Assembly: GCF_041468085.1 (NCBI RefSeq)
Contig: NZ_CP121017.1
Span: forward strand, 3,289,676 to 3,353,675
Source: Tistrella mobilis
Lineage (GTDB): Bacteria; Pseudomonadota; Alphaproteobacteria; Tistrellales; Tistrellaceae
Reading direction: 5' to 3'
DNA length: 64,000 nucleotides
How positions within the stretch are numbered: the stretch's first letter is position 1; every line of letters starts with the position of its first letter. The translations under genes were made by a program, and so were the position numbers. This document shows, one piece after another, positions 1 to 64,000 of the stretch. The notes beneath the pieces were generated by a model, which made no database searches, had not been told where the DNA came from, and was given only the letters and a program-made list of their open reading frames with translations.

Positions 1-759
1 AAGCGCGATGTGCTGGATGCCCTCGCCGTTATAGGCCTGGAGATATTCCTCGATCTGCGACTTGTCGTCGGCCGATTCGTTGATCGGAATCCGGATCTTG
101 CCGCAGGGGCTGGTCATCGCGCGCGAATGCAGGCCGGTCAGCTTGCCTTCGATGTCGAAATAGCGGATCTCACGGAAATTGAACAGCTTGGTGTAGAATT
201 CCGCCCAGTGGTTCATCCGCCCGCGATGGACGTTGTGGGTCAGGTGATCGATATAGGTGAGACCCTGATCATTGGCGGCGGCCTCCGCCCCCTCGATCGG
301 CTCGAAATCGATGTCGTAGATCGTGCCCCTGGGGCCGTAGCGGTCGACCAGATAGATCACGCTGCCGCCGATGCCCTGGATGGCCGGAATGTTCAGCTCC
401 ATCGGGCCGATCTGGCCCAGATGCGGCTTGGCCCCCAGTTCCAGCGCGCGCTTATAGGCGAAGCGCGCATCCTTGACCCGGAAGGCCATGGCGCAGGCGC
501 CGGGGCCGTGCACGCGGGCGAAGGACTGCGCAAAACTCTCGGGCTCGGCATTCACGATGAAATTGATGTCGCCCTGGCGGTAGAGGGTGACGTCCTTGCT
601 GCGGTGACGCGCGACGGCGGTGAAGCCCATCCGCTCGAACAGCGCCCCCATCTCCACCGGGTCGGGGCTTGCAAACTCGACGAACTCGAAGCCGTCGGTG
701 CCCATCGGGTTCTCGAAACCGAACGGCGTATCGCCGTCAATCCTGCTTTCCGCGCTCAT
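1..759 (-). CDS. hppD: 4-hydroxyphenylpyruvate dioxygenase (3' part beyond window)
   Basis: Converts 4-hydroxyphenylpyruvate to homogentisate in tyrosine catabolism; a cytosolic non-haem Fe(II) enzyme. The visible 253 residues carry the N-terminal half-domain ([16 protein letters not shown]), the central IYLVDRYG region and the start of the C-terminal barrel with the metal-ligand motif DHLTHNV and the GKIRIPINE stretch. The family is about 350-370 residues, so roughly 100 C-terminal residues, including the last metal ligand, lie outside the window; this is a window edge, not a broken gene. The ATG is preceded by a GAGGGGGAAAG ribosome-binding site. It is divergent from the MarR-type gene, which probably regulates it. 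Function is very secure from sequence. Confidence 0.95.
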
Positions 760-889
760 CGCTTTCCCCCTCGACGTGCCACGGCTACCATCCTGCCCCC
801 GGGACGGCACGCGGACGACGCCCCGCATGGGATGCAGGGATCGGGAGACCGGGCCTTCCGGGGCTCGACGTCACCGCCGGCACCTGATA

Positions 890-903
890 GTTTCATTTGT
901 AAC
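890..903. promoter_or_regulatory. Candidate MarR operator between hppD and marR-type gene
   Basis: Imperfect inverted repeat GTTTCA-TT-TGTAAC (five of six positions pair) in the AT-richest part of the divergent intergenic region. MarR proteins usually bind 14-18 bp palindromes between themselves and a divergent target, so the placement fits. Binding is inference. Confidence 0.35.
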
Positions 904-950
904 CAAGTTGCCCCCGGACCCGGGCAATGTCAAGCGGAGGCCATCATCCG

Positions 951-1484
951 GTGAGCGAAAGCGCCAGCCCTGCCCCCGGGGCCAATCCTGAGCCCGGTTC
1001 CAATCCGACGCGGCGGCCCAACCCGGCACGCGGCGAGGATGGCAAGAGCCTCCGGCTGGAGCGCTTCCTGCCCTACCGGCTGTCCATTCTGGCCAACCGC
1101 ATTTCCTCCACCCTGGCCCGCGCCTATGCCGAAACGTTCGATCTCACCATTCCCGAATGGCGGGTGATGGCGGTTCTGGGCCGGTTTGCCCCGCTCACCG
1201 CCAATGCGATCTGCGAAGCCACGCAGATGGACAAGGTGACGGTCAGCCGCGCCGTGCAGCGGCTGGAGCGCGCCGGGCGGATCGAACGCACCACCGACGA
1301 GACCGACCGCCGCCGGGTGCTGCTCCGGCTGTCGGCCGACGGGCTGGATGTCTATGGCCGGATTGCCCCCCTGGCACTGGATTACGAGGAACGGCTGATC
1401 GCCGATCTGACACCCGAGGAACGCGACGCGCTGGTGCTGCTGATCGATCGCCTGACCGAGATGGCCGCCCGCACCGAGATCTGA
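951..1484 (+). CDS. MarR-family transcriptional regulator
   Basis: Winged-helix regulator of 177 residues. The recognition region reads TANAICEATQMDKVTVSRAVQRL and the wing DETDRRRVLLRLSADG, both typical of MarR; helices at the C-terminus (LTPEERDALVLLIDRL) would form the dimer interface. I chose the GTG start because a clean GGAGG lies ten bases upstream; an ATG 24 bases earlier in frame has no such site. The N-terminal 30 residues are Pro/Ser/Gly-rich and probably disordered. It sits head-to-head with hppD, an arrangement used by MarR regulators of homogentisate-pathway genes, so control of tyrosine degradation by a pathway ligand is likely but not shown. Confidence 0.9.
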   Translation: MSESASPAPGANPEPGSNPTRRPNPARGEDGKSLRLERFLPYRLSILANRISSTLARAYAETFDLTIPEWRVMAVLGRFAPLTANAICEATQMDKVTVSRAVQRLERAGRIERTTDETDRRRVLLRLSADGLDVYGRIAPLALDYEERLIADLTPEERDALVLLIDRLTEMAARTEI

Positions 1485-1925
1485 CGCGTGTCCGATCAGG
1501 CGATTAGCAACCATTGGTAGATAAAGTGGATATTTCTGTCGGGCGCCTGACGGGCAAGGTGGTGCCGGATGGCGCCGGAATGTGACGCGGCGCAGCACAT
1601 TCACGAAAATTGCCTTTTATTCGAACGGTATTTTATGCAGGCATCATCTGTAAAAACTGGCGGAATACAGCCGAATTCGATGCCGTGACAGCCTTCCCGC
1701 CCTCGGGTCCACGATGTGTGCACCGCACGATATATCCTCTTGTTGCGCCGCCGCATCCTGCTCTACAGTTAAAGCAGGGTGACATACAGGCGTGACACTT
1801 CGGCATCGCAGGATCGATGCAGCCCCCGGGTGACTCGCCTCCGACGCGTGACATACACAAGCAATACGCGGCCAACCGCGACCGGAGACGCCTGCTGCGA
1901 CCGGAAAATGATAGGGGGTATGGTG
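1485..1925. other. Intergenic region without a convincing gene
   Basis: About 440 bases between the MarR gene and the chemoreceptor-like gene, noticeably more AT-rich than the flanks. It contains two direct copies of GTGACATACA at 1779 and 1848, which could be regulatory half-sites. I found no convincing terminator, RNA gene or short coding frame with a good ribosome-binding site. Confidence 0.5.
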
Positions 1926-2993
1926 ATGACCAGTCAGATGCCACTCGCAGTGCGTGCCGCGGCCGATGCCGTTGCCGCCGAAGCCGTTTCGGCGCAGAAG
2001 GTCCGCGGCCTGATGCAGGGCCTGAGCGATGATGTCCGGCGCTTTTCCAGCGGCAATCAGGAGATCGCGGCACGGACCCGTCTGCTGGCCCTGAATGCGG
2101 CGATCGAGGCCGCCCGCGCCGGCAATGCCGGCCGCGGCTTTTCGGTGGTCGCGGGCGAGGTCAAAAGCCTGGCCGAGCAGGCCGACGGCGCCGCGAAACG
2201 CTTTCAGGAAGAGATCATCGGCCGCATCGCCGAATGCGAAGCGGTGACCCAGCGGCTGGTGGGCCAGCGCGGTCAGGAACTGGCGAAGGCCCTGGTCCAG
2301 CTGATCGTTCGCAACCTTTACGAGCGTACCTGCGACGTACGGTGGTGGGCCACCGACACCGCCTTCTGGGAGGCGCTGGAACAGCCCTCCCGCGAGGCGC
2401 TGGAACATGCCGCGATGCGGCTGTCGGTCATTCACCGCTATTACACCGTCTACACCAATCTTGTGCTGACCGATGCCTCGGGCCGGGTGGTCGCCATGGC
2501 CGACGACCGTTTCCAGCGCATGCGCGGCGCCGATCTGTCGCGGGAAGCCTGGGTGCGCGAGGCGCTCGCCACCCGCAGCGGCGATGAATACATCGTCGAC
2601 GACGTCCGCACCGACGTGATGCACGACAACCGCTCGGTGCTGGTCTATGCCACGGCGGTCCGCGAAGGCGGACGCACCGACGGGCGGGTGATCGGCACGC
2701 TCGGCATCTATTTCGACTGGGAACGCCAGGGCCGTTCGATCGTGGTCGACGAACCCTCGCTCTCGGCCGATGAATGGACCCGCTCGCGGGTCCTGCTGCT
2801 GGATCGCGCCCGGCGCGTCATCGCCGCCTCCGACGGCCAGGGGCTCTACCAGACCTTTCATCTGTCGACCGACGGCGCCAAACAGGGCACCTACATGACC
2901 GGCGACACGGTGATCGGCTTCTCTGAAACCATCGGCTATCAGGAATATGACGGTCTGGGCTGGATGGGTGTGGTGATCCAGCGCATGAGGTGA
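1926..2993 (+). CDS. Soluble MCP-type signalling protein with C-terminal Cache-like sensor
   Basis: A 355-residue cytosolic protein with no membrane segment. Residues about 35-85 contain the chemoreceptor hairpin tip that binds CheA/CheW ([20 protein letters not shown], then [13 protein letters not shown]). The remaining two thirds (from about residue 110) look like a PDC/Cache-type ligand-binding fold: [16 protein letters not shown], then [29 protein letters not shown] and [16 protein letters not shown]. The order is therefore signalling-then-sensor, opposite to classical receptors, and the signalling hairpin is very short. The ATG was chosen because GGGGGT lies just upstream; earlier in-frame starts give an unlikely Arg-rich leader. 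No che genes are adjacent. Role (aerotaxis or other taxis, or another CheA-like pathway) is unknown. Confidence 0.8.
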
Positions 2994-3097
2994 GCCCGAG
3001 GCTCCCGCCCGGCCAGCCGCTCCGCTAGGATGGAACGGCCGGCCGCTGCACCCGTCTTCCACGCGGCCCGGCCAGCCCGGAGCCGGAGCCGCACCCC

Positions 3098-4819
3098 ATG
3101 ACCAGCCCGAGCCTTCCCTTGTCCCGGGGTCGTACGCAGAACCGGCGCGGCCGCCTGGTCCGCCGGTTGCGCGCGGTGACCGGCGCCATCATGCTGGTCT
3201 TCGTGACCGGCCATCTGATCGCCCATGCCAGCGGGCTGTTCGGCATCGGTTTCGCCCAGAAGGTGCTGGACGTGACCATGGCGCCATGGACCGTGCCGCC
3301 GGGCGCCGTGCTGCTGCCCGCCGCCTTCCTGCTCCATGCCGGCCTTGGCCTGCGCGCGCTCTATCTGCGCCGCAGCCTGCGCATGCCGCCCGCGGAGGCG
3401 CTGCAACTGGCGCTCGGGCTGCTGCTGCCGCTGCTGCTGGCGGCCCATATCACCGGGGTGGATGCGGCACTCAGCGTCGATGCAGGGGTCGACAGCTATA
3501 CCCGGATCATGGCCCTGCTCTGGACACCGACCGGGGCGTTGCGCCAGTTCGTGCTGCTGGGCGTGGTCTGGCTGCACGGCATGATCGGGCTCGGCTTCTG
3601 GCTGAAGGGGCGCGGCGCCGGGCCAGGCTGGATCGCCGCCTGGCGGATCGGCGCCTGGGCGCTGCCGCTCGCCGCGCTGCTGGGCTTCCTGGATGCCGGG
3701 CGAAGCGTGGCCGGGCTGATGAAGCTGGGCGTGCTGTCGCCGACGCTGTCCGGCCTGCCCGCCGATCTCCATGCCCGGGCTCAGGCGAATGAGTTTGCGA
3801 TGATTGCGAACTGGACCTTCGCAATCTTCGCAACCCTTGCCGCCCGCGGCCTGCGCCACCTGATCTCGCTGCGTCACGGCCGGATCACGGTGACCTATCC
3901 GGGCGGCCGCACGGTGCGGATGCTGCCGGGCGGTTCGGTACTGGAAGCAAGCCGGCTGGGCAATGTGCCCCATGTCGCGGTCTGCGGCGGCCGCGGCCGC
4001 TGTTCCACCTGCCGGGTGGAGATCGTGCGCGGGCTGGAGAACCTGCCGCCGGCCGATGCCGAGGAAGCCGCCCTGCTCTCCCGCATCCGCGCGCCCGCGG
4101 GCGTGCGGCTGGCCTGCCGGCTGCATCCGACCGGACCGGTTTCGGTGCATCCGCTGCTGAAGGCCCAGGGCCGCGGCCGGCGGCCGTCGGAGGATGCGAT
4201 GGTCCATGGCGGGCGCGAGAAGCGGGTCGCGATCCTGTTCACCGACATCCGCGGCTCTACCGCCATCGCCGAACAGCGCCCGCCCTACGACATCATGTTC
4301 CTGCTGGAGCGCTATTTCGAAACCATCGGCGGCGCGGTGGAAGCGGCCGGCGGCACGCCCAACGCCTTCGTCGGCGACGAGGTGATGGCGATCTTCGGTG
4401 CCGATGGCGGCGACGGCCCCAAGGATTTCGCCGCCGCGGCCACCCAGGCCCTGCACGCGGCGGGCGAGATCGCCCGTCGGCTGGAGGTGCTGAACCGCAG
4501 CCTGGTGCGCGATCTGGGGCAGCCGCTCAGGATCGGCATCGGCATTCATGGCGGCCCGGCCGTGGTCGGCCGGCTGGGCTATGGCGAGACCCGGATGTTG
4601 ACCGCGGTGGGCGATACCGTCCATGTCGCCCGGCGGCTGGAAGAGCTGACCAAGGCCCATGCCTGCCTGCTGGTGGTATCGGACGACATCCTGCAGGCGG
4701 CAGGGCGGACGCCGGCCAGCCTTGATGCCACGCGCCACGAAATCACCGTCCGCGGCCGGGTGGAACCGCTGGCGGTGCATGCAGTACCGGCCGTGGCGGT
4801 GGACCGGCTGGGCGGTTGA
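3098..4819 (+). CDS. Membrane ferredoxin-domain adenylate cyclase (class III)
   Basis: 573 residues with three parts. Residues 20-250 form about five or six membrane helices resembling the succinate-dehydrogenase/fumarate-reductase cytochrome b fold, with His39, His80, His117 and His160 as possible haem ligands. Residues about 260-355 form a plant-type 2Fe-2S ferredoxin domain with Cys296, Cys302, Cys305 (VCGGRGRCSTCRVE) and Cys340 (RLACRLHP). Residues 375-573 are a class III nucleotide cyclase: metal Asp383 in FTDIRGST, Asp427 in GDEVMAIFG, and RIGIGIHGG. It should make cAMP in response to redox or electron transfer at the membrane. It stands alone and ends convergently against the ATP-grasp gene. 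The domain assignment is secure; redox control is inference. Confidence 0.9.
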   Translation: MTSPSLPLSRGRTQNRRGRLVRRLRAVTGAIMLVFVTGHLIAHASGLFGIGFAQKVLDVTMAPWTVPPGAVLLPAAFLLHAGLGLRALYLRRSLRMPPAEALQLALGLLLPLLLAAHITGVDAALSVDAGVDSYTRIMALLWTPTGALRQFVLLGVVWLHGMIGLGFWLKGRGAGPGWIAAWRIGAWALPLAALLGFLDAGRSVAGLMKLGVLSPTLSGLPADLHARAQANEFAMIANWTFAIFATLAARGLRHLISLRHGRITVTYPGGRTVRMLPGGSVLEASRLGNVPHVAVCGGRGRCSTCRVEIVRGLENLPPADAEEAALLSRIRAPAGVRLACRLHPTGPVSVHPLLKAQGRGRRPSEDAMVHGGREKRVAILFTDIRGSTAIAEQRPPYDIMFLLERYFETIGGAVEAAGGTPNAFVGDEVMAIFGADGGDGPKDFAAAATQALHAAGEIARRLEVLNRSLVRDLGQPLRIGIGIHGGPAVVGRLGYGETRMLTAVGDTVHVARRLEELTKAHACLLVVSDDILQAAGRTPASLDATRHEITVRGRVEPLAVHAVPAVAVDRLGG

Positions 4820-4822
4820 CGC

Positions 4823-6115
4823 TCAACCGGATCCGGGCGCCAGATCGAAGATCACGCCCTCGCGTTCCCAGGCACGGATCCGGGCATAATCGGCCGCCAG
4901 CACCGCCGCATCTTCATGAACCAGATAAACCACGCCGGGGCTGGAGAAATAGTCGATCGTCGGCCTGAGCCGCACCCCCGGCCCGGCCACGGCGATCGAT
5001 GAGGCATAAGAGGCGAGCCCCTCGATCCGCGCGAAACCCGACCGGCCGGTGATGACGCCCTCATGCTCTGAAATGAGCGCCACGCACCAGATCTCCGCCG
5101 CCATCCGGTAGGGCTGATCGAGCCGGGCCAGGAAGCCCGCCGGATCGGTCACCGCCTGCACCGCAAGATCGGCCTGGGTGACCCCCAGGCTGCGGCGCAC
5201 CGCCTGCTGTTCCACCGTTCCCATCAGCCGGGCGGCGGTTTCGATCAGCACCGGGCCCTCGGCGGTGAGCATCAATTCGGTATGGGCGGGCCCATAGGCG
5301 ATGCCGAGTGCGTCGAGCACGGCCAGGGTATAGGCGGCAAGCGCGTCCTGAACCGCGCCGTCGCGCGGCAGCAGCATCTCCAGATCGTTGATGAAGGCGG
5401 CATCCGCCACCTCGCGCTTGGATTCGGCCCAGATCTCGGCGACCAGATGACGGCCGTTCACGCTGACCGTGTTGACGAAATACTGCCGCCCGCGCAGGAA
5501 GCCCTGCACCAGCAGCCGGTCGTTGACCGACCCCAGCCGGTTGGGCCGGCCATGCAGCGCCCGGAAGGCACGCTCCACCGCCGCGGCATCGTGGCAGAAG
5601 GTGACGCCATCGGTGCCGGCGCTGTCGAGCGGCTTGACCACCACCGGCCAGTTTCCCCGTGCCATCGCCCAGGCGACCGCATCGGCCGGATCGTCGGTCA
5701 CATGCTGGGGTGCGGCGGCAAGGCCCGCCGCCGCCACCACCTGCCCCATCAGGAACTTGTCGCGCCGGGCGCGGCTGAGCCGGGTGCCGTTGCCGGGCAG
5801 GCCAAGCCCTTCGGCCAGCTGATCGGCCAGTTCCACACCACATTCCGAACCCGCCAGCACAACCACCGGCGCATGGGGCAGCAGGGCATTGAGCGTGCGG
5901 CGAAGATCGCCGTCATGGGCGATCAGCCCGATGAAATCCCCCGGCCGGAAGCTTGCCCGATAGGGATCGGGCACCAGAGGGGTGCTGGAGACATGGATCG
6001 TCCGCCAGCCGGCGGCGGCAAAGGCGGGGGCAAGGGCCGCACCGGTGGAATAGGCATCGACCACCACGGCCACCGGACGGATATCGGGCACGGGAATGCG
6101 CGGTCGGTCGGTCAT
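4823..6115 (-). CDS. ATP-grasp ligase, L-amino-acid-ligase-like
   Basis: 430 residues. An N-terminal pre-ATP-grasp Rossmann part (VAVVVDAYSTGAALAPAF) is followed by the ATP-binding core: PVVVKPLDSAGTDGV with Lys161, RLLVQGFLRGRQYFVN, and the metal-binding segment VLIETAARLMGTVEQQ. This is the layout of carboxylate-amine ligases such as BacD/RizA-type L-amino acid ligases, which join amino acids through an acyl phosphate. Its ATG overlaps the stop of the EamA transporter gene by four bases, so translation is coupled. In this cluster it could add or cap a residue on the product of the NRPS-like enzyme. A reading in which it is fused to upstream sequence in the same frame is rejected, because that stretch lies out of frame within the transporter gene. 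Confidence 0.85.
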   Translation of the reverse strand: MTDRPRIPVPDIRPVAVVVDAYSTGAALAPAFAAAGWRTIHVSSTPLVPDPYRASFRPGDFIGLIAHDGDLRRTLNALLPHAPVVVLAGSECGVELADQLAEGLGLPGNGTRLSRARRDKFLMGQVVAAAGLAAAPQHVTDDPADAVAWAMARGNWPVVVKPLDSAGTDGVTFCHDAAAVERAFRALHGRPNRLGSVNDRLLVQGFLRGRQYFVNTVSVNGRHLVAEIWAESKREVADAAFINDLEMLLPRDGAVQDALAAYTLAVLDALGIAYGPAHTELMLTAEGPVLIETAARLMGTVEQQAVRRSLGVTQADLAVQAVTDPAGFLARLDQPYRMAAEIWCVALISEHEGVITGRSGFARIEGLASYASSIAVAGPGVRLRPTIDYFSSPGVVYLVHEDAAVLAADYARIRAWEREGVIFDLAPGSG

Positions 6116-7074
6116 GGCGCATCCCCCGCAGCAAGCGCCGGGCCGGCACGGCGCGGCCGCATCAGCCCCAGATAGCCGGCGGCAACCAGCAGCGCCACAC
6201 CGGCGACGGTCAGCGGCGACCAGTGGTTCCAGGCGCTGAAGGCCTGGAAGGCGAGCGTGAACAGCGGGCAGAGACCGACGATGACGTTGACATGGAAGAT
6301 CCGGCCATAGCGGATGCCCACCTGCAAGGCATAAAGCGGCAGTGCCACGCCCAGAAGGCCGATGCCGGCGACGGTTTCGACCGAGGGCATCGGCCCCGCA
6401 AAGCGGCCGGTGGCCCAGGCGACGATGCCGCAGAACCCGACCAGCAGCCAGAAACGCCGGGCCATGATCGCCGACGGACCCAGCCCCGCCAGCGACAGTT
6501 TCTTGGCCCAGACACTGGTCAGCGTGGCCGAGATGCCGCCCGCGGTCGCCGCCACCAGGCCGAACGCGGTTTCGATCGGGGTCGCGGCGATCACCTCGCC
6601 CTGCCCCTCGGCCGCACTCCAGGCCAGCAGCAGGCAGGCGGCCAGAATGCCCGCCCCGCTCGCCACCTCTGCCAGGGTGGTGCGGATGCCGGCAAAGCGG
6701 CGCCAGGCCAGCACCGCAAGCGGCCCGACACCGCCGCTCAACCCGCCGGCCACCGCCGGCTCCAGCCAGCGCAGCGCCAGATAGATGCCGAGCCAGGCGC
6801 CGGCCGTGGTCAGGTTCACCATCACCAGCGCCCGCATCACCCGGGGCGTATAGACCGACGTCTGCCCCCCGCCGGCCCGGTCGATCACCTGGAACAGCAG
6901 GATCACCAGCCCGAAACAGGCGGTGATCAGCACGAAGGGATCGACGGTCTGCAGCACATGGCCGGCATAGACCTCTTTCGCAGCGCTGGTGACGTTGTAG
7001 ACCATGGTCGCAGCCAGACCCGCCAGCACCAGCGGCCGGGCATGGGCATAGCGATCGGCGTCGGCATCGGTCAT
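6112..7074 (-). CDS. EamA/DMT-family exporter
   Basis: 320 residues with about ten hydrophobic helices and two internal EamA-type repeats, the family's usual size. Examples are LITACFGLVILLFQVID, LTTAGAWLGIYLALRWLEP and FHVNVIVGLCPLFTLAF. Drug/metabolite transporters of this kind commonly export amino acids and small peptides. It overlaps the desaturase gene upstream and the ATP-grasp gene downstream by four bases each, so it is an integral member of the operon and is the obvious candidate to export the product. Substrate cannot be read from the sequence. Confidence 0.85.
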   Translation of the reverse strand: MTDADADRYAHARPLVLAGLAATMVYNVTSAAKEVYAGHVLQTVDPFVLITACFGLVILLFQVIDRAGGGQTSVYTPRVMRALVMVNLTTAGAWLGIYLALRWLEPAVAGGLSGGVGPLAVLAWRRFAGIRTTLAEVASGAGILAACLLLAWSAAEGQGEVIAATPIETAFGLVAATAGGISATLTSVWAKKLSLAGLGPSAIMARRFWLLVGFCGIVAWATGRFAGPMPSVETVAGIGLLGVALPLYALQVGIRYGRIFHVNVIVGLCPLFTLAFQAFSAWNHWSPLTVAGVALLVAAGYLGLMRPRRAGPALAAGDAP

Positions 7075-8066
7075 GCGGCAACCTTCGGCGCGCGGATGTT
7101 GCGGAACACCTCGCGGTAATAGCGGCCGAAAAAGGCCGCATAAGACGGTTCGGTATGGGCCAGATCGGCATGGATGATGCGGTCGATCCGGGCCAGCTGG
7201 CGGATCGGCGCATTGGCCAGCCAGTGATGCGAGGCGTGAAAGTTGTTGCCGTTCACGAACCACGACAGGAAGCGGCTGGTGGTGATGGTGCGGCTGTTGA
7301 TCAGGGCGCTGCCATTATCCATCACACAGCCGAAATGCTCGGGCAGCTGGATGTGGAAGTTGAAGATCGCCGCCGGGATCAGCGGCAGGAACCACAGCCA
7401 GAGGAAGACCGGCTGGCCGGTCAGAAGGTCGAAGACCACCCCGCCCGCCAGACAGGCCGCCATCAGCCGGAAGCCGTCGCGCACCCGCCGCTCGGACCGG
7501 CTGCGGATCGGCATGCGGCCGCGCACCGCCGCCACGCATTTGCCCAGCGCCGCGCGGAAATGATCCAGCGCCAACAAGTTGCGCCACAACAGCCAATAGT
7601 TGTGGATCGCCGCCGGCTGATAGGCAAAGCCCTCGTCACGGACATCGACATGATGGCGGGCATGCGACACCCGCCATTCCTCGAAATTGGTCAACAGGGT
7701 CATGGCCAGCGCCGTGCCGACCACCCGGTTCACCCGGCGGCTGCGGAAGGCGATGAAATGCATGCATTCATGGGCGAATTCCAGATTGCGGGCATAGACC
7801 GCGCCGATCAGCACCGCACCCAGGATCTGCAGCGGCAGAATGCCTGTGCCGAGGGCGAGCCAGGCGCCCGCTCCCCAGATCGCCCCCTGTTCGGCCATGC
7901 GCCACAGGAAATAGCGGTCCCGGATCTGCATGAAGCCGGCATCGGCGATCAGCTGCGCGCGCGCCTCGGCGAGCCGGCGTTCGGCGGCGGCGGCCGCGGC
8001 CTCCAGCGCCGCCCGCCGGATGGCAGCGTCGTCAGACCCCGCATCAAAAGCCAGAGCGACGCTCAT
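7071..8066 (-). CDS. Membrane fatty-acid desaturase/hydroxylase family protein
   Basis: 331 residues with the three His boxes of di-iron membrane desaturases and hydroxylases: HECMH (99-103), HARHH (135-139) and a late HASHH, plus hydrophobic stretches around 65-90, 115-128 and 235-260. These enzymes use O2 and reduced ferredoxin or a similar donor to desaturate or hydroxylate lipid chains. Its start overlaps the stop of the dioxygenase gene by four bases. Within this cluster it may act on an acyl group or on the aldehyde/alcohol made by the reductase-terminated NRPS. Family is secure, regiochemistry and substrate unknown. Confidence 0.85.
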   Translation of the reverse strand: MSVALAFDAGSDDAAIRRAALEAAAAAAERRLAEARAQLIADAGFMQIRDRYFLWRMAEQGAIWGAGAWLALGTGILPLQILGAVLIGAVYARNLEFAHECMHFIAFRSRRVNRVVGTALAMTLLTNFEEWRVSHARHHVDVRDEGFAYQPAAIHNYWLLWRNLLALDHFRAALGKCVAAVRGRMPIRSRSERRVRDGFRLMAACLAGGVVFDLLTGQPVFLWLWFLPLIPAAIFNFHIQLPEHFGCVMDNGSALINSRTITTSRFLSWFVNGNNFHASHHWLANAPIRQLARIDRIIHADLAHTEPSYAAFFGRYYREVFRNIRAPKVAA

Positions 8067-8899
8067 GACTGCCTGTCCTCGACATGAGTGGCACCGCGAT
8101 CGGTGTAGACTTCGTCGGTGGTCTCGTGCACCACCTCGCGGCTCCAGTCGGCGACGCTGGCCCAGGCGAGGTTGAGGATGGTGCGCTGCGACGGCCGCTG
8201 CAGCGGATAGACGCCATGCAGCGTGGTGTCGGAGCGCAGGACGTAGATGTCGCCGGATTTGAGCGCATAGGACCGGATCGGCCGGCTGCACAGGATCTCG
8301 TGCAGCCGCGGATCGGCCTTGTTCCAGCGGGTGTCGGCGACACACTGGATGAAGCCACCATCTTCCACCGGCGGCGCCTCCAGCACCCAGACCATGCCAT
8401 AGGCGTAATCGTCCCAGTGCCAGCCATGGGTGTCGCCCGGCTCGGTCAGCCGGGCGATGACGAACTGCTCGTCGTCATAGGGACAGAGCACCACCTCTTC
8501 GCCGGCGATGCGCGTGGCAAGGTCGAGCAGCGGCTTCGACCGGTAGAGCCGCGGCACCAGCGCGCTGTTGCGGGCAATGTAGTCGCGCTTGACCGAATTC
8601 ATCTTCCGCGGCGTGTTCGACGTGGTCGGCAGGCGGATGTCGCGCCGCACCGCCCAGCCGGCGATCAGCCGCTCCACCTCGGCGCAGAGGGCCGCCATCA
8701 CCTCGGGCGGGCAGATTTCAGAGACGACCACCAGCCCCTCGTCCAGGAAGCGCGCCCGCCAGCGGGCGAGCAGATCGTCGGTCACCACGGCGGCGATCCG
8801 CCGGGCGAGCAGGTCGTCCAGCGCCGCCGGCAGGTCGGGCTCGGCCCCGGTAACGGTATCGGCATCGGCGGCAGGCATGGATATGTCGGTCAGGCTCAT
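8063..8899 (-). CDS. Fe(II)/2-oxoglutarate-dependent dioxygenase-like oxygenase
   Basis: 278 residues. A HxD motif (His161-Trp-Asp163 in HGWHWDDYAYG) and a distal His228 in TTLHGVYPLQ, followed by Arg239 (PSQRTILN), fit the facial-triad and 2-oxoglutarate-anchoring residues of the cupin-fold dioxygenases. GDIYVLRSD precedes the distal His, as in the family. I chose the ATG that has GGAG nine bases upstream; an in-frame ATG 24 bases earlier (MTRPEITQ) has a weaker site. It lies between the aldo/keto reductase and the desaturase in the operon. Likely hydroxylates an amino acid or the tethered or released product; the exact substrate is not recognisable. Confidence 0.8.
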   Translation of the reverse strand: MSLTDISMPAADADTVTGAEPDLPAALDDLLARRIAAVVTDDLLARWRARFLDEGLVVVSEICPPEVMAALCAEVERLIAGWAVRRDIRLPTTSNTPRKMNSVKRDYIARNSALVPRLYRSKPLLDLATRIAGEEVVLCPYDDEQFVIARLTEPGDTHGWHWDDYAYGMVWVLEAPPVEDGGFIQCVADTRWNKADPRLHEILCSRPIRSYALKSGDIYVLRSDTTLHGVYPLQRPSQRTILNLAWASVADWSREVVHETTDEVYTDRGATHVEDRQS

Positions 8900-8946
8900 C
8901 TGCGTGATCTCCGGTCGGGTCATCGGGATCCGGACGGGGGCGGGTC

Positions 8947-9933
8947 TTATTGCGACCATTCGGTGGGCTCGCGATCCCAGCGATGATCGCGGAGTGCTGC
9001 GAGCAGATCGGGCGGCAGGCCGCGACCATCGGCGACGGCCGTGTTGGCGCGGACATGGGCGGGGGACCGCATGCCGGGAATGACGGTGTGGACATCCGGA
9101 TTGGCCAGGATGAAGCGCAGCGCCATGCCGGCCATGGTCTCCCCCGCCGGGACCAGCGGCTTCAGCCGGTCGGCGCGCGCCACGCTGGCGGCCAGGTTCT
9201 CGGGTACGAAATAGGAAGTGCGCCAGTCGCCCTCGGGCCAGCGGCTCTCCAGGGTGAGCGTGCCGGTCAGCGTGCCCTCGTCGAAGGGCACGCGCGCGAT
9301 CACCCCCACATCCAGATCCCGGCAGAGCGGGAACAGCTCGTCCTCGGGCGCCTGATCGAAGATGTTGTAGATGACCTGCACCGCATCGATCAGCCCGGTG
9401 CGCAGCGCCGCCATGGCGTTCCACGGCTCCCAGCGGTTGATGCTGATGCCGATGCCGTCGATCAGGCCGCGGGCCTTGAGGTCGGCCATGGTGTCCTGCC
9501 AGGCCGGATCATCGGCCCAGGCATCCTCCCAGACGTGGAACTGCATCAGGTCGATGCGGTCCACACCCAGATTGCGGCGGCTGCGTTCGGTGTAGTCGCG
9601 GATATGATCGGGCGGAAACACATCGGCCAGGCGCGACGTCCGGGTCGAGGGCCAGCGCCGGTCGGCCGGCGGGATCTTGGTTGCGACATAGATCCGCTCG
9701 GCCGGACGTTCGGCCAGCAGCCGGCCGCACAGCACCTCGGAATGGCCGCGGCCATAGATCCAGGCGGTGTCGAGGAAATTGACCCCCTGATCGACCGCCA
9801 GATGCAGGGCGGCCAGGCTCTGCGCATCCTCGTTGCCGGTCCAGCCGCCCTCGCCGCCGCCGATACCCCAGGTGCCGTAGCCGATCTCGCCGATCTGCCA
9901 GCCCAGACGGCCAAGCCTGCGTCGGTTCATCAT
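8947..9933 (-). CDS. Aldo/keto reductase
   Basis: 328-residue TIM-barrel NAD(P)H oxidoreductase. The catalytic tetrad is visible: Asp and Tyr in DTAWIYGRGHSE, Lys in VATKIPP and His in LMQFHVWED. The C-terminal NADPH-binding region reads NPDVHTVIPGMRSPAHV. The start overlaps the NRPS stop (ATGA) and has GGAG upstream, so it is translated with the reductase-terminated NRPS. The obvious role is reduction of the released aldehyde to an alcohol. The family is promiscuous, so this is inferred from context. Confidence 0.88.
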   Translation of the reverse strand: MMNRRRLGRLGWQIGEIGYGTWGIGGGEGGWTGNEDAQSLAALHLAVDQGVNFLDTAWIYGRGHSEVLCGRLLAERPAERIYVATKIPPADRRWPSTRTSRLADVFPPDHIRDYTERSRRNLGVDRIDLMQFHVWEDAWADDPAWQDTMADLKARGLIDGIGISINRWEPWNAMAALRTGLIDAVQVIYNIFDQAPEDELFPLCRDLDVGVIARVPFDEGTLTGTLTLESRWPEGDWRTSYFVPENLAASVARADRLKPLVPAGETMAGMALRFILANPDVHTVIPGMRSPAHVRANTAVADGRGLPPDLLAALRDHRWDREPTEWSQ

Positions 9934-12900
9934 GCAGTCTCCTCGGAAGCGGACTCATCGCAAGAGGGTGGGCAGGCAGCGCGCCGACGCGCGAACCAGG
10001 GGGCCAGCAGGCCGGCATCCACCGCCGGCCAGGCGAGCCCGGCCGCCGCCATCGCGGCGCGGCTGGCTGCATCGCCGAACATCAGATCCTTGTCGGCCAC
10101 GAGATCGGCGGTCGCGAAGGCATCCGCGCCGTCATCTCCCGCCGGATCGGGCAGCAGGGCCAGCAGGGCCGCCGCATCGACGTCACCCGCCGCAGCCCGG
10201 CTCAGCCGCTCGTGGAAGGCGGCATAGCTGACGGGGGTGAGCGCGATCCCGGCCGCCTCGGCCTCGTCGAGCAGATCCTCGAACCGGGTGCCGGGGCCGT
10301 AGAGGTGGAAGGTGGCGGCGGGTTCCGTCAGCCGCGCCGCCACGAAGGCGGCGGCGATGTCGACCGGGCTGTAGTCGAAGCGCAGCCCGGTCGGGAAACG
10401 CAGCCCCAGCCTGAGGCAGGTCGCGGTCAGCCGTTCGACCAGGGCCTGAGGATTGCCGAGACCGCTCCGCCGGGCGGGCAGCATCTCGCCCAGGCGATGG
10501 AGGCTGGCGGTGATCCCGCGGCGGCGCGCCTCGTCGATCAGCCGTTCGGCCGCCCATTTGGACCGGCTGTAGCCGTCCTGCGGCAGGGCACGGGGATCGG
10601 CGGCATCGGCCTCGGTCACGGCATCATGGCCGGGGCTGCGCGCGAAGATGCTGAGGGTCGAGACCTGGTGGAGGTGTTTGGGCACACCGGTCACCGCCAG
10701 CCTGAGCAGGGTTTCCACCCCGGTCACATTGGCGGCGGCATGGGCCTCGTAGCCGTGGAGCAGATTGACCAGCGCGCCGGCATTGACGATGACGTCGATG
10801 CCCTCTGCCAGCCGGCGCCAGGCCGCATCGCCGAGGCCCAGCTGCGGCAGGGCCAGATCGCCCGCCAGCACGGTGACGCGGTCGGCCGCGATGCCGACGC
10901 GCAGAGCCGCGGCGGCATCGTCTTCTGCCCGCACCAGGCAGACCAGATCCACATCCGGCCGCGCCAGCAGCGCCGGCAGCAGATGGGCGCCGACGAAGCC
11001 GGTGGCCCCCGTCAGCAGCACCCGCACCCGGCCCGCGGGCGGTGCCCAGGCGGCGGCCCCCACCGGCGGGCGAATGTCGTCGGCCAGCCGGACCTCGGGC
11101 GCCGGCACCGGGGCGGAGGCGGTCTCCTCGCCGCGGCGGCGGCGGTCGATCAGCGCCGCCAGCGCGCCCAGGGTGGGGTGCGCGAAGATATCGGCGACGG
11201 TGATCCGCATGCCGAAATGACGGGTCAGGTCCATGGCCAGCACCAGCGCCGTGAGGCTGGTGCCGCCCAGATCGAAGAAGCCGTCCTCGGGCCCGGCCGG
11301 GGCCAGCTGCAATGTCGCCCGCCAGCGGGCGGCCAGCGCAGCACTGGTCGGATCGGTGAAACCGGCATCGGCCGCGGCGGCCGCCTCCAGCCGGTCGGTG
11401 GCGAGCCGGGCCAGGGCCCGGCGGTCGACCTTGCCATTGGCGTTGAGCGGCAGGGCATCCAGCACCAGCAACCGTGCCGGCAGCGCCTGGCGCGGCAGGC
11501 GGGTGGCGAGGAAGCGGCGCAGATCGGCGGTATCGACCTCGCCATGGCCGATCAGGCAGGCAACCAGCTCGCGCCGGCCGCCCTGTTCATGCACCACCAC
11601 ACGGCCGGCGCGGATGTCGGGATGATCGGCCAGCGCGCCTTCGATTTCCCCCAATTCGATACGCACCCCGCCGATCTTCACCTGATCGTCGCGGCGGCCG
11701 ACATAGGCGAGCCGACCGTCGCGGCGCCAGTAGCCCAGATCGCCGGTGCGGTAGAGCCGGTCGCCGGGCAGTTCCGGAAAGGGATTGCCGACATGGGCGG
11801 CGGCGGTCTTTTCGGGCGCGCCCAGATAGCCGCCGCCCAGGCAGGCGCCGCCGATGCGGATCTCCCCCACCATGCCCGGCGGGGCGATGAAGCCGTGATC
11901 ATCCACCACCACAGCAACCGTGTTGTCGATCGGCGTACCGATCGGAATGCTGCGGTCGTCGTCATCGCCGACATGGTGGAAGACCATGCCGATCGATGCC
12001 TCGGTCGGGCCATAGGTGTTGACGATGCCGATCCCCGGCAGCATGCGCCGGAAGCGCCGCACCGCCCGGGGATCGATCTCCTCGCCACCGATCAGCAGAT
12101 GGCGAAGCGAGCCGAGCCGGCGCACCAGCCCGGGTTCCGCCACCATCAGATCCACCATGGCGTTGAAGATCGAGGGCACGAAATCGGTCATCTCGATATC
12201 GTGCGCCGCGATGGTGCGGAGCGTGGTCTCCAGGTCGAGCACGCCGCGGGTGCGCGGGATGATCACCCGCCCGCCGATGGTCAGCGGCCAGAGCAGTTGC
12301 CAGATCGAGCTGTCGAAGACATGACGGCTGTTCTGAAGCACCACCGGCGGCCGGCCGTCGGCGGCAAAGCGCCGGGTCATCACCCCGAAGCGATTGAGCA
12401 GCCCGCCATGCAGGTTGATCGCGCATTTGGGCAGGCCCGTGGTGCCCGAGGTGTAGAAGCCGTAGATCGGGTCGCGGCCGTCCACCGCCGCGGCGTCGAA
12501 CGGCGTTTCAGCCGGCGGGATCGCGGCATGATCCAGGATCAGCGCCGCCACCCCCGGCGGCACCACGGCAGGATCGGCGGCGATCACCAGCCGGGGGGCC
12601 AGCGCCTCCAGCAGGGCCGTGACCCGCTCCGGCGCCCAGCCGTCATCCATGGGGACGAAGGGGGCGCCGAGCTTCATGGCAGCCAGCATGGCGAGCGGCA
12701 GCTCCAGCCCGTTGGGCATCAGCAGCGGCAGCATGTCGCCACGGCCGACACCACGCGCAGCCAGCATTGCGGCCAGCCGGTCGGCGCGGGCGTCCAGCTC
12801 GCCATAGGTCAGCCGCGCCGCTTCGTGCACCAGCGCCACGCGCTGCGGATCCCGGCGGGCGATGGCGCGGATCGCATCGGGGATGGCCGGGGCCGTGGGG

Positions 12901-13508
12901 CATGGCCGGCGCGGGCCGTTGCGTTCGATCAGCAGCTCGTAGCGGCGTGCCGGGGAAATGAGGTCCACCGCCCCCTGGGCGGCATCGGGGCCGGCGGCGA
13001 TCAGGCGGTCGAGCGCATGGGCCAGATCACTCGCCCGGGCCTCGTCGAAGGGCGGACGGCAGAGACGCCGGTCCAGGATGACCCGCAGCCGCCCGTCCGC
13101 CTCGACCCTGAGCACCAGGGCCACGGCCGGCAGATCGCCGGCGGGTTCCGAAATCACAAGGGCATCGGCCGGGCCGTCTGCCGCGTCGGGCACCGGATCC
13201 TCCGGGACGAGATCACCGAGACGCGCACCGGCCGTGACCTCCAGCGCCAGGATGCGCAGCCCCCCGGCATCTGCCACGGCGATGCGCGGCTGCGGCAGGG
13301 CCCGCCAGCGATGCACCAGCACCGCGAGCAGGGCCGGCAACCGGCCGAGAGGGATGGCCCCCCTGGTCCGGCACAGGGCCTGATCGGGCACCGACGCGAC
13401 CATGTCATGGAAAGCGGGCGGCACGTCGGCATCGGTGCCGGCGGGCGGGTATGGGAAGGGAGAAGGGGATGGGAAAGAAGAGGATAAGGCGGGAGAAGCG
13501 GTTTCCAT
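9930..13508 (-). CDS. NRPS-like adenylation-carrier-thioester reductase protein
   Basis: 1192 residues. Residues 1-190 have no HHxxxDG condensation motif, only a short C-to-A-linker-like stretch (LISPARRYELLIERNG). The adenylation domain spans about 200-700: A3 YTSGTTGLPK (352-361), A4 HVFDSSIW, A5 NTYGPTE, A7 YRTGDLGYW, A10 NANGKVD. The carrier domain has the phosphopantetheine Ser at 751 in DLGGTSLTAL. The C-terminal reductase (about 825-1190) begins VLLTGATGFVGAHL and has the YSRSKWAAE Tyr/Lys pair. It should activate an amino (or other) acid, load it and release it as an aldehyde by NAD(P)H reduction. The start has GGAG nine bases upstream; earlier in-frame ATGs lack this. By hand alignment to GrsA the specificity positions read D-S-W-D-L-G-T-I-G-K, which I cannot assign to a substrate. 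Confidence 0.92.
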   Translation of the reverse strand: METASPALSSSFPSPSPFPYPPAGTDADVPPAFHDMVASVPDQALCRTRGAIPLGRLPALLAVLVHRWRALPQPRIAVADAGGLRILALEVTAGARLGDLVPEDPVPDAADGPADALVISEPAGDLPAVALVLRVEADGRLRVILDRRLCRPPFDEARASDLAHALDRLIAAGPDAAQGAVDLISPARRYELLIERNGPRRPCPTAPAIPDAIRAIARRDPQRVALVHEAARLTYGELDARADRLAAMLAARGVGRGDMLPLLMPNGLELPLAMLAAMKLGAPFVPMDDGWAPERVTALLEALAPRLVIAADPAVVPPGVAALILDHAAIPPAETPFDAAAVDGRDPIYGFYTSGTTGLPKCAINLHGGLLNRFGVMTRRFAADGRPPVVLQNSRHVFDSSIWQLLWPLTIGGRVIIPRTRGVLDLETTLRTIAAHDIEMTDFVPSIFNAMVDLMVAEPGLVRRLGSLRHLLIGGEEIDPRAVRRFRRMLPGIGIVNTYGPTEASIGMVFHHVGDDDDRSIPIGTPIDNTVAVVVDDHGFIAPPGMVGEIRIGGACLGGGYLGAPEKTAAAHVGNPFPELPGDRLYRTGDLGYWRRDGRLAYVGRRDDQVKIGGVRIELGEIEGALADHPDIRAGRVVVHEQGGRRELVACLIGHGEVDTADLRRFLATRLPRQALPARLLVLDALPLNANGKVDRRALARLATDRLEAAAAADAGFTDPTSAALAARWRATLQLAPAGPEDGFFDLGGTSLTALVLAMDLTRHFGMRITVADIFAHPTLGALAALIDRRRRGEETASAPVPAPEVRLADDIRPPVGAAAWAPPAGRVRVLLTGATGFVGAHLLPALLARPDVDLVCLVRAEDDAAAALRVGIAADRVTVLAGDLALPQLGLGDAAWRRLAEGIDVIVNAGALVNLLHGYEAHAAANVTGVETLLRLAVTGVPKHLHQVSTLSIFARSPGHDAVTEADAADPRALPQDGYSRSKWAAERLIDEARRRGITASLHRLGEMLPARRSGLGNPQALVERLTATCLRLGLRFPTGLRFDYSPVDIAAAFVAARLTEPAATFHLYGPGTRFEDLLDEAEAAGIALTPVSYAAFHERLSRAAAGDVDAAALLALLPDPAGDDGADAFATADLVADKDLMFGDAASRAAMAAAGLAWPAVDAGLLAPWFARRRAACPPSCDESASEETA

Positions 13509-13764
13509 CACGTCCGGCTCCTGATGCGACCACTGAGGGACGGACCTGTTCCCGGGGGCCGTGCGGGCCATCTGCGGGCATGGCTCCGCCCTGCGGATGT
13601 TTTCTGCGCGACGCGACAGCGCATAAAACACCCGGTCCAGCCCTGGCGGGTCTGTCCCGCCGCCGGTCATGTCCTGTTCTGGGGTGGTTGTGAGGTGGTT
13701 GGAAGAGCGGTGGCCGCCAGACATCAGAGGTCGGGTGGCCGCAGATGTCAGGTGGCCGCAGCGC
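13509..13764. other. Spacer between gshB-like gene and NRPS gene
   Basis: Longest gap in the cluster. It holds three copies of GGTGGCCGC (13709, 13734, 13751), the last two flanking GATGTC, which pairs with an upstream GACATC at 13720. This could be a regulatory element or a transcript hairpin. No gene is seen. Confidence 0.4.
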
Positions 13765-14727
13765 TCAGGCGGTGCCTGCCCTGAGCGTGGTCAGCCGGGT
13801 TTCGATGGCATCCCACACATCCCGTTCGACCGTGACGCCGTCGAGGCGGTCGATCTCCTGGATGCCGGTGGGACAGGTCACGTTGATCTCGGTCAGGTGG
13901 TCGCCGATCATGTCGATGCCGACCAGGGTGAGACCGCGGGCACGGAGTTCCGGCCCGACCGCCTCGCAGACCTCGCTGTCGCGCGCCGTCAGCGTGGTCT
14001 TCACCGGCCGGCCGCCGACATGCATATTGGCCCGGGCCTCGCCCCGCTGCGGCACGCGCAGCACCGCGCCGCGGGGCTCGCCCTCGACCAGGATGATCCG
14101 CTTGTCGCCCTCGCGCACCGCCGGCAGATATTTCTGAATCACCAGCGGCTCGCGCCCGCGGAGCGCGTGAAGCTCCAGCAGCGCGCCCAGATTCTCGTCA
14201 TCCGGCCTGACCCGGAACACGCCCAGCCCGCCGAAGCCGTAGAGCGGCTTGATCACGATATCGCCGTGTTCCTCGCGGAAGGCACGGATTTCGTCGACCG
14301 AAGACGAGACCAGGCTGGGCGGCATCAGGTCGGGGAAGCGGGTGATGAACAGCTTCTCGGGCGCATTGCGCACCTGCACCGGATCATTGGAGACCAGCGT
14401 CCGGGGGCCGGCATGTTCCAGCAGATGGGTGCTGGTGATGTAGGCCATGTCGAAGGGCGGGTCCTGGCGCAGCAGCACGACATCCATCTCGTGGAGCGGA
14501 ACGCGTTCCTTGGGACCCAGACGGTAGTGATCGTCGCGCACCCGCTGCAGCCCCAGCGGCCGCATCCAGGCCACGGCGCCGCCGGGAGTGAGGCTCAGAT
14601 CCGACGGCTGGTAGTGATAAAGGTTATGGCCGCGGCGCAGGGCCTCCAGCCCGAGCATGAAGGTCGTATCGCCATCGAAGTTGATGGTCTCGATCGGGTC
14701 CATCTGCAGGGCGACGGTCAGCGCCAT
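13765..14727 (-). CDS. gshB: Glutathione synthetase
   Basis: 320 residues, normal length. The start VALQMDPIETINFDGDTTF matches the family, and the ATP-grasp core has GDIVIKPLYGFGGLGVFRV, VIQKYLPAVREGDKRIILV and the metal/substrate end GIDMIGDHLTEINVTCPTG. It joins glycine to gamma-glutamylcysteine. The ATG has GGAGGA directly upstream. It may be the housekeeping enzyme, since no other copy is visible here, but its position between a glutathione S-transferase and an NRPS-like gene on the same strand raises the possibility that glutathione or a related thiol feeds the cluster. Confidence 0.92.
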   Translation of the reverse strand: MALTVALQMDPIETINFDGDTTFMLGLEALRRGHNLYHYQPSDLSLTPGGAVAWMRPLGLQRVRDDHYRLGPKERVPLHEMDVVLLRQDPPFDMAYITSTHLLEHAGPRTLVSNDPVQVRNAPEKLFITRFPDLMPPSLVSSSVDEIRAFREEHGDIVIKPLYGFGGLGVFRVRPDDENLGALLELHALRGREPLVIQKYLPAVREGDKRIILVEGEPRGAVLRVPQRGEARANMHVGGRPVKTTLTARDSEVCEAVGPELRARGLTLVGIDMIGDHLTEINVTCPTGIQEIDRLDGVTVERDVWDAIETRLTTLRAGTA

Positions 14728-14884
14728 ATGTCCTCCGGGGCGGTTCTGGAGCGACCGGGACGGGGGCAGCCTCTCCGGATGCAGTGGCCCGCCAGACGAA
14801 AAACTCTCTGGCGGGCACCCTATCATTCTATCCTGAGTTGGTCCAGGTCCGTGATCACACCCAAACCGATGGTTTCGTGATCGG

Positions 14885-15628
14885 TCAGCCCGAAGCGGCC
14901 GGGGCATCGAGTTCCGGATAATGGCGGAAGATGCCGTCCTGGTTGAAGGCAAGCCGGCGGTCGCTGGCGAGATAGGCGGCGATCCGCGGCCAGGCCGCCA
15001 CGCGATCCACCAGCGCCTCCACCCCCGGCCAGCGCCCGGCGAGGCTTGCCATATGATCAGGGAAGGCGTAGCGCAGGCCCAGCATGGTCTGGAACAGGCC
15101 CAGATCGGCATAGGAGAGCCCGGCACCCGCCAGCCAGCCCGATGCGGCCGGGTTGCGGGTCAGCACCTGCTCGTACCAGTCCAGGAATTTGGGGATCCGC
15201 TGATCGCGGAACCCCGCCGCCCGGCGCGCCGCCTCGGGCTTCTGGTCCTCGTAATAATCCCAGGAGCCGAGCGGGTGGTGCACGTCATGGGCTTCATTGA
15301 CCAGATCGGCGGTGGTGAGCGCGATCTGGCGGGCGAAGAGCCGCGAGGTCTCGTCCTCGGGCGCAAGCCCGTAGGTCTCGCCCAGATAGGCGCAGATCAG
15401 GGGCGTCTGGGCGATCAGCAGATCGCCATCCTTCAGCACCGGACAGGCGAAGGGCGCGAAGGGCTCGCGCTCATCCCCCAGCACACGCAACAGCCCGTCC
15501 ATGCCGCCGCCCTGGCGTTCGGGCAGGCGGGCCATGTCGCGCCAGGGGGCATCGATGGCGACCAGCACCAGGCGGACATATTCGCCCCGCCCCGGCAGGC
15601 CCGGCCAGTAGTAGAGTTCCATGCTCAT
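14885..15628 (-). CDS. Glutathione S-transferase family protein
   Basis: 247 residues with an N-terminal thioredoxin-like half (LYYWPGLPGRGEYVRLVL; QTPLICAYLGE as the glutathione-binding Ser/Thr-Pro region) and an all-helical C-terminal half (SYADLGLFQTMLGLRYAFP). It resembles Sigma/Mu-like transferases, with Tyr6 or Tyr7 as the likely catalytic residue. It follows thiSG by 48 bases and precedes gshB by 157 bases on the same strand. Could conjugate glutathione to an electrophile, possibly the aldehyde made in this cluster; this is inference. Confidence 0.88.
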   Translation of the reverse strand: MSMELYYWPGLPGRGEYVRLVLVAIDAPWRDMARLPERQGGGMDGLLRVLGDEREPFAPFACPVLKDGDLLIAQTPLICAYLGETYGLAPEDETSRLFARQIALTTADLVNEAHDVHHPLGSWDYYEDQKPEAARRAAGFRDQRIPKFLDWYEQVLTRNPAASGWLAGAGLSYADLGLFQTMLGLRYAFPDHMASLAGRWPGVEALVDRVAAWPRIAAYLASDRRLAFNQDGIFRHYPELDAPAASG

Positions 15629-15676
15629 GGGGGTCGGGCTCCTTGGCTGAACCGGGAACCGCCCCCCGCACCCGGC

Positions 15677-16669
15677 TCAGATCAGGCCGGCGAGCGGTGA
15701 GGACGGGTCCGCATAGAATTTGCGCGGCATGCGCCCGGCCAGATAGCCGAGACGCCCGGCCTCGACCGCGGCCTTCATGGCGCGCGCCATCATCACCGGA
15801 TCCTTCGCCCCGGCGATCGCACTGTTCATGAGCACGCCGTCGCAGCCGAGTTCCATGGCCGCCGCCGCTTCCGAGGGCGTGCCGACACCGGCATCGACCA
15901 GCACCGGCACGCCTGCCTGCTCGACGATGATCCGGATGTTGACCGGGTTCTGGATGCCGAGACCAGAACCGATCGGGGCCGCCAGCGGCATGATGGCGCA
16001 GCAGCCCAGATCTTCCAGCTTCTTCGCCACGATCGGATCGTCGCTGGTGTAGACCATGACGTCGAAACCGTCGCGGATCAGGGCCTCGGCGGCCTTCAGG
16101 GTTTCGGTGACATCGGGGTAGAGCGTCTTGTGGTCGCCCAGCACTTCAAGCTTCACCAGGTTCCAGCCGCCGGCCTCGCGCGCCAGGCGCAGCGTGCGCA
16201 CGGCATCGTCGGCGGTGAAGCAGCCGGCGGTGTTGGGCAGGTAGACGTAGCGCCTGGGGTCGACGTAATCCATCAGCATGGGTGCCGACGGGTCGGTGAC
16301 GTTCACCCGGCGGACCGCCACGGTCACGATCTCGGCACCCGAGGCCTCGATCGCGCGGGCGGTTTCCTCGAAATCCTTATACTTGCCGGTGCCGACCAGC
16401 AGACGCGAGGTAAAGCTCCGGCCGGCGACGACGAAGGGATCTTCCGCCGGGGCCGCCGCATCGGCACCGCTGCCGCCGCCGATGAAATGCACGATCTCCA
16501 GCCGGTCCCCCTCGGCGAGACGCGTGGCCTCGAACTCGGCGCGGCGAACGATCTCCAGATTGCGCTCGACCGCGATCTTCCGCGCGTCCAGCCCCAGCTG
16601 GCCCAGAAGCTCGGCCACGGTCGGCTCGCCTGCAACCTCGCGGGCCTCACCGTTGATCATCAGTCGCAT
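15677..16669 (-). CDS. thiSG: Fused sulfur carrier ThiS - thiazole synthase ThiG
   Basis: 330 residues. Residues 1-66 are a ThiS ubiquitin-like domain ([19 protein letters not shown], ending HFIGGG at 62-66). A short Gly/Ala/Asp linker follows, and residues 80-330 are Thi[24 protein letters not shown] with the Schiff-base Lys, [26 protein letters not shown] and [14 protein letters not shown]. The enzyme makes the thiazole phosphate of thiamine from DXP, dehydroglycine and the ThiS thiocarboxylate. The ATG has GGAG eleven bases upstream. The fusion buries the C-terminal Gly-Gly that must normally be free. No other thiamine gene or TPP riboswitch was seen nearby. Confidence 0.94.
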
Positions 16670-16734
16670 ACCAGGATCTCCGCTCAACATGATGCTCGGG
16701 CCCCGGGATGCCGGAACGCCCGCTTCGAACGGCG

Positions 16735-16764
16735 TTGCGCCCCGCGGCACGGGTGCTTTATAAC
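16735..16764 (+). promoter_or_regulatory. Candidate sigma-70 promoter of aroQ-accBC
   Basis: TTGCGC (-35) and TATAAC (-10) with an 18-base spacer, in the divergent gap between thiSG and aroQ. The start of transcription would fall about 50 bases upstream of the aroQ ATG. Prediction by eye. Confidence 0.45.
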
Positions 16765-16821
16765 GCAGGGCTGACGTGGCGTCCTCTCCTAATCACCGTT
16801 CACGGGGTATCGACAGCCCGC

Positions 16822-17301
16822 ATGGCGCCGACCATCCTGGTCCTGAACGGACCGAACCTGAACCTGCTTGGCACCCGCGAGCCCGAGGTCTACGGGCATA
16901 CGACGCTGGACGACATCCGGCGTCTGTGCGAAGCCCGTGCCGCTGCCCTGGGGCTGGCCGTCGATTTCCGCCAGTCGAACCACGAAGGCGTTCTCGTGGA
17001 CTGGGTACAGGACGCCCGCACCTCTGCGGCAGGGATCGTGATCAATCCCGCCGCCTACACCCATACCTCGGTCGCCCTGCTCGACGCGCTCACCGCGACG
17101 GCACTGCCGGTGATCGAGGTGCATTTGTCGAATATCCATCGTCGCGAAACGTTCCGGCACCATTCCTATGTGTCCCGGACGGCGGTCGGCGTGATCTGCG
17201 GCCTGGGGGCTGCGGGTTATGCGCTGGCGATCGAGGCGATGGCCGGGCTGATCCCAGGGGGGCAGGCCCGCGCGGCCACGAAGGACCAATCGCATGTCTG
17301 A
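16822..17301 (+). CDS. aroQ: Type II 3-dehydroquinate dehydratase
   Basis: 159 residues. Shikimate-pathway enzyme removing water from 3-dehydroquinate. Catalytic residues are visible: Arg19 and Tyr24 in [11 protein letters not shown], the substrate-binding NPAAYTHTS and His101 in VIEVHLSN, then [10 protein letters not shown]. Length is typical of the dodecameric type II enzyme. It is the first gene of aroQ-accB-accC; its stop overlaps accB by eight bases. This order is widespread in Alphaproteobacteria. Confidence 0.96.
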
Positions 17302-17776
17302 CACCAAGGCTCGTGCCGTCGATACCGGCCTGATCCGCGAACTGGCGCTGCTGCTCGACGAGACCGGCCTGACCGAGATCGAGGTCGGCGCGGGCGAGGG
17401 TCGCATCCGCATCGCCCGCCAGGCACCGGCGCAGATGACGGCCCCGCAGATGCTGTTCCAGGCGCCCGCCGCCGCCGCACCCGCGGCGGCACCGGCCGCC
17501 GCGGCACCTGCGGCACCGGCCGCCGCCGACCCCGCAGGCCATCCGGGCGCCGTGCCCTCGCCGATGGTCGGCACCGTCTATCTGGCCCCGGAGCCGGGTG
17601 CGCCGGCCTTCGTCGCCGAAGGCCAGACCGTGCGCGAGGGCCAGACCCTGCTGATCATCGAAGCCATGAAGGTGATGAACCACATCCGCGCCCCGCGGAG
17701 CGGCACCGTCAGCCGGCTTCTGGTGCAGAACGGCCAGCCGGTCGAGTTCGGCGAGCCGCTTGCGATCATCGAGTGA
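17294..17776 (+). CDS. accB: Biotin carboxyl carrier protein of acetyl-CoA carboxylase
   Basis: 160 residues. An N-terminal helical part is followed by a flexible Ala/Pro linker (residues about 57-80) and the biotinyl domain with the modified Lys126 in EAMKVMNH. Carries the carboxyl group from AccC to the carboxyltransferase for malonyl-CoA synthesis. Overlaps aroQ and is followed 13 bases later by accC. Confidence 0.97.
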
Positions 17777-17789
17777 CGCGGGAGCGATC

Positions 17790-19133
17790 ATGTTCGAGAA
17801 GGTGCTGATCGCCAATCGCGGCGAAATCGCATTGCGCGTCCATCGCGCCTGCCAGGAGATGGGCATCCGCACCGTTGCGGTCCATTCCACCGCCGATGCC
17901 GATGCCATGCATGTCCGTCTCGCCGACGAGAGCGTGTGCATCGGCCCGGCCCCCGCGCGCAATTCCTATCTGAACATCCCGGCGATCATCGCCGCCGCCG
18001 AGATCACCGGCGCCGAGGCGGTTCATCCGGGTTACGGCTTCCTGTCCGAGAACGCCCAGTTCGCCGAGATCGTCGAGGCACATGGCCTGACCTTCATCGG
18101 CCCCACCCCGGAACACATCCGGCTGATGGGCGACAAGATCGAGGCCAAGCGCGCCGCGAAAGAGCTGGGCCTGCCGCTGGTGCCCGGCACCGACGGGCCG
18201 GTGACCGACGAGGCCGAGGCGATGAAGATCGCCCGCGAGATCGGTTTTCCGGTGCTGGTCAAGGCCGCCGCCGGCGGCGGTGGCCGCGGCATGAAGGTGG
18301 CCGAAAGCGCCGAGGGCCTGCGCGAGGCGCTGCAGACCGCCCGCGCCGAAGCCAAGGCCGCCTTCGGATCGGATGCGGTCTATCTTGAGAAGTATCTCGC
18401 CAATCCGCGCCATATCGAGATCCAGATCCTCTGCGACACCTTCGGGACCGTGGTGCATCTGGGCGAGCGCGACTGCTCTCTGCAGCGCCGCCATCAGAAG
18501 GTGCTGGAAGAGGCGCCCTCGCCGGCGATCGATGCGGCAGACCGCGCCCGCATGGGCGAGATCGTCGCCAATGCCATGCGCAAGCTGGGCTATCGCGGCG
18601 TCGGCACGGTGGAGTTCCTCTACGAGAACGGCGAGTTCTACTTCATCGAGATGAACACCCGCCTGCAGGTGGAGCATCCGATCACCGAGGCGATCACCGG
18701 CATCGACCTGGTCCGCGAGCAGATCCGGGTGGCCGCCGGCCAGCCGCTGGGCTTCACCCAGGAAGACGTGCGCATTCAGGGCCACGCCATCGAGTGCCGG
18801 ATCAACGCCGAGAACTCCGAGACCTTCGCCCCCTCGCCGGGGCTGGTCGACACCTATCACGCCCCCGGCGGGCTGGGTGTGCGCGTGGACAGCGGCCTCT
18901 ATCAGGGCTATCGTATCCCGCCCTATTACGACAGCCTGATCGCCAAGCTGGTGGTCCATGGCCGCAACCGCAACGAGTGCATCATGCGGCTGCGCCGGGC
19001 GCTGGAGGAATATGTCGTGGGCGGCATCGACACCACCCTGCCCCTGCATCAGCGTATCGCCCGCCATCCGGATTTCGTCGACGGCGTCTACGACATCCGC
19101 TGGCTGGAGGCCCTGGTCGCCAATCGCGGCTGA
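17790..19133 (+). CDS. accC: Biotin carboxylase subunit of acetyl-CoA carboxylase
   Basis: 447 residues, the family's usual length. The N-terminus [18 protein letters not shown], the ATP-grasp Gly-rich loop [23 protein letters not shown], the [13 protein letters not shown] motif and [18 protein letters not shown] are all present. Catalyses ATP-dependent carboxylation of the biotin on AccB. The ATG follows GGGAG. A strong hairpin follows the stop, so aroQ-accB-accC probably ends here. Confidence 0.97.
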
Positions 19134-19158
19134 CCCGGGACCATCATGCATCAAGGGG

Positions 19159-19190
19159 CGGGCGGGCCGGAGGCGTTTCCGGCCCGCCCG
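19159..19190 (+). terminator. Hairpin terminator after accC
   Basis: A 12-bp perfect GC stem (CGGGCGGGCCGG with its complement) around an eight-base loop, extendable by one A-T pair. The downstream tract is only weakly T-rich. Located 25 bases after the accC stop. Confidence 0.6.
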
Positions 19191-19249
19191 TCTGCGTTTA
19201 ACCCATGCCCCCCTTCTCGCGGAGCCCCCCCTTCTCGTGGAGCCCTGTC

Positions 19250-20380
19250 ATGGCCGGTCTCTCCCCTGATCTGCAGACCCCCTGCCTTGTGGTCGACGAG
19301 GCGAAGATGACCGCGAATCTCGACCGGATGGCCCGGCGGATCGCCGGGCTCGGCGTGGGCTTCAGGCCGCATCTGAAGACCGCCAAATCGGTGGAGATCG
19401 CCCGGCGGATGCTGCCCGACACAGGCGGACCGGCCACCGTCTCCACCCTTCGCGAGGCCGAGGTCTTCGCGGCGGCGGGCGTGCGCGACATCCTTTATGC
19501 GGTCGGCATCACGCCCGCAAAGCTCGGCCGGGTGCAGGCGCTGAGGGCCCGAGGCTGCGATCTGGCGGTGATCCTGGATTCCGTGGAGCAGGCGCAGGCG
19601 ATCGTGGCGGCCGGAGCCGGCCCGATCCCGGCGCTGATCGAAATCGACTGCGACGGCAAGCGCGCAGGGCTCGCCCCCGATGCCGCAGAGATCATCGACA
19701 TCGGCCGGATCCTGCAGGAGGGCGGCGCGGAACTCCGCGGGGTGATGACCCATGCCGGCGGCAGCTACGACGTCTCGGGACATGAGGCCCATGCGGCCTT
19801 CGCCGAACGCGAGCGCCAGGCGGTGGTAACGGCGGCAGACCGGCTGCGCGCCGCCGGCCTGCCCTGCCCGGTGGTCAGCGTCGGCTCCACCCCCACGGCG
19901 CTCGCCGCCCGTGATCTTGCGGGCGTGACCGAGCTCCGCGCCGGGGTCTATGTCTTCTTCGACCTGGTGATGGCGGGCATCGGCGTCTGCGCGGTGGACG
20001 AGATCGCGCTCTCGGTCGCCACCACCGTGATCGGCCACCGCCCCGACCGGGGCTGGACCCTGGTCGATGCCGGCTGGATGGCGCTGTCGCGCGATCGCGG
20101 CACGGCCGGCCAGGCGATCGATCAGGGCTATGGGCTGGTGGCGGATGCCACGGGCCGCGTGATCCCGGATCTGATCGTCACCGGCGCCAATCAGGAACAC
20201 GGCATCCTGGCCCTGCGCCCGGGCAGCACGGCCACGCCGCCGGACCTGCCGGTCGGCACGGTGCTGCGCATCCTGCCCAACCATGCCTGCGCCACCGCCG
20301 CACAATTCGACGCTTATCATGTCATCCCGGCGGATACTGGCGCCGCCCCGGCGATCTGGCCGCGTTTCGGCGGCTGGTGA
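19250..20380 (+). CDS. D-threonine aldolase / D-serine dehydratase-like PLP enzyme
   Basis: 376 residues of the fold III (alanine-racemase-like) PLP enzymes. The PLP Lys43 lies in RPHLKTAKS. The C-terminal metal-binding pair is His345 and Cys347 in LPNHACATAAQF, characteristic of metal-activated D-threonine aldolases and eukaryotic-type D-serine dehydratases. GVMTHAGGSYD and ELRAGVYVFFD are other family landmarks. Likely cleaves or deaminates D-3-hydroxy amino acids. I chose the ATG with GGAG upstream (GTGGAGCCCTGTC) rather than the earlier one. It stands between accC and a beta-helix protein with no pathway partner. Aldolase versus dehydratase cannot be decided here. Confidence 0.85.
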   Translation: MAGLSPDLQTPCLVVDEAKMTANLDRMARRIAGLGVGFRPHLKTAKSVEIARRMLPDTGGPATVSTLREAEVFAAAGVRDILYAVGITPAKLGRVQALRARGCDLAVILDSVEQAQAIVAAGAGPIPALIEIDCDGKRAGLAPDAAEIIDIGRILQEGGAELRGVMTHAGGSYDVSGHEAHAAFAERERQAVVTAADRLRAAGLPCPVVSVGSTPTALAARDLAGVTELRAGVYVFFDLVMAGIGVCAVDEIALSVATTVIGHRPDRGWTLVDAGWMALSRDRGTAGQAIDQGYGLVADATGRVIPDLIVTGANQEHGILALRPGSTATPPDLPVGTVLRILPNHACATAAQFDAYHVIPADTGAAPAIWPRFGGW

Positions 20381-20505
20381 CCGGGATGCGGCCGCATGTG
20401 GCCGCAACCGGTGACGCGACATCATAAACCAGACCGCCCAGACTTCCCCGGTCAGCCCCGCCCGCCAGCCCGGCGGCGCGGCGCACCATACCGGGGATCA
20501 TCAAG

Positions 20506-22047
20506 ATGCCGATCTTTACCGCCTGCCTTATCTGCGTGACGGATTTCGGGGCCGTCGGCGACGACGTGACCGACGACACCGCCGCCATCCAGGCCGCCAT
20601 GGACCATGCCGCCAGCCTGCCCACCGGCGGCTCGGTGCTGTTTCCGGCCGGCTATTACCGCATTTCGGCGCCGCTCATTCAGGACAGCCGGGTCTTCCTG
20701 ACCTCGGGCGGCGGCCTGTGGGACGTGGTGATCCGCCCCACCACCGGCTTCACCGGCTCGGCGCTGATCAAGACCCGCGGCTTCGACACCTACAATGCCG
20801 GCGACTATTCCATCGTTCGCGACACCGGCATTCCCTATGGCTACGGCGTCTGGGGCCTGGCGCTGGACGGCATGCAGGCCGTCAGCCGCTGCTATGAAGG
20901 CTACGGCAAGTTCCGGTACATGAAGATCACCTGTACCGATGCCGTCGACGACTGCTTCTTCCATGCCTGCGGCAAAAGCACGGGCATCGAGACCACGCCG
21001 GTCGACGGGGTGATGCGCGACCTCTGGGAAGGCGTGCTCGACATCGACACCGCCCGCAGCGGCCGCTATGGCGTGCACTTCATGGGCCCCCACGACGCCC
21101 ATATCATCCGCTCGGTGAACGTGCTGCATGGCGACTGGCACTTCTTCATCGACTATGACGACAACCGTGACGGCGGCTGCCGCATCGGCCGCGTGCACAC
21201 CTATGGCGGCAGCGGGGGCGGCGTCCGCTTCAGGTCTTCGGTTCAGGGCGATCACGTGATCGCCGAGAACGGCGTCCTGATCGAGGGCTATACCGAAACC
21301 CTGCTCAACATCATCCAGACCCGCAACTCGTCCTCGCCCGCCTGCGTGCAGATCGCCGGCCCCTGCGACATCGGCATGATCCGCGCCAACTGCAATATGG
21401 GCGACGTCTATCCGGCGGCGAATGGTGTGGAGGTTTCGGCCTCGCGGGTGAAGATCGGCCAGATGCGCGTTCTCGGCGCCAGCGGCGGCGGGGCCGGCAC
21501 CGGCCTGGCGATCGCCAGCACCGCTTCGGACTTCTGGGTCGGCAAGGCCGATATCCGCGCCTTCGGCGCCGTCGGCGGCAAGGGTCTGTCGATCGACGGT
21601 GCGGACAATGTCCGGATCAACGGGCGCATCTCGTCGTGTGAGACCAACGCCTCGTTCGCCCCGGCCGGCGATGACTGCCATGTGGAGCTGGACAGTTATG
21701 TCGTGACCGGCCAGCAGCACTATTCCGGCAGCCTCGGCGCCCGCTCGAAACTGCTGATCAACGGTTTCGGCGCCAGCTTCCTTGCCAAGGAGGCCGTTGC
21801 CTCCGGCACGATCTCCACCGCCGCGACCGGTCCGGTGGTCGGCTACGTGACCTTCCCGCGGCCGCTCAGCTACACGCCCGGCCCGTCGCAGGTGAATGTC
21901 ATGCTCACCACACGCTCGGACAATGCGGTGACTGCCCGTGTCGAGCGTATCGCCGCCATCTCCGCCACCAGCGTTCAGGTCGTCTTCACGGTGACCAATG
22001 CGGTTGCAGGGTCCACCTATGATTATGAACTGCGGGTCGCACCCTGA
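20506..22047 (+). CDS. Right-handed beta-helix (pectate-lyase-superfamily) protein, tailspike-like
   Basis: 513 residues. The N-terminus VTDFGAVGDDVTDDTAAIQ is the signature of the pectate-lyase-like superfamily found in glycan-cleaving enzymes and phage tailspikes. A long parallel-beta-helix region follows (for example VKIGQMRVLGASGGG, VRINGRISSCET). The last 85 residues (from GYVTFPRPLSYTPGP to TYDYELRVAP) look like a small beta-sandwich cap resembling H-type-lectin or receptor-binding tips. No clear signal peptide is present despite a hydrophobic start. No sugar-utilisation or phage structural genes adjoin it. It could be a domesticated tailspike/depolymerase or a secreted glycan-binding protein; I cannot choose. 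The ATG has no strong ribosome-binding site. Confidence 0.75.
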   Translation: MPIFTACLICVTDFGAVGDDVTDDTAAIQAAMDHAASLPTGGSVLFPAGYYRISAPLIQDSRVFLTSGGGLWDVVIRPTTGFTGSALIKTRGFDTYNAGDYSIVRDTGIPYGYGVWGLALDGMQAVSRCYEGYGKFRYMKITCTDAVDDCFFHACGKSTGIETTPVDGVMRDLWEGVLDIDTARSGRYGVHFMGPHDAHIIRSVNVLHGDWHFFIDYDDNRDGGCRIGRVHTYGGSGGGVRFRSSVQGDHVIAENGVLIEGYTETLLNIIQTRNSSSPACVQIAGPCDIGMIRANCNMGDVYPAANGVEVSASRVKIGQMRVLGASGGGAGTGLAIASTASDFWVGKADIRAFGAVGGKGLSIDGADNVRINGRISSCETNASFAPAGDDCHVELDSYVVTGQQHYSGSLGARSKLLINGFGASFLAKEAVASGTISTAATGPVVGYVTFPRPLSYTPGPSQVNVMLTTRSDNAVTARVERIAAISATSVQVVFTVTNAVAGSTYDYELRVAP

Positions 22048-22168
22048 CACACCGAAGGATGACACGGCGATGATTCGCCGCATCATGTTGACCCGGCGTC
22101 TCCGGCTCCCGATCTGAAAGGGCGACGCGGTCGGCCGCGTTACCGTTCAACGACCGGGACCGCTGCTT

Positions 22169-23620
22169 TTGTCCGCCTCTCCCTTCGATCGCCTGGGCCT
22201 GGAAGCCCGCCGTCTTGCCCGCCGCCTCACCCCCGAGGCGCTGGCAGAAGAGGCGGCGTCTCTGCTCGACCGGCCGCTCCGGCTGGGGGTGACCGGTCTT
22301 GCCCGGTCGGGCAAGACCGTGTTCACCACCGCGGTTGCCCGCGCCCTGCTCTTCCCCGACCGCCTGCCCTTTCTGCAGGCCCGCGCCGACGGCCGGCTGA
22401 TCGGCGCCGAGCTGCGCCGGCCCGGCGATCCCGAGATCCCGCGTTTCGCCTATGAAACCCATCTGGCGCGCCTGGCCGGCAGCGATGGCGAGGCGCCGGG
22501 CTGGCCCGCCTCCACCCGCATGCTCTCGCAATTGCGCATGGGGCTGCGCTGGAAACCGGCCGGTCTGGTCGACCGGCGGATCCGGCCGGTGCGCGAGCTG
22601 ACGCTCGACATCATCGACTATCCGGGCGAATGGCTGCTGGACCTGGCCCTCATCGAGCGCAGCTTCGCCGACTGGTCGGCCGAGGCGCTGGCCATGCTGC
22701 GCCAGGGCAGGCGGGCAGAGCTGGCCCGCCCCTTCCTCGCCCGGCTGGAAATGCTGGATCCGGCCGCCCCGGCCGATGACGTCACCCTCGCCGAGCTGGG
22801 GCAGGGCTGGAGCGCGCATCTGATCGCCTGCCGCGCAGCGGGGCTTGCGGTCTCGCGCCTCGGCCCCGGCCGTTTTCTGGTGCCGGGCGATCTGGAAGGC
22901 GCGCCGGTGCTGGCCTTCTCCCCCCTGCCGGAGCCCAAGGGGCGCGCACCCTCGGGCAGTTTGTATGCCGTGGCGGCGGAGCGTTTCGACCAGTATCGCA
23001 AGCGCATCGTCGGCCGCTTCTTCCGCGAACATTTCGCCCGGCTGGACCGCCAGGTGGTGCTGGTCGACCTGCCCGGCGCGCTCAGCGCCGGGGCCGACGC
23101 CGTGGACGATCTGAAGCTCGCCCTGACCGAAAGCCTGGGCGCCTTCCGCTATGGCCGCGGCCACGGCATGATCGGCCGGCTGCTGTCGGGGGTGCGCATC
23201 GACCGGGTGCTGTTCGCCGCCACCAAGGCCGACCAGGTGCCCGCCGCCCAGCATGCGCGGCTGGATGCGCTGATGCAGTCGCTGGTGGCCGATGCCGCCC
23301 GCGCGATCCGCTTCGAAGGCGCCGAGACCCGCACGCTGGCCATCGCCGCGGTCAAGGCGGCGGAAAGCGTGTTCGCCGAGCATGACGGCCGCAATCTCGC
23401 CTGCGTGCGCGGCCGCATCGCCGGCCGCGAGCGGCCATCGGTGGTCTATCCGGGCGAACTGCCGGCCGATCCGGCCGAGGCGCTGGCCCGCGCGGCCGAA
23501 GGCGGTTTCGACTTCCCGCCCTTCCTGCCGCCCGAGGGCCTGGTCCGCGACGGCCACGGCATGGCCCATATCCGCCTGGATCAGGCACTGGATCATCTGA
23601 TCGGAGACCGGCTCGGATGA
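22169..23620 (+). CDS. ycjX: YcjX-family P-loop ATPase/GTPase
   Basis: 483 residues. Walker A GLARSGKT (43-50); LDIIDYPGEWLLDL, VVLVDLPGALSAG and FAATKADQVP are the other nucleotide-binding segments. This is the DUF463/YcjX family, usually paired with YcjF and stress-inducible (phage-shock linked) in enterobacteria; its biochemical role is unsettled. The start is a TTG with only a weak GGGAC upstream, so the exact start is uncertain. ycjF begins in an ATGA overlap. Confidence 0.9.
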   Translation: MSASPFDRLGLEARRLARRLTPEALAEEAASLLDRPLRLGVTGLARSGKTVFTTAVARALLFPDRLPFLQARADGRLIGAELRRPGDPEIPRFAYETHLARLAGSDGEAPGWPASTRMLSQLRMGLRWKPAGLVDRRIRPVRELTLDIIDYPGEWLLDLALIERSFADWSAEALAMLRQGRRAELARPFLARLEMLDPAAPADDVTLAELGQGWSAHLIACRAAGLAVSRLGPGRFLVPGDLEGAPVLAFSPLPEPKGRAPSGSLYAVAAERFDQYRKRIVGRFFREHFARLDRQVVLVDLPGALSAGADAVDDLKLALTESLGAFRYGRGHGMIGRLLSGVRIDRVLFAATKADQVPAAQHARLDALMQSLVADAARAIRFEGAETRTLAIAAVKAAESVFAEHDGRNLACVRGRIAGRERPSVVYPGELPADPAEALARAAEGGFDFPPFLPPEGLVRDGHGMAHIRLDQALDHLIGDRLG

Positions 23621-24684
23621 CCGACCGCCCGCGTGTTTTCGACGAACCGGCCACGACGCCGCCCCGCCCGACCGCAACCGGCCGGCCCGGGACGGCACGC
23701 CCCATGGAACTGCCGGACACGGCCGCCCTGACCGCACGGCCGGCGGAGGAAGAGACGCTGCCCGTCGCCCTGGCCGGTCGCGGGCTGATGCCGGATCTGG
23801 CGCCTGGGGCCGCGATGCGCCGCACCGGCCGCCGGCTGCTCTGGGGCGGGCTCGGCGGCCTGGCGGTGGCCCTGATCGGCTTCGAGACCTGGGACCTCGC
23901 CACCCGCGCCTTCGCCCATGCCGACTGGCTGGGCTGGATGGTCACCGGGCTGGGCGTCGCCACACTCGGCGGGCTCGGCATTCTGGGCGGCGCCGAAATC
24001 GCGGCGCTCCGGCGGCTCGCCCGGGTCGACGGGCTGCGGGACGAGGCCGGGCGACTGGCGGCACCGGCAGCCGTCCACGACCCGGCCGCGGCAGCCAACG
24101 CCGCCGCACTCGCTGCACGGGTGGCCGCGCTCTACGAGACGCGGCCCGGCCTCGCCGCCGCCCGGGCGGATTTCACCGCCCAGCTGACCGATGCCCATGA
24201 TGCCGCCGAGGCGCTGGCCCTGACCGAACGCCTGCTGCTGGCCCCGATCGATGCCGAGGCGCGCCGGCTGGTGCTGCTTGCCGCCCGCGACACGGCGCTG
24301 GCAACCGCCGCCAGCCCGGCCGCCCTGCTGGATGCCGCGGTGGTGCTGTGGCGCAATGCCCGGCTGGTGCGCGAGGTGGCGGCGCTCTACGGCGTGCGCC
24401 CGGGGCGGATCGCCAGCCTGAGGATCGTGCGCCGCAGCCTGGGGGCGGCCGCGGTCGCGGGCATTGGCGAGGCCGGCCAGGATACCGCCGTCGACGCGCT
24501 GGGCGGCGGGCTCGCCGCCGCGGTTTCCGCCCGGCTGGGCCAGGGCGTGGTCAACGGCCTGGTCGCCGCCCGCATCGGGCTGGGCGCCATGGAAGCCTGC
24601 CGCCCCCTGCCCTTCCGGGCGGTGAAGCGGCCGCGCACCACCGATCTGCGCCGCGACATGCTGCGGATGCTGGCGGGCAGCTGA
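23617..24684 (+). CDS. ycjF: YcjF-family (DUF697) inner-membrane protein
   Basis: 355 residues. A disordered Pro/Thr-rich N-terminus is followed by two hydrophobic helices around residues 75-92 and 105-122 ([37 protein letters not shown]) and a C-terminal DUF697-type region ([34 protein letters not shown]). It forms the conserved YcjX-YcjF pair, with a four-base start-stop overlap. Probably the membrane partner of the YcjX nucleotide-binding protein; function not established. Confidence 0.88.
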
Positions 24685-24796
24685 CCGCCCCCCTGCAATC
24701 GGGGCGGCAGGGTGCAGGTTGAGCATGGGGTGCAGGTTGAGCGGGGAGGCCTGCCACCCCACATCTGGAGCAGCTTCCTCCCCAGGGACATCCGGC

Positions 24797-25519
24797 ATGC
24801 ATCTGACGCCCGACCTGCTGCTGCGCGCCTATGTCTGCGGCATCTTCCCGATGGCCGAGTCGGGCGACACTCCCGAACTCTACTGGGTCGACCCCGACCG
24901 GCGCGGGGTGCTGCCGCTGGACGGCTTCCACCTGCCGCGCAAGCTGCGCAAGACCATCCGCCGCGCGCCCTTCACCGTGACGATCGATGCCGATTTCGAC
25001 GGCGTGATGCGCGGCTGTGCCGCCCCCGCCCCCGGCCGCGACCGGACCTGGATCAATGGCGAGATTCTGGCGCTTTATACCGAACTGCACCGGATGGGCC
25101 ATGCCCACAGCATCGAGATCCGGGAGGGGGACGAGCTGGTGGGCGGGCTTTACGGCGTGTCGCTGGGGGCGGCCTTCTTCGGCGAGAGCATGTTCAGCCG
25201 GCGCACCGATGCCAGCAAGGTGGCGCTGGTCCATCTGGTCGCCCGGCTGAAGCGCGGCGGCTACCGCCTGCTCGACACCCAGTTCGTCACCGACCACCTG
25301 ACCCGTTTCGGCGCGATCGAGATCCCGCGCGGCGTCTATCAGGACCGGCTGCGCAACGCGCTGGGCATCAGGGCGAGCTTCATCCCCGAGCCTTTCGGCT
25401 TCGGCCCGGGCACGCCCGATCAGGTGCTGGCGGCGATCGACGGGCCGGTGGCACAGCCCCGACGCCGGCGGCCGCGCGATCCGCTGGACGATGCCGATGC
25501 GGTGGTGGTGGAGGTCTGA
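24797..25519 (+). CDS. aat: Leucyl/phenylalanyl-tRNA-protein transferase
   Basis: 240 residues. N-degron enzyme that adds Leu or Phe to proteins with N-terminal Lys or Arg, for ClpS/ClpAP degradation. Landmarks: [49 protein letters not shown] and [18 protein letters not shown]. The start at MHLTPDLLL matches the family N-terminus and follows AGGGA. In many Alphaproteobacteria aat directly follows accC; here about 5.6 kb lies between them. Confidence 0.95.
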
Positions 25520-25538
25520 GCGGGCGGCGGTACGGGGG

Positions 25539-25982
25539 TCAACCCGCGGGCTTTTCGGCCCCCGCTTCCGTCTCTTTCGGCGCCTCGTCGACGCAGGAGG
25601 TCGGCCAGATGTCGTAGATCGGATTGTCGAGCGCGTTCAGCCCCGGCGAGGAGGCGAACATCCAGCCGTCGAAGATCCGCTCGGTGGGTGCCGAGGCCGT
25701 GGTCTGCTGCACTTCCAGGAAGACCCGGGCTTCGGGGGCCTGTTCCGGCGGCGCGCTTTCGCAATAGCGCACGGTGATCACCAGCGAGCCGAATTCGACC
25801 GGCTGGCCGATCGGCGCCACGATGCGGCTGATCCGCGCCGTGACCTTGTTCAGGCCGTTGAAGATCGCAACCTTGCCCGGGATGCCGCCGGTTCCGCCCG
25901 TCTGCTGCTGCGCGGCGGCAGGGCCCGAGGCCAGAAGCAGGGCGCCGAAGGCCGCGGTTGCAAGGCTGCGCATCCTGATCAT
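25539..25982 (-). CDS. DUF2155 secreted protein
   Basis: 147 residues with a signal peptide (MIRMRSLATAAFGALLLASG, cleavage after AAA about residue 24). The conserved core includes VAIFNGLNKVTARISRI, RYCESAPPEQAPEARVFLEV and RIFDGWMFASSPGLNALDNPIYDIW with a Cys pair. This is the alphaproteobacterial DUF2155 family, found beside aat and the complex I accessory gene. Its start overlaps the mlaD stop. Function is unknown; a periplasmic or envelope role is likely. Confidence 0.9.
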   Translation of the reverse strand: MIRMRSLATAAFGALLLASGPAAAQQQTGGTGGIPGKVAIFNGLNKVTARISRIVAPIGQPVEFGSLVITVRYCESAPPEQAPEARVFLEVQQTTASAPTERIFDGWMFASSPGLNALDNPIYDIWPTSCVDEAPKETEAGAEKPAG

Positions 25983-26500
25983 TCCGCGAAGGGATCCTTC
26001 TTGGCCGCACCGCCTGCGGCGGGGGCTTCGGCACCGGCCGGCTTCTCCTCGCCGCTGCCGCCGGACGAGAAGAGATAGCGGCCGATCAGCGATTCGAGGC
26101 TGACCGAGGACTGGGTATAGGTGATCGCCTGGCCCGGCTGCAGCATGCGGTCATCGCCGCCCGGCACCACCGAGACGTATTTGTCGCCCAGCAGGCCCGA
26201 ACTTGCGATTTCGGCCGAGCTGTCGGCCGGCAGCTTGATCGTGGGATCGATCGAGAGCGTGATCTCGGCGCGATAGGTCTCGGGGTTCAGATGCTGGCCG
26301 GTGACGCTGCCGACCTTGATGCCACCGATGCGGACCTCGGAGCCCGGCACGATGCCGTCGACGCTGTCGAAGGCGGCCGTCAGGGCATAGCCACTGCCGC
26401 TGCCGCCGCGCCCGGCGCCGGTATAGGCATGGACGGCGAAGCCGACCGCGACCGCAATGACGGCCGCGCCGAGCAGGGTTTCGACGACACTGCGCTGCAA
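25979..26500 (-). CDS. mlaD: MlaD-family phospholipid transport protein
   Basis: 173 residues. One N-terminal membrane helix (residues 7-25) is followed by an MCE domain (GYALTAAFDSVDGIVPGSEV, RIGGIKVGSVTG, AEIASSGLLGDKYVSVVPGG). The tail is Ala/Lys/Glu-rich. MlaD forms hexameric rings carrying lipid between inner and outer membranes. The mlaEF partners are not in the window, as often in Alphaproteobacteria, where this gene sits with DUF2155 and NDUFA12. Confidence 0.92.
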   Translation of the reverse strand: MQRSVVETLLGAAVIAVAVGFAVHAYTGAGRGGSGSGYALTAAFDSVDGIVPGSEVRIGGIKVGSVTGQHLNPETYRAEITLSIDPTIKLPADSSAEIASSGLLGDKYVSVVPGGDDRMLQPGQAITYTQSSVSLESLIGRYLFSSGGSGEEKPAGAEAPAAGGAAKKDPFAE

Positions 26501-26580
26501 GCTCTGGTTCCTTCCGGCCGTTGGATCCGGATCAGCTGCGGCGGCCGGCGACAGCGCCGGCCGGCAGACACCCGATCAGA

Positions 26581-26928
26581 TCAGGACGGCGTCCAGGGTT
26601 CGTAGTCACCGGTGGCCTTGGGCCGCTCGCCACCGGCCAGGATATGGCCCTTGGGCAGATAGGCCTCGGCACTGCCGGTGTGGTTCGGCTCAAACGGCTT
26701 TTCCCAGGTCTTGCGCGCAAGCGGCGCCTCGACCGGGGTCTTGTCGGTGGTGCCGTGCAGCCAGCGATGCCATTCCGGCGGCACCGTGGTGGGATCGACA
26801 CCCTTGCCATAGGTCACCCAGCGCCTGGACGGGCTGTCCTTGTGCCGGAAATAACGGTTCCCGAACTCGTCCTCGCCCACGGACACGCCGTGGCGCAGGG
26901 TGTAAAGACGTGTCATGAGATTGGTCAT
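26581..26928 (-). CDS. NADH:ubiquinone oxidoreductase 17.2 kDa (NDUFA12-like) subunit
   Basis: 115 residues. Landmarks of the family are VGEDEFGNRYFRHK, RRWVTYGKGVDPTTVPPEWHRWLHG and PNHTGSAEAYLPKGH. It is an accessory subunit of complex I shared by Alphaproteobacteria and mitochondria. I chose the ATG at MTNLMTRLY; a GTG three codons earlier is possible. It is encoded apart from the nuo operon beside mlaD, as usual in the class. Confidence 0.94.
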   Translation of the reverse strand: MTNLMTRLYTLRHGVSVGEDEFGNRYFRHKDSPSRRWVTYGKGVDPTTVPPEWHRWLHGTTDKTPVEAPLARKTWEKPFEPNHTGSAEAYLPKGHILAGGERPKATGDYEPWTPS

Positions 26929-27573
26929 GGGGTCCACTATCCGGATGACTGGCCGCCGCCAAGATAGGGGTTGCCCCCCCTGTGCGCAAGTCTCGGCCGT
27001 GCAGGGCGGGCATATGTGCCGTGCAGGGGTGACGGCAGCGCTGCATTACGCATCGATGACAGCCATCCTGTCCACAGGCCGCCTGTGGAAAACCCGGGGA
27101 AGAATCGCCCGGTTCCGGCGCGGAATCAAGGCGCTCCGGGGCTTTGCGCCAATGCTGTGCGAAGTCCCGGACATGGCGGACTTTCCCATACATGACCACA
27201 CCATATAGATAAAATCCCCTGCAAGACCCCCTAGATATTGTAAGGCAGGGCAGACGGAAAACACTTGCGGCGCGGGGCCGTGCAGGCTTACGATCCGGGT
27301 CAGACGGGCAGACCGAAGGCACCTTCCTCGGGGGATCCCGCCGCAGATTTGGCGCCGGCCCGGCCGGCGACCTTCGGACATAACCCCAACCCGACAGACC
27401 CGATCCCCGACACCACACCCCGCGCGCCCATGGACGAACCGATGCAGTCGATGCACCGGTGGCCGGGCTTCGGGGTGTTTCCGTGCCCGGGGCGTCGTTG
27501 CGTCGCCATTTTCCGTTGAATCCCACGCGAGCGGGCCCCAGGCCGCCCGCCAGCATGATGGAGGCAGGATACG
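26929..27573. other. Long leader/intergenic region upstream of nrdJ
   Basis: About 645 bases between the divergent NDUFA12 gene and nrdJ. Its centre (27160-27260) is distinctly AT-richer than the genome and contains the two NrdR-like boxes listed separately. The remainder up to the ATG is GC-rich with no convincing gene. I saw no cobalamin riboswitch B12-box. Confidence 0.6.
27198..27243 (+). promoter_or_regulatory. Two candidate NrdR boxes
   Basis: Two 16-bp elements starting at 27198 and 27228, centre-to-centre 30 bp. The second (CCCCTAGATATTGTAA) matches 11 of 16 positions of the NrdR consensus ACACWATATATWGTGT; the first (ACACCATATAGATAAA) matches its left half. Paired boxes about three helical turns apart upstream of a ribonucleotide reductase gene are the hallmark of NrdR repression. 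Confidence 0.55.
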
Positions 27574-30500
27574 ATGCGGATCGCCCGCAAGCTCACCGTC
27601 GATGGCCGCTCCCCTTACCAGGGGATCGAGATGCGGACCGCCACCAGCGAAATCCGCAACCCCGACGGCTCGGTCGTCTTCAAGCTCGAAAATATCGAGG
27701 TCCCCGCCTCGTGGTCGCAGGTCGCCTGCGACATTATCGCGCAGAAGTACTTCCGCAAGCGCGGCGTTCCCGCCGTCACCCGGCGCGTGCCCGAAGAAGG
27801 CGTGCCCGAATTCCTGTGGCGCTCGGAACCCGACGAGGCGGCACTGGCCGCCCTGCCCGAGGGCGAGCGCTATACGGGTGAGCGGACCGCCGCCCAGGTC
27901 TTCGACCGCATGGCCGGCACCTGGGCCTATTGGGGCTGGAAGGGCGGCTATTTCGACAGCGAAGCGGATGCCGCCGCCTATCGCGACGAAATGTGCCGGA
28001 TGCTGGCCGACCAGATGGCAGCACCCAACTCGCCGCAGTGGTTCAACACCGGCCTGCACTGGGCCTATGGCATCGACGGCCCGGCCCAGGGCCATTATTA
28101 CGTCGACCATGTCACCGGCGAGCTGACCCGTTCCGCCACGGCCTATGAACACCCGCAGCCCCATGCCTGCTTCATCCAGTCGGTCTCGGACGATCTGGTG
28201 AACGAGGGCGGCATCATGGACCTCTGGGTCCGCGAGGCGCGGCTGTTCAAATACGGCTCGGGCACCGGCACCAATTTCTCGTCGGTCCGCGGCGAAGGTG
28301 AGCCGCTGTCGGGCGGCGGCCGCTCGTCGGGCCTGATGAGCTTCCTGAAGATCGGCGACCGCGCCGCCGGCGCCATCAAGTCGGGCGGCACCACCCGCCG
28401 GGCCGCGAAGATGGTGGTGGTCGATGTCGACCATCCCGATATCGAGGCCTATATCAACTGGAAGGTGATCGAAGAGCAGAAGGTGGCGGCGCTCGTCACC
28501 GGCTCGAAGCTTGCCAACCGGCATCTGAACGCGGTGATCAGGGCCGCATCGGATCTGAAGATCGCCGAGGACGACCGGTTCGACCCGCGCCGCAACCCGG
28601 CGCTGAAGGCCGCGGTCAAGGCCGCCCGCGCGGCGCTGATCCCCGAGAATTACGTCCAGCGCGTCATCCAGTTCGCCCGCCAGGGCTATACCGAACTCCA
28701 TATCCCGGTGTTCAACACCGACTGGGATTCGGAAGCCTATCTGACCGTTTCGGGCCAGAATTCCAACAATTCGGTGCGCGTCACCGATGCGTTCCTGAAC
28801 GCGGTGCTGGCCGATGGCGAGTGGACGCTGACCCGCCGCACCGACGGCAAGGTGGTGCGCACCATCCGCGCCAAGGATCTGTGGGAGCAGATCGGCAACG
28901 CCGCCTGGGCGAGCGCCGATCCCGGCATCCAGTTCGACACCACGATCAACGACTGGCACACCTGCCCCGCCCACGGCCGGATCAACGCATCCAACCCGTG
29001 CTCGGAATACATGTTCCTCGACGACACGGCCTGCAACCTGGCGTCGCTGAACCTGATGACCTTCCGGCGCGCGGACGGCTCGTTCGACATCGAGACCTAT
29101 GAGCATGCGGTCCGGCTTTGGACCGTGACGCTGGAAATCTCGGTGCTGATGGCGCAGTACCCCTCGGCGACCATCGCTCAGCTGTCCTATGATTTCCGCA
29201 CCCTCGGCCTCGGCTACGCCAATCTGGGCGGCCTGCTGATGGCCTCGGGCCTTGCCTATGACAGCCATGAAGGCCGGGCACTGGCCGGTGCGCTGACCGC
29301 GATCATGACCGGTGTCGCCTATGCGACCTCGGCCGAGATGGCGAAGGAACTGGGCACTTTCCCGAAATACGCCCCCAATGCCGAGGCGATGCTGCGGGTG
29401 ATCCGCAATCATCGCCGTGCCGCCCATGGCGCGACCGAGGGCTATGAGCAGCTGGCCGTGGCGCCGGTGGCGCTGGACCACGCCAACCTGCCCGACCCGC
29501 GCCTGGGCGATGCCGCCCGCCGCGCCTGGGATCAGGCGCTGGAACTTGGCGAGGCGCACGGCTTCCGCAACGCCCAGTCGACCGTGATCGCCCCCACCGG
29601 CACGATCGGCCTGGTGATGGATTGCGACACCACCGGCATCGAGCCCGATTTCGCGCTGGTGAAGTTCAAGAAGCTGGCCGGCGGCGGCTACTTCAAGATC
29701 ATCAACCGCACCGTGCCCGAGGCGCTGGCGAAGCTGGGTTATGAAGAGCCCCGCATCCGCGCGATCATCGATTATGCGGTCGGCCGCGGCACGCTGGCGG
29801 GCTCGCCCGCCATCGGCCATGACGCGCTGCGTGCCCGCGGCTTCGACGATGCGGCGATCGAGCGGCTGGAGAAGTCGCTGGCCCAGGCCTTCGAGCTGAA
29901 ATTCGCCTTCAACAAGTGGACGCTGGGCGCCGAATTCTGCCGCGACGCGCTGGGCTTCACCGATGCCCAGCTCGACGATCCGGCCTTCGACATGCTCCAG
30001 GGCCTGGGCTTCTCGAAGGACGAGATCGAAGCCGCGAACATCTGGGTCTGCGGCGCGATGACGCTGGAAGGCGCGCCGGGGCTGGAAGCCCGGCACCTGC
30101 CGGTCTTCGACTGCGCCAATCCCTGCGGCCGCAAGGGCACCCGCTACCTGTCGGCGGAAGCCCATATCCGCATGATGGCGGCGGCCCAGCCCTTCATCTC
30201 CGGCGCGATCAGCAAGACCATCAACATGCCGAATGCGGCGACGGTGGAAGACTGCAAGGCGGCCTATATGCTGTCCTGGCGGCTGGGCCTCAAGGCCAAT
30301 GCGCTCTACCGCGACGGCTCCAAGCTCTCGCAGCCGCTGAACGCCATGATCCTGGACGACGATGTCGAGGACGTGGAAGAGGCGGTGGCCGAGTTCGCGG
30401 CGAAGCCCGCCGCCGAACAGGCGCGCGTGGTGGCCGAGCGGATCGTCACCCAGTATATCAGCGAGCGCCAGCGCCTGCCCCATCGCCGCAAGGGCTACAC

Positions 30501-31236
30501 CCAGAAGGCGGTGGTCGGTGGCCACAAGCTCTATCTGCGGACCGGCGAATACGAAGACGGCAAGCTGGGCGAGATCTTCATCGACATGCACAAGGAAGGC
30601 GCCGCCTTCCGCAGCCTGATGAACGCCTTCGCCATCGCCATCTCCATCGGCCTGCAGTACGGCGTGCCGCTGGACGAATATGTCGACGCCTATGTCTTCA
30701 GCCGCTTCGAGCCTTCGGGCATGGTGGAAGGCAATGACGCGATCAAGATGGCGACCTCGGTGCTCGACTATGTGTTCCGGGAACTCGCGATCTCGTATCT
30801 GGGCCGCACCGATCTCGCCCATGTCCAGCCGGTCCAGGCTGCAGACCTGCTGCCCGACAGCGTGGGCCGCGGTGTGCGCGAAGGCACGCGCGAAGACGGC
30901 CAGGGCGGCACCCCCACCCCGGCGCCCGCGGTCGCCGCGGCCATGGGGCTCGCCAGCGCCGGCTTCGTGCGCAGCAATCTCTACGTGCTCCGCGGCGGCG
31001 CGGGCGGCAACACCGCCACCGCCTATGCCGAGCCGCATGCCCATACCCATGAAGACCTGTCGCCGACCGCACTCGGCCATGCGGACGTGGTCGACGAGCG
31101 CCTGGAGGCGATCCGCATCGCCCGCCAGAAGGGCTTCGAGGGCGACCCCTGCGGCGAATGCGGCAACATGACCCTGGTCCGCAACGGCACCTGCCTGAAA
31201 TGCGTCACCTGCGGCTCGACCAGCGGCTGCTCGTGA
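27574..31236 (+). CDS. nrdJ: Class II (adenosylcobalamin-dependent) ribonucleoside-diphosphate reductase
   Basis: 1220 residues, typical of the large alphaproteobacterial NrdJ. It reduces ribonucleotides to deoxyribonucleotides using adenosylcobalamin to generate the thiyl radical, with or without oxygen. Visible features: the active-site region [15 protein letters not shown] (Cys199), [15 protein letters not shown], the radical-Cys/Glu loop [11 protein letters not shown] (near residue 475), [18 protein letters not shown] and [13 protein letters not shown]. The C-terminal zinc/redox-Cys tail has [15 protein letters not shown] and a final Cys. The ATG follows GGAGGCAGG. It is a single-gene unit, with NrdR-like boxes upstream and a strong terminator downstream. 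Confidence 0.97.
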
Positions 31237-31284
31237 CCGGCGGGGCGGCCCGGCCGCCCCTGCCTGCACCCCGACGATCATCCG

Positions 31285-31321
31285 ACGCCGCCCCGGTTCC
31301 GACCGGGGCGGCGTTCGGTTT
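31285..31321 (+). terminator. Rho-independent terminator after nrdJ
   Basis: A 13-bp perfect stem (ACGCCGCCCCGGT / ACCGGGGCGGCGT) with a four-base TCCG loop, followed by TCGGTTTT. It lies 48 bases after the nrdJ stop. Confidence 0.8.
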
Positions 31322-31360
31322 TGGTGGCAGAGGCGGCCCGCCATGCCTAGAGTCGGGATC

Positions 31361-31591
31361 ATGGCCCAGGACATCGCCCCACCCGCCCTCATCGTCCCGG
31401 CCGAGTATCCCGAACTCCGGCTGCTCGCCTGGAACCGCGATCCGGCACGACCACTGCCGGAAGCGGAGGTCTTCGCCCTCTACGAGGCCAATTGGCGCCA
31501 TGTCGACCAGGACCGCCTGACGCCCCGCGAACGGGCGCTGATCGACCGGCTGACCCGCCGCTGGGGGGCTGGGCGGATGCTGGTCCGATGA
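31361..31591 (+). CDS. Small protein upstream of AbiEii-like toxin, putative antitoxin
   Basis: 76 residues, unrecognised family. Contents: YPELRLLAWNRDPARPLPEAEVF, a helix EAEVFALYEANWRHVD, then RERALIDRLTRRWG ending basic. The stop overlaps the AbiEii-like ATG (ATGA), the tight coupling typical of toxin-antitoxin pairs. It is far shorter than AbiEi (about 200 residues with a winged helix) and shows no clear helix-turn-helix. The MAQDIAPP start is favoured over an ATG six codons earlier. The antitoxin role is inference from position only. Confidence 0.6.
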   Translation: MAQDIAPPALIVPAEYPELRLLAWNRDPARPLPEAEVFALYEANWRHVDQDRLTPRERALIDRLTRRWGAGRMLVR

Positions 31592-32289
31592 CCGGCTATC
31601 GTCGCCCCGAGCATCAGGCGGTCGCGGTCCTGCTCGGCCGGCTGGACGCGGCGGTTCTGGAGGCCGGCGCCTGCCGCTTCGGGGGCGGCACCGCGATCGT
31701 GCTGGCGCTTGGGGAATACCGGGTCTCCGCCGATGTCGACTTCCTTTGTGCCAGCACGGAAGGGTATCGCTTCCTCCGTCAGCGCATCTTCGACGGCGGG
31801 TTCGGAAGCCTGTTCAGAGCCCCCGTCACCCTGCCCCGCGGCCACCGCGCCGATCAGTACGGCCTGCGTGCCCTGATCGAAATCGACGGCCGGCCGGTGA
31901 AGTTCGAAATCGTCCGCGAAGCCCGCATCGAGCTGGATCCGCCAGATGCCCGGCTGTGCGGCTGCCCGGTGCTGAGCACCGCCGACCAGTACGCCGAAAA
32001 ACTGCTCGCCAATGCCGACCGCGGGGCCGACAGGGCCGTCGCCTGGCGGGATGCGATCGATCTCGGCATGCTGATCCGGCATCTGGGCCCTGTCCCGGAT
32101 GCAGCGGTCACAAAGGCCGTCGGCGCCTACGGCCCCTCGGTCCTCGCCGCCCTCTCACGGGTTCACGAGGCGCTCGACCTGCCGGAAAACCGCCGCCATG
32201 CCCGCGATCGCCTGGGCATGACCGGGGAGGATCTGGACAGGGCCGTAGACGCGCTCGGCGCCGATCTCCGGCGGCTGACGGGCGGCTGA
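31588..32289 (+). CDS. AbiEii/MenT-like nucleotidyltransferase (putative toxin)
   Basis: 233 residues. The N-terminal nucleotidyltransferase signature FGGGTAIVLALGEYRVSADVD has the GG(S/T) motif and the first catalytic acidic pair. A third acid is likely in LIEIDGRPVKFEIVRE, and LSTADQYAEKLLANADRG corresponds to the conserved substrate-binding Lys region of the family. AbiEii-type enzymes transfer nucleotides to tRNA or other targets and cause abortive infection or growth arrest. It is translationally coupled to the small gene upstream and ends five bases from the convergent OmpA-like gene. Family assignment is good; activity and target unknown. Confidence 0.82.
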   Translation: MTGYRRPEHQAVAVLLGRLDAAVLEAGACRFGGGTAIVLALGEYRVSADVDFLCASTEGYRFLRQRIFDGGFGSLFRAPVTLPRGHRADQYGLRALIEIDGRPVKFEIVREARIELDPPDARLCGCPVLSTADQYAEKLLANADRGADRAVAWRDAIDLGMLIRHLGPVPDAAVTKAVGAYGPSVLAALSRVHEALDLPENRRHARDRLGMTGEDLDRAVDALGADLRRLTGG

Positions 32290-32294
32290 TCCGT

Positions 32295-33383
32295 TCACCC
32301 CGCCTGCGGCGAGCGGCGCACCCGGATCTCGATCCGGCGGCGTTCCTTCACATCCCCTGATTGTGAGCCATCGGCGAGAACATCGCCGGGCATGATCGTC
32401 TGCGCACCTGAATAGGGCAGGATGCGCAGTTCCGAGAGCCGGGGATCTGCCCGCAGGATGCGGGCGACCGCGGCCGCACGTGCCATGCCCAGCCCGGCAT
32501 TGTCCCCCGGACGAAGCCGGCCGGCACCTTCGGTACCACGCAGAACCGGCAGCAGGCTGCGATCCAGATTGGACTGGCGACCGCCCATGCCCTGTTCGTC
32601 GGTATGGCCGATCACTTCAATCACGTCGGTGCCGTAGCGGCCCGAGATCTGCACCAGCTGCTCGACCACAGCCGTGGACAGAAGCGTCCGGAACTCCGGT
32701 GAAATCTCGGCACTGCCGATCCCGAAGGAATAGCCGTCGGCCTCGCTCAGGCTGATGATCGGCGGCCAGTCATGTGTCCCGCGCCCTAGCAGCCGGTCGA
32801 GCATGCCGGGCGCCGCATCGGTCTTCGGGGCAGTCTCCGCCGTGCGGGCTCCGGCTGCAAGCCGCGCAATCTCGTCAGGCGTCATCCCGACCAGATCCTG
32901 TTCCGCGCGGGCGTCATCGAGCGCCCGGGCCTCGTCGATCAGCCGGGCCAGCTCTTCAGGCGTGATACCGGCACGGACATAAGGGGCGAGGTCGCGCCAA
33001 TAAGGGGCGATTTCCTGCACCTCCGGTAGGGTCATGCCGGTCTCCGCCAGCTGGCGGGCAGTTGCCGCGCCGATGGACAATTCGCGCCAGTCCTCGGGCA
33101 CATCCGGGCGCGCCTCCAGCATCCGGGCCATCATCGATCCCTCGGCGTCGAGTTCTGCGACCTTGAGCCGCGCTTCGGCAAGCTCCGCCTCGATGCGCGA
33201 AATGGTGCGGGCATCGCGCGTGAAGATTACGGCAGAGATCAGCGCCAGACAGAAGACCAGCAGAAGCATGAGCTCTGCCATGGTCAGGCCGAGCACGATG
33301 CCGCGACGATAGGAAGCGGCGGCCCGCCGCATGCCCCCATCCGGCAGGCCACCGCCGGTGGCCCGGTTCATGTCGTCGCTCAT
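32295..33383 (-). CDS. OmpA/MotB-like stator protein (ZorB-like)
   Basis: 362 residues. One membrane helix (about 28-54, LGLTMAELMLLLVFCLALI) has an acidic residue, Glu37, at its start, where MotB/ZorB-type stators carry their proton-binding acid. A helical region (60-180) follows, and a C-terminal OmpA-type peptidoglycan-binding domain (about 218-355) has VIEVIGHTDEQ, GMARAAAVARIL and KERRRIEIRVRR. It overlaps the MotA-like gene (ATGA). Together they should form an ion-driven membrane motor anchored to peptidoglycan. It is not flagellar: no flagellar gene is near and the motif spacing differs from MotB. Related to ZorB by architecture; sequence closeness untested. Confidence 0.82.
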   Translation of the reverse strand: MSDDMNRATGGGLPDGGMRRAAASYRRGIVLGLTMAELMLLLVFCLALISAVIFTRDARTISRIEAELAEARLKVAELDAEGSMMARMLEARPDVPEDWRELSIGAATARQLAETGMTLPEVQEIAPYWRDLAPYVRAGITPEELARLIDEARALDDARAEQDLVGMTPDEIARLAAGARTAETAPKTDAAPGMLDRLLGRGTHDWPPIISLSEADGYSFGIGSAEISPEFRTLLSTAVVEQLVQISGRYGTDVIEVIGHTDEQGMGGRQSNLDRSLLPVLRGTEGAGRLRPGDNAGLGMARAAAVARILRADPRLSELRILPYSGAQTIMPGDVLADGSQSGDVKERRRIEIRVRRSPQAG

Positions 33384-34525
33384 CCGCCCTGCCCTGTGGG
33401 TAGGCCCCCTGCGGATCGGCCATCATCCGCCGTCTCGAAGGTCGCGGATGAGGCATCCGGCCCTTCCCGAACCGGCTCGCGTGCGGCAAGTGCGGCAAGC
33501 GCCTCGGCGATGCGACGGTTGCCGGTTTCGGTACGCTCCAGTGCCTCGGCAAGCCGGCGCAGCCCATCCCGGGTCTCGCCCAGAACCCCGTGGCCGGCGG
33601 CCTCCCGCGCCCGGGCGGCCCGTTCCACCTCGCCGATCGCCTGGATCAGCGCCCCGGTATTCTCCCGCGTCGACCGGTCGAAGCCTGCGGCGGCCTGGGC
33701 CAGCGCATCGATGGTCGGCTGAATCTGGATCCGGATCAGCTGTTCCGGCGTCTGCATCGCGCGCAGCCGCTCGGCCGTCTCACCCAGACTGCTGGTCACC
33801 CGGCCAGCGCTGGCGGCCAGCCCGTCGGTGTCCTCGGCCAGGCGGCGGGTGACGTCGCCAAGCGAGGCGGACACCCGGGTGGTAAGTCCGTCGAGCGTGG
33901 CACTCGACGATTGCGACACCGTCTCGATGGGTTGCACGGCCTTGCGGGCAGCATCCTGAACGTCGGCGAGCAGCCGTTCCGACACCGTGCGGGTGGTGTT
34001 CAGGATCTCCTCGAAGCCCTCGCCCATCACCTGTTCGGTGGCACGGCGGAAATGGGAGAGTTCCAGCACCGTGCGGTCCAGCTCACGCCGGAGATTCCGG
34101 GCAGCGTCGGCAAGTTCGATGCGGGCGGTGTGCTCAACCTCGACCGGATCGACCCGCATCTGATTGAACATCACCCGAAGCGCCACACCGGCAATGGTCG
34201 AGGCGATGGCGATGCCGAAATTGCGCACGATCTCGTCGGCAGCCCCATCGGCGCTGAACTGGTAGAGAGATGCCCCCAGGCTGACCAGGGTGTAGAGAAA
34301 GCCCATATAGTAGAGATTGTCGCCGTTCTGGTCAGCGCGCAGCCGGAGCCTGCGGAAGCCGAGCAGGGCCGTTGCATAGCAGAGCATCAGGGCCACCGGC
34401 ACGCCCGTGACCACCCAGGCGGGCAGGCCCATCAGCTTCGCAGCAACAATGAAGCCGGCACCTGCGAGCACGAACACGAAGAACACGATCGGCCCGAAGA
34501 AAGTGTCGAGACGCGTGCCGGACAT
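33380..34525 (-). CDS. MotA/ZorA-like channel protein with long coiled-coil tail
   Basis: 381 residues. About four membrane helices lie at 10-32, 37-57, 72-90 and 100-120. The last reads RNFGIAIASTIAGVALR, similar to the small-residue helix of MotA/TolQ/ExbB proton channels. From residue 130 to the end it is a long amphipathic, mostly helical cytoplasmic tail (heptad-like segments such as VSQSSSATLDGLTTRVSASL and LETAERLRAM-type repeats), recalling the tail of ZorA. It starts directly at the stop of the VWA-like gene and overlaps the OmpA-like gene. Predicted to pair with the OmpA-like protein as a stator complex. ExbB/TolQ alternatives are less likely given the OmpA partner. Confidence 0.78.
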   Translation of the reverse strand: MSGTRLDTFFGPIVFFVFVLAGAGFIVAAKLMGLPAWVVTGVPVALMLCYATALLGFRRLRLRADQNGDNLYYMGFLYTLVSLGASLYQFSADGAADEIVRNFGIAIASTIAGVALRVMFNQMRVDPVEVEHTARIELADAARNLRRELDRTVLELSHFRRATEQVMGEGFEEILNTTRTVSERLLADVQDAARKAVQPIETVSQSSSATLDGLTTRVSASLGDVTRRLAEDTDGLAASAGRVTSSLGETAERLRAMQTPEQLIRIQIQPTIDALAQAAAGFDRSTRENTGALIQAIGEVERAARAREAAGHGVLGETRDGLRRLAEALERTETGNRRIAEALAALAAREPVREGPDASSATFETADDGRSAGGLPTGQGG

Positions 34526-35350
34526 TCAGCCTGCCCCCTGCAGCTTGTGGGCCCGCTCGAACCGGCCCCGGTTGTCGTCGATCCACTGCTGCCAGAAGCC
34601 GACATGATCGACCGATTTCAGCTTCGATGCCGCGCGCTCGATATAGAACAGCGTCACCGCGGCTCCCCCGAGATCGGTGCGGTACTGCCTGTAGGCGGGA
34701 GACGCTTTGAAGGTGTCGTAGCGCAGATCGCCCCGGAACTGCGAATAGAGCGACGTGTTCTCGACCATGTCAGAGACAATCACCAGGGATTTGGGCAGAT
34801 CGGCAACGGCCCGTCCGGTGAAGCTGTCGACGGCGATGGCCTGGATTGCCGACATGATCGGCGAAACCTCGCCGGTGTGCGGCGCCAGCCCCGTACCCAG
34901 CGCCTCGGCAAGCGGCCGTTCGAAGGCGGTGATCCAGCGCTTGCGAGCCAGTGTCGGATTGGCTGTCCATTCGTCGAGATCGCTGCCATCGCCCGGATTG
35001 CAGCGGCTGAACAGCACGCGCGAACCGCCGTCTTCCTGTGTCATCACCCTCAGATCGATGCGCTCGTTCACCGCAGCGCCGGTCGCGATGTCGGTGAGCA
35101 GGGTCTTCACCTCGCGCCGCCCGATTTCGGGCAGCGGATCGGAACTATCGATCAGAATAACGGTGATGCCGGCGAGATGCCCGTCCGCGGGACACAGGCT
35201 CTCGGGATCGCGCTTCGTCGGGCGTTCGGCGCCGAACCACAGCCAGCCGCCGGCCCCGAGAATGGCGAGAATCGCCACCACGGCAAGAACGAGGCCGATG
35301 ACGGTACCAGTCTCGCCGCGGCCACCGCGCCGCCTACGCCGCCGTGCCAT
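34526..35350 (-). CDS. Membrane-anchored VWA-like protein of the stator operon
   Basis: 274 residues. A strongly basic cytoplasmic N-terminus (Arg-rich, residues 3-11) precedes one membrane helix (15-40). The rest resembles a von Willebrand A fold: ITVILIDSSDPLP with a DSSD start (68-71) where the MIDAS motif would be, and the central beta-strand SLVIVSDMVENTSLYSQF. The MIDAS is incomplete (DxSxS not preserved), so metal binding is uncertain. It overlaps the preceding gene by 17 bases and abuts the MotA-like gene. It could be the sensor or effector-coupling part of the complex; no known family was recognised. Confidence 0.65.
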   Translation of the reverse strand: MARRRRRRGGRGETGTVIGLVLAVVAILAILGAGGWLWFGAERPTKRDPESLCPADGHLAGITVILIDSSDPLPEIGRREVKTLLTDIATGAAVNERIDLRVMTQEDGGSRVLFSRCNPGDGSDLDEWTANPTLARKRWITAFERPLAEALGTGLAPHTGEVSPIMSAIQAIAVDSFTGRAVADLPKSLVIVSDMVENTSLYSQFRGDLRYDTFKASPAYRQYRTDLGGAAVTLFYIERAASKLKSVDHVGFWQQWIDDNRGRFERAHKLQGAG

Positions 35351-36776
35351 CCCCTGCCTCCGGAATCAGGCTGTCGAGCTGACGATAGCGTTCGACCGTC
35401 TCGGCGAAAGCGCGGTTGATGTCGACGATCGCGGCTTCCAGCGTCTGCTGAGCGATCCGGATCTGCTCGTTCAGCAGGTCGCGATCTCCCTCGTCCCGCC
35501 GGGGGATGGCGGCAGGAATGCGGGTCAGGGTGAAGCCCCGGACGAAACGTTCCGGCGGTGGCGTGCTCCGCGCCGACTGGTTGGCGGTGTGGTAGATCCG
35601 AAGCAGCGCGGTGCCGGCAGCCTCCAGATTGACCTGCGCCTGTTCGAACAGCAGCTGGAGACGCTGGCGGTTGGAGATGATCGTGTCGTAGTCCTTGCGC
35701 CGTTCCGAGAGGTCGCGGCTCACCTCCCCCAGCTTTTCGCCATAGTCCCGGCGGATGTCGTCGAGCGTGTCGATCAGCGCGGTCTTGCGGGCCATATAGG
35801 CATCATGGGCGGCATTCAGCCGCGCCTGCACACCGGCATAGCCTGGATAAGGGTCGCGGAACTGCCAGCCATCGGCGAAGGCAAGGGCCGAAAACAGCAG
35901 GCCGATGCCGAACAGGACCCAGGACTGGACGTCGGCCATGGCGACGGGCGCCGTGCCAAGTCGGCGCATCACCTCCTGCCCTGCCCCTTCGGCAACGAGT
36001 TCGGCAGCCTCGCGGTAATGGGCGAGCGCCAGATTGATCGCCACGGCCAGCACCAGATAGATCAGCAGCGAGATGACGCCCACGGCCTTCATGGCGCCAC
36101 TGCGATGGGCAAGACGGGAGACGCCCCAGAAGGCCGCGAAGAAGGCCACCCCGATATTGAGCGCCGCGAAGAAGAAGGCCTGGGATGCGCCGCCCAGCAG
36201 ACCGGCCTGGCTACCGACCGCCAGAAAGCTGCCATTGGCGATGGTCTCGACCAGCAGCAGCAGCGCGATCACCGCAACGGACAGCCCGCGCCGGAGCGGC
36301 GTGTGCAGCCGGGCTGCGCGGTCGATGCCATGACGGGCACGGAAGGCGTTGCGTTCCGCCTCCGCCTCCAGCACCCGCCGACGCAGCCCATGCAGCTCGT
36401 CCATGCCCTTCGCCGCCTCGGCCCGGAATTCCGACAGACATTCGGGCGCCGCCAGCCGGATCTCGTTGAACCGTTCCTCGAAGGCGAGCCCGGCCAGACG
36501 TTCCGAATAGGTATGGGCCTGTTCCTCGAACGTCTCGAAGGCTCGGCTGTTCTGAGCGGCGACCTGTTCGGCGATGCGGGCCTCGATATCGTCCGGGACG
36601 AGGCTGTCCGAGGGCGGTTCTTCCCGCACCCCCCGGGCACGTCCCTCCGCCTCCAGCCGGAGTTCGGTCGCGACCCGGGTGACATCGAGTTCGGTGAACA
36701 CCTGCAAAGAGGCGCGGTTCAGATGGGCCGGGCGGTGCAGGTTCCCGGTCAGACGGCTCAATGCCGATTTCAGCAT
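35334..36776 (-). CDS. Four-TM coiled-coil protein, first gene of the stator operon
   Basis: 480 residues. An N-terminal helical region (residues about 60-150, with LAFEERFNEIRLAAPEC) precedes four membrane helices at roughly 163-190, 198-220, 230-252 and 282-302 (for example VAVIALLLLVETIANGSFL, LNIGVAFFAAFWGV, LLIYLVLAVAINLALA). A long C-terminal coiled coil (about 315-470, DLSERRKDYDTIISNRQRL) follows. No enzyme motif is seen. The start is uncertain: an upstream ATG would add 29 residues but lies almost at the predicted transcription start. Likely a membrane scaffold of the same complex as the three genes after it. Not recognised as a known Zorya component. Confidence 0.65.
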   Translation of the reverse strand: MLKSALSRLTGNLHRPAHLNRASLQVFTELDVTRVATELRLEAEGRARGVREEPPSDSLVPDDIEARIAEQVAAQNSRAFETFEEQAHTYSERLAGLAFEERFNEIRLAAPECLSEFRAEAAKGMDELHGLRRRVLEAEAERNAFRARHGIDRAARLHTPLRRGLSVAVIALLLLVETIANGSFLAVGSQAGLLGGASQAFFFAALNIGVAFFAAFWGVSRLAHRSGAMKAVGVISLLIYLVLAVAINLALAHYREAAELVAEGAGQEVMRRLGTAPVAMADVQSWVLFGIGLLFSALAFADGWQFRDPYPGYAGVQARLNAAHDAYMARKTALIDTLDDIRRDYGEKLGEVSRDLSERRKDYDTIISNRQRLQLLFEQAQVNLEAAGTALLRIYHTANQSARSTPPPERFVRGFTLTRIPAAIPRRDEGDRDLLNEQIRIAQQTLEAAIVDINRAFAETVERYRQLDSLIPEAGDGTAA

Positions 36777-36866
36777 GATGGGCGGACAGTCCCGAGATCG
36801 TCCGGCCATCAACCCGCCGGCCGACCCGACGGGCCCGATGCGCCCGGAACGTGTGTTCTGCATCGA

Positions 36867-36897
36867 ATTATATCCAGAAACACCAGGATCCGGACAA
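36867..36897 (-). promoter_or_regulatory. Candidate promoter of the stator operon
   Basis: On the minus strand TTGTCC and a perfect TATAAT separated by 19 bases. The longer spacer makes it imperfect. It lies just upstream of the operon, and the -10 is in an AT-rich island. It argues that translation starts downstream of the first in-frame ATG. Confidence 0.4.
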
Positions 36898-36918
36898 CTG
36901 ACTGTCGATTGGTGTTGC

Positions 36919-37338
36919 TCACCGCAACAGTTTCAGGCTCCCGGTCAGCGAGCGCACCCATTTGTCCGGGCCGAAGAGGCCGAAGCCGTCAATCGTCTCG
37001 GTGCCGAGATCGCGGTCGGGGAAGGTGGCGACGTAGTCGGCAAAGACGTGCAGGCTGCGGGCGAAGCCCGGGAAGGGGACGACGACGGCGTCTTCGGGGG
37101 CCGGCAGGGCCTTCAGCAGCAGGCTGCGGATCACCTCGCCCGGTGCCTGAAGGACGGGAACCGGCAGGTTGGTGATGGTGGCCGTGGCGCGGCCGGCCGC
37201 ATCGGTGAGGGCGACGGCGCCGAGCGACGGCCGGGCTGCCCCCAGGCCGATGGCGATGCCGGCGATGGTGTTGGCAAGCAGTCCGGCCGGCAGGGCCGGG
37301 TCGATGATGATGGCGATGCGGCTGCAGGCGGCAGTCAT
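36919..37338 (-). CDS. DUF2000 family protein
   Basis: 139 residues. RIAIIIDPALPAGLLANTIAGIAIGLGAA at the N-terminus and the later PVPVLQAP region match the DUF2000 family, small cytosolic proteins related to the peptidyl-tRNA hydrolase II fold. The biological role is unknown. The ATG follows GGGATCC; an in-frame ATG six codons upstream is possible. It is a single-gene unit between two other loci, so context gives no clue. Confidence 0.75.
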   Translation of the reverse strand: MTAACSRIAIIIDPALPAGLLANTIAGIAIGLGAARPSLGAVALTDAAGRATATITNLPVPVLQAPGEVIRSLLLKALPAPEDAVVVPFPGFARSLHVFADYVATFPDRDLGTETIDGFGLFGPDKWVRSLTGSLKLLR

Positions 37339-37550
37339 CCGGGGATCCCTTCGCATGAAAAGCGGGATCGGGCATCCACCCGCTCCCGGTCGCGAAGTCT
37401 GGCCGGCAGCCGCTGGAATGTGCTGTCTATCCACCCGCCGGCAGAGGCGCCGCGGGGCAGGATCGTTCCAGGCCGGCGGAGATCGGGGCAGAAGCTTGCC
37501 CGCCACCGGGAGTGGTGGCCACCCATACAATCGCAATCATGCCCGAGATG

Positions 37551-37562
37551 ATGGTATACCAT
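37551..37562. promoter_or_regulatory. Perfect palindrome, GntR-type operator candidate
   Basis: ATGGTATACCAT is a perfect 12-bp palindrome, flanked by CCCGA on the left and TCGGG on the right as outer, slightly asymmetric arms. TGGTATACCA-type sites are typical of FadR/FCD-subfamily GntR regulators. It lies about 430 bases upstream of the ABC operon. Confidence 0.5.
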
Positions 37563-37599
37563 TTCGGGATCAAATCGCCCGGATCCAGGATGTGGCTAT

Positions 37600-37617
37600 G
37601 CACAATATTCCTTGTGC
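37600..37617. promoter_or_regulatory. Inverted repeat GCACAA-N6-TTGTGC
   Basis: Perfect six-base arms around TATTCC, 38 bases after the GTATAC palindrome in the same intergenic region. It resembles an NtrC half-site pair only superficially, because the GCAC-GTGC spacing is ten rather than seven. Possible operator. Confidence 0.35.
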
Positions 37618-37986
37618 GGCGCAATATCATTCCAATCCTGCGGTCGGGAGCAGATCCGAACGCCTCTTCCGGAAATAATCGGGATCGCGCACCGGTCGGG
37701 GGATCGCAAAACATGCGGTCCAAACCTCGGAATCGACACCGTTCGCTCTGGTCGGGTTTCGCGGTTGCCAGCGCGCGACGGTTTGGTTACTTAGGTCCGG
37801 AGCCTTCAGGGGAGGCCCGCGGAGGGGCTGCGGTGCTGGGGGAGAAATGACGCACCGCACGTGCTTCCGAACACGTTACGGCTGGACGCGCGAAACCACA
37901 GCGCGCAGCATTCCGTCAGGGCAACCGCCGTCCGACCGTCCGGCCCCCGCGGGACGATTGGTGCGGCATGCGGCCAACTTCGACAT

Positions 37987-38793
37987 ATGGAAGCGATGTC
38001 GGCCTTGATTTCCGTACAGAACATCGTGAAGCGCTTCGGCGGGCTTACAGCCGTCGACGACTGCTCGCTGGACGTGCCGAAAGGCTCCATCACCGGCCTG
38101 ATCGGGCCCAATGGTGCCGGCAAGAGCACGCTCTTCAACATCATCGCCGGCGCCCTGCCGCCCTCCAGCGGCAAGGTGCTGCTGGAAGGCCGCGACGTGA
38201 CCGGGCTCAAGCCCCACCAGCTGTTCCGGCAGGGGCTGGTGCGCACCTTCCAGATTCCGCACGAACTCGGTCGCATGACCGTGCTTGAGAATCTGATGAT
38301 GGTGCCGGCCGGCCAGGCGGGCGAGAACCTGATCTCGGCCTGGCTGTCCTGGGGACGGGTGCAGCGCGAGGATGCCCTCATCCGCCGCAAGGCCATGGAG
38401 GTGCTCGACATCCTGGAGATCACCCATGTCGCGGGCGAGCTGGCCGGGAACCTGTCGGGCGGGCAGAAGAAGCTGCTGGAACTCGGCCGGACCATGATGG
38501 TCGACAACTGCCGGGTGATCCTGCTCGACGAGCCGGCCGCCGGCGTGAACCGCACGCTGCTGGTCAAGCTGGCCGATGTGATCCGCCGGCTGAACCGCGA
38601 GCGCGGCATGACCTTCTGCATCATCGAGCACGACATGGACCTCGTGACCGAATTGTGCGACCCGGTCATCGTCATGGCCCAGGGCACCGTGCTGACCCAG
38701 GGCACCATGGCCGAGATTCGCGCGAACCAGACGGTGCTCGACGCCTATCTGGGCTCGGCCGGCGATCCGGAAGCCTTCCGCCGCAAGGCGTGA
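37987..38793 (+). CDS. livG: ABC transporter ATP-binding protein, LivG type
   Basis: 268 residues. Walker A GPNGAGKST, the LivG-specific VRTFQIPHELGRMTVLENLM, signature LSGGQKKLLEL, Walker B VILLDEPAAGVN and the switch His in CIIEHDMDLV. One of the two ATPases of a branched-chain amino-acid-type (HAAT) importer. The start could be here or three codons later (MSALIS); neither has a strong ribosome-binding site. First gene of livG-livF-livH-livM; no binding protein is in this operon. Confidence 0.92.
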   Translation: MEAMSALISVQNIVKRFGGLTAVDDCSLDVPKGSITGLIGPNGAGKSTLFNIIAGALPPSSGKVLLEGRDVTGLKPHQLFRQGLVRTFQIPHELGRMTVLENLMMVPAGQAGENLISAWLSWGRVQREDALIRRKAMEVLDILEITHVAGELAGNLSGGQKKLLELGRTMMVDNCRVILLDEPAAGVNRTLLVKLADVIRRLNRERGMTFCIIEHDMDLVTELCDPVIVMAQGTVLTQGTMAEIRANQTVLDAYLGSAGDPEAFRRKA

Positions 38794-38812
38794 CGCAGCG
38801 AACGAGGAACAG

Positions 38813-39532
38813 ATGAGCCTGCTCGAAGTCGAGGGCGTCCGCGGCGGCTATGGCGAAGTGGACATCCTGAACGGCGTCAACATGCGGGTCGAGGACGGCG
38901 AGATCGTCGTCATCATCGGCCCCAACGGCGCCGGCAAGTCGACGGCCATGAAATCGGTCTTCGGCCTGGTGAAGATCCGCCAGGGCCATGTCCGCTTTCA
39001 GGGACACGACATCACCAATCTGCGGCCCGACCGCATCGTTCATCACGGCATGTGCTATGTGCCGCAGGAAAACAACGTCTTCCCGACGCTCACCGTTCAG
39101 GAAAACCTGGAAATGGGGGCCTTCATCCGGCGCGACGATTATCGCCCGACCATGGAGCGCATCTACGACCTGTTCCCGGTGATGCGCGAGAAGCGCAAGC
39201 AGCCCGCAGGCTCGCTCTCGGGCGGTCAGCGCCAGATGGTGGCGATGGGCCGGGCGCTGATGCTGGAGCCCAAGCTGCTGCTGCTGGACGAGCCGACCGC
39301 CGGCCTCGCGCCCGCGATCATCGACCAGATGTTCCAGAACATCATCAAGATCAACGAACTGGGCGTGGGCATCCTGATGGTGGAGCAGAACGCCAAACAG
39401 GCGCTGGCCATGTCGCATCGCGGCTATGTGCTGGTCCAGGGCCGCGACCGTTTCACCGACACCGGTGCGGCACTGCTCGACAATCGCGAGGTGGCCGAGA
39501 TGTTCCTGGGCGGCGGAGGCCACGCGGAATGA
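38813..39532 (+). CDS. livF: ABC transporter ATP-binding protein, LivF type
   Basis: 239 residues. Walker A GPNGAGKST, the LivF pattern CYVPQENNVFPTLTVQENL, signature SLSGGQRQMVAMG, Walker B LLLLDEPTAGLAP and ILMVEQNAKQAL. Partner of the preceding ATPase in the same importer. GAGGAA precedes the ATG, and its stop overlaps the livH start. Confidence 0.94.
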   Translation: MSLLEVEGVRGGYGEVDILNGVNMRVEDGEIVVIIGPNGAGKSTAMKSVFGLVKIRQGHVRFQGHDITNLRPDRIVHHGMCYVPQENNVFPTLTVQENLEMGAFIRRDDYRPTMERIYDLFPVMREKRKQPAGSLSGGQRQMVAMGRALMLEPKLLLLDEPTAGLAPAIIDQMFQNIIKINELGVGILMVEQNAKQALAMSHRGYVLVQGRDRFTDTGAALLDNREVAEMFLGGGGHAE

Positions 39533-40392
39533 CCGATCTGCTTCAGCTCACCATCTACGGCATCGTGCTCGGCAGCGTCTTCGCCCTCGGCGCCGTGGGC
39601 CTGTCGCTGGTCTATGCGATCCTGCGTTTCCCGCATTTCGCCCATGGCGACTTCATGACGCTCGGCGCCTATATCTCGCTCGCCGTCGTCACCACGTTCG
39701 GCGTGCCGCCGATCATCGCCCTGCCCTTCGGCGCCGCCGGTGCGGTGCTCTTCGCGATCGCCGTCGACCAGACCATCTATCGCCGCCTGCGCAAGACCCA
39801 GCCGGTCATCCTGCTGATCTCGTCGGTCGGCACCGCGCTGATCCTGCGCGCCCTTCTGCAGATGATCTTCGGCTCCGAGACCCAGGTCTACCAGTCGGGC
39901 ATCCAGATGCCGATCCGCTTCGGCGACATCCGGGTCAAGCCGGCGCATTTCATGATCGTCGGCGTCGCCGCCTTCCTGGTGCTGGCATTGCATCTGTTCC
40001 TGCAGAAGACCCGGGTCGGCAAGGCCATGCGCGCGATGAGCGACAACCGCGATCTGGCCCAGGTGACCGGCATCTCGGTCGACCGGATCGTGATCTGGAC
40101 CTGGGCGATCGGCATCGCGCTGGCCGCCACCGCCGGCGTGCTGCTGGGCATGGACACCCGCCTGCATCCGACCATGGGCTGGAACATCCTGCTCCCGGTC
40201 TTCGCCGCCGCCATCCTGGGCGGTATCGGCAGCCCCTATGGCGCCATCGCCGGCGGGCTGGTGATCGGCATCGTCCAGGAGTGGTCGACCATGGTGATCT
40301 CGCCCGCCTACAAGCCCGCGGTCTCGTTCGCGATCATGGTGGTGATGCTGCTGGTCCGCCCGACCGGCCTGTTCGCAGGGAGGAAGGTGTGA
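39529..40392 (+). CDS. livH: ABC transporter permease, LivH type
   Basis: 287 residues with about eight membrane helices. Landmarks: YGIVLGSVFALGAVGLSLVY, FPHFAHGDFMTLGAY, RAMSDNRDLAQVTGI (the coupling helix that contacts the ATPase) and FAAAILGGIGSPYGAIAGG. Forms the transport channel with LivM. ATGA overlap with livF, and its stop shares bases with the livM start. Confidence 0.93.
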   Translation: MTDLLQLTIYGIVLGSVFALGAVGLSLVYAILRFPHFAHGDFMTLGAYISLAVVTTFGVPPIIALPFGAAGAVLFAIAVDQTIYRRLRKTQPVILLISSVGTALILRALLQMIFGSETQVYQSGIQMPIRFGDIRVKPAHFMIVGVAAFLVLALHLFLQKTRVGKAMRAMSDNRDLAQVTGISVDRIVIWTWAIGIALAATAGVLLGMDTRLHPTMGWNILLPVFAAAILGGIGSPYGAIAGGLVIGIVQEWSTMVISPAYKPAVSFAIMVVMLLVRPTGLFAGRKV

Positions 40393-41378
40393 TGATGGGT
40401 ATGGGTGGTCTTGAAACCTATGCGGTCTTCTTCCTCACCTCGGTCGGCATCTATGCCATCGTCTGCCTGGCGCTGAACGTGCAGTGGGGCCTGTCGGGCC
40501 AGTTCAATTTCGGCATCGTCGCCTTCTATGCGCTCGGCGCCTATACCTCGGCGATCCTGACCGGGCCCGACAGCGGCGGCACCTATCTGGGCGGTTTCGG
40601 CCTGCCGCTGCCGATCGGCCTGATCGGCGGCATGATCGTGGCCGGCCTGCTCGGCCTGTTCATCGGGCTGGTCTGCCTCAATCTCCGCGCCGACTATCTG
40701 GCGATCGCGACCATCGGCATTGCCGAAATCGTCCGTCTGTTCCTGAAGAACGAAGCCTGGCTGACCAACGGCGTGCGCGGCATTCCCGGCATTCCGCGGC
40801 CCTTCTTCGACAGCGGCTATTTCGAACTCGCCTATCTGGCGCTGGTGCTGGTGCTGGTGGTGCTGGTCTATCTGGCGATCGAACGCGCCCGCAAGGCCCC
40901 CTGGGGCCGGGTGCTCCGCGCGATCCGCGAGAACGAGGACACTGCGGCGGCGGCCGGCAAGGATGTGGTCGGCTTCCGCATCCAGGCCTTCGTCTTCGGC
41001 GCGGCGATCATGGGGCTTGCCGGCGGGCTCTACGCCCATTTCATCGGCTTCATCAGCTCTGAAGCCTTCATGCCCGAGGTCGGCACCTTCCTGATCTGGG
41101 TGATGCTGATCGCCGGCGGCAGCGGCAACAACAAGGGCGCCATCCTGGGCGCTCTGGTGATCTGGATCATCTGGTCGGGCAGCGAGTTCATCATCAGTCA
41201 GGTTCTGCCGGCCAGCCTGACCACCCAGGCGGGCGCGCTGCGCCTGCTGCTGATCGGCGTGCTGCTGCAGGTGATCCTGCTCACCCGTCCGGCCGGTCTG
41301 TTGTCGGAAGAACGGCTCTACCGCACCGGGCGCACCGCCCAGGCCGACCCCAAGGCCCATCGCCGCGAGGTCCGCTGA
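40392..41378 (+). CDS. livM: ABC transporter permease, LivM type
   Basis: 328 residues with about nine helices. LNVQWGLSGQFNFGIVAFYALGAY-like loop, LRADYLAIATIGIAEIVRL, LRAIRENEDTAAAAGKDV (coupling helix) and MLIAGGSGNNKGAILGA. Second permease of the importer. A strong GGAGGAAGG precedes the double ATG. The C-terminal 25 residues are hydrophilic. A terminator-like hairpin follows. Confidence 0.93.
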   Translation: MMGMGGLETYAVFFLTSVGIYAIVCLALNVQWGLSGQFNFGIVAFYALGAYTSAILTGPDSGGTYLGGFGLPLPIGLIGGMIVAGLLGLFIGLVCLNLRADYLAIATIGIAEIVRLFLKNEAWLTNGVRGIPGIPRPFFDSGYFELAYLALVLVLVVLVYLAIERARKAPWGRVLRAIRENEDTAAAAGKDVVGFRIQAFVFGAAIMGLAGGLYAHFIGFISSEAFMPEVGTFLIWVMLIAGGSGNNKGAILGALVIWIIWSGSEFIISQVLPASLTTQAGALRLLLIGVLLQVILLTRPAGLLSEERLYRTGRTAQADPKAHRREVR

Positions 41379-41412
41379 CCACCGCACCGGATCCCGATCG
41401 GACAGGATCCCC

Positions 41413-41442
41413 CGGGGGCGGGTGCCACGGCACTCGCCCCCG
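41413..41442 (+). terminator. Terminator-like hairpin after livM
   Basis: A 13-bp stem with one G-T pair (CGGGGGCGGGTGC with its partner) and a four-base loop, without a T-tract. It probably ends the livGFHM transcript or acts on both strands between convergent genes. Confidence 0.45.
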
Positions 41443-41490
41443 CTTGCGTTCGGGCGCCGCTTGCGTCCGGGCGCCGTTTGCGTACAAGCG
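41442..41490. repeat. 17-bp tandem repeat (two and a half copies)
   Basis: GCTTGCGTTCGGGCGCC is followed directly by a copy with one change and then by a degenerate third unit that keeps GTTTGCGT. It lies in the convergent gap between livM and a LysR gene. Function unknown. Confidence 0.6.
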
Positions 41491-41508
41491 ACTTTGCCGG
41501 ACACCGGG

Positions 41509-42450
41509 TCAGCCTGCCGGGCGCCCCCCTTCCCCCGTTTCAGGCTGCGCCGCATCCCCGGAAGGCATCCGCCCCATCAGGGCCGGCCGACGGGCGGCAA
41601 GGGCCGCCGCCAGATGATCCATCAGCACCCGCACCCGGGGTGTGTCGCGCAGATCGGGATGGGTCAGGATCCAGAGATCGAGGCCCAGCCCCGACAGCGT
41701 GCGCAGCCGCACCAGCGCCGGGTCGGCATCGCAGAGATAGCAGGCGAAGAGCCCCAGACCGATGCCGGCCCTGACCGCCTGGATCATCATGCCGGTATGG
41801 TCGGTGCGCAGCACGATCCGGCTGTCGGGAATATTGGCCGCCACCCAGCGCGCCTGGGGCAGATCCGCCCGCCCTTGGGCATAGGTCACCCAGGGGGCCT
41901 CGGCAAGGGCCGCACCGGGCGGCAGGGGCGGATGGTCGCGCGCACCATAGACGCCGTGCACCAGGGTCGCGATCCGCCGGCCGATCAGACTGTCGGGCGG
42001 GTTGCGGCTGACGCGGATTGCGATATCCGCCTCGTGCCGGGCCAGGCTGACGGTTTCGTGGGAGATGGCAATCTCGGTGCGGATGCCGGGATGCAGGGCG
42101 CGGAACGCCGCCAGCGCCTCGGCCAGCCAGGGTGCCAGCGCGCCCAGTGTCGCGATCCGGACCGTGCCGGTCAGCCGCCGGTCACGCCCCGAGAGCCGCC
42201 GTTCCAACGCCACCAGCCGGGTTTCGACCTCGGCCGCCTCTTCCAGCAGTTCGCGGCCGGCGGCGGTGAGGGCGTAGCCGCCCGGCCCGCGATCGAACAG
42301 CCGGAGCCCGAGTTTGGTCTCGAAGCCGGCCATCCGTCGCAGCACCGTCGAATGGCGCACACCCAGCGCCCGGCCCGCGCCGGTCAGGCTGCCCGCCCGC
42401 GCCACGGCCAGGAACAGCCTCAGATCATCCCAATCCATGCCTGCCGCCAT
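41509..42450 (-). CDS. LysR-family transcriptional regulator
   Basis: 313 residues. N-terminal helix-turn-helix DLRLFLAVARAGSLTGAGRALGV followed by STVLRRMAGFETKLGLRLFDR, then a periplasmic-binding-protein-like effector domain (GTVRIATLGALAPWL; RVRVLMDHLAAAL). I chose the ATG at MAAGMDW because GGAGG lies eight bases upstream. It is divergent from the SLC13 permease gene, its likely target, with a dyad between them. Confidence 0.9.
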   Translation of the reverse strand: MAAGMDWDDLRLFLAVARAGSLTGAGRALGVRHSTVLRRMAGFETKLGLRLFDRGPGGYALTAAGRELLEEAAEVETRLVALERRLSGRDRRLTGTVRIATLGALAPWLAEALAAFRALHPGIRTEIAISHETVSLARHEADIAIRVSRNPPDSLIGRRIATLVHGVYGARDHPPLPPGAALAEAPWVTYAQGRADLPQARWVAANIPDSRIVLRTDHTGMMIQAVRAGIGLGLFACYLCDADPALVRLRTLSGLGLDLWILTHPDLRDTPRVRVLMDHLAAALAARRPALMGRMPSGDAAQPETGEGGRPAG

Positions 42451-42481
42451 CCCGAGAGCCTCCGCAGGATCAGGGCTCCAT

Positions 42482-42499
42482 CTGTGCATCTGCGCACAG
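42482..42499. promoter_or_regulatory. Candidate LysR binding dyad CTGTGC-N6-GCACAG
   Basis: A perfect six-base inverted repeat in the 136-bp divergent gap between the LysR and SLC13 genes. It fits the dyad spacing expected for LysR-type sites. Confidence 0.5.
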
Positions 42500-42586
42500 G
42501 TCGGGTCAAGTTTCGACGGCTTGCGCGGTGACGCGGATGGGGAAATTCTCCCCACATGCCCCGCCGTCCCGGAGACCCGTCCTGCC

Positions 42587-43993
42587 ATGTCCGCCAGCGC
42601 CGCCCGTCCACCGGTCGTCACCACCGCCATTGCCGGCCTGCTGCTGATTCTGGTGGCGGCCATCCGCCTGCTGCCGGAAGCCGGCGCCGCACCGGGGGGC
42701 CTCAGCCCTGCGGCGGCCCCGGCGGCCGCGCTGGTGGTGATGACCCTGGGGCTCTGGGCAACCGGGCTGCTGCCGGAATCGGTCACGGCGCTGGGCTTCT
42801 TCACCATCGCCATGCTGACGGGGTTGGCACCGCCCGAGGTGGTGTTCTCGGGCCTGACCTCTTCGGCCTTCTGGCTGATCTTTTCAGGGCTGGTGATCGG
42901 GGTGGCCGTCCGCCACAGCGGGCTCGGCGCCTGGATCGCCGGCCATCTGGCGCAGCGGGTCGGCACCAGCTATCAGGGCGCGCTTCTGGGCGCGCTGACC
43001 TTCGGCCTGATCATGGCCTTCCTGATGCCATCGGCCATGGGGCGGATCGTGCTGATCCTGCCGATCCTGGCGGCGCTGGCCGAACATCTGGGCCATCATC
43101 CCGGTGACCGCCGGCATGCGGGCATGATGGTGGCCGGCGTGATCGGCACCTTCCTGCCCTCGTTCACCATTCTGCCGGCCAATGTGCCGAACAACATCAT
43201 GGTCGGCATTCTGGAAGCGGCAGGGGCGCCGGTCCCCAGCTTTTCCACCTACCTCGTCACCAATTTCCCGGTGCTGGGGCTGCTGAAGACCCTGGTTCTG
43301 GCCGGCGTGCTGCTGTTGCTCTACGGTCGCGGCCCGCAGAAGCCGGTGCCGCGCCCGGAACGGCCGGCCCCGATGACCCCGGATCAGCGCCGGCTGGCCC
43401 TGGTGCTGCTGGTGGCCCTGGGCTTCTGGATGACGGATGCCCTGCACCACATCTCCCCCGCCTGGGTCAGCATGACCGTGGCGGTGGTCTGCCTGGTGCC
43501 GCGCTTCGCCTTCCTGCCGCCCCGCGCATTGCAGACGCTGAACATGGAGCCGATCTTCTACGCCGGCGGCGTGATCGGCCTTGGCGCCCTGATCGTCCAT
43601 GCCGGGCTCGGCGACTGGCTGGCCGCCGTGCTGCTCGATGCGGTGGGGCTGCAACCCGGCGCCGCCGCCGGCAATTTCCTCCGCACCGGCGGCCTGGCGA
43701 CGGTGGTGGCACTGGCCACCACCCTGCCCGGCGTGCCCGCCATCCTGACGCCGCTCACGGCCGATCTCGCCGCCGCCACCGGCCTTTCCACCCCCGCCAT
43801 CCTGGCGGCCCAGGTGATGGGCTTCTCGACCGTCATCCTACCCTATCAGGCCCCGCCGCTGATGATGGCGATCCTGATCGGCGGGCTGCCGATCCGCGAT
43901 GTGGCAAAGCTCTGCCTGCTGACCGCACTCGTCACCATCCTGATGCTCTGGCCCTTGCAGGTGCTGTGGCTGCGGGTGATCGGGGTGATCTGA
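42587..43993 (+). CDS. SLC13/DASS-family permease
   Basis: 468 residues with about eleven to twelve membrane helices. GLWATGLLPESVTALGFFTIAML at the N-terminal half and the repeated SxxxxxTP-like regions (FLPSFTILPANVPNNIMVG; VPAILTPLTADLAAATGL) fit the divalent anion:sodium symporters, which take up dicarboxylates, sulfate or sulfonates. The start follows GGAG at twelve bases. Regulated presumably by the divergent LysR protein. Substrate not predictable. Confidence 0.85.
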   Translation: MSASAARPPVVTTAIAGLLLILVAAIRLLPEAGAAPGGLSPAAAPAAALVVMTLGLWATGLLPESVTALGFFTIAMLTGLAPPEVVFSGLTSSAFWLIFSGLVIGVAVRHSGLGAWIAGHLAQRVGTSYQGALLGALTFGLIMAFLMPSAMGRIVLILPILAALAEHLGHHPGDRRHAGMMVAGVIGTFLPSFTILPANVPNNIMVGILEAAGAPVPSFSTYLVTNFPVLGLLKTLVLAGVLLLLYGRGPQKPVPRPERPAPMTPDQRRLALVLLVALGFWMTDALHHISPAWVSMTVAVVCLVPRFAFLPPRALQTLNMEPIFYAGGVIGLGALIVHAGLGDWLAAVLLDAVGLQPGAAAGNFLRTGGLATVVALATTLPGVPAILTPLTADLAAATGLSTPAILAAQVMGFSTVILPYQAPPLMMAILIGGLPIRDVAKLCLLTALVTILMLWPLQVLWLRVIGVI

Positions 43994-44002
43994 CCGGCGC
44001 CG

Positions 44003-44374
44003 TCAGCCGCCGGCCAGCGCATAGACCCTGAGCCGGTGCCCGTCGGGGTCGAGGCCCATGAAGCTGTAGCCGAAGCCCTGCATCATCGGCGCCGCGGCGA
44101 TGGCGACGCCACGGGCCTGCCAGTCGGCGAAGGCGGCATCCACGGCGGCGTCATCGGCCATGCGGATGCCGAGTTCCGAGGCACCGGGCGGCGCCGACGG
44201 CGCCGGCACAACCACAGACTGCGCCCACAGGCCGAGCATCATGCCGCCCTCCAGCGCGAACAGGGCAAAGGCCGGGGATACATCCACCGGGCGGGTGTCG
44301 AAGAGATCGGCGTAAAAAATCGCACTTGCCGCCGGGTCGGCGACATAGAGCAGCACATAGGTCGGATGGGTCAT
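44003..44374 (-). CDS. VOC (glyoxalase/bleomycin resistance-like) protein
   Basis: 123 residues, a single vicinal-oxygen-chelate domain: YVLLYVADPAASAIFYADLF at the start and FMGLDPDGHRLRVYAL at the end, where a metal-binding or structural His/Arg occurs. The Glu metal ligand usual near the C-terminus is absent (LRVYAL), so it may be a binding protein rather than an enzyme. Ends nine bases from the convergent permease. Confidence 0.85.
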   Translation of the reverse strand: MTHPTYVLLYVADPAASAIFYADLFDTRPVDVSPAFALFALEGGMMLGLWAQSVVVPAPSAPPGASELGIRMADDAAVDAAFADWQARGVAIAAAPMMQGFGYSFMGLDPDGHRLRVYALAGG

Positions 44375-44469
44375 CGATCCCGCTCCCGTTCGGCCGGCTC
44401 CCCATGAGCGGCACCTGCGGGATCATGCGCCCGGCCTGCTGACAGGGGCTGTCAACAGCCCGGGCGGTA

Positions 44470-45711
44470 TCATCCTTTCACGCAGACCACCTGCCGCAGG
44501 GTGTGCACCACCTCGACCAGATCGGCCTGGGCGGCCATTACCGCATCGATGTCCTTATAGGCTTTGGGCGTCTCGTCGAGCACGCCCGCATCCTTGCGGC
44601 ATTCGACCCCGGCGGTATCGCGCAGATGATCGTCGAGCGTGAAGCGGCGATGGGCTTCGATGCGCGAGACCACCCGCCCGGCCCCGTGGGAGCAGGAGCA
44701 GAAGCTCTCGGGATTGCCCCTGCCGCGCACGATGAAGGATTTCGCCCCCATCGATCCCGGGATGATGCCGGCAAGACCATCTGCCGCACGCACCGCCCCC
44801 TTGCGGGTGACCCAGACCTCGCGGCCGTAATGCCACTCGCGCGCCACGTAATTGTGGTGGCAGTTCACCGCCTCCAACGTCGCATCAAAGGGCCGCGTCA
44901 TCACCTTCCGGAGGGCGGCGACGGCATGGTCCATCATCACCCGGCGATTGGTCATCGCGAAATGCTGCGCCCATTCCACCGCCATCACGTAATCGTCGAA
45001 ATGCGCCGTGCCCTCGGGCAGATAGGCGAGATCGACATCGGGCAGGTCCAGGTGATAGCGGCGCATATCCTCTTTGGCGAGTTCGATGAACCGCGTGCCG
45101 ATCATGTTGCCGATGCCGCGCGAGCCGGAATGCAGCATCACCCAGACCCGATCGGCCTCGTCCAGGCAGACTTCCAGGAAGTGATTGCCGGTGCCGAGCG
45201 TGCCCAGATGAACGATCGCATTGCCCTTGACCAGGGCCGGATGCCGGGCGATCAGCGCCCGATAGCCGGCATCGAGCCCCGCCCAGGCCATCGTCACCGC
45301 CGGTGGCAGATCGTCGCCCCACGCGCCGGCATCCCGCTTCTTCCGCCCGCCCGTGCGGCCATGGGGCACGGCGGCTTCGAGCGCCGAGCGGATGCCCGCC
45401 AGGCTGTCGGGCAGATCATCGGCGGTGAGCGAGGTACGCACCGCCATCATGCCGCAACCGATATCGACACCGACCGCCGCCGGGATGATCGCGCCCACGG
45501 TCGGGATCACCGAGCCGATGGTCGCCCCCTTGCCCAGATGGACGTCGGGCATCACCGCCAGCCATTTGTGGATGAAGGGCATCGAGGCGGTGTTGAGCAG
45601 TTGCCGCATCGCAAGCTCGTCGACCGGCACGCCGCGGGTCCACATCTTGACCATCGCGGCCGGCCGGTCGCGGGCGGGTTCATAACGGTCTGCAAGAAGA
45701 TCGAAGGCCAT
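44470..45711 (-). CDS. rtcB: RNA-splicing ligase RtcB
   Basis: 413 residues. Joins 2',3'-cyclic phosphate or 3'-phosphate RNA ends to 5'-OH ends with GTP and Mn2+. Visible: MPDVHLGKGATIGSVIP, AVGVDIGCGMMAVRT (metal Cys), LGTLGTGNHFLEV, VMLHSGSRGIGN, AVNCHHNYVARE and the guanylylated-His motif FCSCSHGAGRVVSR. The stop is GA-coupled to no other gene; rtcA (cyclase) is not next to it, unlike in E. coli. It is divergent from rtcR and preceded by a sigma-54 promoter, so it is induced rather than constitutive. Confidence 0.96.
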   Translation of the reverse strand: MAFDLLADRYEPARDRPAAMVKMWTRGVPVDELAMRQLLNTASMPFIHKWLAVMPDVHLGKGATIGSVIPTVGAIIPAAVGVDIGCGMMAVRTSLTADDLPDSLAGIRSALEAAVPHGRTGGRKKRDAGAWGDDLPPAVTMAWAGLDAGYRALIARHPALVKGNAIVHLGTLGTGNHFLEVCLDEADRVWVMLHSGSRGIGNMIGTRFIELAKEDMRRYHLDLPDVDLAYLPEGTAHFDDYVMAVEWAQHFAMTNRRVMMDHAVAALRKVMTRPFDATLEAVNCHHNYVAREWHYGREVWVTRKGAVRAADGLAGIIPGSMGAKSFIVRGRGNPESFCSCSHGAGRVVSRIEAHRRFTLDDHLRDTAGVECRKDAGVLDETPKAYKDIDAVMAAQADLVEVVHTLRQVVCVKG

Positions 45712-45754
45712 CGCAGGTCATCCCCGGCTGCGGAAGGACAGGTGTCACCCTCTC

Positions 45755-45770
45755 TGCGAAGCCCGTGCCA
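45755..45770 (-). promoter_or_regulatory. Sigma-54 promoter of rtcB
   Basis: Minus-strand TGGCACG-GGCT-TCGCA, matching the -24/-12 consensus (TGGCACG-N4-TTGCW) at every core base but one. Transcription would start about 35 bases before the rtcB ATG. The activator RtcR is divergent next door. Confidence 0.85.
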
Positions 45771-45910
45771 GGGTGAGGGCGGCGGGCAGGGATCCGGATA
45801 AGCCTCTGGTCAGACAGGACAGTCTCTTCCGCTTGCCGCACCGGCTGGGCGGCGCGGGTGCGACCGGATATGATCCTGTTGTCTCGGAACTTATACGTCA
45901 GGATAAGGCT

Positions 45911-47518
45911 ATGTCGAAGCGCCGGGTCGTGATCGGGTTCGCGGGCACCACGCTGGATGTGGCGGCCGGCCCGCATCGCTGGAAGGCCTGGCGGCCGACG
46001 ATCTCGCTGGTTCAGCAGCCGGGGATCGGCATCCATCGGCTGCATCTTCTGCATGGGGCCGGTGCCCGCAAGCTGGTGGCGCGCCTGGTCGACGATATCG
46101 GCCTGATCGCGCCCGGGGTGGAGGTGCGCCCCGAAGAGATGACGATCGGCAATCCCTGGGATTTCGAAGAGGTCTACGGCCTGCTGCATGATTTCGCCCG
46201 CAGCTTTCCCTTCGACACCGAGGCCGAGGACTATCTGATCCACATGACGACCGGAACCCATGTCATGCAGATCTGCTGGTTCCTGCTGGTCGAGGCGCGC
46301 TACATCCCGGCGCGGCTGATCCAGGTCTCGCCGCCACCGGCCCGGGAACGGCCGGGCGGTTTCGGCAGCCACACCATCGTCGACATCGACCTGTCGCGCT
46401 ATGACCGCATCGCCAGCCGCTTCGGACAGGAGCGGCGTGACGGCACATCCTTCCTCAAGGCCGGAATCGACACCCGCAATCCCGGCTTCAACCGGCTGAT
46501 CGAGCGCATCGAACGGGTGGCCCTGCATTCGACCGCGCCGATCCTGCTGACCGGCCCGACCGGCGCCGGCAAGACCGCCCTCGCCCGCCGGATCTTCGAG
46601 CTGAAGAAACAGCGCCGCCAGGTCGACGGCGCCTTCATCGAGGTCAATTGCGCCACCCTGCGCGGTGACGGCGCCATGTCGGCCCTGTTCGGCCATGTCC
46701 GCGGCGCCTTCACCGGGGCGGTGGCCGAACGGGCGGGTTTGTTGCGCGCGGCGGATGGCGGGCTGCTGTTCCTGGACGAAATCGGCGAGTTGGGGCTGGA
46801 CGAACAGGCGATGATCCTGCGCGCGATCGAGGAAGGCCGCTTCCTGCCGCTTGGCGCCGATCGCGAGGTCGTCAGCCGGTTCCAGCTGATCGCGGGCACC
46901 AATCGCGACCTTGGCACCGCCGTGGCGGAAGGCCGGTTCCGCGAGGATCTGCTCGCCCGCATCGACCTCTGGAGCTTCGACCTGCCGGGCCTGGCCCGCC
47001 GACCCGAGGATATCGACCCCAATCTCGACGAGGAGCTGCGCCGTCACGGTGCCCGTGAAGGCCGCCAGGTCTCGTTCAGCCGGGAAGCGCGGCAGCTGTT
47101 TCTCGCCTTCGCCACCGGGCCGCGCGGGCTGTGGCCGGGCAATTTCCGCGACCTCGGTGCGGCGGTCACCCGGATGGCGACCCTCGCCCCCGGCGGCCGG
47201 ATCACCGAAGAGGTGGTGGCGGAGGAGATCGAGCGGCTGGAACGGGCCTGGCAGCGCCGGGCGCCGGACAGCGCGGATGACGCGCTCTCCGGCCTGCTGG
47301 ACGCGGCGCGGCTGGACCAGATCGACCCGTTCGACCGCATCCAGCTGGCGGGGGTCGTGCATGCCTGTCGCAACGCCCCCAGCCTCAGCGCTGCCGGGCG
47401 GGCCCTGTTCGCAGCCTCGCGCGCCCGGAAAGCCGCGCCCAATGATGCCGACCGGCTGCGCAAATATCTGGCCCGCTTCGGGCTGGACTGGTCGAGGGTG
47501 ACGGCCGCGGCAAAGTGA
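45911..47518 (+). CDS. rtcR: Sigma-54-dependent activator RtcR
   Basis: 535 residues. The N-terminal 180 residues form the CARF-like ligand-sensing domain (VVIGFAGTTLDVAAGPHRW; IHMTTGTHVMQICWFLLVEA). The AAA+ core has Walker A LTGPTGAGKTALARR, the sigma-54 contact loop GAFTGA, Walker B LLFLDEIGELGLDEQ and an arginine-finger region. A short C-terminal helix-turn-helix (NAPSLSAAGRALFAASR) follows. Damaged RNA ends are thought to be the signal. Divergent from rtcB and presumably its activator. Confidence 0.95.
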   Translation: MSKRRVVIGFAGTTLDVAAGPHRWKAWRPTISLVQQPGIGIHRLHLLHGAGARKLVARLVDDIGLIAPGVEVRPEEMTIGNPWDFEEVYGLLHDFARSFPFDTEAEDYLIHMTTGTHVMQICWFLLVEARYIPARLIQVSPPPARERPGGFGSHTIVDIDLSRYDRIASRFGQERRDGTSFLKAGIDTRNPGFNRLIERIERVALHSTAPILLTGPTGAGKTALARRIFELKKQRRQVDGAFIEVNCATLRGDGAMSALFGHVRGAFTGAVAERAGLLRAADGGLLFLDEIGELGLDEQAMILRAIEEGRFLPLGADREVVSRFQLIAGTNRDLGTAVAEGRFREDLLARIDLWSFDLPGLARRPEDIDPNLDEELRRHGAREGRQVSFSREARQLFLAFATGPRGLWPGNFRDLGAAVTRMATLAPGGRITEEVVAEEIERLERAWQRRAPDSADDALSGLLDAARLDQIDPFDRIQLAGVVHACRNAPSLSAAGRALFAASRARKAAPNDADRLRKYLARFGLDWSRVTAAAK

Positions 47519-47521
47519 CCG

Positions 47522-47971
47522 TCAGGCCGCGTCGGTCGCCCGGTCGAGGCCGAGCAGGCTCGCAATCTCGCAGCGCGGGCGGGTGAGGTCGGCCAGGGTG
47601 TAGCGGTCCATATGGGCATAGAAGGCTTCGGCCGCTTCGGCCAGCGCGCCGCGCAGCACGCAGGCGGGCAGGATGCGGCAATTGCCGTGGGTATCGAAAC
47701 ATTCGAGCAGGGCGCTGTCGCGCTCGGTTTCGCGCAGCACCGCGCCGATGCGGATGTCTTCGGGCGCCTGCCCCAGGCGCAGCCCGCCGCCCTTGCCGCG
47801 CACGGTTTCCAGATGGCCGAGCCGGCCCAGCTGGTGGACCACCTTCATCAGATGGTTGCGGGAAATGCCGTAGGCCTCGGCGATCTCGCCGATGGTGACC
47901 AGCCGGCCGGGGGCGACCGCCACGAAGATCAGGCTGCGCAGGGCATAATCGGAAAAGGTCGTCAGGCGCAT
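47522..47971 (-). CDS. nsrR: Rrf2-family NO-sensing repressor, NsrR-like
   Basis: 149 residues. N-terminal winged helix [19 protein letters not shown] and [27 protein letters not shown] match NsrR closely. Three conserved Cys (91, 98, 104 in [17 protein letters not shown]) ligate the Fe-S cluster that senses nitric oxide. IscR and RirA are alternatives, but [13 protein letters not shown] and the cluster loop favour NsrR. Convergent with rtcR; no NO-detoxifying gene is adjacent. A candidate NsrR box lies just upstream of the gene. Confidence 0.85.
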
Positions 47972-48018
47972 CGGCGTGCTCCGGTGGCGGCGTGCCGGCC
48001 CCTCGGGAGCCGCTCCTT

Positions 48019-48041
48019 AAGATATATCCCGAATGCGTCTA
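48019..48041. promoter_or_regulatory. Candidate NsrR box upstream of nsrR
   Basis: AAGATATAT-CCCGA-ATGCGTCTA has the 9-5-9 layout of the NsrR consensus (AAGATGYAT-N5-ATGCATCTT), with seven of nine matches in each arm. It lies about 50 bases upstream of the nsrR ATG, consistent with autoregulation. Confidence 0.6.
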
Positions 48042-48088
48042 TGTGCCAGGGGCATCCGGCCCGGGACGCCTCCTCCGGACAATAAGAC

Positions 48089-48114
48089 GCGGCGGCCGGT
48101 TGCCCGGCCGCCGC
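48089..48114 (-). terminator. Hairpin terminator after the solute-binding protein gene
   Basis: An 11-bp perfect stem GCGGCGGCCGG / CCGGCCGCCGC with a TTGC loop. On the minus strand it is followed by GTCTTATTGT. It sits 37 bases after the stop of the binding-protein gene. Confidence 0.6.
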
Positions 48115-48150
48115 GCTGGTCGTCAGGTCTGCGGTCCCCGACGGGATCGA

Positions 48151-49371
48151 TCAGAGCTTGGGCTCGACGATCTCGCGGGTCTCGACGGTGCCGTTGCCGA
48201 ACTGATAGATGGCAAAGGTGCCCGGCACGTCGCCGGCCGCGTCGAATTCAAGGGAGCCCGAGGCGCCGACATAGTCGATGTCCTTGCCTTCCTTGATCAG
48301 CTTGACTGCCTTTTCCCACTCGCCCGGCAGAACCTTTTCGCCCGGAGCATTCGCAACCTCGCGGAGTGCATCACGGATCTTGGTACCGTCGGTGGAACCG
48401 GCCTTCTCCATGGCCAGCGCCAGGACATAGACCGCGTCATAGGTGGTGTCGATATAGGGCTTGGGCGGCAGCTCCTTGAACTTCGCCTCATAGGCCGTCC
48501 GGAACTTCGTCGCCGCGGGGCTGTCGGCCACGGCCTCAGGGGCGATGCCGACCACGTCCTTGAGATATTTCTCACCGATCGCACGCGACATCTCCGGAGC
48601 CTTCAGGCCGTCGGAGAAGACGAACTTGGTGAACAGCCCCTCTTCCAGCGCCTGACGCACCACGGTGGTGCCGGTCTCAGGATAGGCGATCAGGATCAGC
48701 GCTTCGGCCCCGTCCTTGGCCGCTGCGGTGAGTTCGCCACGATAGGACACGCTGCCCGGCTCGAAGGACTGCGAGCTTGCGACCTTGCCGCCGCCCTTCT
48801 CGAAGGTCTTGGCGAATTCCTCCGCCAGGCCCTGGCCATAGTCGTTGTTGATGTACATCACCGACACGGTCTTGTAGCCCTGATTGGCTGCAAGCTGCCC
48901 CATCACCGTGCCCTGAAGGGCGTCGGACGGCACCGAGCGGAACAGGAAGTCCTTGTCGTCGAGCGAGGTGATCACCGGCGAGGTCGAGGCCGGCGAGATC
49001 TGGGGCACCATGCGCGGTGCAGACACGGTGGTGGCCACCGGAATGGTGACGCCCGACGACAGAGCGCCGACCATCGCATTCACGCCCGCCACGGAGACCA
49101 GCCGCTGGGCCGCATCCACACCCGCCTGGGCGTTGGTCTGATCGTCCGCCACTTCGAGCGTCAGCTTGCCGCCCAGCACGCCGCCCTGACCATTGATCTC
49201 GGCAGCAGCCAGCAGCGCGCCGTTCACCGAGGCAACGCCATAGGCCTGCAGATCGCCGGTCAGCGGCATCAGCGCGCCGATCTTGGCTCCCTCGGCCCAG
49301 GCCGGCGCCGCAGCGGTAAGCATCGAGGCGACAACGGCCGCGGTGGCGGTCCGGATCGGATTGAGTCTCAT
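48151..49371 (-). CDS. Branched-chain amino-acid-type ABC substrate-binding protein
   Basis: 406 residues with a Sec signal peptide (RTATAAVVASMLTAAAPAWA, cleaved near residue 26). The mature start AKIGALMPLTGDLQAYGVASV and MVGALSSGVTIPVA, PVITSLDDKDFLFRSVPSD and YINNDYGQGLAEEFAK are typical LivJ/type I periplasmic-binding features. It is transcribed alone; the livGFHM operon 7 kb away lacks a binding protein and is the best candidate partner. Ligand unknown. Confidence 0.92.
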   Translation of the reverse strand: MRLNPIRTATAAVVASMLTAAAPAWAEGAKIGALMPLTGDLQAYGVASVNGALLAAAEINGQGGVLGGKLTLEVADDQTNAQAGVDAAQRLVSVAGVNAMVGALSSGVTIPVATTVSAPRMVPQISPASTSPVITSLDDKDFLFRSVPSDALQGTVMGQLAANQGYKTVSVMYINNDYGQGLAEEFAKTFEKGGGKVASSQSFEPGSVSYRGELTAAAKDGAEALILIAYPETGTTVVRQALEEGLFTKFVFSDGLKAPEMSRAIGEKYLKDVVGIAPEAVADSPAATKFRTAYEAKFKELPPKPYIDTTYDAVYVLALAMEKAGSTDGTKIRDALREVANAPGEKVLPGEWEKAVKLIKEGKDIDYVGASGSLEFDAAGDVPGTFAIYQFGNGTVETREIVEPKL

Positions 49372-49885
49372 CGCTTCCCCATCTTTTTCTGGTTGCGATC
49401 CAACATCATGCGTCGACGACCCGGGTGCCGCGGCGTCCGGCGGGGGCCTTGGGCGGTCACCTTCGGCAACCGGCCGGCCCGGATCCGACCACCGCGAGCC
49501 GTCGTTCCGGAACAGGCCGGATCCCGCGCCATCTCTCCCGCGCGGGCCGTCTGCTCCGGCCTCCCCGGGCTCGGGCTGGGGCCATTATGCACCGGAGCAG
49601 GCGGAACCAGAAGCAGGGAAACTCGCCTCATACCTGATAGGAAAGCCATGCAGATCGCGCACGGGTCTGGTGCCATGCAGAAGCTGCATTGTTGCAGTGC
49701 GAAAAGGACCCCTCCCGAAACCGATCGATCAGGCGTATCTCTAGCTCATCGAAACGACACGATGCGCCGCCGCAGCTCAGGCGCCCCGACCGAGCCCCCC
49801 AAGCACGCAGCCCTGAAAGATCTTCAGGATGCGACCGGTCGAGAGGCCCGGCAGCGAAGACGGCGCAGCCCCTAGGAGACCTGTC
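49372..49885. other. Divergent intergenic region before the DUF1127 gene
   Basis: About 510 bases between the binding-protein gene and the DUF1127 gene. It is of mixed composition, with an array of TGCAG/CTGCA half-sites near 49675-49697 (listed separately). Frames in it have no ribosome-binding site and no recognisable product. No clear sigma-70 promoter was found; the RpoH-type promoter expected from the Rhodobacter parallel could not be confirmed by eye. Confidence 0.5.
49675..49697. promoter_or_regulatory. Overlapping inverted repeats (TGCAG/CTGCA array)
   Basis: ATGCAG-AAG-CTGCAT (perfect six-base arms) overlaps CTGCA-TTGT-TGCAG. Three alternating half-sites at regular short spacing suggest cooperative binding by a dimeric repressor, about 190 bases upstream of the DUF1127 gene. 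Confidence 0.4.
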
Positions 49886-50089
49886 ATGACCGCCTTCATT
49901 CCTGGCGTCATCTCGCTGAAGAACGTGATCGCCCGCGTGATCCGCTGGCGCCTGGAGCGTCGGACCTACGCCGAACTGAAGTCCCTGGACGACCGCATGC
50001 TGGCCGATATCGGCATCTCGCGCGGCGAGATCCGCTCGGTCGCGACCCATGGTCGCCAGGGTCACGAGGTTGCCGGCTACGGCGTGTGA
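49886..50089 (+). CDS. DUF1127 small basic protein (CcaF1-like)
   Basis: 67 residues. The C-terminal motif RTYAELKSLDDRMLADIGISRGEIRSVA is the DUF1127 signature (first half RTYAELKSLDDRMLADIG); the N-terminal half is an amphipathic basic helix (LKNVIARVIRWRLERR). GGAGA precedes the ATG. In Rhodobacter sphaeroides the DUF1127 protein CcaF1 binds RNA and is co-transcribed with the CcsR small RNAs. Here too the gene is followed by a run of C-rich-loop hairpins and a terminator on the same strand. The RNA-binding role is inferred from that family. Confidence 0.9.
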   Translation: MTAFIPGVISLKNVIARVIRWRLERRTYAELKSLDDRMLADIGISRGEIRSVATHGRQGHEVAGYGV

Positions 50090-50140
50090 TCCGGCGAGCC
50101 CGGCCGTGAATATGGCCGGATGCCGCGCCTGAAACAAGCT

Positions 50141-50489
50141 TCGCATCAGGAACCGTCCTCCCCCGGAGCCCGATGCGATAACTGAAGCGTTTCCCCCGCT
50201 TCAGCCTGCCCGGGCCGCTGCCGCCCTCCCTCGGCAACCGGCCCGACCCCAGCCCGGCGTCTGCTGCGCCTCCGCCTGCCCTCCCTCAGGCCCGAGTGCT
50301 GCGCGACGCCGACGGGACCGGTCGTTCCCCACTTGCGACCAGCCCCGCGATGCCTTGATGACGGTCCGGCCGCCCTCCCTCGGCCCCACCGTCCGCCCCT
50401 CTCCCCAAGGGGCCGCATCGCCGGGCAGCAAGACGGACCGGTCACCGCATCACGGCCCCGACGCTTCCCCCGTCGGGGCCGTTTTTTTT
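50141..50489 (+). ncRNA. Candidate array of CcsR-like small RNAs (C-rich loop hairpins)
   Basis: Successive hairpins on the plus strand, each exposing a C-rich loop. H1 50141-50178 has a seven-base stem with CCTCCCCC in the loop; H2 50183-50203 has loop TTTCCCC. H3 50219-50236, H4 50274-50291 and H6 50368-50385 have the identical loop CCCTCCCT on different stems (TGCCG/CGGCA, GCCTG/CAGGC, GGCCG/CGGCC). H5 50320-50340 has loop TTCCCCACTTG, H7 50395-50413 has loop TCTCCCCAA, and H8 is the terminator with loop CTTCCCC. Identical loops on compensating stems indicate selected RNA structure. The loops are complementary to Shine-Dalgarno-like GGGAGG. This matches the layout of the CcsR RNAs after a DUF1127 gene. 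Individual RNA ends cannot be set. Confidence 0.7.
50452..50489 (+). terminator. Strong rho-independent terminator
   Basis: A perfect 12-bp stem ACGGCCCCGACG / CGTCGGGGCCGT with a seven-base loop, followed by eight T. It points along the plus strand, so it ends the DUF1127/hairpin transcript, 360 bases after the last codon. That a 360-nt untranslated 3' region is retained supports a functional RNA there. Confidence 0.95.
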
Positions 50490-50491
50490 CG

Positions 50492-52297
50492 TCAGGCGTA
50501 AAGCCCCTCAATGACGTCGGTGTACTTCCTGTACACATTGCTGCGCCGGATCTTCATGGTCGCCGTCACCTCGTCGTCGTCATGGTCCAGTTCCTTGGTC
50601 AGCAGGTGGAAGCGGCGGATCTGCGACACGGGGGCGAGACCGGCATTGGCACGGGCGATTTCGGCGTCGATCAGGGCCCGCACCTTCGGGTTCTCGGCCA
50701 GCGACCGGAAGGTGGTGTAGGCGATGCCCTGCTCTTCGGCCCAGCGCGCGACGGTGTCGTAGTCGATCTGGATCAGGGCGGCGACGTATTTGCGCCGGTC
50801 GCCGATCACCACGCATTCCTTGATATAGGGGCTGGATTTGGCGGCATTCTCGATCTCGGTCGGCGACAGGTTCTTGCCGCCGGCGGTGATCATGATGTCC
50901 TTGATCCGGTCGACGATGCGGATATGGCCGTCGACCTCTTCCCCGACATCGCCGGTATGCAGCCAGCCGTCGCGGATGGTGTCGCGGGTGGCGGCCTCGT
51001 TCTTGTAGTAGCCGGCGAAGACCGAACCGCCACGGACCAGGATTTCGCCGGTCGCGGGATCGAGCTTCACCTCCACCCCGTCGACGGCGGTGCCGACCAT
51101 GCCCGGCCGGGCATCCTCGGGCGCCTGGCCGATAGCCACGCCCGAGGTCTCGGTCTGGCCATAAGCCTCGACCAGCGGCACCCCGATGGTGCGGAAGAAG
51201 CGCAGGATCTCGGGCGAAATCGGGGCCGCACCGGTAAGGGCGACATGGACCCGGCGCAGGCCGATGAAATTCTGCAACGCCCGGAACACCAGCAGATACC
51301 AGAGCGCGAAGCGCAGTCGCTCGGCCAATGCCCAGTCGCGGCGCGGTTTCCAGGCAAGTGGCGTGCAGTCGCGGACCGCGCGGTCGAACAGCGCCTTCCG
51401 CCAGCCGCCGGTCTCGGCCATCTTGATGTGGATCGCTGCGTGCAGTTTTTCCCAGATCCGGGGTACGCCCAGGAAAAAGCTGGGCGCCACCTCGCGCAGA
51501 TCCGACTGTACGGTGCGCAGGCTTTCGCCGAACGAAATCCGGCTGCCCAGATAGAGCGGTGCGAAATTGGTCATCGCCTGTTCGGCGACATGGCAGAGCG
51601 GCAGATAGCTGAGGCTGGAGGCGTCGCCGTCCAGATGCAGCCGCGCCACCAGCCCGGGCACGACATGGGTGATGTTGCGATAGGTGATCACCGCCCCCTT
51701 GGGCTTTCCGGTCGAGCCCGAGGTGTAGATCATCAACGCGGTGTCATCCAGCGTCTGGGCATCGAGCAGCGCATCGGCGCGGCCGGGATCGGCGGCATGG
51801 CGTCCGGCGCCCAGCCGTTCCACCTCGCTGAAGGCGATCAGGTCGGGGTCGTCGTAGCCGCGCAGGCCACGCATGTCGACGACCACGATCCGGCGCAGCC
51901 GCGGCAGTTCCGCCCGCCGCTCCAGCACCTTGTCCGCCTGTTCCTGATCCTCCACCACCACCACGTCGACATCGGCATGGGCGAGCACATAGGCGACCTC
52001 GCCCGCAGGGCTGGTCGGGTAGACGCCGACCGTGACCGCACCGATGATGCCGGTGCCCAGCTGGGCGATCACCCATTCGGCCCGGTTTTCGGACAGAATG
52101 CCGACATGGCCCCCGGCGCCCACGCCCAGCGCCTCCAGCCCCAGCCCGAAGGCGCGGGCGCGCTCGAAATAGCCGGCCCAGGTGATCGGCTGCCAGATGC
52201 CGTAATCCTTCTGGCGGATCGCGAGCCGGTCGCCCTGCCGGCGGGCATGCTCGCGCAGCATCTGGGGCATGGTCAGGGTCGGAATCGCCATGGTCAT
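50492..52297 (-). CDS. Long-chain-type acyl-CoA synthetase (AMP-forming)
   Basis: 601 residues. P-loop LMIYTSGSTGKPKGAV, LSYLPLCHVAEQ, YGQTETSGV, the hinge region GWLHTGDVGEEVDGHIRIVDRIKDIM and KNLSPTEIEN. The C-terminal catalytic-Lys region is TATMKIRRSNVYRKY. Activates a carboxylic acid to its CoA thioester. Its ATG overlaps the stop of the livF-type gene, so it is part of the ABC uptake operon. Such operons typically import and immediately activate hydrophobic or aromatic acids; the actual substrate is unknown. Confidence 0.92.
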   Translation of the reverse strand: MTMAIPTLTMPQMLREHARRQGDRLAIRQKDYGIWQPITWAGYFERARAFGLGLEALGVGAGGHVGILSENRAEWVIAQLGTGIIGAVTVGVYPTSPAGEVAYVLAHADVDVVVVEDQEQADKVLERRAELPRLRRIVVVDMRGLRGYDDPDLIAFSEVERLGAGRHAADPGRADALLDAQTLDDTALMIYTSGSTGKPKGAVITYRNITHVVPGLVARLHLDGDASSLSYLPLCHVAEQAMTNFAPLYLGSRISFGESLRTVQSDLREVAPSFFLGVPRIWEKLHAAIHIKMAETGGWRKALFDRAVRDCTPLAWKPRRDWALAERLRFALWYLLVFRALQNFIGLRRVHVALTGAAPISPEILRFFRTIGVPLVEAYGQTETSGVAIGQAPEDARPGMVGTAVDGVEVKLDPATGEILVRGGSVFAGYYKNEAATRDTIRDGWLHTGDVGEEVDGHIRIVDRIKDIMITAGGKNLSPTEIENAAKSSPYIKECVVIGDRRKYVAALIQIDYDTVARWAEEQGIAYTTFRSLAENPKVRALIDAEIARANAGLAPVSQIRRFHLLTKELDHDDDEVTATMKIRRSNVYRKYTDVIEGLYA

Positions 52298-53121
52298 GAC
52301 AGCCACCGCTTGCGCCGCTTGTAATGCTTGATGTCGCGGAAGGACCGGCCGCCGCCATCCTCGCCGCCATGGCCCAGATAGAATTCCTGCACGTCCTGAT
52401 TGGCGGCAAGCTGGGCCGGCGTGCCGTCGATCACCACCCGGCCGCTTTCCATGATGTAGGCATAATCGGCAACCGCGAGGGCGATCGCGGCGTTCTGTTC
52501 GACCAGCAGCACCGCGGCCCCGCGCTCGCGATTGATGCGCAGCACGATCGAGAAGATCTCTTCCACCACCATGGGGGCAAGGCCCAGCGACGGCTCGTCG
52601 AGCATGATCAGCTGCGGCTCGGCCACCAGCGCCCGGCCGATGGCCAGCATCTGCTGTTCGCCGCCCGAGAGATAGCCGGCAAGCCCCTTGCGCCGCTCTT
52701 TCAGCCGCGGGAAATAGCCATAGACCATGGCCAGCGCATCGTCGGTGGAGCCGACGCTGCCGGCATTGCGGGCATAGGTCGCCGCGATCAGATTCTCTTC
52801 GACCGTCAGATCCTCGAAGACCCGGCGGCCCTCCATCACATGAAACAACCCGTCATGAACCAGCCGGTCGGGCTCCCGCCCCCAGGCCTCGCGGCCGCGG
52901 AAGCGGACATGGCCGGCGGTCAGCCCGCCATTCTCCAGCCGGATCAGGCCGGACACGGTCTTGAGCGTGGTCGACTTGCCGGCACCATTGGCGCCGAGCA
53001 GGGCCACGATCGCGCCGGGGGCGACGCGGATCGACAGCCCGCGCAGCACCTGCACCGTGTGATTGTAGACGACCTCGATATTCTCGATGTCGAGCAGAGG
53101 ATCGGGAGAGGCTGACGTCAT
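52294..53121 (-). CDS. livF: ABC transporter ATP-binding protein, LivF type
   Basis: 275 residues. Walker A GANGAGKST, signature YLSGGEQQMLAIG, Walker B LIMLDEPSLGLAP and LLVEQNAAIALAVAD. The insert GLTAGHVRFRGREAWGREPD and the basic tail FRDIKHYKRRKRW are typical of the paralogues that accompany acyl-CoA ligases. I chose MTSASPDPLL rather than an earlier in-frame start. Overlaps the ligase gene by four bases. Confidence 0.93.
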   Translation of the reverse strand: MTSASPDPLLDIENIEVVYNHTVQVLRGLSIRVAPGAIVALLGANGAGKSTTLKTVSGLIRLENGGLTAGHVRFRGREAWGREPDRLVHDGLFHVMEGRRVFEDLTVEENLIAATYARNAGSVGSTDDALAMVYGYFPRLKERRKGLAGYLSGGEQQMLAIGRALVAEPQLIMLDEPSLGLAPMVVEEIFSIVLRINRERGAAVLLVEQNAAIALAVADYAYIMESGRVVIDGTPAQLAANQDVQEFYLGHGGEDGGGRSFRDIKHYKRRKRWLS

Positions 53122-53189
53122 CGGCAGGGCCCCGGAGAATGCGGCCGGCCCGGGCACAGGATCCCGGACCGGTCGTCGGTCGGACGAGG

Positions 53190-54416
53190 TCAGGTGAGCG
53201 CGATCCAGTCGGAGGCCGGCACGTAGCGCTTTTCCGAGAACCTGACCTGGTAGATGCGGCCCACCGGCACCGAATGGGTCTTCATCGAAATCGGCAGGCC
53301 GATGATGCCGCCGGTGTCCCAGTTCTCGATGCTCTCCAGCGCCGCCTTCATGTTTCTGGCGGTCATCTCCTGGCCGCCCTCAATCACCCGCCGGGCGATT
53401 TCGGCAAACAGCATGCCGGTGAACCAGCTGGCGACATAGGGGACGGGGCGGTAGGTCACGTCGGGCGCATGCTGCTTCGTCCAGGCGCGCATGGCGTCGA
53501 AATTGGCACCGCTGGCGTCACTGTCGTAATAGTTGTAGGGCATCACGCCCATGAAGCCGTCCGACGGCTCGCCTACCTGATCGATCAGCAGCTTGTCCAT
53601 GGTGTAATAGGTGCCCATGAACTTCGTCTTCAGACCCATCTGCTTCATCTGGACGATGAATTCGTTGATCGGCGACAGCACATAGCCGTGGAAGATCACA
53701 TAGTCGGGACGCGAGCGGCGCAGCTTCAGCACTTCCGCCGAGACGTCGACACTGCCGGGTTTGGTCACGATTTCATCGACCAGCTCGATACCCAGCGCCT
53801 TGGCGCGCGCCTTGGCCGAGGCGATCGGGTCGCGGCCGAATTCGGTGTCGCTGTAGACCAGCGCCAGCTTGGGCGCCGAACCGCCCGAGGCCTCGTTCTT
53901 GATGTATTGCAGCAGAATGCCGACCTGCTCGGCATAGCTGGGGCCGGCGATGAAGTGATAGGGATAGCGGCCGGGATCGGCGAGTTCCGAGGCGAAGCTC
54001 GCCCCCGACATCACCGTCGTGCCCATCTGGACCAGTTCCGAGGCGATCGCCTTTTCGAAGCCGGTGCTGTCGCCGAAATAGAAGGGCGGCTTGTGGGCGG
54101 CGGTGATCTTTTTGAAGGCCGCCACCGACACGTCGACCTTATAGCCGGTGTCTTCCATCACATAGCGCAGCTGGCGCCCGGCGACGCCGCCATTGGCGTT
54201 CTTCCATTCGACGAAATCGTTCAGCCCCTGATGGCCGGCGATGCCGGCAAAGGCGAAGACGCCGGTCATCGGCAGCGAACCGCCGATGACGATGTCGTCG
54301 GCCGCAAGCGCCATGCGCGGGTCGAGCCCGGATTTGAGCGCAAGGCCGAGGGCCGCGGCACCGCCGCCATATTTCAGGAGATCGCGGCGCGAGAGGCCGC
54401 GCATGATGCTGGACAT
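53190..54416 (-). CDS. ABC substrate-binding protein with Tat-like signal
   Basis: 408 residues. The N-terminus SRRDLLKYGGGAAALGLALK is a twin-arginine signal (SRRDLLK), unusual for a transporter protein but common in this subfamily. The mature part IVIGGSLPMTGVFAFAGIAG, GDSTGFEKAIASEL and LVYSDTEFGRDPIASAKARA is type I periplasmic-binding. A strong GGAGGAGA precedes the ATG. It lies between livM and livF of the same operon. Confidence 0.92.
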   Translation of the reverse strand: MSSIMRGLSRRDLLKYGGGAAALGLALKSGLDPRMALAADDIVIGGSLPMTGVFAFAGIAGHQGLNDFVEWKNANGGVAGRQLRYVMEDTGYKVDVSVAAFKKITAAHKPPFYFGDSTGFEKAIASELVQMGTTVMSGASFASELADPGRYPYHFIAGPSYAEQVGILLQYIKNEASGGSAPKLALVYSDTEFGRDPIASAKARAKALGIELVDEIVTKPGSVDVSAEVLKLRRSRPDYVIFHGYVLSPINEFIVQMKQMGLKTKFMGTYYTMDKLLIDQVGEPSDGFMGVMPYNYYDSDASGANFDAMRAWTKQHAPDVTYRPVPYVASWFTGMLFAEIARRVIEGGQEMTARNMKAALESIENWDTGGIIGLPISMKTHSVPVGRIYQVRFSEKRYVPASDWIALT

Positions 54417-54497
54417 GGGTGTCTCCTCCCTGACAAGGACGCCTGCCGCCGGTTCTGGCCGGCGGTCGTTGACGATCGTGCAGGCCCCGGGCACCCG

Positions 54498-55541
54498 TCA
54501 GGTGCGGAAGGGCCAGAGGTGGAAGAACCGCCGGAGCCTGCGCCACATCTCGGCCAGACCATGGGGTTCGAAGATCAGGAACAGGACGATCAGCAGGCCG
54601 AAGACCACCTCGCGCATCGGCGACAGCACGACCGGAGCCTGCGGGTAGAAGGGGGTGACCATGGTGGTCACGAAGCGCAGCGCCTCGGGGACCAGGGTCA
54701 TGAAGATCGCCCCCAGAATGCCGCCCAGGATCGAGCCCATCCCGCCGACGATGATCGCCGCCAGGAAGAAGATCGACATGGTGAGCGGGAAGCTTTCGGG
54801 CGTCACCACCCGGAAGAAATAGGCGAAGAGCCCGCCGGCCACCCCGGCATAGAAAGAGCTGAGCGCAAAGGCGTAGAGCTTCCAGCGCAGCAGGTCGATG
54901 CCCAGCACCTCGGCCGAGATGTCGCGGTCGCGGATGGCGATGAAGGCGCGCCCGACCCGGGTGCGGAACAGGTTGCGCGCGCCCATGCAGGCGATCACCG
55001 CCACCCCCATGATCAGCCAGTACATCGACCGGTCGTCGCCCAGCACCAGGCCGAAGAGTTCGGCCGGCGGCACCTGCAGGCCGCCGATGCCGCCGGTGAC
55101 CGGATCCCAATGGGCGAAGACGAAATGGGCGATGACCGAGGCGGCAAGCGTCGCGATCGCGAGATAAAGCCCCTTGACCCTGAGCGACGGCAGGCCGACC
55201 AGCACGCCGAAGGCGGCGGAGACGAGCCCCGCCAGCGGCAGGGTCAGAATGAAGGGCACCCCCCAGCGGCTGGCGAAGACCGCGACCGTATAGCCGCCGA
55301 TCCCCATGAAGGCCGCCTGGCCGAGCGAAATCTGGCCGGTGAAGCCGGTCAGGATGTTGAGCCCGGTGGCGCTGATCACGTTGATCGCGACCAGACAGGC
55401 CAGATAGATGGTGTAGTCGTTGCCGATCAGGGGAAAGACCAGGATGGCCACGATCAGGGCCGCGAACCACGCCCGGCGCACGGGCGTGTCGAAGATCATC
55501 TCGTCGGCGATATAGCTGGTCTTGGCGTCACCGATACGCAT
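54498..55541 (-). CDS. livM: ABC transporter permease, LivM type
   Basis: 347 residues, about nine membrane helices. LNILTGFTGQISLGQAAFMGIGGY-like loop, LRVKGLYLAIATLAASVI, FIAIRDRDISAEVLGIDL (coupling helix) and IIVGGMGSILGGILGA. Ends with a basic tail. Second permease of the acyl/aromatic-acid-type importer; 55 bases after livH. Confidence 0.93.
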   Translation of the reverse strand: MRIGDAKTSYIADEMIFDTPVRRAWFAALIVAILVFPLIGNDYTIYLACLVAINVISATGLNILTGFTGQISLGQAAFMGIGGYTVAVFASRWGVPFILTLPLAGLVSAAFGVLVGLPSLRVKGLYLAIATLAASVIAHFVFAHWDPVTGGIGGLQVPPAELFGLVLGDDRSMYWLIMGVAVIACMGARNLFRTRVGRAFIAIRDRDISAEVLGIDLLRWKLYAFALSSFYAGVAGGLFAYFFRVVTPESFPLTMSIFFLAAIIVGGMGSILGGILGAIFMTLVPEALRFVTTMVTPFYPQAPVVLSPMREVVFGLLIVLFLIFEPHGLAEMWRRLRRFFHLWPFRT

Positions 55542-55596
55542 CGCGATCCGGTCTCCGGTGCGGTGGTGGCGAAGGAAGGTCCGGCCGCGTGCCGGC

Positions 55597-56475
55597 TCAG
55601 AGGCGCTCGATCTCGCGGGTGCCGAACAGGCCGTAGGGGCGGATGATCAGAATCGCCGCCAGCAGGGTGAAGGTGGCGAGCTGGCGGTATTCACCGCCGA
55701 GATAGGTGCCGGCGATGGTCTCGATCCAGCCCACGAACAGCCCGCCGATCAGCGCGCCCAGAATGCTGTCGAGCCCGCCCAGGATCACGATCACCAGGAT
55801 CGACAGCCCGACCACGCCCATCTGCGGGCTGAGCCCGCCGCTGGCGGCAACCAGGATCCCGGAGATCGCCGCCGCAAAGGCCCCGGCCATCCAGGCGGCC
55901 GAGAACACCTTGGGCACGGCGATGCCCATCGAATAGGCCGCCGCCTGGTCGGACGCCGTGGCGCGAAGGGCCACGCCGCCGCGGGAGAAGCGGAAATAGA
56001 GCAGGTAGACGGCGATCACGCAGGCCGCGATCACGAAGGCCCAGGCGGATTTCGGCGCCACGAACATCTCGCCGATCATGATCGGCTCCCGCGGCAGGAA
56101 ATCGGGCAGCAGCTGCGGGTCGGCGGTCCAGAGCATTTCGGCCAGGCCGATCAGCACGCTGGCGATGCCGACCGTCACCATCACCACCGAGATCGGGTTC
56201 TCGCCCAGCATCGGCCGGATCGCGACCCGCTCGATGATGCCGCCCAGAAGCGATCCGCCGATCACCGCCAGCGGCAGAGACACATACCAGGGCCAGTCGA
56301 GGATGCCGGCGAAGGTGAGGAACAGATAAGCCGAGAACATCATCATCTCGCCGACGGCGAAATTGATGACCCGCGTGGCCTTGTAGATGATCACGAATCC
56401 GAGGGCGATCAGGGCATAGAGCCCGCCGGTCGCCAGCCCCGCAAGGCTGACTTCGCCGAAGAACAGCCAATCCAA
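55597..56475 (-). CDS. livH: ABC transporter permease, LivH type
   Basis: 292 residues with about eight helices. GGLYALIALGFVIIYKATRVINFAVGEMMM-type N-terminus (GGLYALIALGFVIIYKATRV), LRATASDQAAAYSMGI (coupling helix) and VIVILGGLDSILGALIGG. First permease of the operon, 87 bases after livG. Confidence 0.93.
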   Translation of the reverse strand: MDWLFFGEVSLAGLATGGLYALIALGFVIIYKATRVINFAVGEMMMFSAYLFLTFAGILDWPWYVSLPLAVIGGSLLGGIIERVAIRPMLGENPISVVMVTVGIASVLIGLAEMLWTADPQLLPDFLPREPIMIGEMFVAPKSAWAFVIAACVIAVYLLYFRFSRGGVALRATASDQAAAYSMGIAVPKVFSAAWMAGAFAAAISGILVAASGGLSPQMGVVGLSILVIVILGGLDSILGALIGGLFVGWIETIAGTYLGGEYRQLATFTLLAAILIIRPYGLFGTREIERL

Positions 56476-56562
56476 CGGCCGCCTCCTTCCACATGCAGGA
56501 TGCTAGGCAAGGGGGGATTTCTGGTCGTACAGGGCTGGTTCGGGCAGAAAGACGGCCACGGG

Positions 56563-57378
56563 TCAGGCCGCCGCCTGCCCCGCCTCCAGCCGTGCGCGCA
56601 TCTGCCCGACATCGCCCGCCCCCAGATAGGCGCGGATCACTTCAGGATCTTTCTGGACCTCGGCCGGCCGGCCGGCGGCGATGCGCTTGCCGAAATTCAG
56701 CACCGCGACGTGATCGGAAATGTCCATCACCAGCCCCATATCGTGTTCGACCATGAGCACGGTGACGCCCCATTCCTCCTTCACGTCCAGGATGAAGCGG
56801 GCCATGTCTTCGCGTTCCTCGCGGTTCATGCCCGCCACCGGCTCGTCCAGCATCAGCACGGCCGGCCGCATGGCCAGCGCGCGCGCCAGCTCCACCCGCT
56901 TCTGCAGGCCGTAAGGCAGGGCGCCGACGGGAAGCCCGCGGATATGGTCGATTTCCAGGAAATCGATGATCCGCTCCTCCACCTCCTGCCGCAGCCGCGC
57001 CTCTTCCGCCCGCGCCCGGCCGCGATAGATCAGGGCATCGATCAGCCCGGTCTTCAGATGGACATGCGCGCCGAGCTTGATGTTGTCGAGCACGGTCATG
57101 CCGCGGAACAGGGCGATGTTCTGGAAAGTGCGGGCAAGCCCCAGCGCCGCACGGGCCGGCGGCTTCAGGCGGCTGACGTCCCGGCCGCGAAAGCGCACCG
57201 TGCCGGTGTCGGGCTTGTAGAAGCCCGAGATGGCGTTGAACAGAGAGGTCTTACCTGCGCCATTGGGGCCGATCACGGTGGTGATCGTGCCTTCCTTCAC
57301 GGTGAGCGATACATCGGTCAGGGCGGCCACGCCGCCGAACTTCAAGCCGACGCCCTCAACCTCCAATATGGCTGTCAT
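56563..57378 (-). CDS. livG: ABC transporter ATP-binding protein, LivG type
   Basis: 271 residues. Walker A GPNGAGKTS, LARTFQNIALFRGMTVLDNI, a signature-like LPYGLQKRVELAR (Gly-Leu-Gln in place of the usual SGGQ), Walker B VLMLDEPVAGMN and VLMVEHDMGLVMD. The ATG was placed at MTAILEVEG, matching the family N-terminus. First gene of livG-livH-livM-SBP-livF-ligase. A candidate promoter lies about 150 bases upstream. Confidence 0.93.
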   Translation of the reverse strand: MTAILEVEGVGLKFGGVAALTDVSLTVKEGTITTVIGPNGAGKTSLFNAISGFYKPDTGTVRFRGRDVSRLKPPARAALGLARTFQNIALFRGMTVLDNIKLGAHVHLKTGLIDALIYRGRARAEEARLRQEVEERIIDFLEIDHIRGLPVGALPYGLQKRVELARALAMRPAVLMLDEPVAGMNREEREDMARFILDVKEEWGVTVLMVEHDMGLVMDISDHVAVLNFGKRIAAGRPAEVQKDPEVIRAYLGAGDVGQMRARLEAGQAAA

Positions 57379-57529
57379 GTAGCACCCGTCCGACGGCAGA
57401 CGGGCGGATGCACCTCTCCCGTCTCCCCGGCACGGGCGCATCCGTGCCGTCGATGGTGATCGTTCACCGGTAATGTCTCCCTCCCTCGCGGGGTGGTCTT
57501 TATTATTTTAGAACCACTCCCGTCCCTTC

Positions 57530-57558
57530 AGGCTAGGAAACTGTCCGATGGGTGTCAA
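57530..57558 (-). promoter_or_regulatory. Candidate promoter of the ABC/acyl-CoA ligase operon
   Basis: A perfect TTGACA (-35) with a 17-base spacer to a weak TAGCCT (-10) on the minus strand, about 150 bases before livG. The region is AT-rich. Confidence 0.4.
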
Positions 57559-57564
57559 TTGGCA

Positions 57565-57578
57565 TTACCCACGGGTAA
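57565..57578. promoter_or_regulatory. Palindrome TTACCC-AC-GGGTAA, operator candidate
   Basis: Perfect six-base arms immediately upstream of the candidate -35 of the ABC operon and between it and the MBL gene's terminator. TetR-type regulators of fatty/aromatic-acid operons use sites of this size. Confidence 0.45.
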
Positions 57579-57604
57579 AAAGATTTCCACGCTGTAAAAG
57601 CGAC

Positions 57605-57638
57605 AGCCCGCGCCCCCGGAGGTCCGGTGGCGCGGGCT
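57605..57638 (-). terminator. Hairpin terminator after the MBL-fold gene
   Basis: A 10-bp perfect stem AGCCCGCGCC / GGCGCGGGCT with a 14-base loop that itself can pair (CCGG/CCGG). On the minus strand GTCGCTTTTAC follows. It lies 52 bases after the gene's stop. Confidence 0.6.
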
Positions 57639-57690
57639 GGCTGCAAACCCATAGATTGTGCCGGTGGAAACCGGCCGGACCCGCCGGCTG

Positions 57691-58731
57691 TCAGACGGCG
57701 ACGAAGCGCCAGATACCGTCCGGGCCGGTTTCGCGGCGGATGGCGTTGCGGTGGACCAGATTGTTGATATGGGCCAGCGCCTCCCCCGTGGCGAAGACCA
57801 GCTGCTGGGCATCGAGCGTGCGATTGCCGAACAGCAGCGGGAAGGTGTCGCGCACGGTGCAGGGCCCGGCGCGGCAGGCGGTCAGGATTGCCTCCAGCCG
57901 GTCGTGGTGATGGGCGGCCAGCGCCTCGATCCGGTGATGCAGGCCGTAGAAGGGCGCATCATGGGCCGGCAGTACCAGGGTGTCCTCGGGCAGTTCCAGG
58001 AATTGCGGCATGTCCGCCAGGAACATCGCCAGCGGATCGCCATCGGGCTCGGTCGGCCAGACCGCGACATTGGGGCTGATCCGCGGCAGGACCTGATCGC
58101 CCGAAATCAGCACCCCGCGCTTTTCCGAATAAAGCGAGACATGCTCCACCGCATGGCCGCGGCCGATCAGCACCTGCCATTCATCACCGCCGAAGACGAC
58201 CTTCGCCTCGCGGCTCATGCGCAGGAAGCTCTGCGGCAGTTCCGACACGCCCTTGCGATAGCCGCTGGTGCGGCCGTGAATGCCCTCGATCTCTTCGGTG
58301 GTCAGCCCCGCCTTGCGGTAGTAGGAAAGCCGGGCGTCATGGGCGCCCGAGGCGACCTCGAACCACACCGCCCGCGCCATCAGCCATTCACCCAGCGAGG
58401 CATGGAAACGCGCGCCCTCCCAGCGGCGGACCATCCAGCCGGCCAGACCCATATGGTCGGGGTGGTAGTGGGTCACGACCACATCGACCACCGGCCGGCC
58501 ACCAAGCGTCGCCTCGAATACCTGTTCCCAGAGATCCGTGGTCATGCGGGTGTTGATGCCGGTATCGACGACGGTCCAGCCCTCGGGCCCGTCGACCAGC
58601 CAGAGATTGATGTGGTTGAGCGCAAAGGGCAGCGGCATCCGGACCCAGAAGACGCCCGGGGCGACCTCCAGGCTCTGCCCCGGCTCCGGGCGCGTGGTCA
58701 GGGGATAGACGACCCCGGCGGCACGATCCAT
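57691..58731 (-). CDS. Metallo-beta-lactamase-fold hydrolase
   Basis: 346 residues. The zinc motif THYHPDHMG (HxHxDH), a later His in GRGHAVEHVSLYS, Asp in LISGDQVLP and His in VLPAHDAPFYGLHHR complete a binuclear site. The C-terminal helical extension (about 90 residues) is typical of a bacterial group of thioesterase/lactonase-like MBL proteins. Likely hydrolyses a thioester or ester; its neighbours (acyl-CoA dehydrogenase and ligase) make an acyl-CoA-related substrate plausible. It is separated from both by more than 200 bases. Confidence 0.88.
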   Translation of the reverse strand: MDRAAGVVYPLTTRPEPGQSLEVAPGVFWVRMPLPFALNHINLWLVDGPEGWTVVDTGINTRMTTDLWEQVFEATLGGRPVVDVVVTHYHPDHMGLAGWMVRRWEGARFHASLGEWLMARAVWFEVASGAHDARLSYYRKAGLTTEEIEGIHGRTSGYRKGVSELPQSFLRMSREAKVVFGGDEWQVLIGRGHAVEHVSLYSEKRGVLISGDQVLPRISPNVAVWPTEPDGDPLAMFLADMPQFLELPEDTLVLPAHDAPFYGLHHRIEALAAHHHDRLEAILTACRAGPCTVRDTFPLLFGNRTLDAQQLVFATGEALAHINNLVHRNAIRRETGPDGIWRFVAV

Positions 58732-58935
58732 GTCTTGGCCTTTCCTTGCATCACCTCCCCCTCATCAGACAGATCCGTCTTCAGATTGCGACCCCCGTCT
58801 CTGCGGACGTTCGGGCCGTTTTCGGCAGCGACACGGCCTTCCCGGCGGCTTCTGAGCGGCCGTCTCCGGAAGGCGCGTCGCAGCCGGGGCCGGGCGGCTG
58901 CCCGCCCTGCCCCGGTGCATGCGCATGTCGTACGA

Positions 58936-60732
58936 TCAGGCGGCGAACTGCTCGGGGCTGAGCGCCATGATCGAGGCCGAGCCGGCCTTGACCGTGCGGG
59001 CAAGCCCGGCCGCCAGCGGCAGAACCTGTTCGGCATAGAAGCGGGCGGTGATCAGCTTCGCTTCCAGGAAGGCCGCATCATCGGCGCCTTCCGAAAGACC
59101 GCGGATCGCGGCCGCGGCCGAGATCGCCATCATCCAGCCGCCGGCGACCGTGCCCATCAGCCGGGCATAGGCGGTGGCACCCGCGAGCACGGCCTGGGCA
59201 TCGCTGCCGGCCCGGGCGATCAGCCAGTCGGTGGCATCATCGGCGGCAGCCACCGCCTCGGCCAGCGCAGCGGCGATGGTCGCGGCATCATCACCTTCCA
59301 CCGCCTTCAGCGCCTCGGCGGCAGCCCCCATCTCGGCGACCAGCGCCTTGATCGACTGGCCATTGTCCATCGACAGCTTGCGGCCGACCAGGTCCATGGC
59401 CTGGATGCCGTTGGTGCCCTCGTAGATCAGGCAGATACGGGCATCGCGCAGATGCTGGGCGGCGCCGGTCTCTTCCACATAGCCCATGCCGCCATGGATC
59501 TGCACACCGGTCGAGGCCAGTTCGAAGCCCAGATCGGTCGACCAGCCCTTCACGATCGGGATCAGCACCTCGACCCGGCGCTGGGCCTGACGGCGAGCCT
59601 CCGCATCCTCGGTATGACGGGCACGGTCGATCATCGCGGCGGTATAAAGGCCAAGCGCACGGGCGGCCTCGGTCTGCGACTTCATCAGCATCAGGTTGCG
59701 GCGCACATCCGGATGCATAATCAGCGGTGCCGCGCCCTCAGCGCCGGCGGCACGGCCCTGGCGGCGCTCCTGCGCATAGGCCAGCGCCTGCTGATAGGCG
59801 CGCTCGGCGATCGCATAGCCCTGGATGCCGACATTCAGCCGGGCATTGTTCATCATGGTGAACATGTACTGCAGGCCGCGATTCTCTTCGCCGATCAGAT
59901 AGCCGGTGGCACCGCCACCGTCGCCGAACTGCATCACCGCGGTCGGGCTGCCATGGATGCCGAGCTTGTGCTCAAGGCTGGCACAGCGCAGGTCGTTGCG
60001 CCGGCCCAGCGTGCCGTCGGCATTGACCAGGAATTTCGGCACGATGAACAGCGAGATGCCCTTCACGCCTGCCGGCGCGTCCGGGGTGCGCGCCAGCACC
60101 AGATGGACGATGTTCTCGGTCAGGTCGTGCTCGCCATAGGTGATGAAGATCTTGGTGCCGGTGATGGCATAGGTGCCGTCATCCTGCTTCACCGCCTTGG
60201 TGCGCAGCAGCGCCAGATCCGATCCGGCCTGCGGTTCGGTCAGGCACATCGTGCCGGTCCATTCGCCCGAGACCAGCTTTTCCAGATAGGTCTGCTTCTG
60301 CGCGTCGGAGCCGTGGGCGGTCAGCGCCTCGACCGCACCGATGGTGAGCAACGGGCAGAGCCCCCAGGCCATGTTGGCCGAATTCCACATCTCGGCGCAG
60401 GCCGAGGCGACGGTGATCGGCAGGCCCTGGCCGCCGAATTCCGGCTCGAACGGGATCGAGTTCCAGCCGCCGTCGACAAACTGGCGATAGGCCTCGCGCC
60501 AGCCTTCCGGCGTGCGGACCACGCCGTTCTCGACCTTCGAGCCCGTCTGATCACCGGTGCGGTTCAGCGGTGCGATCACCCCGCCGGCCAGCTTCCCGGC
60601 TTCTTCAAGGATGGCGTCCACGGTATCGGGGGTCGCCGCATCGCAGCCCGGAAGCTGCGACAGGCCTTCGATGTCGACGATCTCGCGCATCACGAAGCGC
60701 ATGTCGCGGATGGGTGCCGTGTAACCGAACAT
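58936..60732 (-). CDS. Acyl-CoA dehydrogenase, DmdC-type
   Basis: 598 residues, longer than classical acyl-CoA dehydrogenases (about 380) because of an N-terminal extra part and a C-terminal domain. FAD-binding MCLTEPQAGSDLALLRTKA, ITGTKIFITYGEHDL, LEHKLGIHGSPTAVM, MMNNARLNVGIQG and the catalytic Glu region CLIYEGTNGIQAMDLVGRK. The long form matches AcdA/DmdC enzymes (3-methylmercaptopropionyl-CoA or medium-chain substrates). The exact substrate is unknown; the neighbouring ligase, MBL and phasin suggest fatty-acid metabolism. Confidence 0.92.
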   Translation of the reverse strand: MFGYTAPIRDMRFVMREIVDIEGLSQLPGCDAATPDTVDAILEEAGKLAGGVIAPLNRTGDQTGSKVENGVVRTPEGWREAYRQFVDGGWNSIPFEPEFGGQGLPITVASACAEMWNSANMAWGLCPLLTIGAVEALTAHGSDAQKQTYLEKLVSGEWTGTMCLTEPQAGSDLALLRTKAVKQDDGTYAITGTKIFITYGEHDLTENIVHLVLARTPDAPAGVKGISLFIVPKFLVNADGTLGRRNDLRCASLEHKLGIHGSPTAVMQFGDGGGATGYLIGEENRGLQYMFTMMNNARLNVGIQGYAIAERAYQQALAYAQERRQGRAAGAEGAAPLIMHPDVRRNLMLMKSQTEAARALGLYTAAMIDRARHTEDAEARRQAQRRVEVLIPIVKGWSTDLGFELASTGVQIHGGMGYVEETGAAQHLRDARICLIYEGTNGIQAMDLVGRKLSMDNGQSIKALVAEMGAAAEALKAVEGDDAATIAAALAEAVAAADDATDWLIARAGSDAQAVLAGATAYARLMGTVAGGWMMAISAAAAIRGLSEGADDAAFLEAKLITARFYAEQVLPLAAGLARTVKAGSASIMALSPEQFAA

Positions 60733-61051
60733 GGATGTCCTCGAAGTCTCGGGTCCGTGGGGAAGTCTCGGGGCCGTAGGTAAAGAGTGCAGGATGACTG
60801 GAAAGATCGGCCGGCCAGCGCGAAAAGCAAACGCTCGCTTGGCAATATTCCATCACCAGGGGCCGCCCGAAGGACCTCTCTGGTACAAGCCGGCCCCTCG
60901 ATGCGACCGCCCCCCGCCGGAAAGCGGGCTGCTTTCGCCCGACGTTATAACATCTGCGGCAGACGCGTGCAGGGGATAAACGTCACGAGGCCCGGCACCA
61001 CCGCCTGGACAGGCGACGGGCCGGGCCCCGGAAGGCAATGCAGAGCCGTGC
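60733..61051. other. Intergenic region between phasin and acyl-CoA dehydrogenase genes
   Basis: About 320 bases, both neighbours on the minus strand. It holds a 19-bp tandem duplication just upstream of the dehydrogenase ATG (listed separately) and a GTTATAAC palindrome near 60944 that could be part of a promoter. No gene is seen. Confidence 0.5.
60743..60780. repeat. 19-bp tandem duplication upstream of the acyl-CoA dehydrogenase
   Basis: GAAGTCTCGGGTCCGTGGG is followed immediately by a copy with two substitutions. It begins eleven bases from the ATG, so it is in the 5' untranslated region, and on the coding strand supplies repeated CCC-GAGACTTC units. It may affect translation or be a recent slippage event. 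Confidence 0.65.
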
Positions 61052-61438
61052 TCAGTCGACCGCCTGATGATGGGCTGCGGTCACAGCCGGCGTGACGGCC
61101 GCGGCCGAGAAGGCCTCGGTCGCCAGCGCGGTCAGCCGGGTCGCCTCGTCCATATAGTCGCGAACCGCCTTCTGGGCGAAGCCGTTGGCCATCTCGATGA
61201 AGTCGACCGGCGAGCGGCAGGCGCTGAGTTGTTTCTGGCTGGCGAAATCTTCGTTCAGCCGGCCCATCACGAACCGGCTGTATTCCTGGGCGATGCGTCC
61301 GGCCGCATCCACGACCGCTCGGTTGATCTGAAACCAGGTCTCCACGGCCTCGCGGCCACCGGTCATCATCGTGTCGAACGACACCGGCGGCATAAGCGCG
61401 GCCTCGGGCGCGGTGGTCTTGAAGGGGCTGACGGTCAT
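61052..61438 (-). CDS. Phasin family protein
   Basis: 128 residues, mostly amphipathic helix: AVETWFQINRAVVDAAGRIAQ, FVMGRLNEDFASQKQLSAC, SPVDFIEMANGFAQKAVRDY and ATRLTALATEAF. Coats polyhydroxyalkanoate granules. GGAGGAAA precedes the ATG. The phaC/phaR genes are not in the window. A dyad ATTGAT-N4-ATCAAT lies upstream. Confidence 0.9.
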   Translation of the reverse strand: MTVSPFKTTAPEAALMPPVSFDTMMTGGREAVETWFQINRAVVDAAGRIAQEYSRFVMGRLNEDFASQKQLSACRSPVDFIEMANGFAQKAVRDYMDEATRLTALATEAFSAAAVTPAVTAAHHQAVD

Positions 61439-61522
61439 GGCTGTTTCCTCCACCTCAGAGGGGGCGGTGCGACAGCGGGGGTCGCATTCATCTTTCATTT
61501 ACCATGCCATGAAAATCAACAC

Positions 61523-61538
61523 ATTGATCTGCATCAAT
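61523..61538. promoter_or_regulatory. Inverted repeat ATTGAT-CTGC-ATCAAT upstream of phasin gene
   Basis: Perfect six-base arms, about 90 bases upstream of the phasin ATG and just past the stop of the LysR gene. The half-site resembles that of the palindrome between the LysR and SDR genes. Confidence 0.45.
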
Positions 61539-61568
61539 TTCCACTCCAGCCCGCAATCAGGCCCGGCC

Positions 61569-62468
61569 TTACTCGACCATGAGTGCCGGATCGAGCCCCA
61601 GCTCGGCCACCAGCCAGCGCACCAGGGCGCGGATGGTCTGCCGGCGCGAAGCCAGGCGCGGAAACACCAGGTGATGGCCGACATAGGTGATGTCGCGTGC
61701 GCGCCCCACCAGCGGCCGGACCAGCAGGCCCGACCGGATCTCCCGCTCTGCCAGCCGGGTCGATTCCAGCGCCACCCCCAACCCGTCGGTCGCCGCCGCG
61801 ATGGCCAGGAAGCTGCGGTCGAAGCGGGCGCCCTGGGGTGGCGGCGGCGCCAGGCCGTTCGCCTCGAACCAATGCGGCCAGCGGATCAGCTTGTTGTCGC
61901 TCTGAAGCAGGGTCTGGTGCAGCAGATCGGCGGGTTTGCGGATATAGGGGGCCAGGGCCGGCGTGCACAGCGGTACCACCGTCTCTTCGCCGAGCGGGAT
62001 GACCACGATGCCGTCGCGGGGCTGCACTTCGCCATAGATGATGTCGGCATCGAATTCATTGGTCTCGAACCGCGCGTAATCGGTGTTGGCGGCCAGGCGG
62101 ACATCGATCTCGGGATTGGCGTTCAGGAAGCGCGACAGCCGCGGCGTCAGCCAGGTGGCGGCGAAGCTCGGCGCGCAATGCAGCCGCAGCAGCCCGGGGC
62201 CGCTGGTCGAAATCAGGTCGATGCCGCGGCGGATTTCCTCGAAGCCGCGCCCGACATGGCCGATCAGGGCGGCACCGTCGGGGCTGAGCCGCACCGCACG
62301 GGTGGACCGCACGAACAGCACCACGCCCAGCTGATCTTCCAGCTTGCGCACCGCATGGCTGACGGCGCTGGGGGTCAACGACAATTCCTCGGCCGCCGCC
62401 CGGAACGAGCCGGTGCGCGCGGCGGCCTCGAAGGCGCGAAGCAGGGAAAGCGGCAGGGGTGGCGCCAT
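61569..62468 (-). CDS. LysR-family regulator, GcvA-like
   Basis: 299 residues. Helix-turn-helix SLLRAFEAAARTGSFRAAAEEL and SLTPSAVSHAVRKLEDQLGVVLFVR, then the effector domain with LRLHCAPSFAATWLTPRL and FDADIIYGEVQP, the GcvA-subgroup pattern. Divergent from the SDR gene, with a perfect palindrome between them, so it probably controls the SDR-transketolase genes and itself. Confidence 0.92.
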   Translation of the reverse strand: MAPPLPLSLLRAFEAAARTGSFRAAAEELSLTPSAVSHAVRKLEDQLGVVLFVRSTRAVRLSPDGAALIGHVGRGFEEIRRGIDLISTSGPGLLRLHCAPSFAATWLTPRLSRFLNANPEIDVRLAANTDYARFETNEFDADIIYGEVQPRDGIVVIPLGEETVVPLCTPALAPYIRKPADLLHQTLLQSDNKLIRWPHWFEANGLAPPPPQGARFDRSFLAIAAATDGLGVALESTRLAEREIRSGLLVRPLVGRARDITYVGHHLVFPRLASRRQTIRALVRWLVAELGLDPALMVE

Positions 62469-62487
62469 GTTACGGATGAACCTGATT

Positions 62488-62499
62488 CATCAATTGATG
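62488..62499. promoter_or_regulatory. Perfect palindrome CATCAATTGATG, LysR operator candidate
   Basis: A 12-bp perfect palindrome in the 107-bp divergent gap between the LysR and SDR genes, 20 bases from the LysR ATG. Confidence 0.55.
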
Positions 62500-62575
62500 C
62501 AAACTTCCCGTTTGTCGGGGCACGCGGGTTTGCCGATGCTTGGGTCAATCAAAACCCAAAACGGCGGAGGAAACC

Positions 62576-63340
62576 ATGCTCCTGAACGGCAGAACGGCCG
62601 TGATTTCAGGTGCGGCGAGTGCGCGCGGCATCGGCTACGCCACCGCGAAACTGTTCGCGGGCCAGGGCGCCCGGGTGGTGATTCTGGATCTCGACGAGGC
62701 GGCGTCGGCCGCCGCGGCCGCCGGCCTGCCGGCCACGCCCGCCGGCCTGCCGCATCTGGGCCTCGCCTGCGACGTCACCGACCGCGAGGCCTGCCTTGAA
62801 GCCACCGCCCGGATCATCGCCACCTGCGGCCGGATCGACGTGCTGGTCAACAATGCCGGCGTCACCCAGCCGGTGAAGCTGCTCGACATCACCCCCGCCG
62901 ACTGGGACCGCATCCAGGACGTCAACCTGCGCGGCACGCTCTATCTCAGCCAGGCGGTGATCCCGCATATGCGCGCAGCCGGCGGCGGATCCATCGCCTG
63001 CATGTCCTCGGTCTCCGCCCAGCGCGGCGGCGGCATCTTCGGCGGCCCGCACTACTCCGCCGCCAAGGCGGGGGTTCTGGGTCTCGCCAAGGCGATGGCC
63101 CGCGAATTCGGCCCGGCCGGAATCCGGGTCAACTGCATCACCCCCGGCCTCATCCAGACCGACATCACTGGCGGCAAACTGACCGACGAGATGCGCCACG
63201 AGATCCGCAAGACCATCCCGCTCGACCGGCTGGGCGAGGCCGCAGACGTCGCCGGCGCCTGCCTGTTCCTGGCCTCGGACCTCTCCTCCTACATCACCGG
63301 CGCGGTGATCGACGTGAATGGCGGCATGCTGATTCATTGA
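62576..63340 (+). CDS. Short-chain dehydrogenase/reductase
   Basis: 254 residues, classical SDR. The cofactor motif is GAASARGIGYATAKLF, with acidic LDLDEA suggesting NAD(H). DVLVNNAGVTQP, SIACMSSVSAQ with the catalytic Ser, YSAAKAGVLG with Tyr/Lys, and NCITPGLIQTDI follow. GGAGGAAA precedes the ATG. Followed by transketolase genes, so it likely oxidises a polyol or sugar derivative feeding that enzyme. Confidence 0.93.
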   Translation: MLLNGRTAVISGAASARGIGYATAKLFAGQGARVVILDLDEAASAAAAAGLPATPAGLPHLGLACDVTDREACLEATARIIATCGRIDVLVNNAGVTQPVKLLDITPADWDRIQDVNLRGTLYLSQAVIPHMRAAGGGSIACMSSVSAQRGGGIFGGPHYSAAKAGVLGLAKAMAREFGPAGIRVNCITPGLIQTDITGGKLTDEMRHEIRKTIPLDRLGEAADVAGACLFLASDLSSYITGAVIDVNGGMLIH

Positions 63341-63345
63341 TCTGG

Positions 63346-63408
63346 CCCTCGCCGGGCGGGCACTCCGTGCCGGTTTGTCAGCCCCTCGCCGGGCAGGCAC
63401 TCCGTGCC
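63346..63408. repeat. Pair of 26-bp direct repeats after the SDR gene
   Basis: Two copies starting at 63346 and 63383, differing at one base, each ending in the small dyad GGCAC-TCC-GTGCC. They sit between the SDR and transketolase genes. They may be processing or termination hairpins, or a small dispersed repeat unit. Confidence 0.65.
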
Positions 63409-63525
63409 CTTGGCCGCCGCCTCAATGGCGGCTGAGCGCTGCGCGCAGGCCGGGCGCTACCGCGCCGGCTCCACTGGCCTGGCACAGGCCCGGCTTTTCT
63501 TCTTTCCTGTATGTCGAGGTTCCTG

Positions 63526-64000
63526 ATGACCACCGAAATCGATGCGGCGCGTGGGCACGCGCTGGCCAATGTGAGCCTGGCGGAGCGCGCCTGGCGCATC
63601 CGGCGGCTGGCGGTGCGGATGGGGGAGGTTCAGGGGCAGGGCTATGTCGGCCAGGCCCTGGGTGTCGCCGATCTGCTGGCCGTCTCCTATTTCCACGCCC
63701 TGCGCTACCGCCCCGAGGATCCGCTCTGGGAGGGGCGGGACCGCTTCCTGCTCTCGATCGGCCACTATGCCATCGCCCTTTATGCCGCGCTGATCGAAGC
63801 CGGCATCATCCCCGAGGACGAGCTTGAAACCTATGGCACCGACGACAGCCGGCTGCCGATGTCGGGCATGGCCGCCTATACCCCGGGCATGGAGATCACC
63901 GGCGGCTCGCTGGGCCATGGCCTGCCGATCGCGATCGGCATGGCGCTGGGGCTGAAGCGCAAGGCCTCCACCTCGTTCATCTACAATCTGATGTCCGATG
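63526..64000 (+). CDS. Transketolase, N-terminal (TPP-binding) subunit, cut by window end
   Basis: The first 158 residues of a split transketolase. RRLAVRMGEVQGQGYVGQALGVADLLAV, the LLSIGHYAIALYAAL segment and MEITGGSLGHGLPIAIGMALG, the start of the TPP/Mg site, are visible. A separate N-terminal subunit of about 270-280 residues is expected, with its C-terminal partner gene downstream. GAGG lies seven bases upstream of the chosen ATG; an in-frame ATG five codons earlier lacks a site. Probably one operon with the SDR gene. The sugar substrate is unknown. Confidence 0.9.
   Translation, partial: MTTEIDAARGHALANVSLAERAWRIRRLAVRMGEVQGQGYVGQALGVADLLAVSYFHALRYRPEDPLWEGRDRFLLSIGHYAIALYAALIEAGIIPEDELETYGTDDSRLPMSGMAAYTPGMEITGGSLGHGLPIAIGMALGLKRKASTSFIYNLMSD

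Follow-up and report, generated by a model that had tools for sequence, protein, structure and literature searches.

The locus raises the question of whether the C-rich-loop hairpins that follow a short DUF1127 gene in Tistrella mobilis form a counterpart of the small RNAs (sRNAs) linked to such genes, or merely the GC-rich end of an mRNA. The loop of the CcsR RNAs is CCUCCUCCC, the name cuckoo is given to the SmelA075-SmelA099 RNAs, and CCUCCUCCC is, to our knowledge, the one loop by which sRNAs linked to DUF1127 genes have been known until now. The CCTCCTCCC/CCUCCUCCC motif has no occurrence on either strand of the window (the whole stretch of 64,000 nucleotides that was analysed).

The DUF1127 gene, its leader and its neighbours

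The window was compared with T. mobilis (L032) and with a third Tistrella genome (L003). Around the array, the following features were found:

49602..49885, + strand: strongly conserved leader, divergence of 2.1% (6/284) vs. L032 and 2.5% (7/284) vs. L003
49648-49875, + strand: leader open frame of 75 codons with a CCCCTCCC stretch (from the sequence)
49886..50089, + strand: DUF1127 gene, 67 aa (PF06568 match and sequence)
50492-52306, - strand: AMP-binding (acyl-CoA-ligase-like) gene, the 3' neighbour of the array

In a profile search, the 67-aa product matches PF06568 with 57.8 bits, the cut-off being 23.3, and an AGGAG Shine-Dalgarno (SD) sequence lies immediately 5' of the gene. It shares 97% identity with a protein encoded by pTM3, a plasmid of T. 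mobilis KA081020-065, and region 49600-50490 as a whole shows 96.3% identity to the pTM3 record. Synteny with pTM3 breaks just past the terminator of the array, at ~50493, where the plasmid sequence is unrelated. Tistrella is placed by NCBI in the Geminicoccales. The initial annotation had put the locus in an alphaproteobacterial order other than that of Rhodobacter, which is supported; the check it proposed had named the Rhodospirillales.

The leader of the DUF1127 gene is about as conserved as the hairpin array, and its uORF part diverges by 0.9% and 1.3% (vs. L032 and L003, respectively). The TAG stop of the leader open frame overlaps the DUF1127 SD, an arrangement which suggests that coupling or attenuation may take place. 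No promoter of the gene, and in particular no sigma-70-type site, was recognised upstream. Over 162 DUF1127 upstream regions, EcfG- and RpoH-like consensus patterns gave no signal, with 0-1 matches on each strand, and the bare GGAAC occurred 54 times in sense vs. 50 in antisense.

One further DUF1127 match above the cut-off is present in the same genome. At L113:1314-1390 (C4, near 4271166, in the genome of the window), this second Tistrella gene is preceded by an open frame that is nearly identical in L230 and whose early codons are very C-rich and fall within a predicted hairpin.

Structure of the hairpin array

Across 50141-50482, the + strand is predicted to fold into successive hairpins whose loops are C-rich and free of G; this row starts 51 nt behind the DUF1127 stop (the gene ends at 50089 and hairpin 1 begins at 50141). 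Its parts, together with a preceding hairpin, are:

50100..50119, + strand: hairpin 0, not C-rich, preceding the array (fold)
50141..50178, + strand: hairpin 1, loop TCCTCCCC (MFE fold)
50182..50204, + strand: hairpin 2, 8 bp, loop TTTCCCC (perfect-stem finder and MFE fold)
50211..50245, + strand: hairpin 3, inner loop CCCTCCCT at 50224-50231, outer 7-bp stem (finder and fold)
50255..50311, + strand: hairpin 4, long stem, loop CCCTCCCT at 50279-50286 (finder and fold)
50320..50340, + strand: doubtful hairpin 5, loop TCCCCACTT (only when folded alone)
50342-50353/50415-50426, + strand: stem enclosing hairpins 6 and 7 (fold)
50360..50393, + strand: hairpin 6, loop CCCTCCCT at 50373-50380 (sequence and fold)
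50395..50413, + strand: hairpin 7, 6 bp, loop CTCCCCA (finder and fold)
50452..50489, + strand: Rho-independent terminator, 12-bp stem, loop CTTCCCC, eight T (sequence and finder)

The MFE fold contains seven C-rich loops, in the order TCCTCCCC, TTTCCCC, CCCTCCCT, CCCTCCCT, CCCTCCCT, CTCCCCA and finally the terminator loop CTTCCCC, three of them being CCCUCCCU at the RNA level. The region is made up of 46.8% C vs. 27.8% G, and the sense strand of the array is fixed by the terminator, with its 12-bp stem and eight T.

The initial annotation had counted seven hairpins plus a terminator. The array stands, with the exception of hairpin 5 (TTCCCC, ~50320-50340), which is lost in the whole-region MFE and centroid folds, where its 5' arm pairs far downstream and encloses hairpins 6 and 7. 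Three hairpins had also been described as having the same loop on covarying five-base stems. This holds for hairpin 4 and for the outer stems, which are all different among the three CCCTCCCT hairpins and therefore strengthen the point of internal covariation, but hairpins 3 and 6 share the same inner 16 nt, so that for the five-base stems the covariation comes mainly from hairpin 4. The remaining loops are C-rich as described, and according to the fold so is the loop of the terminator, CTTCCCC.

The palindrome GACCGGTC occurs at 49833, 50316 and 50436 of the locus, among eight copies in the window, and two of its copies would be able to form a long-range stem displacing hairpin 5.

Array versus chance

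Perfect stems of at least 5 bp with C-rich, G-free loops were searched by a dedicated finder, which returned six hairpins in 50090-50495; none of 500 dinucleotide shuffles equalled this number (maximum of three). The three highest counts among 628 sliding windows of 406 nt, taken from both strands, were 6, 3 and 3 hairpins, all in windows that overlap the array; the next count was 1. MFE folding gave a similar picture, with seven C-rich loops vs. a shuffle maximum of four (200 shuffles), and a fold-energy z of -8.9 (200 shuffles) or -8.3 (100 shuffles). When both strands were scanned in 636 windows of 401 nt, the highest loop counts, 6 and 5, fell in windows overlapping the array, and the next-ranked windows had 2. 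The PF06568 match, the folds and the shuffles thus bear out that C-rich-loop hairpins, closed by a terminator, lie 3' of the DUF1127 gene, as the first reading of the locus had claimed.

The CCCTCCCT motif occurs as a pair 35-65 nt apart only once in the genome of the window, at the array. With a spacing of 30-60, a scan of 386 alphaproteobacterial genomes gave 31 such pairs, spread over 20 genomes; 30 of the 31 were checked, and 4-bp stems surround the motifs only in the three Tistrella array copies and in none of the other 27.

Conservation among Tistrella genomes

Of the 342 positions of the array, 9 differ from L032 and 5 from L003 (1.5-2.6% divergence). The upstream gene has 146 differences in 1219 positions vs. 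L032, of which 109 are at third codon positions (~27% of ~406), and the spacer 50090-50140 has 7 in 51. In a four-sequence Tistrella alignment, in which L004 and L032 are nearly identical, ten columns of the array vary, none of which touches a C-rich loop or the terminator: hairpin 1 changes at 50148, 50152, 50153 and 50168, all outside its loop, and the other variable columns are 50341, 50354, 50356, 50357, 50359 and 50427. Hairpin 2 is invariant in the four sequences. A compensatory change from C-G to T-A at 50105/50114 keeps the pairing of hairpin 0 between Tistrella species; cross-species covariation amounts to this one pair, in a hairpin that is not C-rich, since the form is known in one genus with little divergence. 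Homology to the other Tistrella sequences stops at most ~5 nt past the terminator, and the array is therefore taken as a unit bounded by its own terminator.

C-rich-loop hairpins behind other DUF1127 genes

A purpose-built profile provided 269 DUF1127 matches, from which 32 regions duplicating the first 60 nt of another were removed. The resulting 237 regions, none of which was dropped as too short, comprise three from the Tistrella array locus and 234 others; the sample is enriched for relatives of the Tistrella DUF1127 protein and does not include the second Tistrella gene. As for the origin of the 234 regions, 97 come from a class sample (21 + 76), in which 39 of 95 genomes have a DUF1127 match, 21 from one family picked for its CCTCCTCCC arrays (match in 19 of 21 genomes), and the rest (26 + 81 + 9) are mainly protein relatives.

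At least one strict C-rich-loop hairpin was found in 31 of the 234 regions in sense vs. 11 in antisense, the other 203 having no such hairpin in sense; at least two were found in 14 vs. 0 and at least three in 5 vs. 0. Without the array-chosen family (213 regions), these figures become 23 vs. 11, 9 vs. 0 and 2 vs. 0, respectively. Within the 97 class-sample regions, at least one hairpin is present in 7 vs. 0 antisense, and two only in L215 (1/97). The MFE version of the survey, run on 236 regions after exclusion of those below 150 nt, gave at least one C-rich loop in 58 regions (three from Tistrella) vs. 10 in antisense, and at least two in 21 (three being the Tistrella locus) vs. 0. C-rich-loop arrays behind DUF1127 are thus real but uncommon.

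Loop types in other lineages and RNA models

Classic CCTCCTCCC arrays were detected with the same finder 3' of DUF1127 in L266, L267, L260, L265 and L010/L119, and the Tistrella array has the same position and orientation. Among 15 loci tested with the Rfam model ar14, only L267 (twice) and L260 match; since the model also misses the classic CCTCCTCCC arrays of L266, L265 and L010/L119, failing it says little. In the window, no Rfam family is above the cut-off and a permissive search gives no ar14. The array was not filed as an ar14/cuckoo member because it has no CCUCCUCCC and no Rfam model match, and common descent with CcsR is not claimed because the window has no CCTCCTCCC and no ar14 match.

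Other loops were also found. L254 has a short-loop form (TTTCCTCCCTTT and CCCTCCC), and single C-rich loops ahead of a T-run are present in L088 and L074. Behind DUF1127 in L014, at ~1662-1960, long hairpins with CTCCCC loops are repeated. In Rhodoplanes/Xanthobacteraceae, a three-hairpin C-rich element stands behind DUF1127 in L073, L087, L093, L094, L103 and the MAG L064, with a CCTCCC loop, then TTTCCCCTC or similar, and then a C-rich last loop:

L103:2798-2890: Rhodoplanes/Xanthobacteraceae three-hairpin element, directly behind DUF1127 (also in L084 and other MAGs)

The five elements searched against Rfam (L073, L087, L093, L094 and L103) had no match there. A covariance model was built from six sequences, with double changes in 4 of 30 pairs, and was run on 175 of 298 loci and on the window. 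Beyond its own six sequences, it matched L084, L108 and L077 (E from 6.8e-10 to 0.0024), followed by weaker rows for L054, L090, L081 and six reverse-strand rows (E from 0.05 to 0.95), and for L146 (E 0.73) and L191 (E 0.83); there was no match in the Tistrella window at E up to 1. The CCTCCCT hairpin of L081 weighs little because the perfect-stem finder has it and the MFE folds do not. On the 386 class genomes, the model matched only G024 (E 0.0066), in a search whose filters lose weak matches.

Interpretation and rival explanations

A divergent DUF1127 protein-plus-sRNA operon, working like ccaF1-CcsR and the cuckoo RNAs, is in our judgement the best explanation of the locus, and a rather probable one. 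The initial annotation had already proposed a divergent ccaF1-CcsR-like locus in which the loop has changed and loop types alternate, and its position, architecture and conservation, together with the DUF1127 survey, speak in favour of that proposal. The analyses above demonstrate the gene, the predicted structure with its conservation, the terminator, and the fact that some other DUF1127 genes are also followed by C-rich-loop hairpins; co-transcription, processing, stress control and mRNA pairing of the Tistrella array we infer by analogy. The DUF1127 mRNA would continue, in a single transcript, into a 3' UTR composed of C-rich-loop hairpins and end at the terminator. If ccaF1-CcsR is a guide, this 3' UTR is probably cut into at least one stable sRNA, and the DUF1127 protein would help to process or control the sRNAs. 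Held out by the stems, loops such as CCCUCCCU, UCCUCCCC and UUUCCCC would base-pair with G-rich sequence, for example the GGGAGG ribosome-binding sites of target mRNAs, whose translation or stability would be lowered. The loops might sequester GGGAGG or, alternatively, be bound by the DUF1127 protein.

A pairing action is plausible because CCCUCCCU, which contains CCUCC, is complementary to AGGGAGGG. The pattern AGGGAGGG-N3-12-ATG occurs 17, 24 and 27 times in the three Tistrella genomes vs. 5, 4 and 7 times for the reversed pattern. When 30 of the 68 matches were extracted and translated, several proved not to be credible starts and no target was drawn from them; one match common to the three genomes, with an identical 19-aa frame, appears to be antisense within another open frame.

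The strong rival, although we consider it somewhat unlikely, is that the loops bind the DUF1127 protein or another RNA-binding protein, the 3' UTR being an autoregulatory element or a protein sink without mRNA pairing. The gene adjoins the array, the loops UUUCCCC, CUCCCCA and CUUCCCC have no CCUCC, and R. sphaeroides CcaF1 binds RNA and affects the maturation of the RNAs 3' of its own gene, according to the available text of PMC8625941 and PMC10253847; yet the loops differ greatly between lineages that share the DUF1127 core. A role of C-rich sequence in Rho utilisation has been considered as well, the array being a rut-like element through which termination would be coupled to translation or stress. 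The excess of C over G (46.8% vs. 27.8%) would fit this, as would the attenuation of an S. meliloti DUF1127 gene, which needs the C-rich codons of an upstream ORF and for which Rho has been proposed in the accessible part of PMC12218461. That published element, however, sits in the 5' leader, whereas the Tistrella C-rich runs are in the loops of stable predicted hairpins and lie between the gene and an intrinsic terminator, which makes the rut-like reading very improbable.

The remaining reading is the plainest one: the hairpins would merely stabilise and terminate the 3' end of the DUF1127 mRNA, with C-rich loops arising simply because the sequence is GC-rich and biased towards C. Hairpins that protect 3' ends are common, the region is rich in C and a terminator stands at its end. 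However, one loop is repeated exactly three times, no C-rich loop varies between species, dinucleotide-preserving shuffles do not reproduce the array, and none of the 136 similar pyrimidine-only C-rich 8-mers found outside the array in the whole window (92 on the + and 44 on the - strand) is flanked by a 5-bp stem. This by-product reading is therefore held to be improbable.

Going beyond the single locus, we tentatively envisage, with more doubt than confidence, that several alphaproteobacterial lineages share one broad class of DUF1127 3' arrays, in which lineage-specific C-rich loops would be an evolving pairing code tracking ribosome-binding sites or the DUF1127 protein. The loop sets would be CCUCCUCCC, CCCUCCCU with UUUCCCC, and CCUCCC with UCCCCUC, often including the terminator loop, and Tistrella would represent an expanded mixed-loop form outside current RNA models. 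Rfam models do miss the Tistrella array, and if it acts in the same way as the known systems, the layout can persist through changes of the loop, and loop-motif searches then undercount such loci. The two roles proposed for the loop, ribosome-binding-site pairing and DUF1127-protein recognition, would also be separable with naturally occurring loop variants.

Comparison with known systems

At the level of titles and abstract beginnings, and among the matches listed, no earlier report of the Tistrella array was found, which does not imply its absence from print. DUF1127 proteins need not act on RNA: according to the available text of PMC12501420, Salmonella YjiS (DUF1127) gave no evidence of binding RNA, and the Agrobacterium DUF1127 proteins act through PhoR. 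Like the uORF-controlled S. meliloti gene, as far as the accessible part of PMC12218461 describes it, the Tistrella DUF1127 gene has a leader ORF and a C-rich segment; the S. meliloti C-rich element lies in the leader and acts on the transcription of its own gene. The open frame before the second Tistrella DUF1127 gene resembles this attenuator.

In R. sphaeroides, according to the portions of PMC10253847 and PMC8625941 available, ccaF1 is co-transcribed with CcsR1-4, a Rho-independent terminator closes the cluster, and the four RNAs are cut from the ccaF1 3' UTR with the participation of RNase E and CcaF1. The Tistrella array likewise lies 3' of a short DUF1127 gene on the same strand, as in this CIN1-type arrangement, and ends in a Rho-independent terminator. 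It differs by its loops (CCCUCCCU, UUUCCCC and others); no RpoH promoter was recognised before the gene with the consensus patterns used.

SmelA075/SmelA099 have anti-Shine-Dalgarno loops on variable stems, and blocking of ribosome-binding sites is presumed in the part of PMC3927594 available. As in cuckoo/ar14 (RF02344), several neighbouring hairpins of the Tistrella array repeat one anti-Shine-Dalgarno-like loop on stems that vary; unlike in cuckoo/ar14, the loop motif is a different one, without CCUCCUCCC, the ar14 model is unmatched (a weak test), loop types are mixed and the terminator loop is C-rich. Finally, the Rhodoplanes/Xanthobacteraceae element has three hairpins only and its model misses the Tistrella window, but here too, behind DUF1127, CCTCCC- and TCCCCTC-type loops alternate and the last loop is C-rich, as in the Tistrella array.
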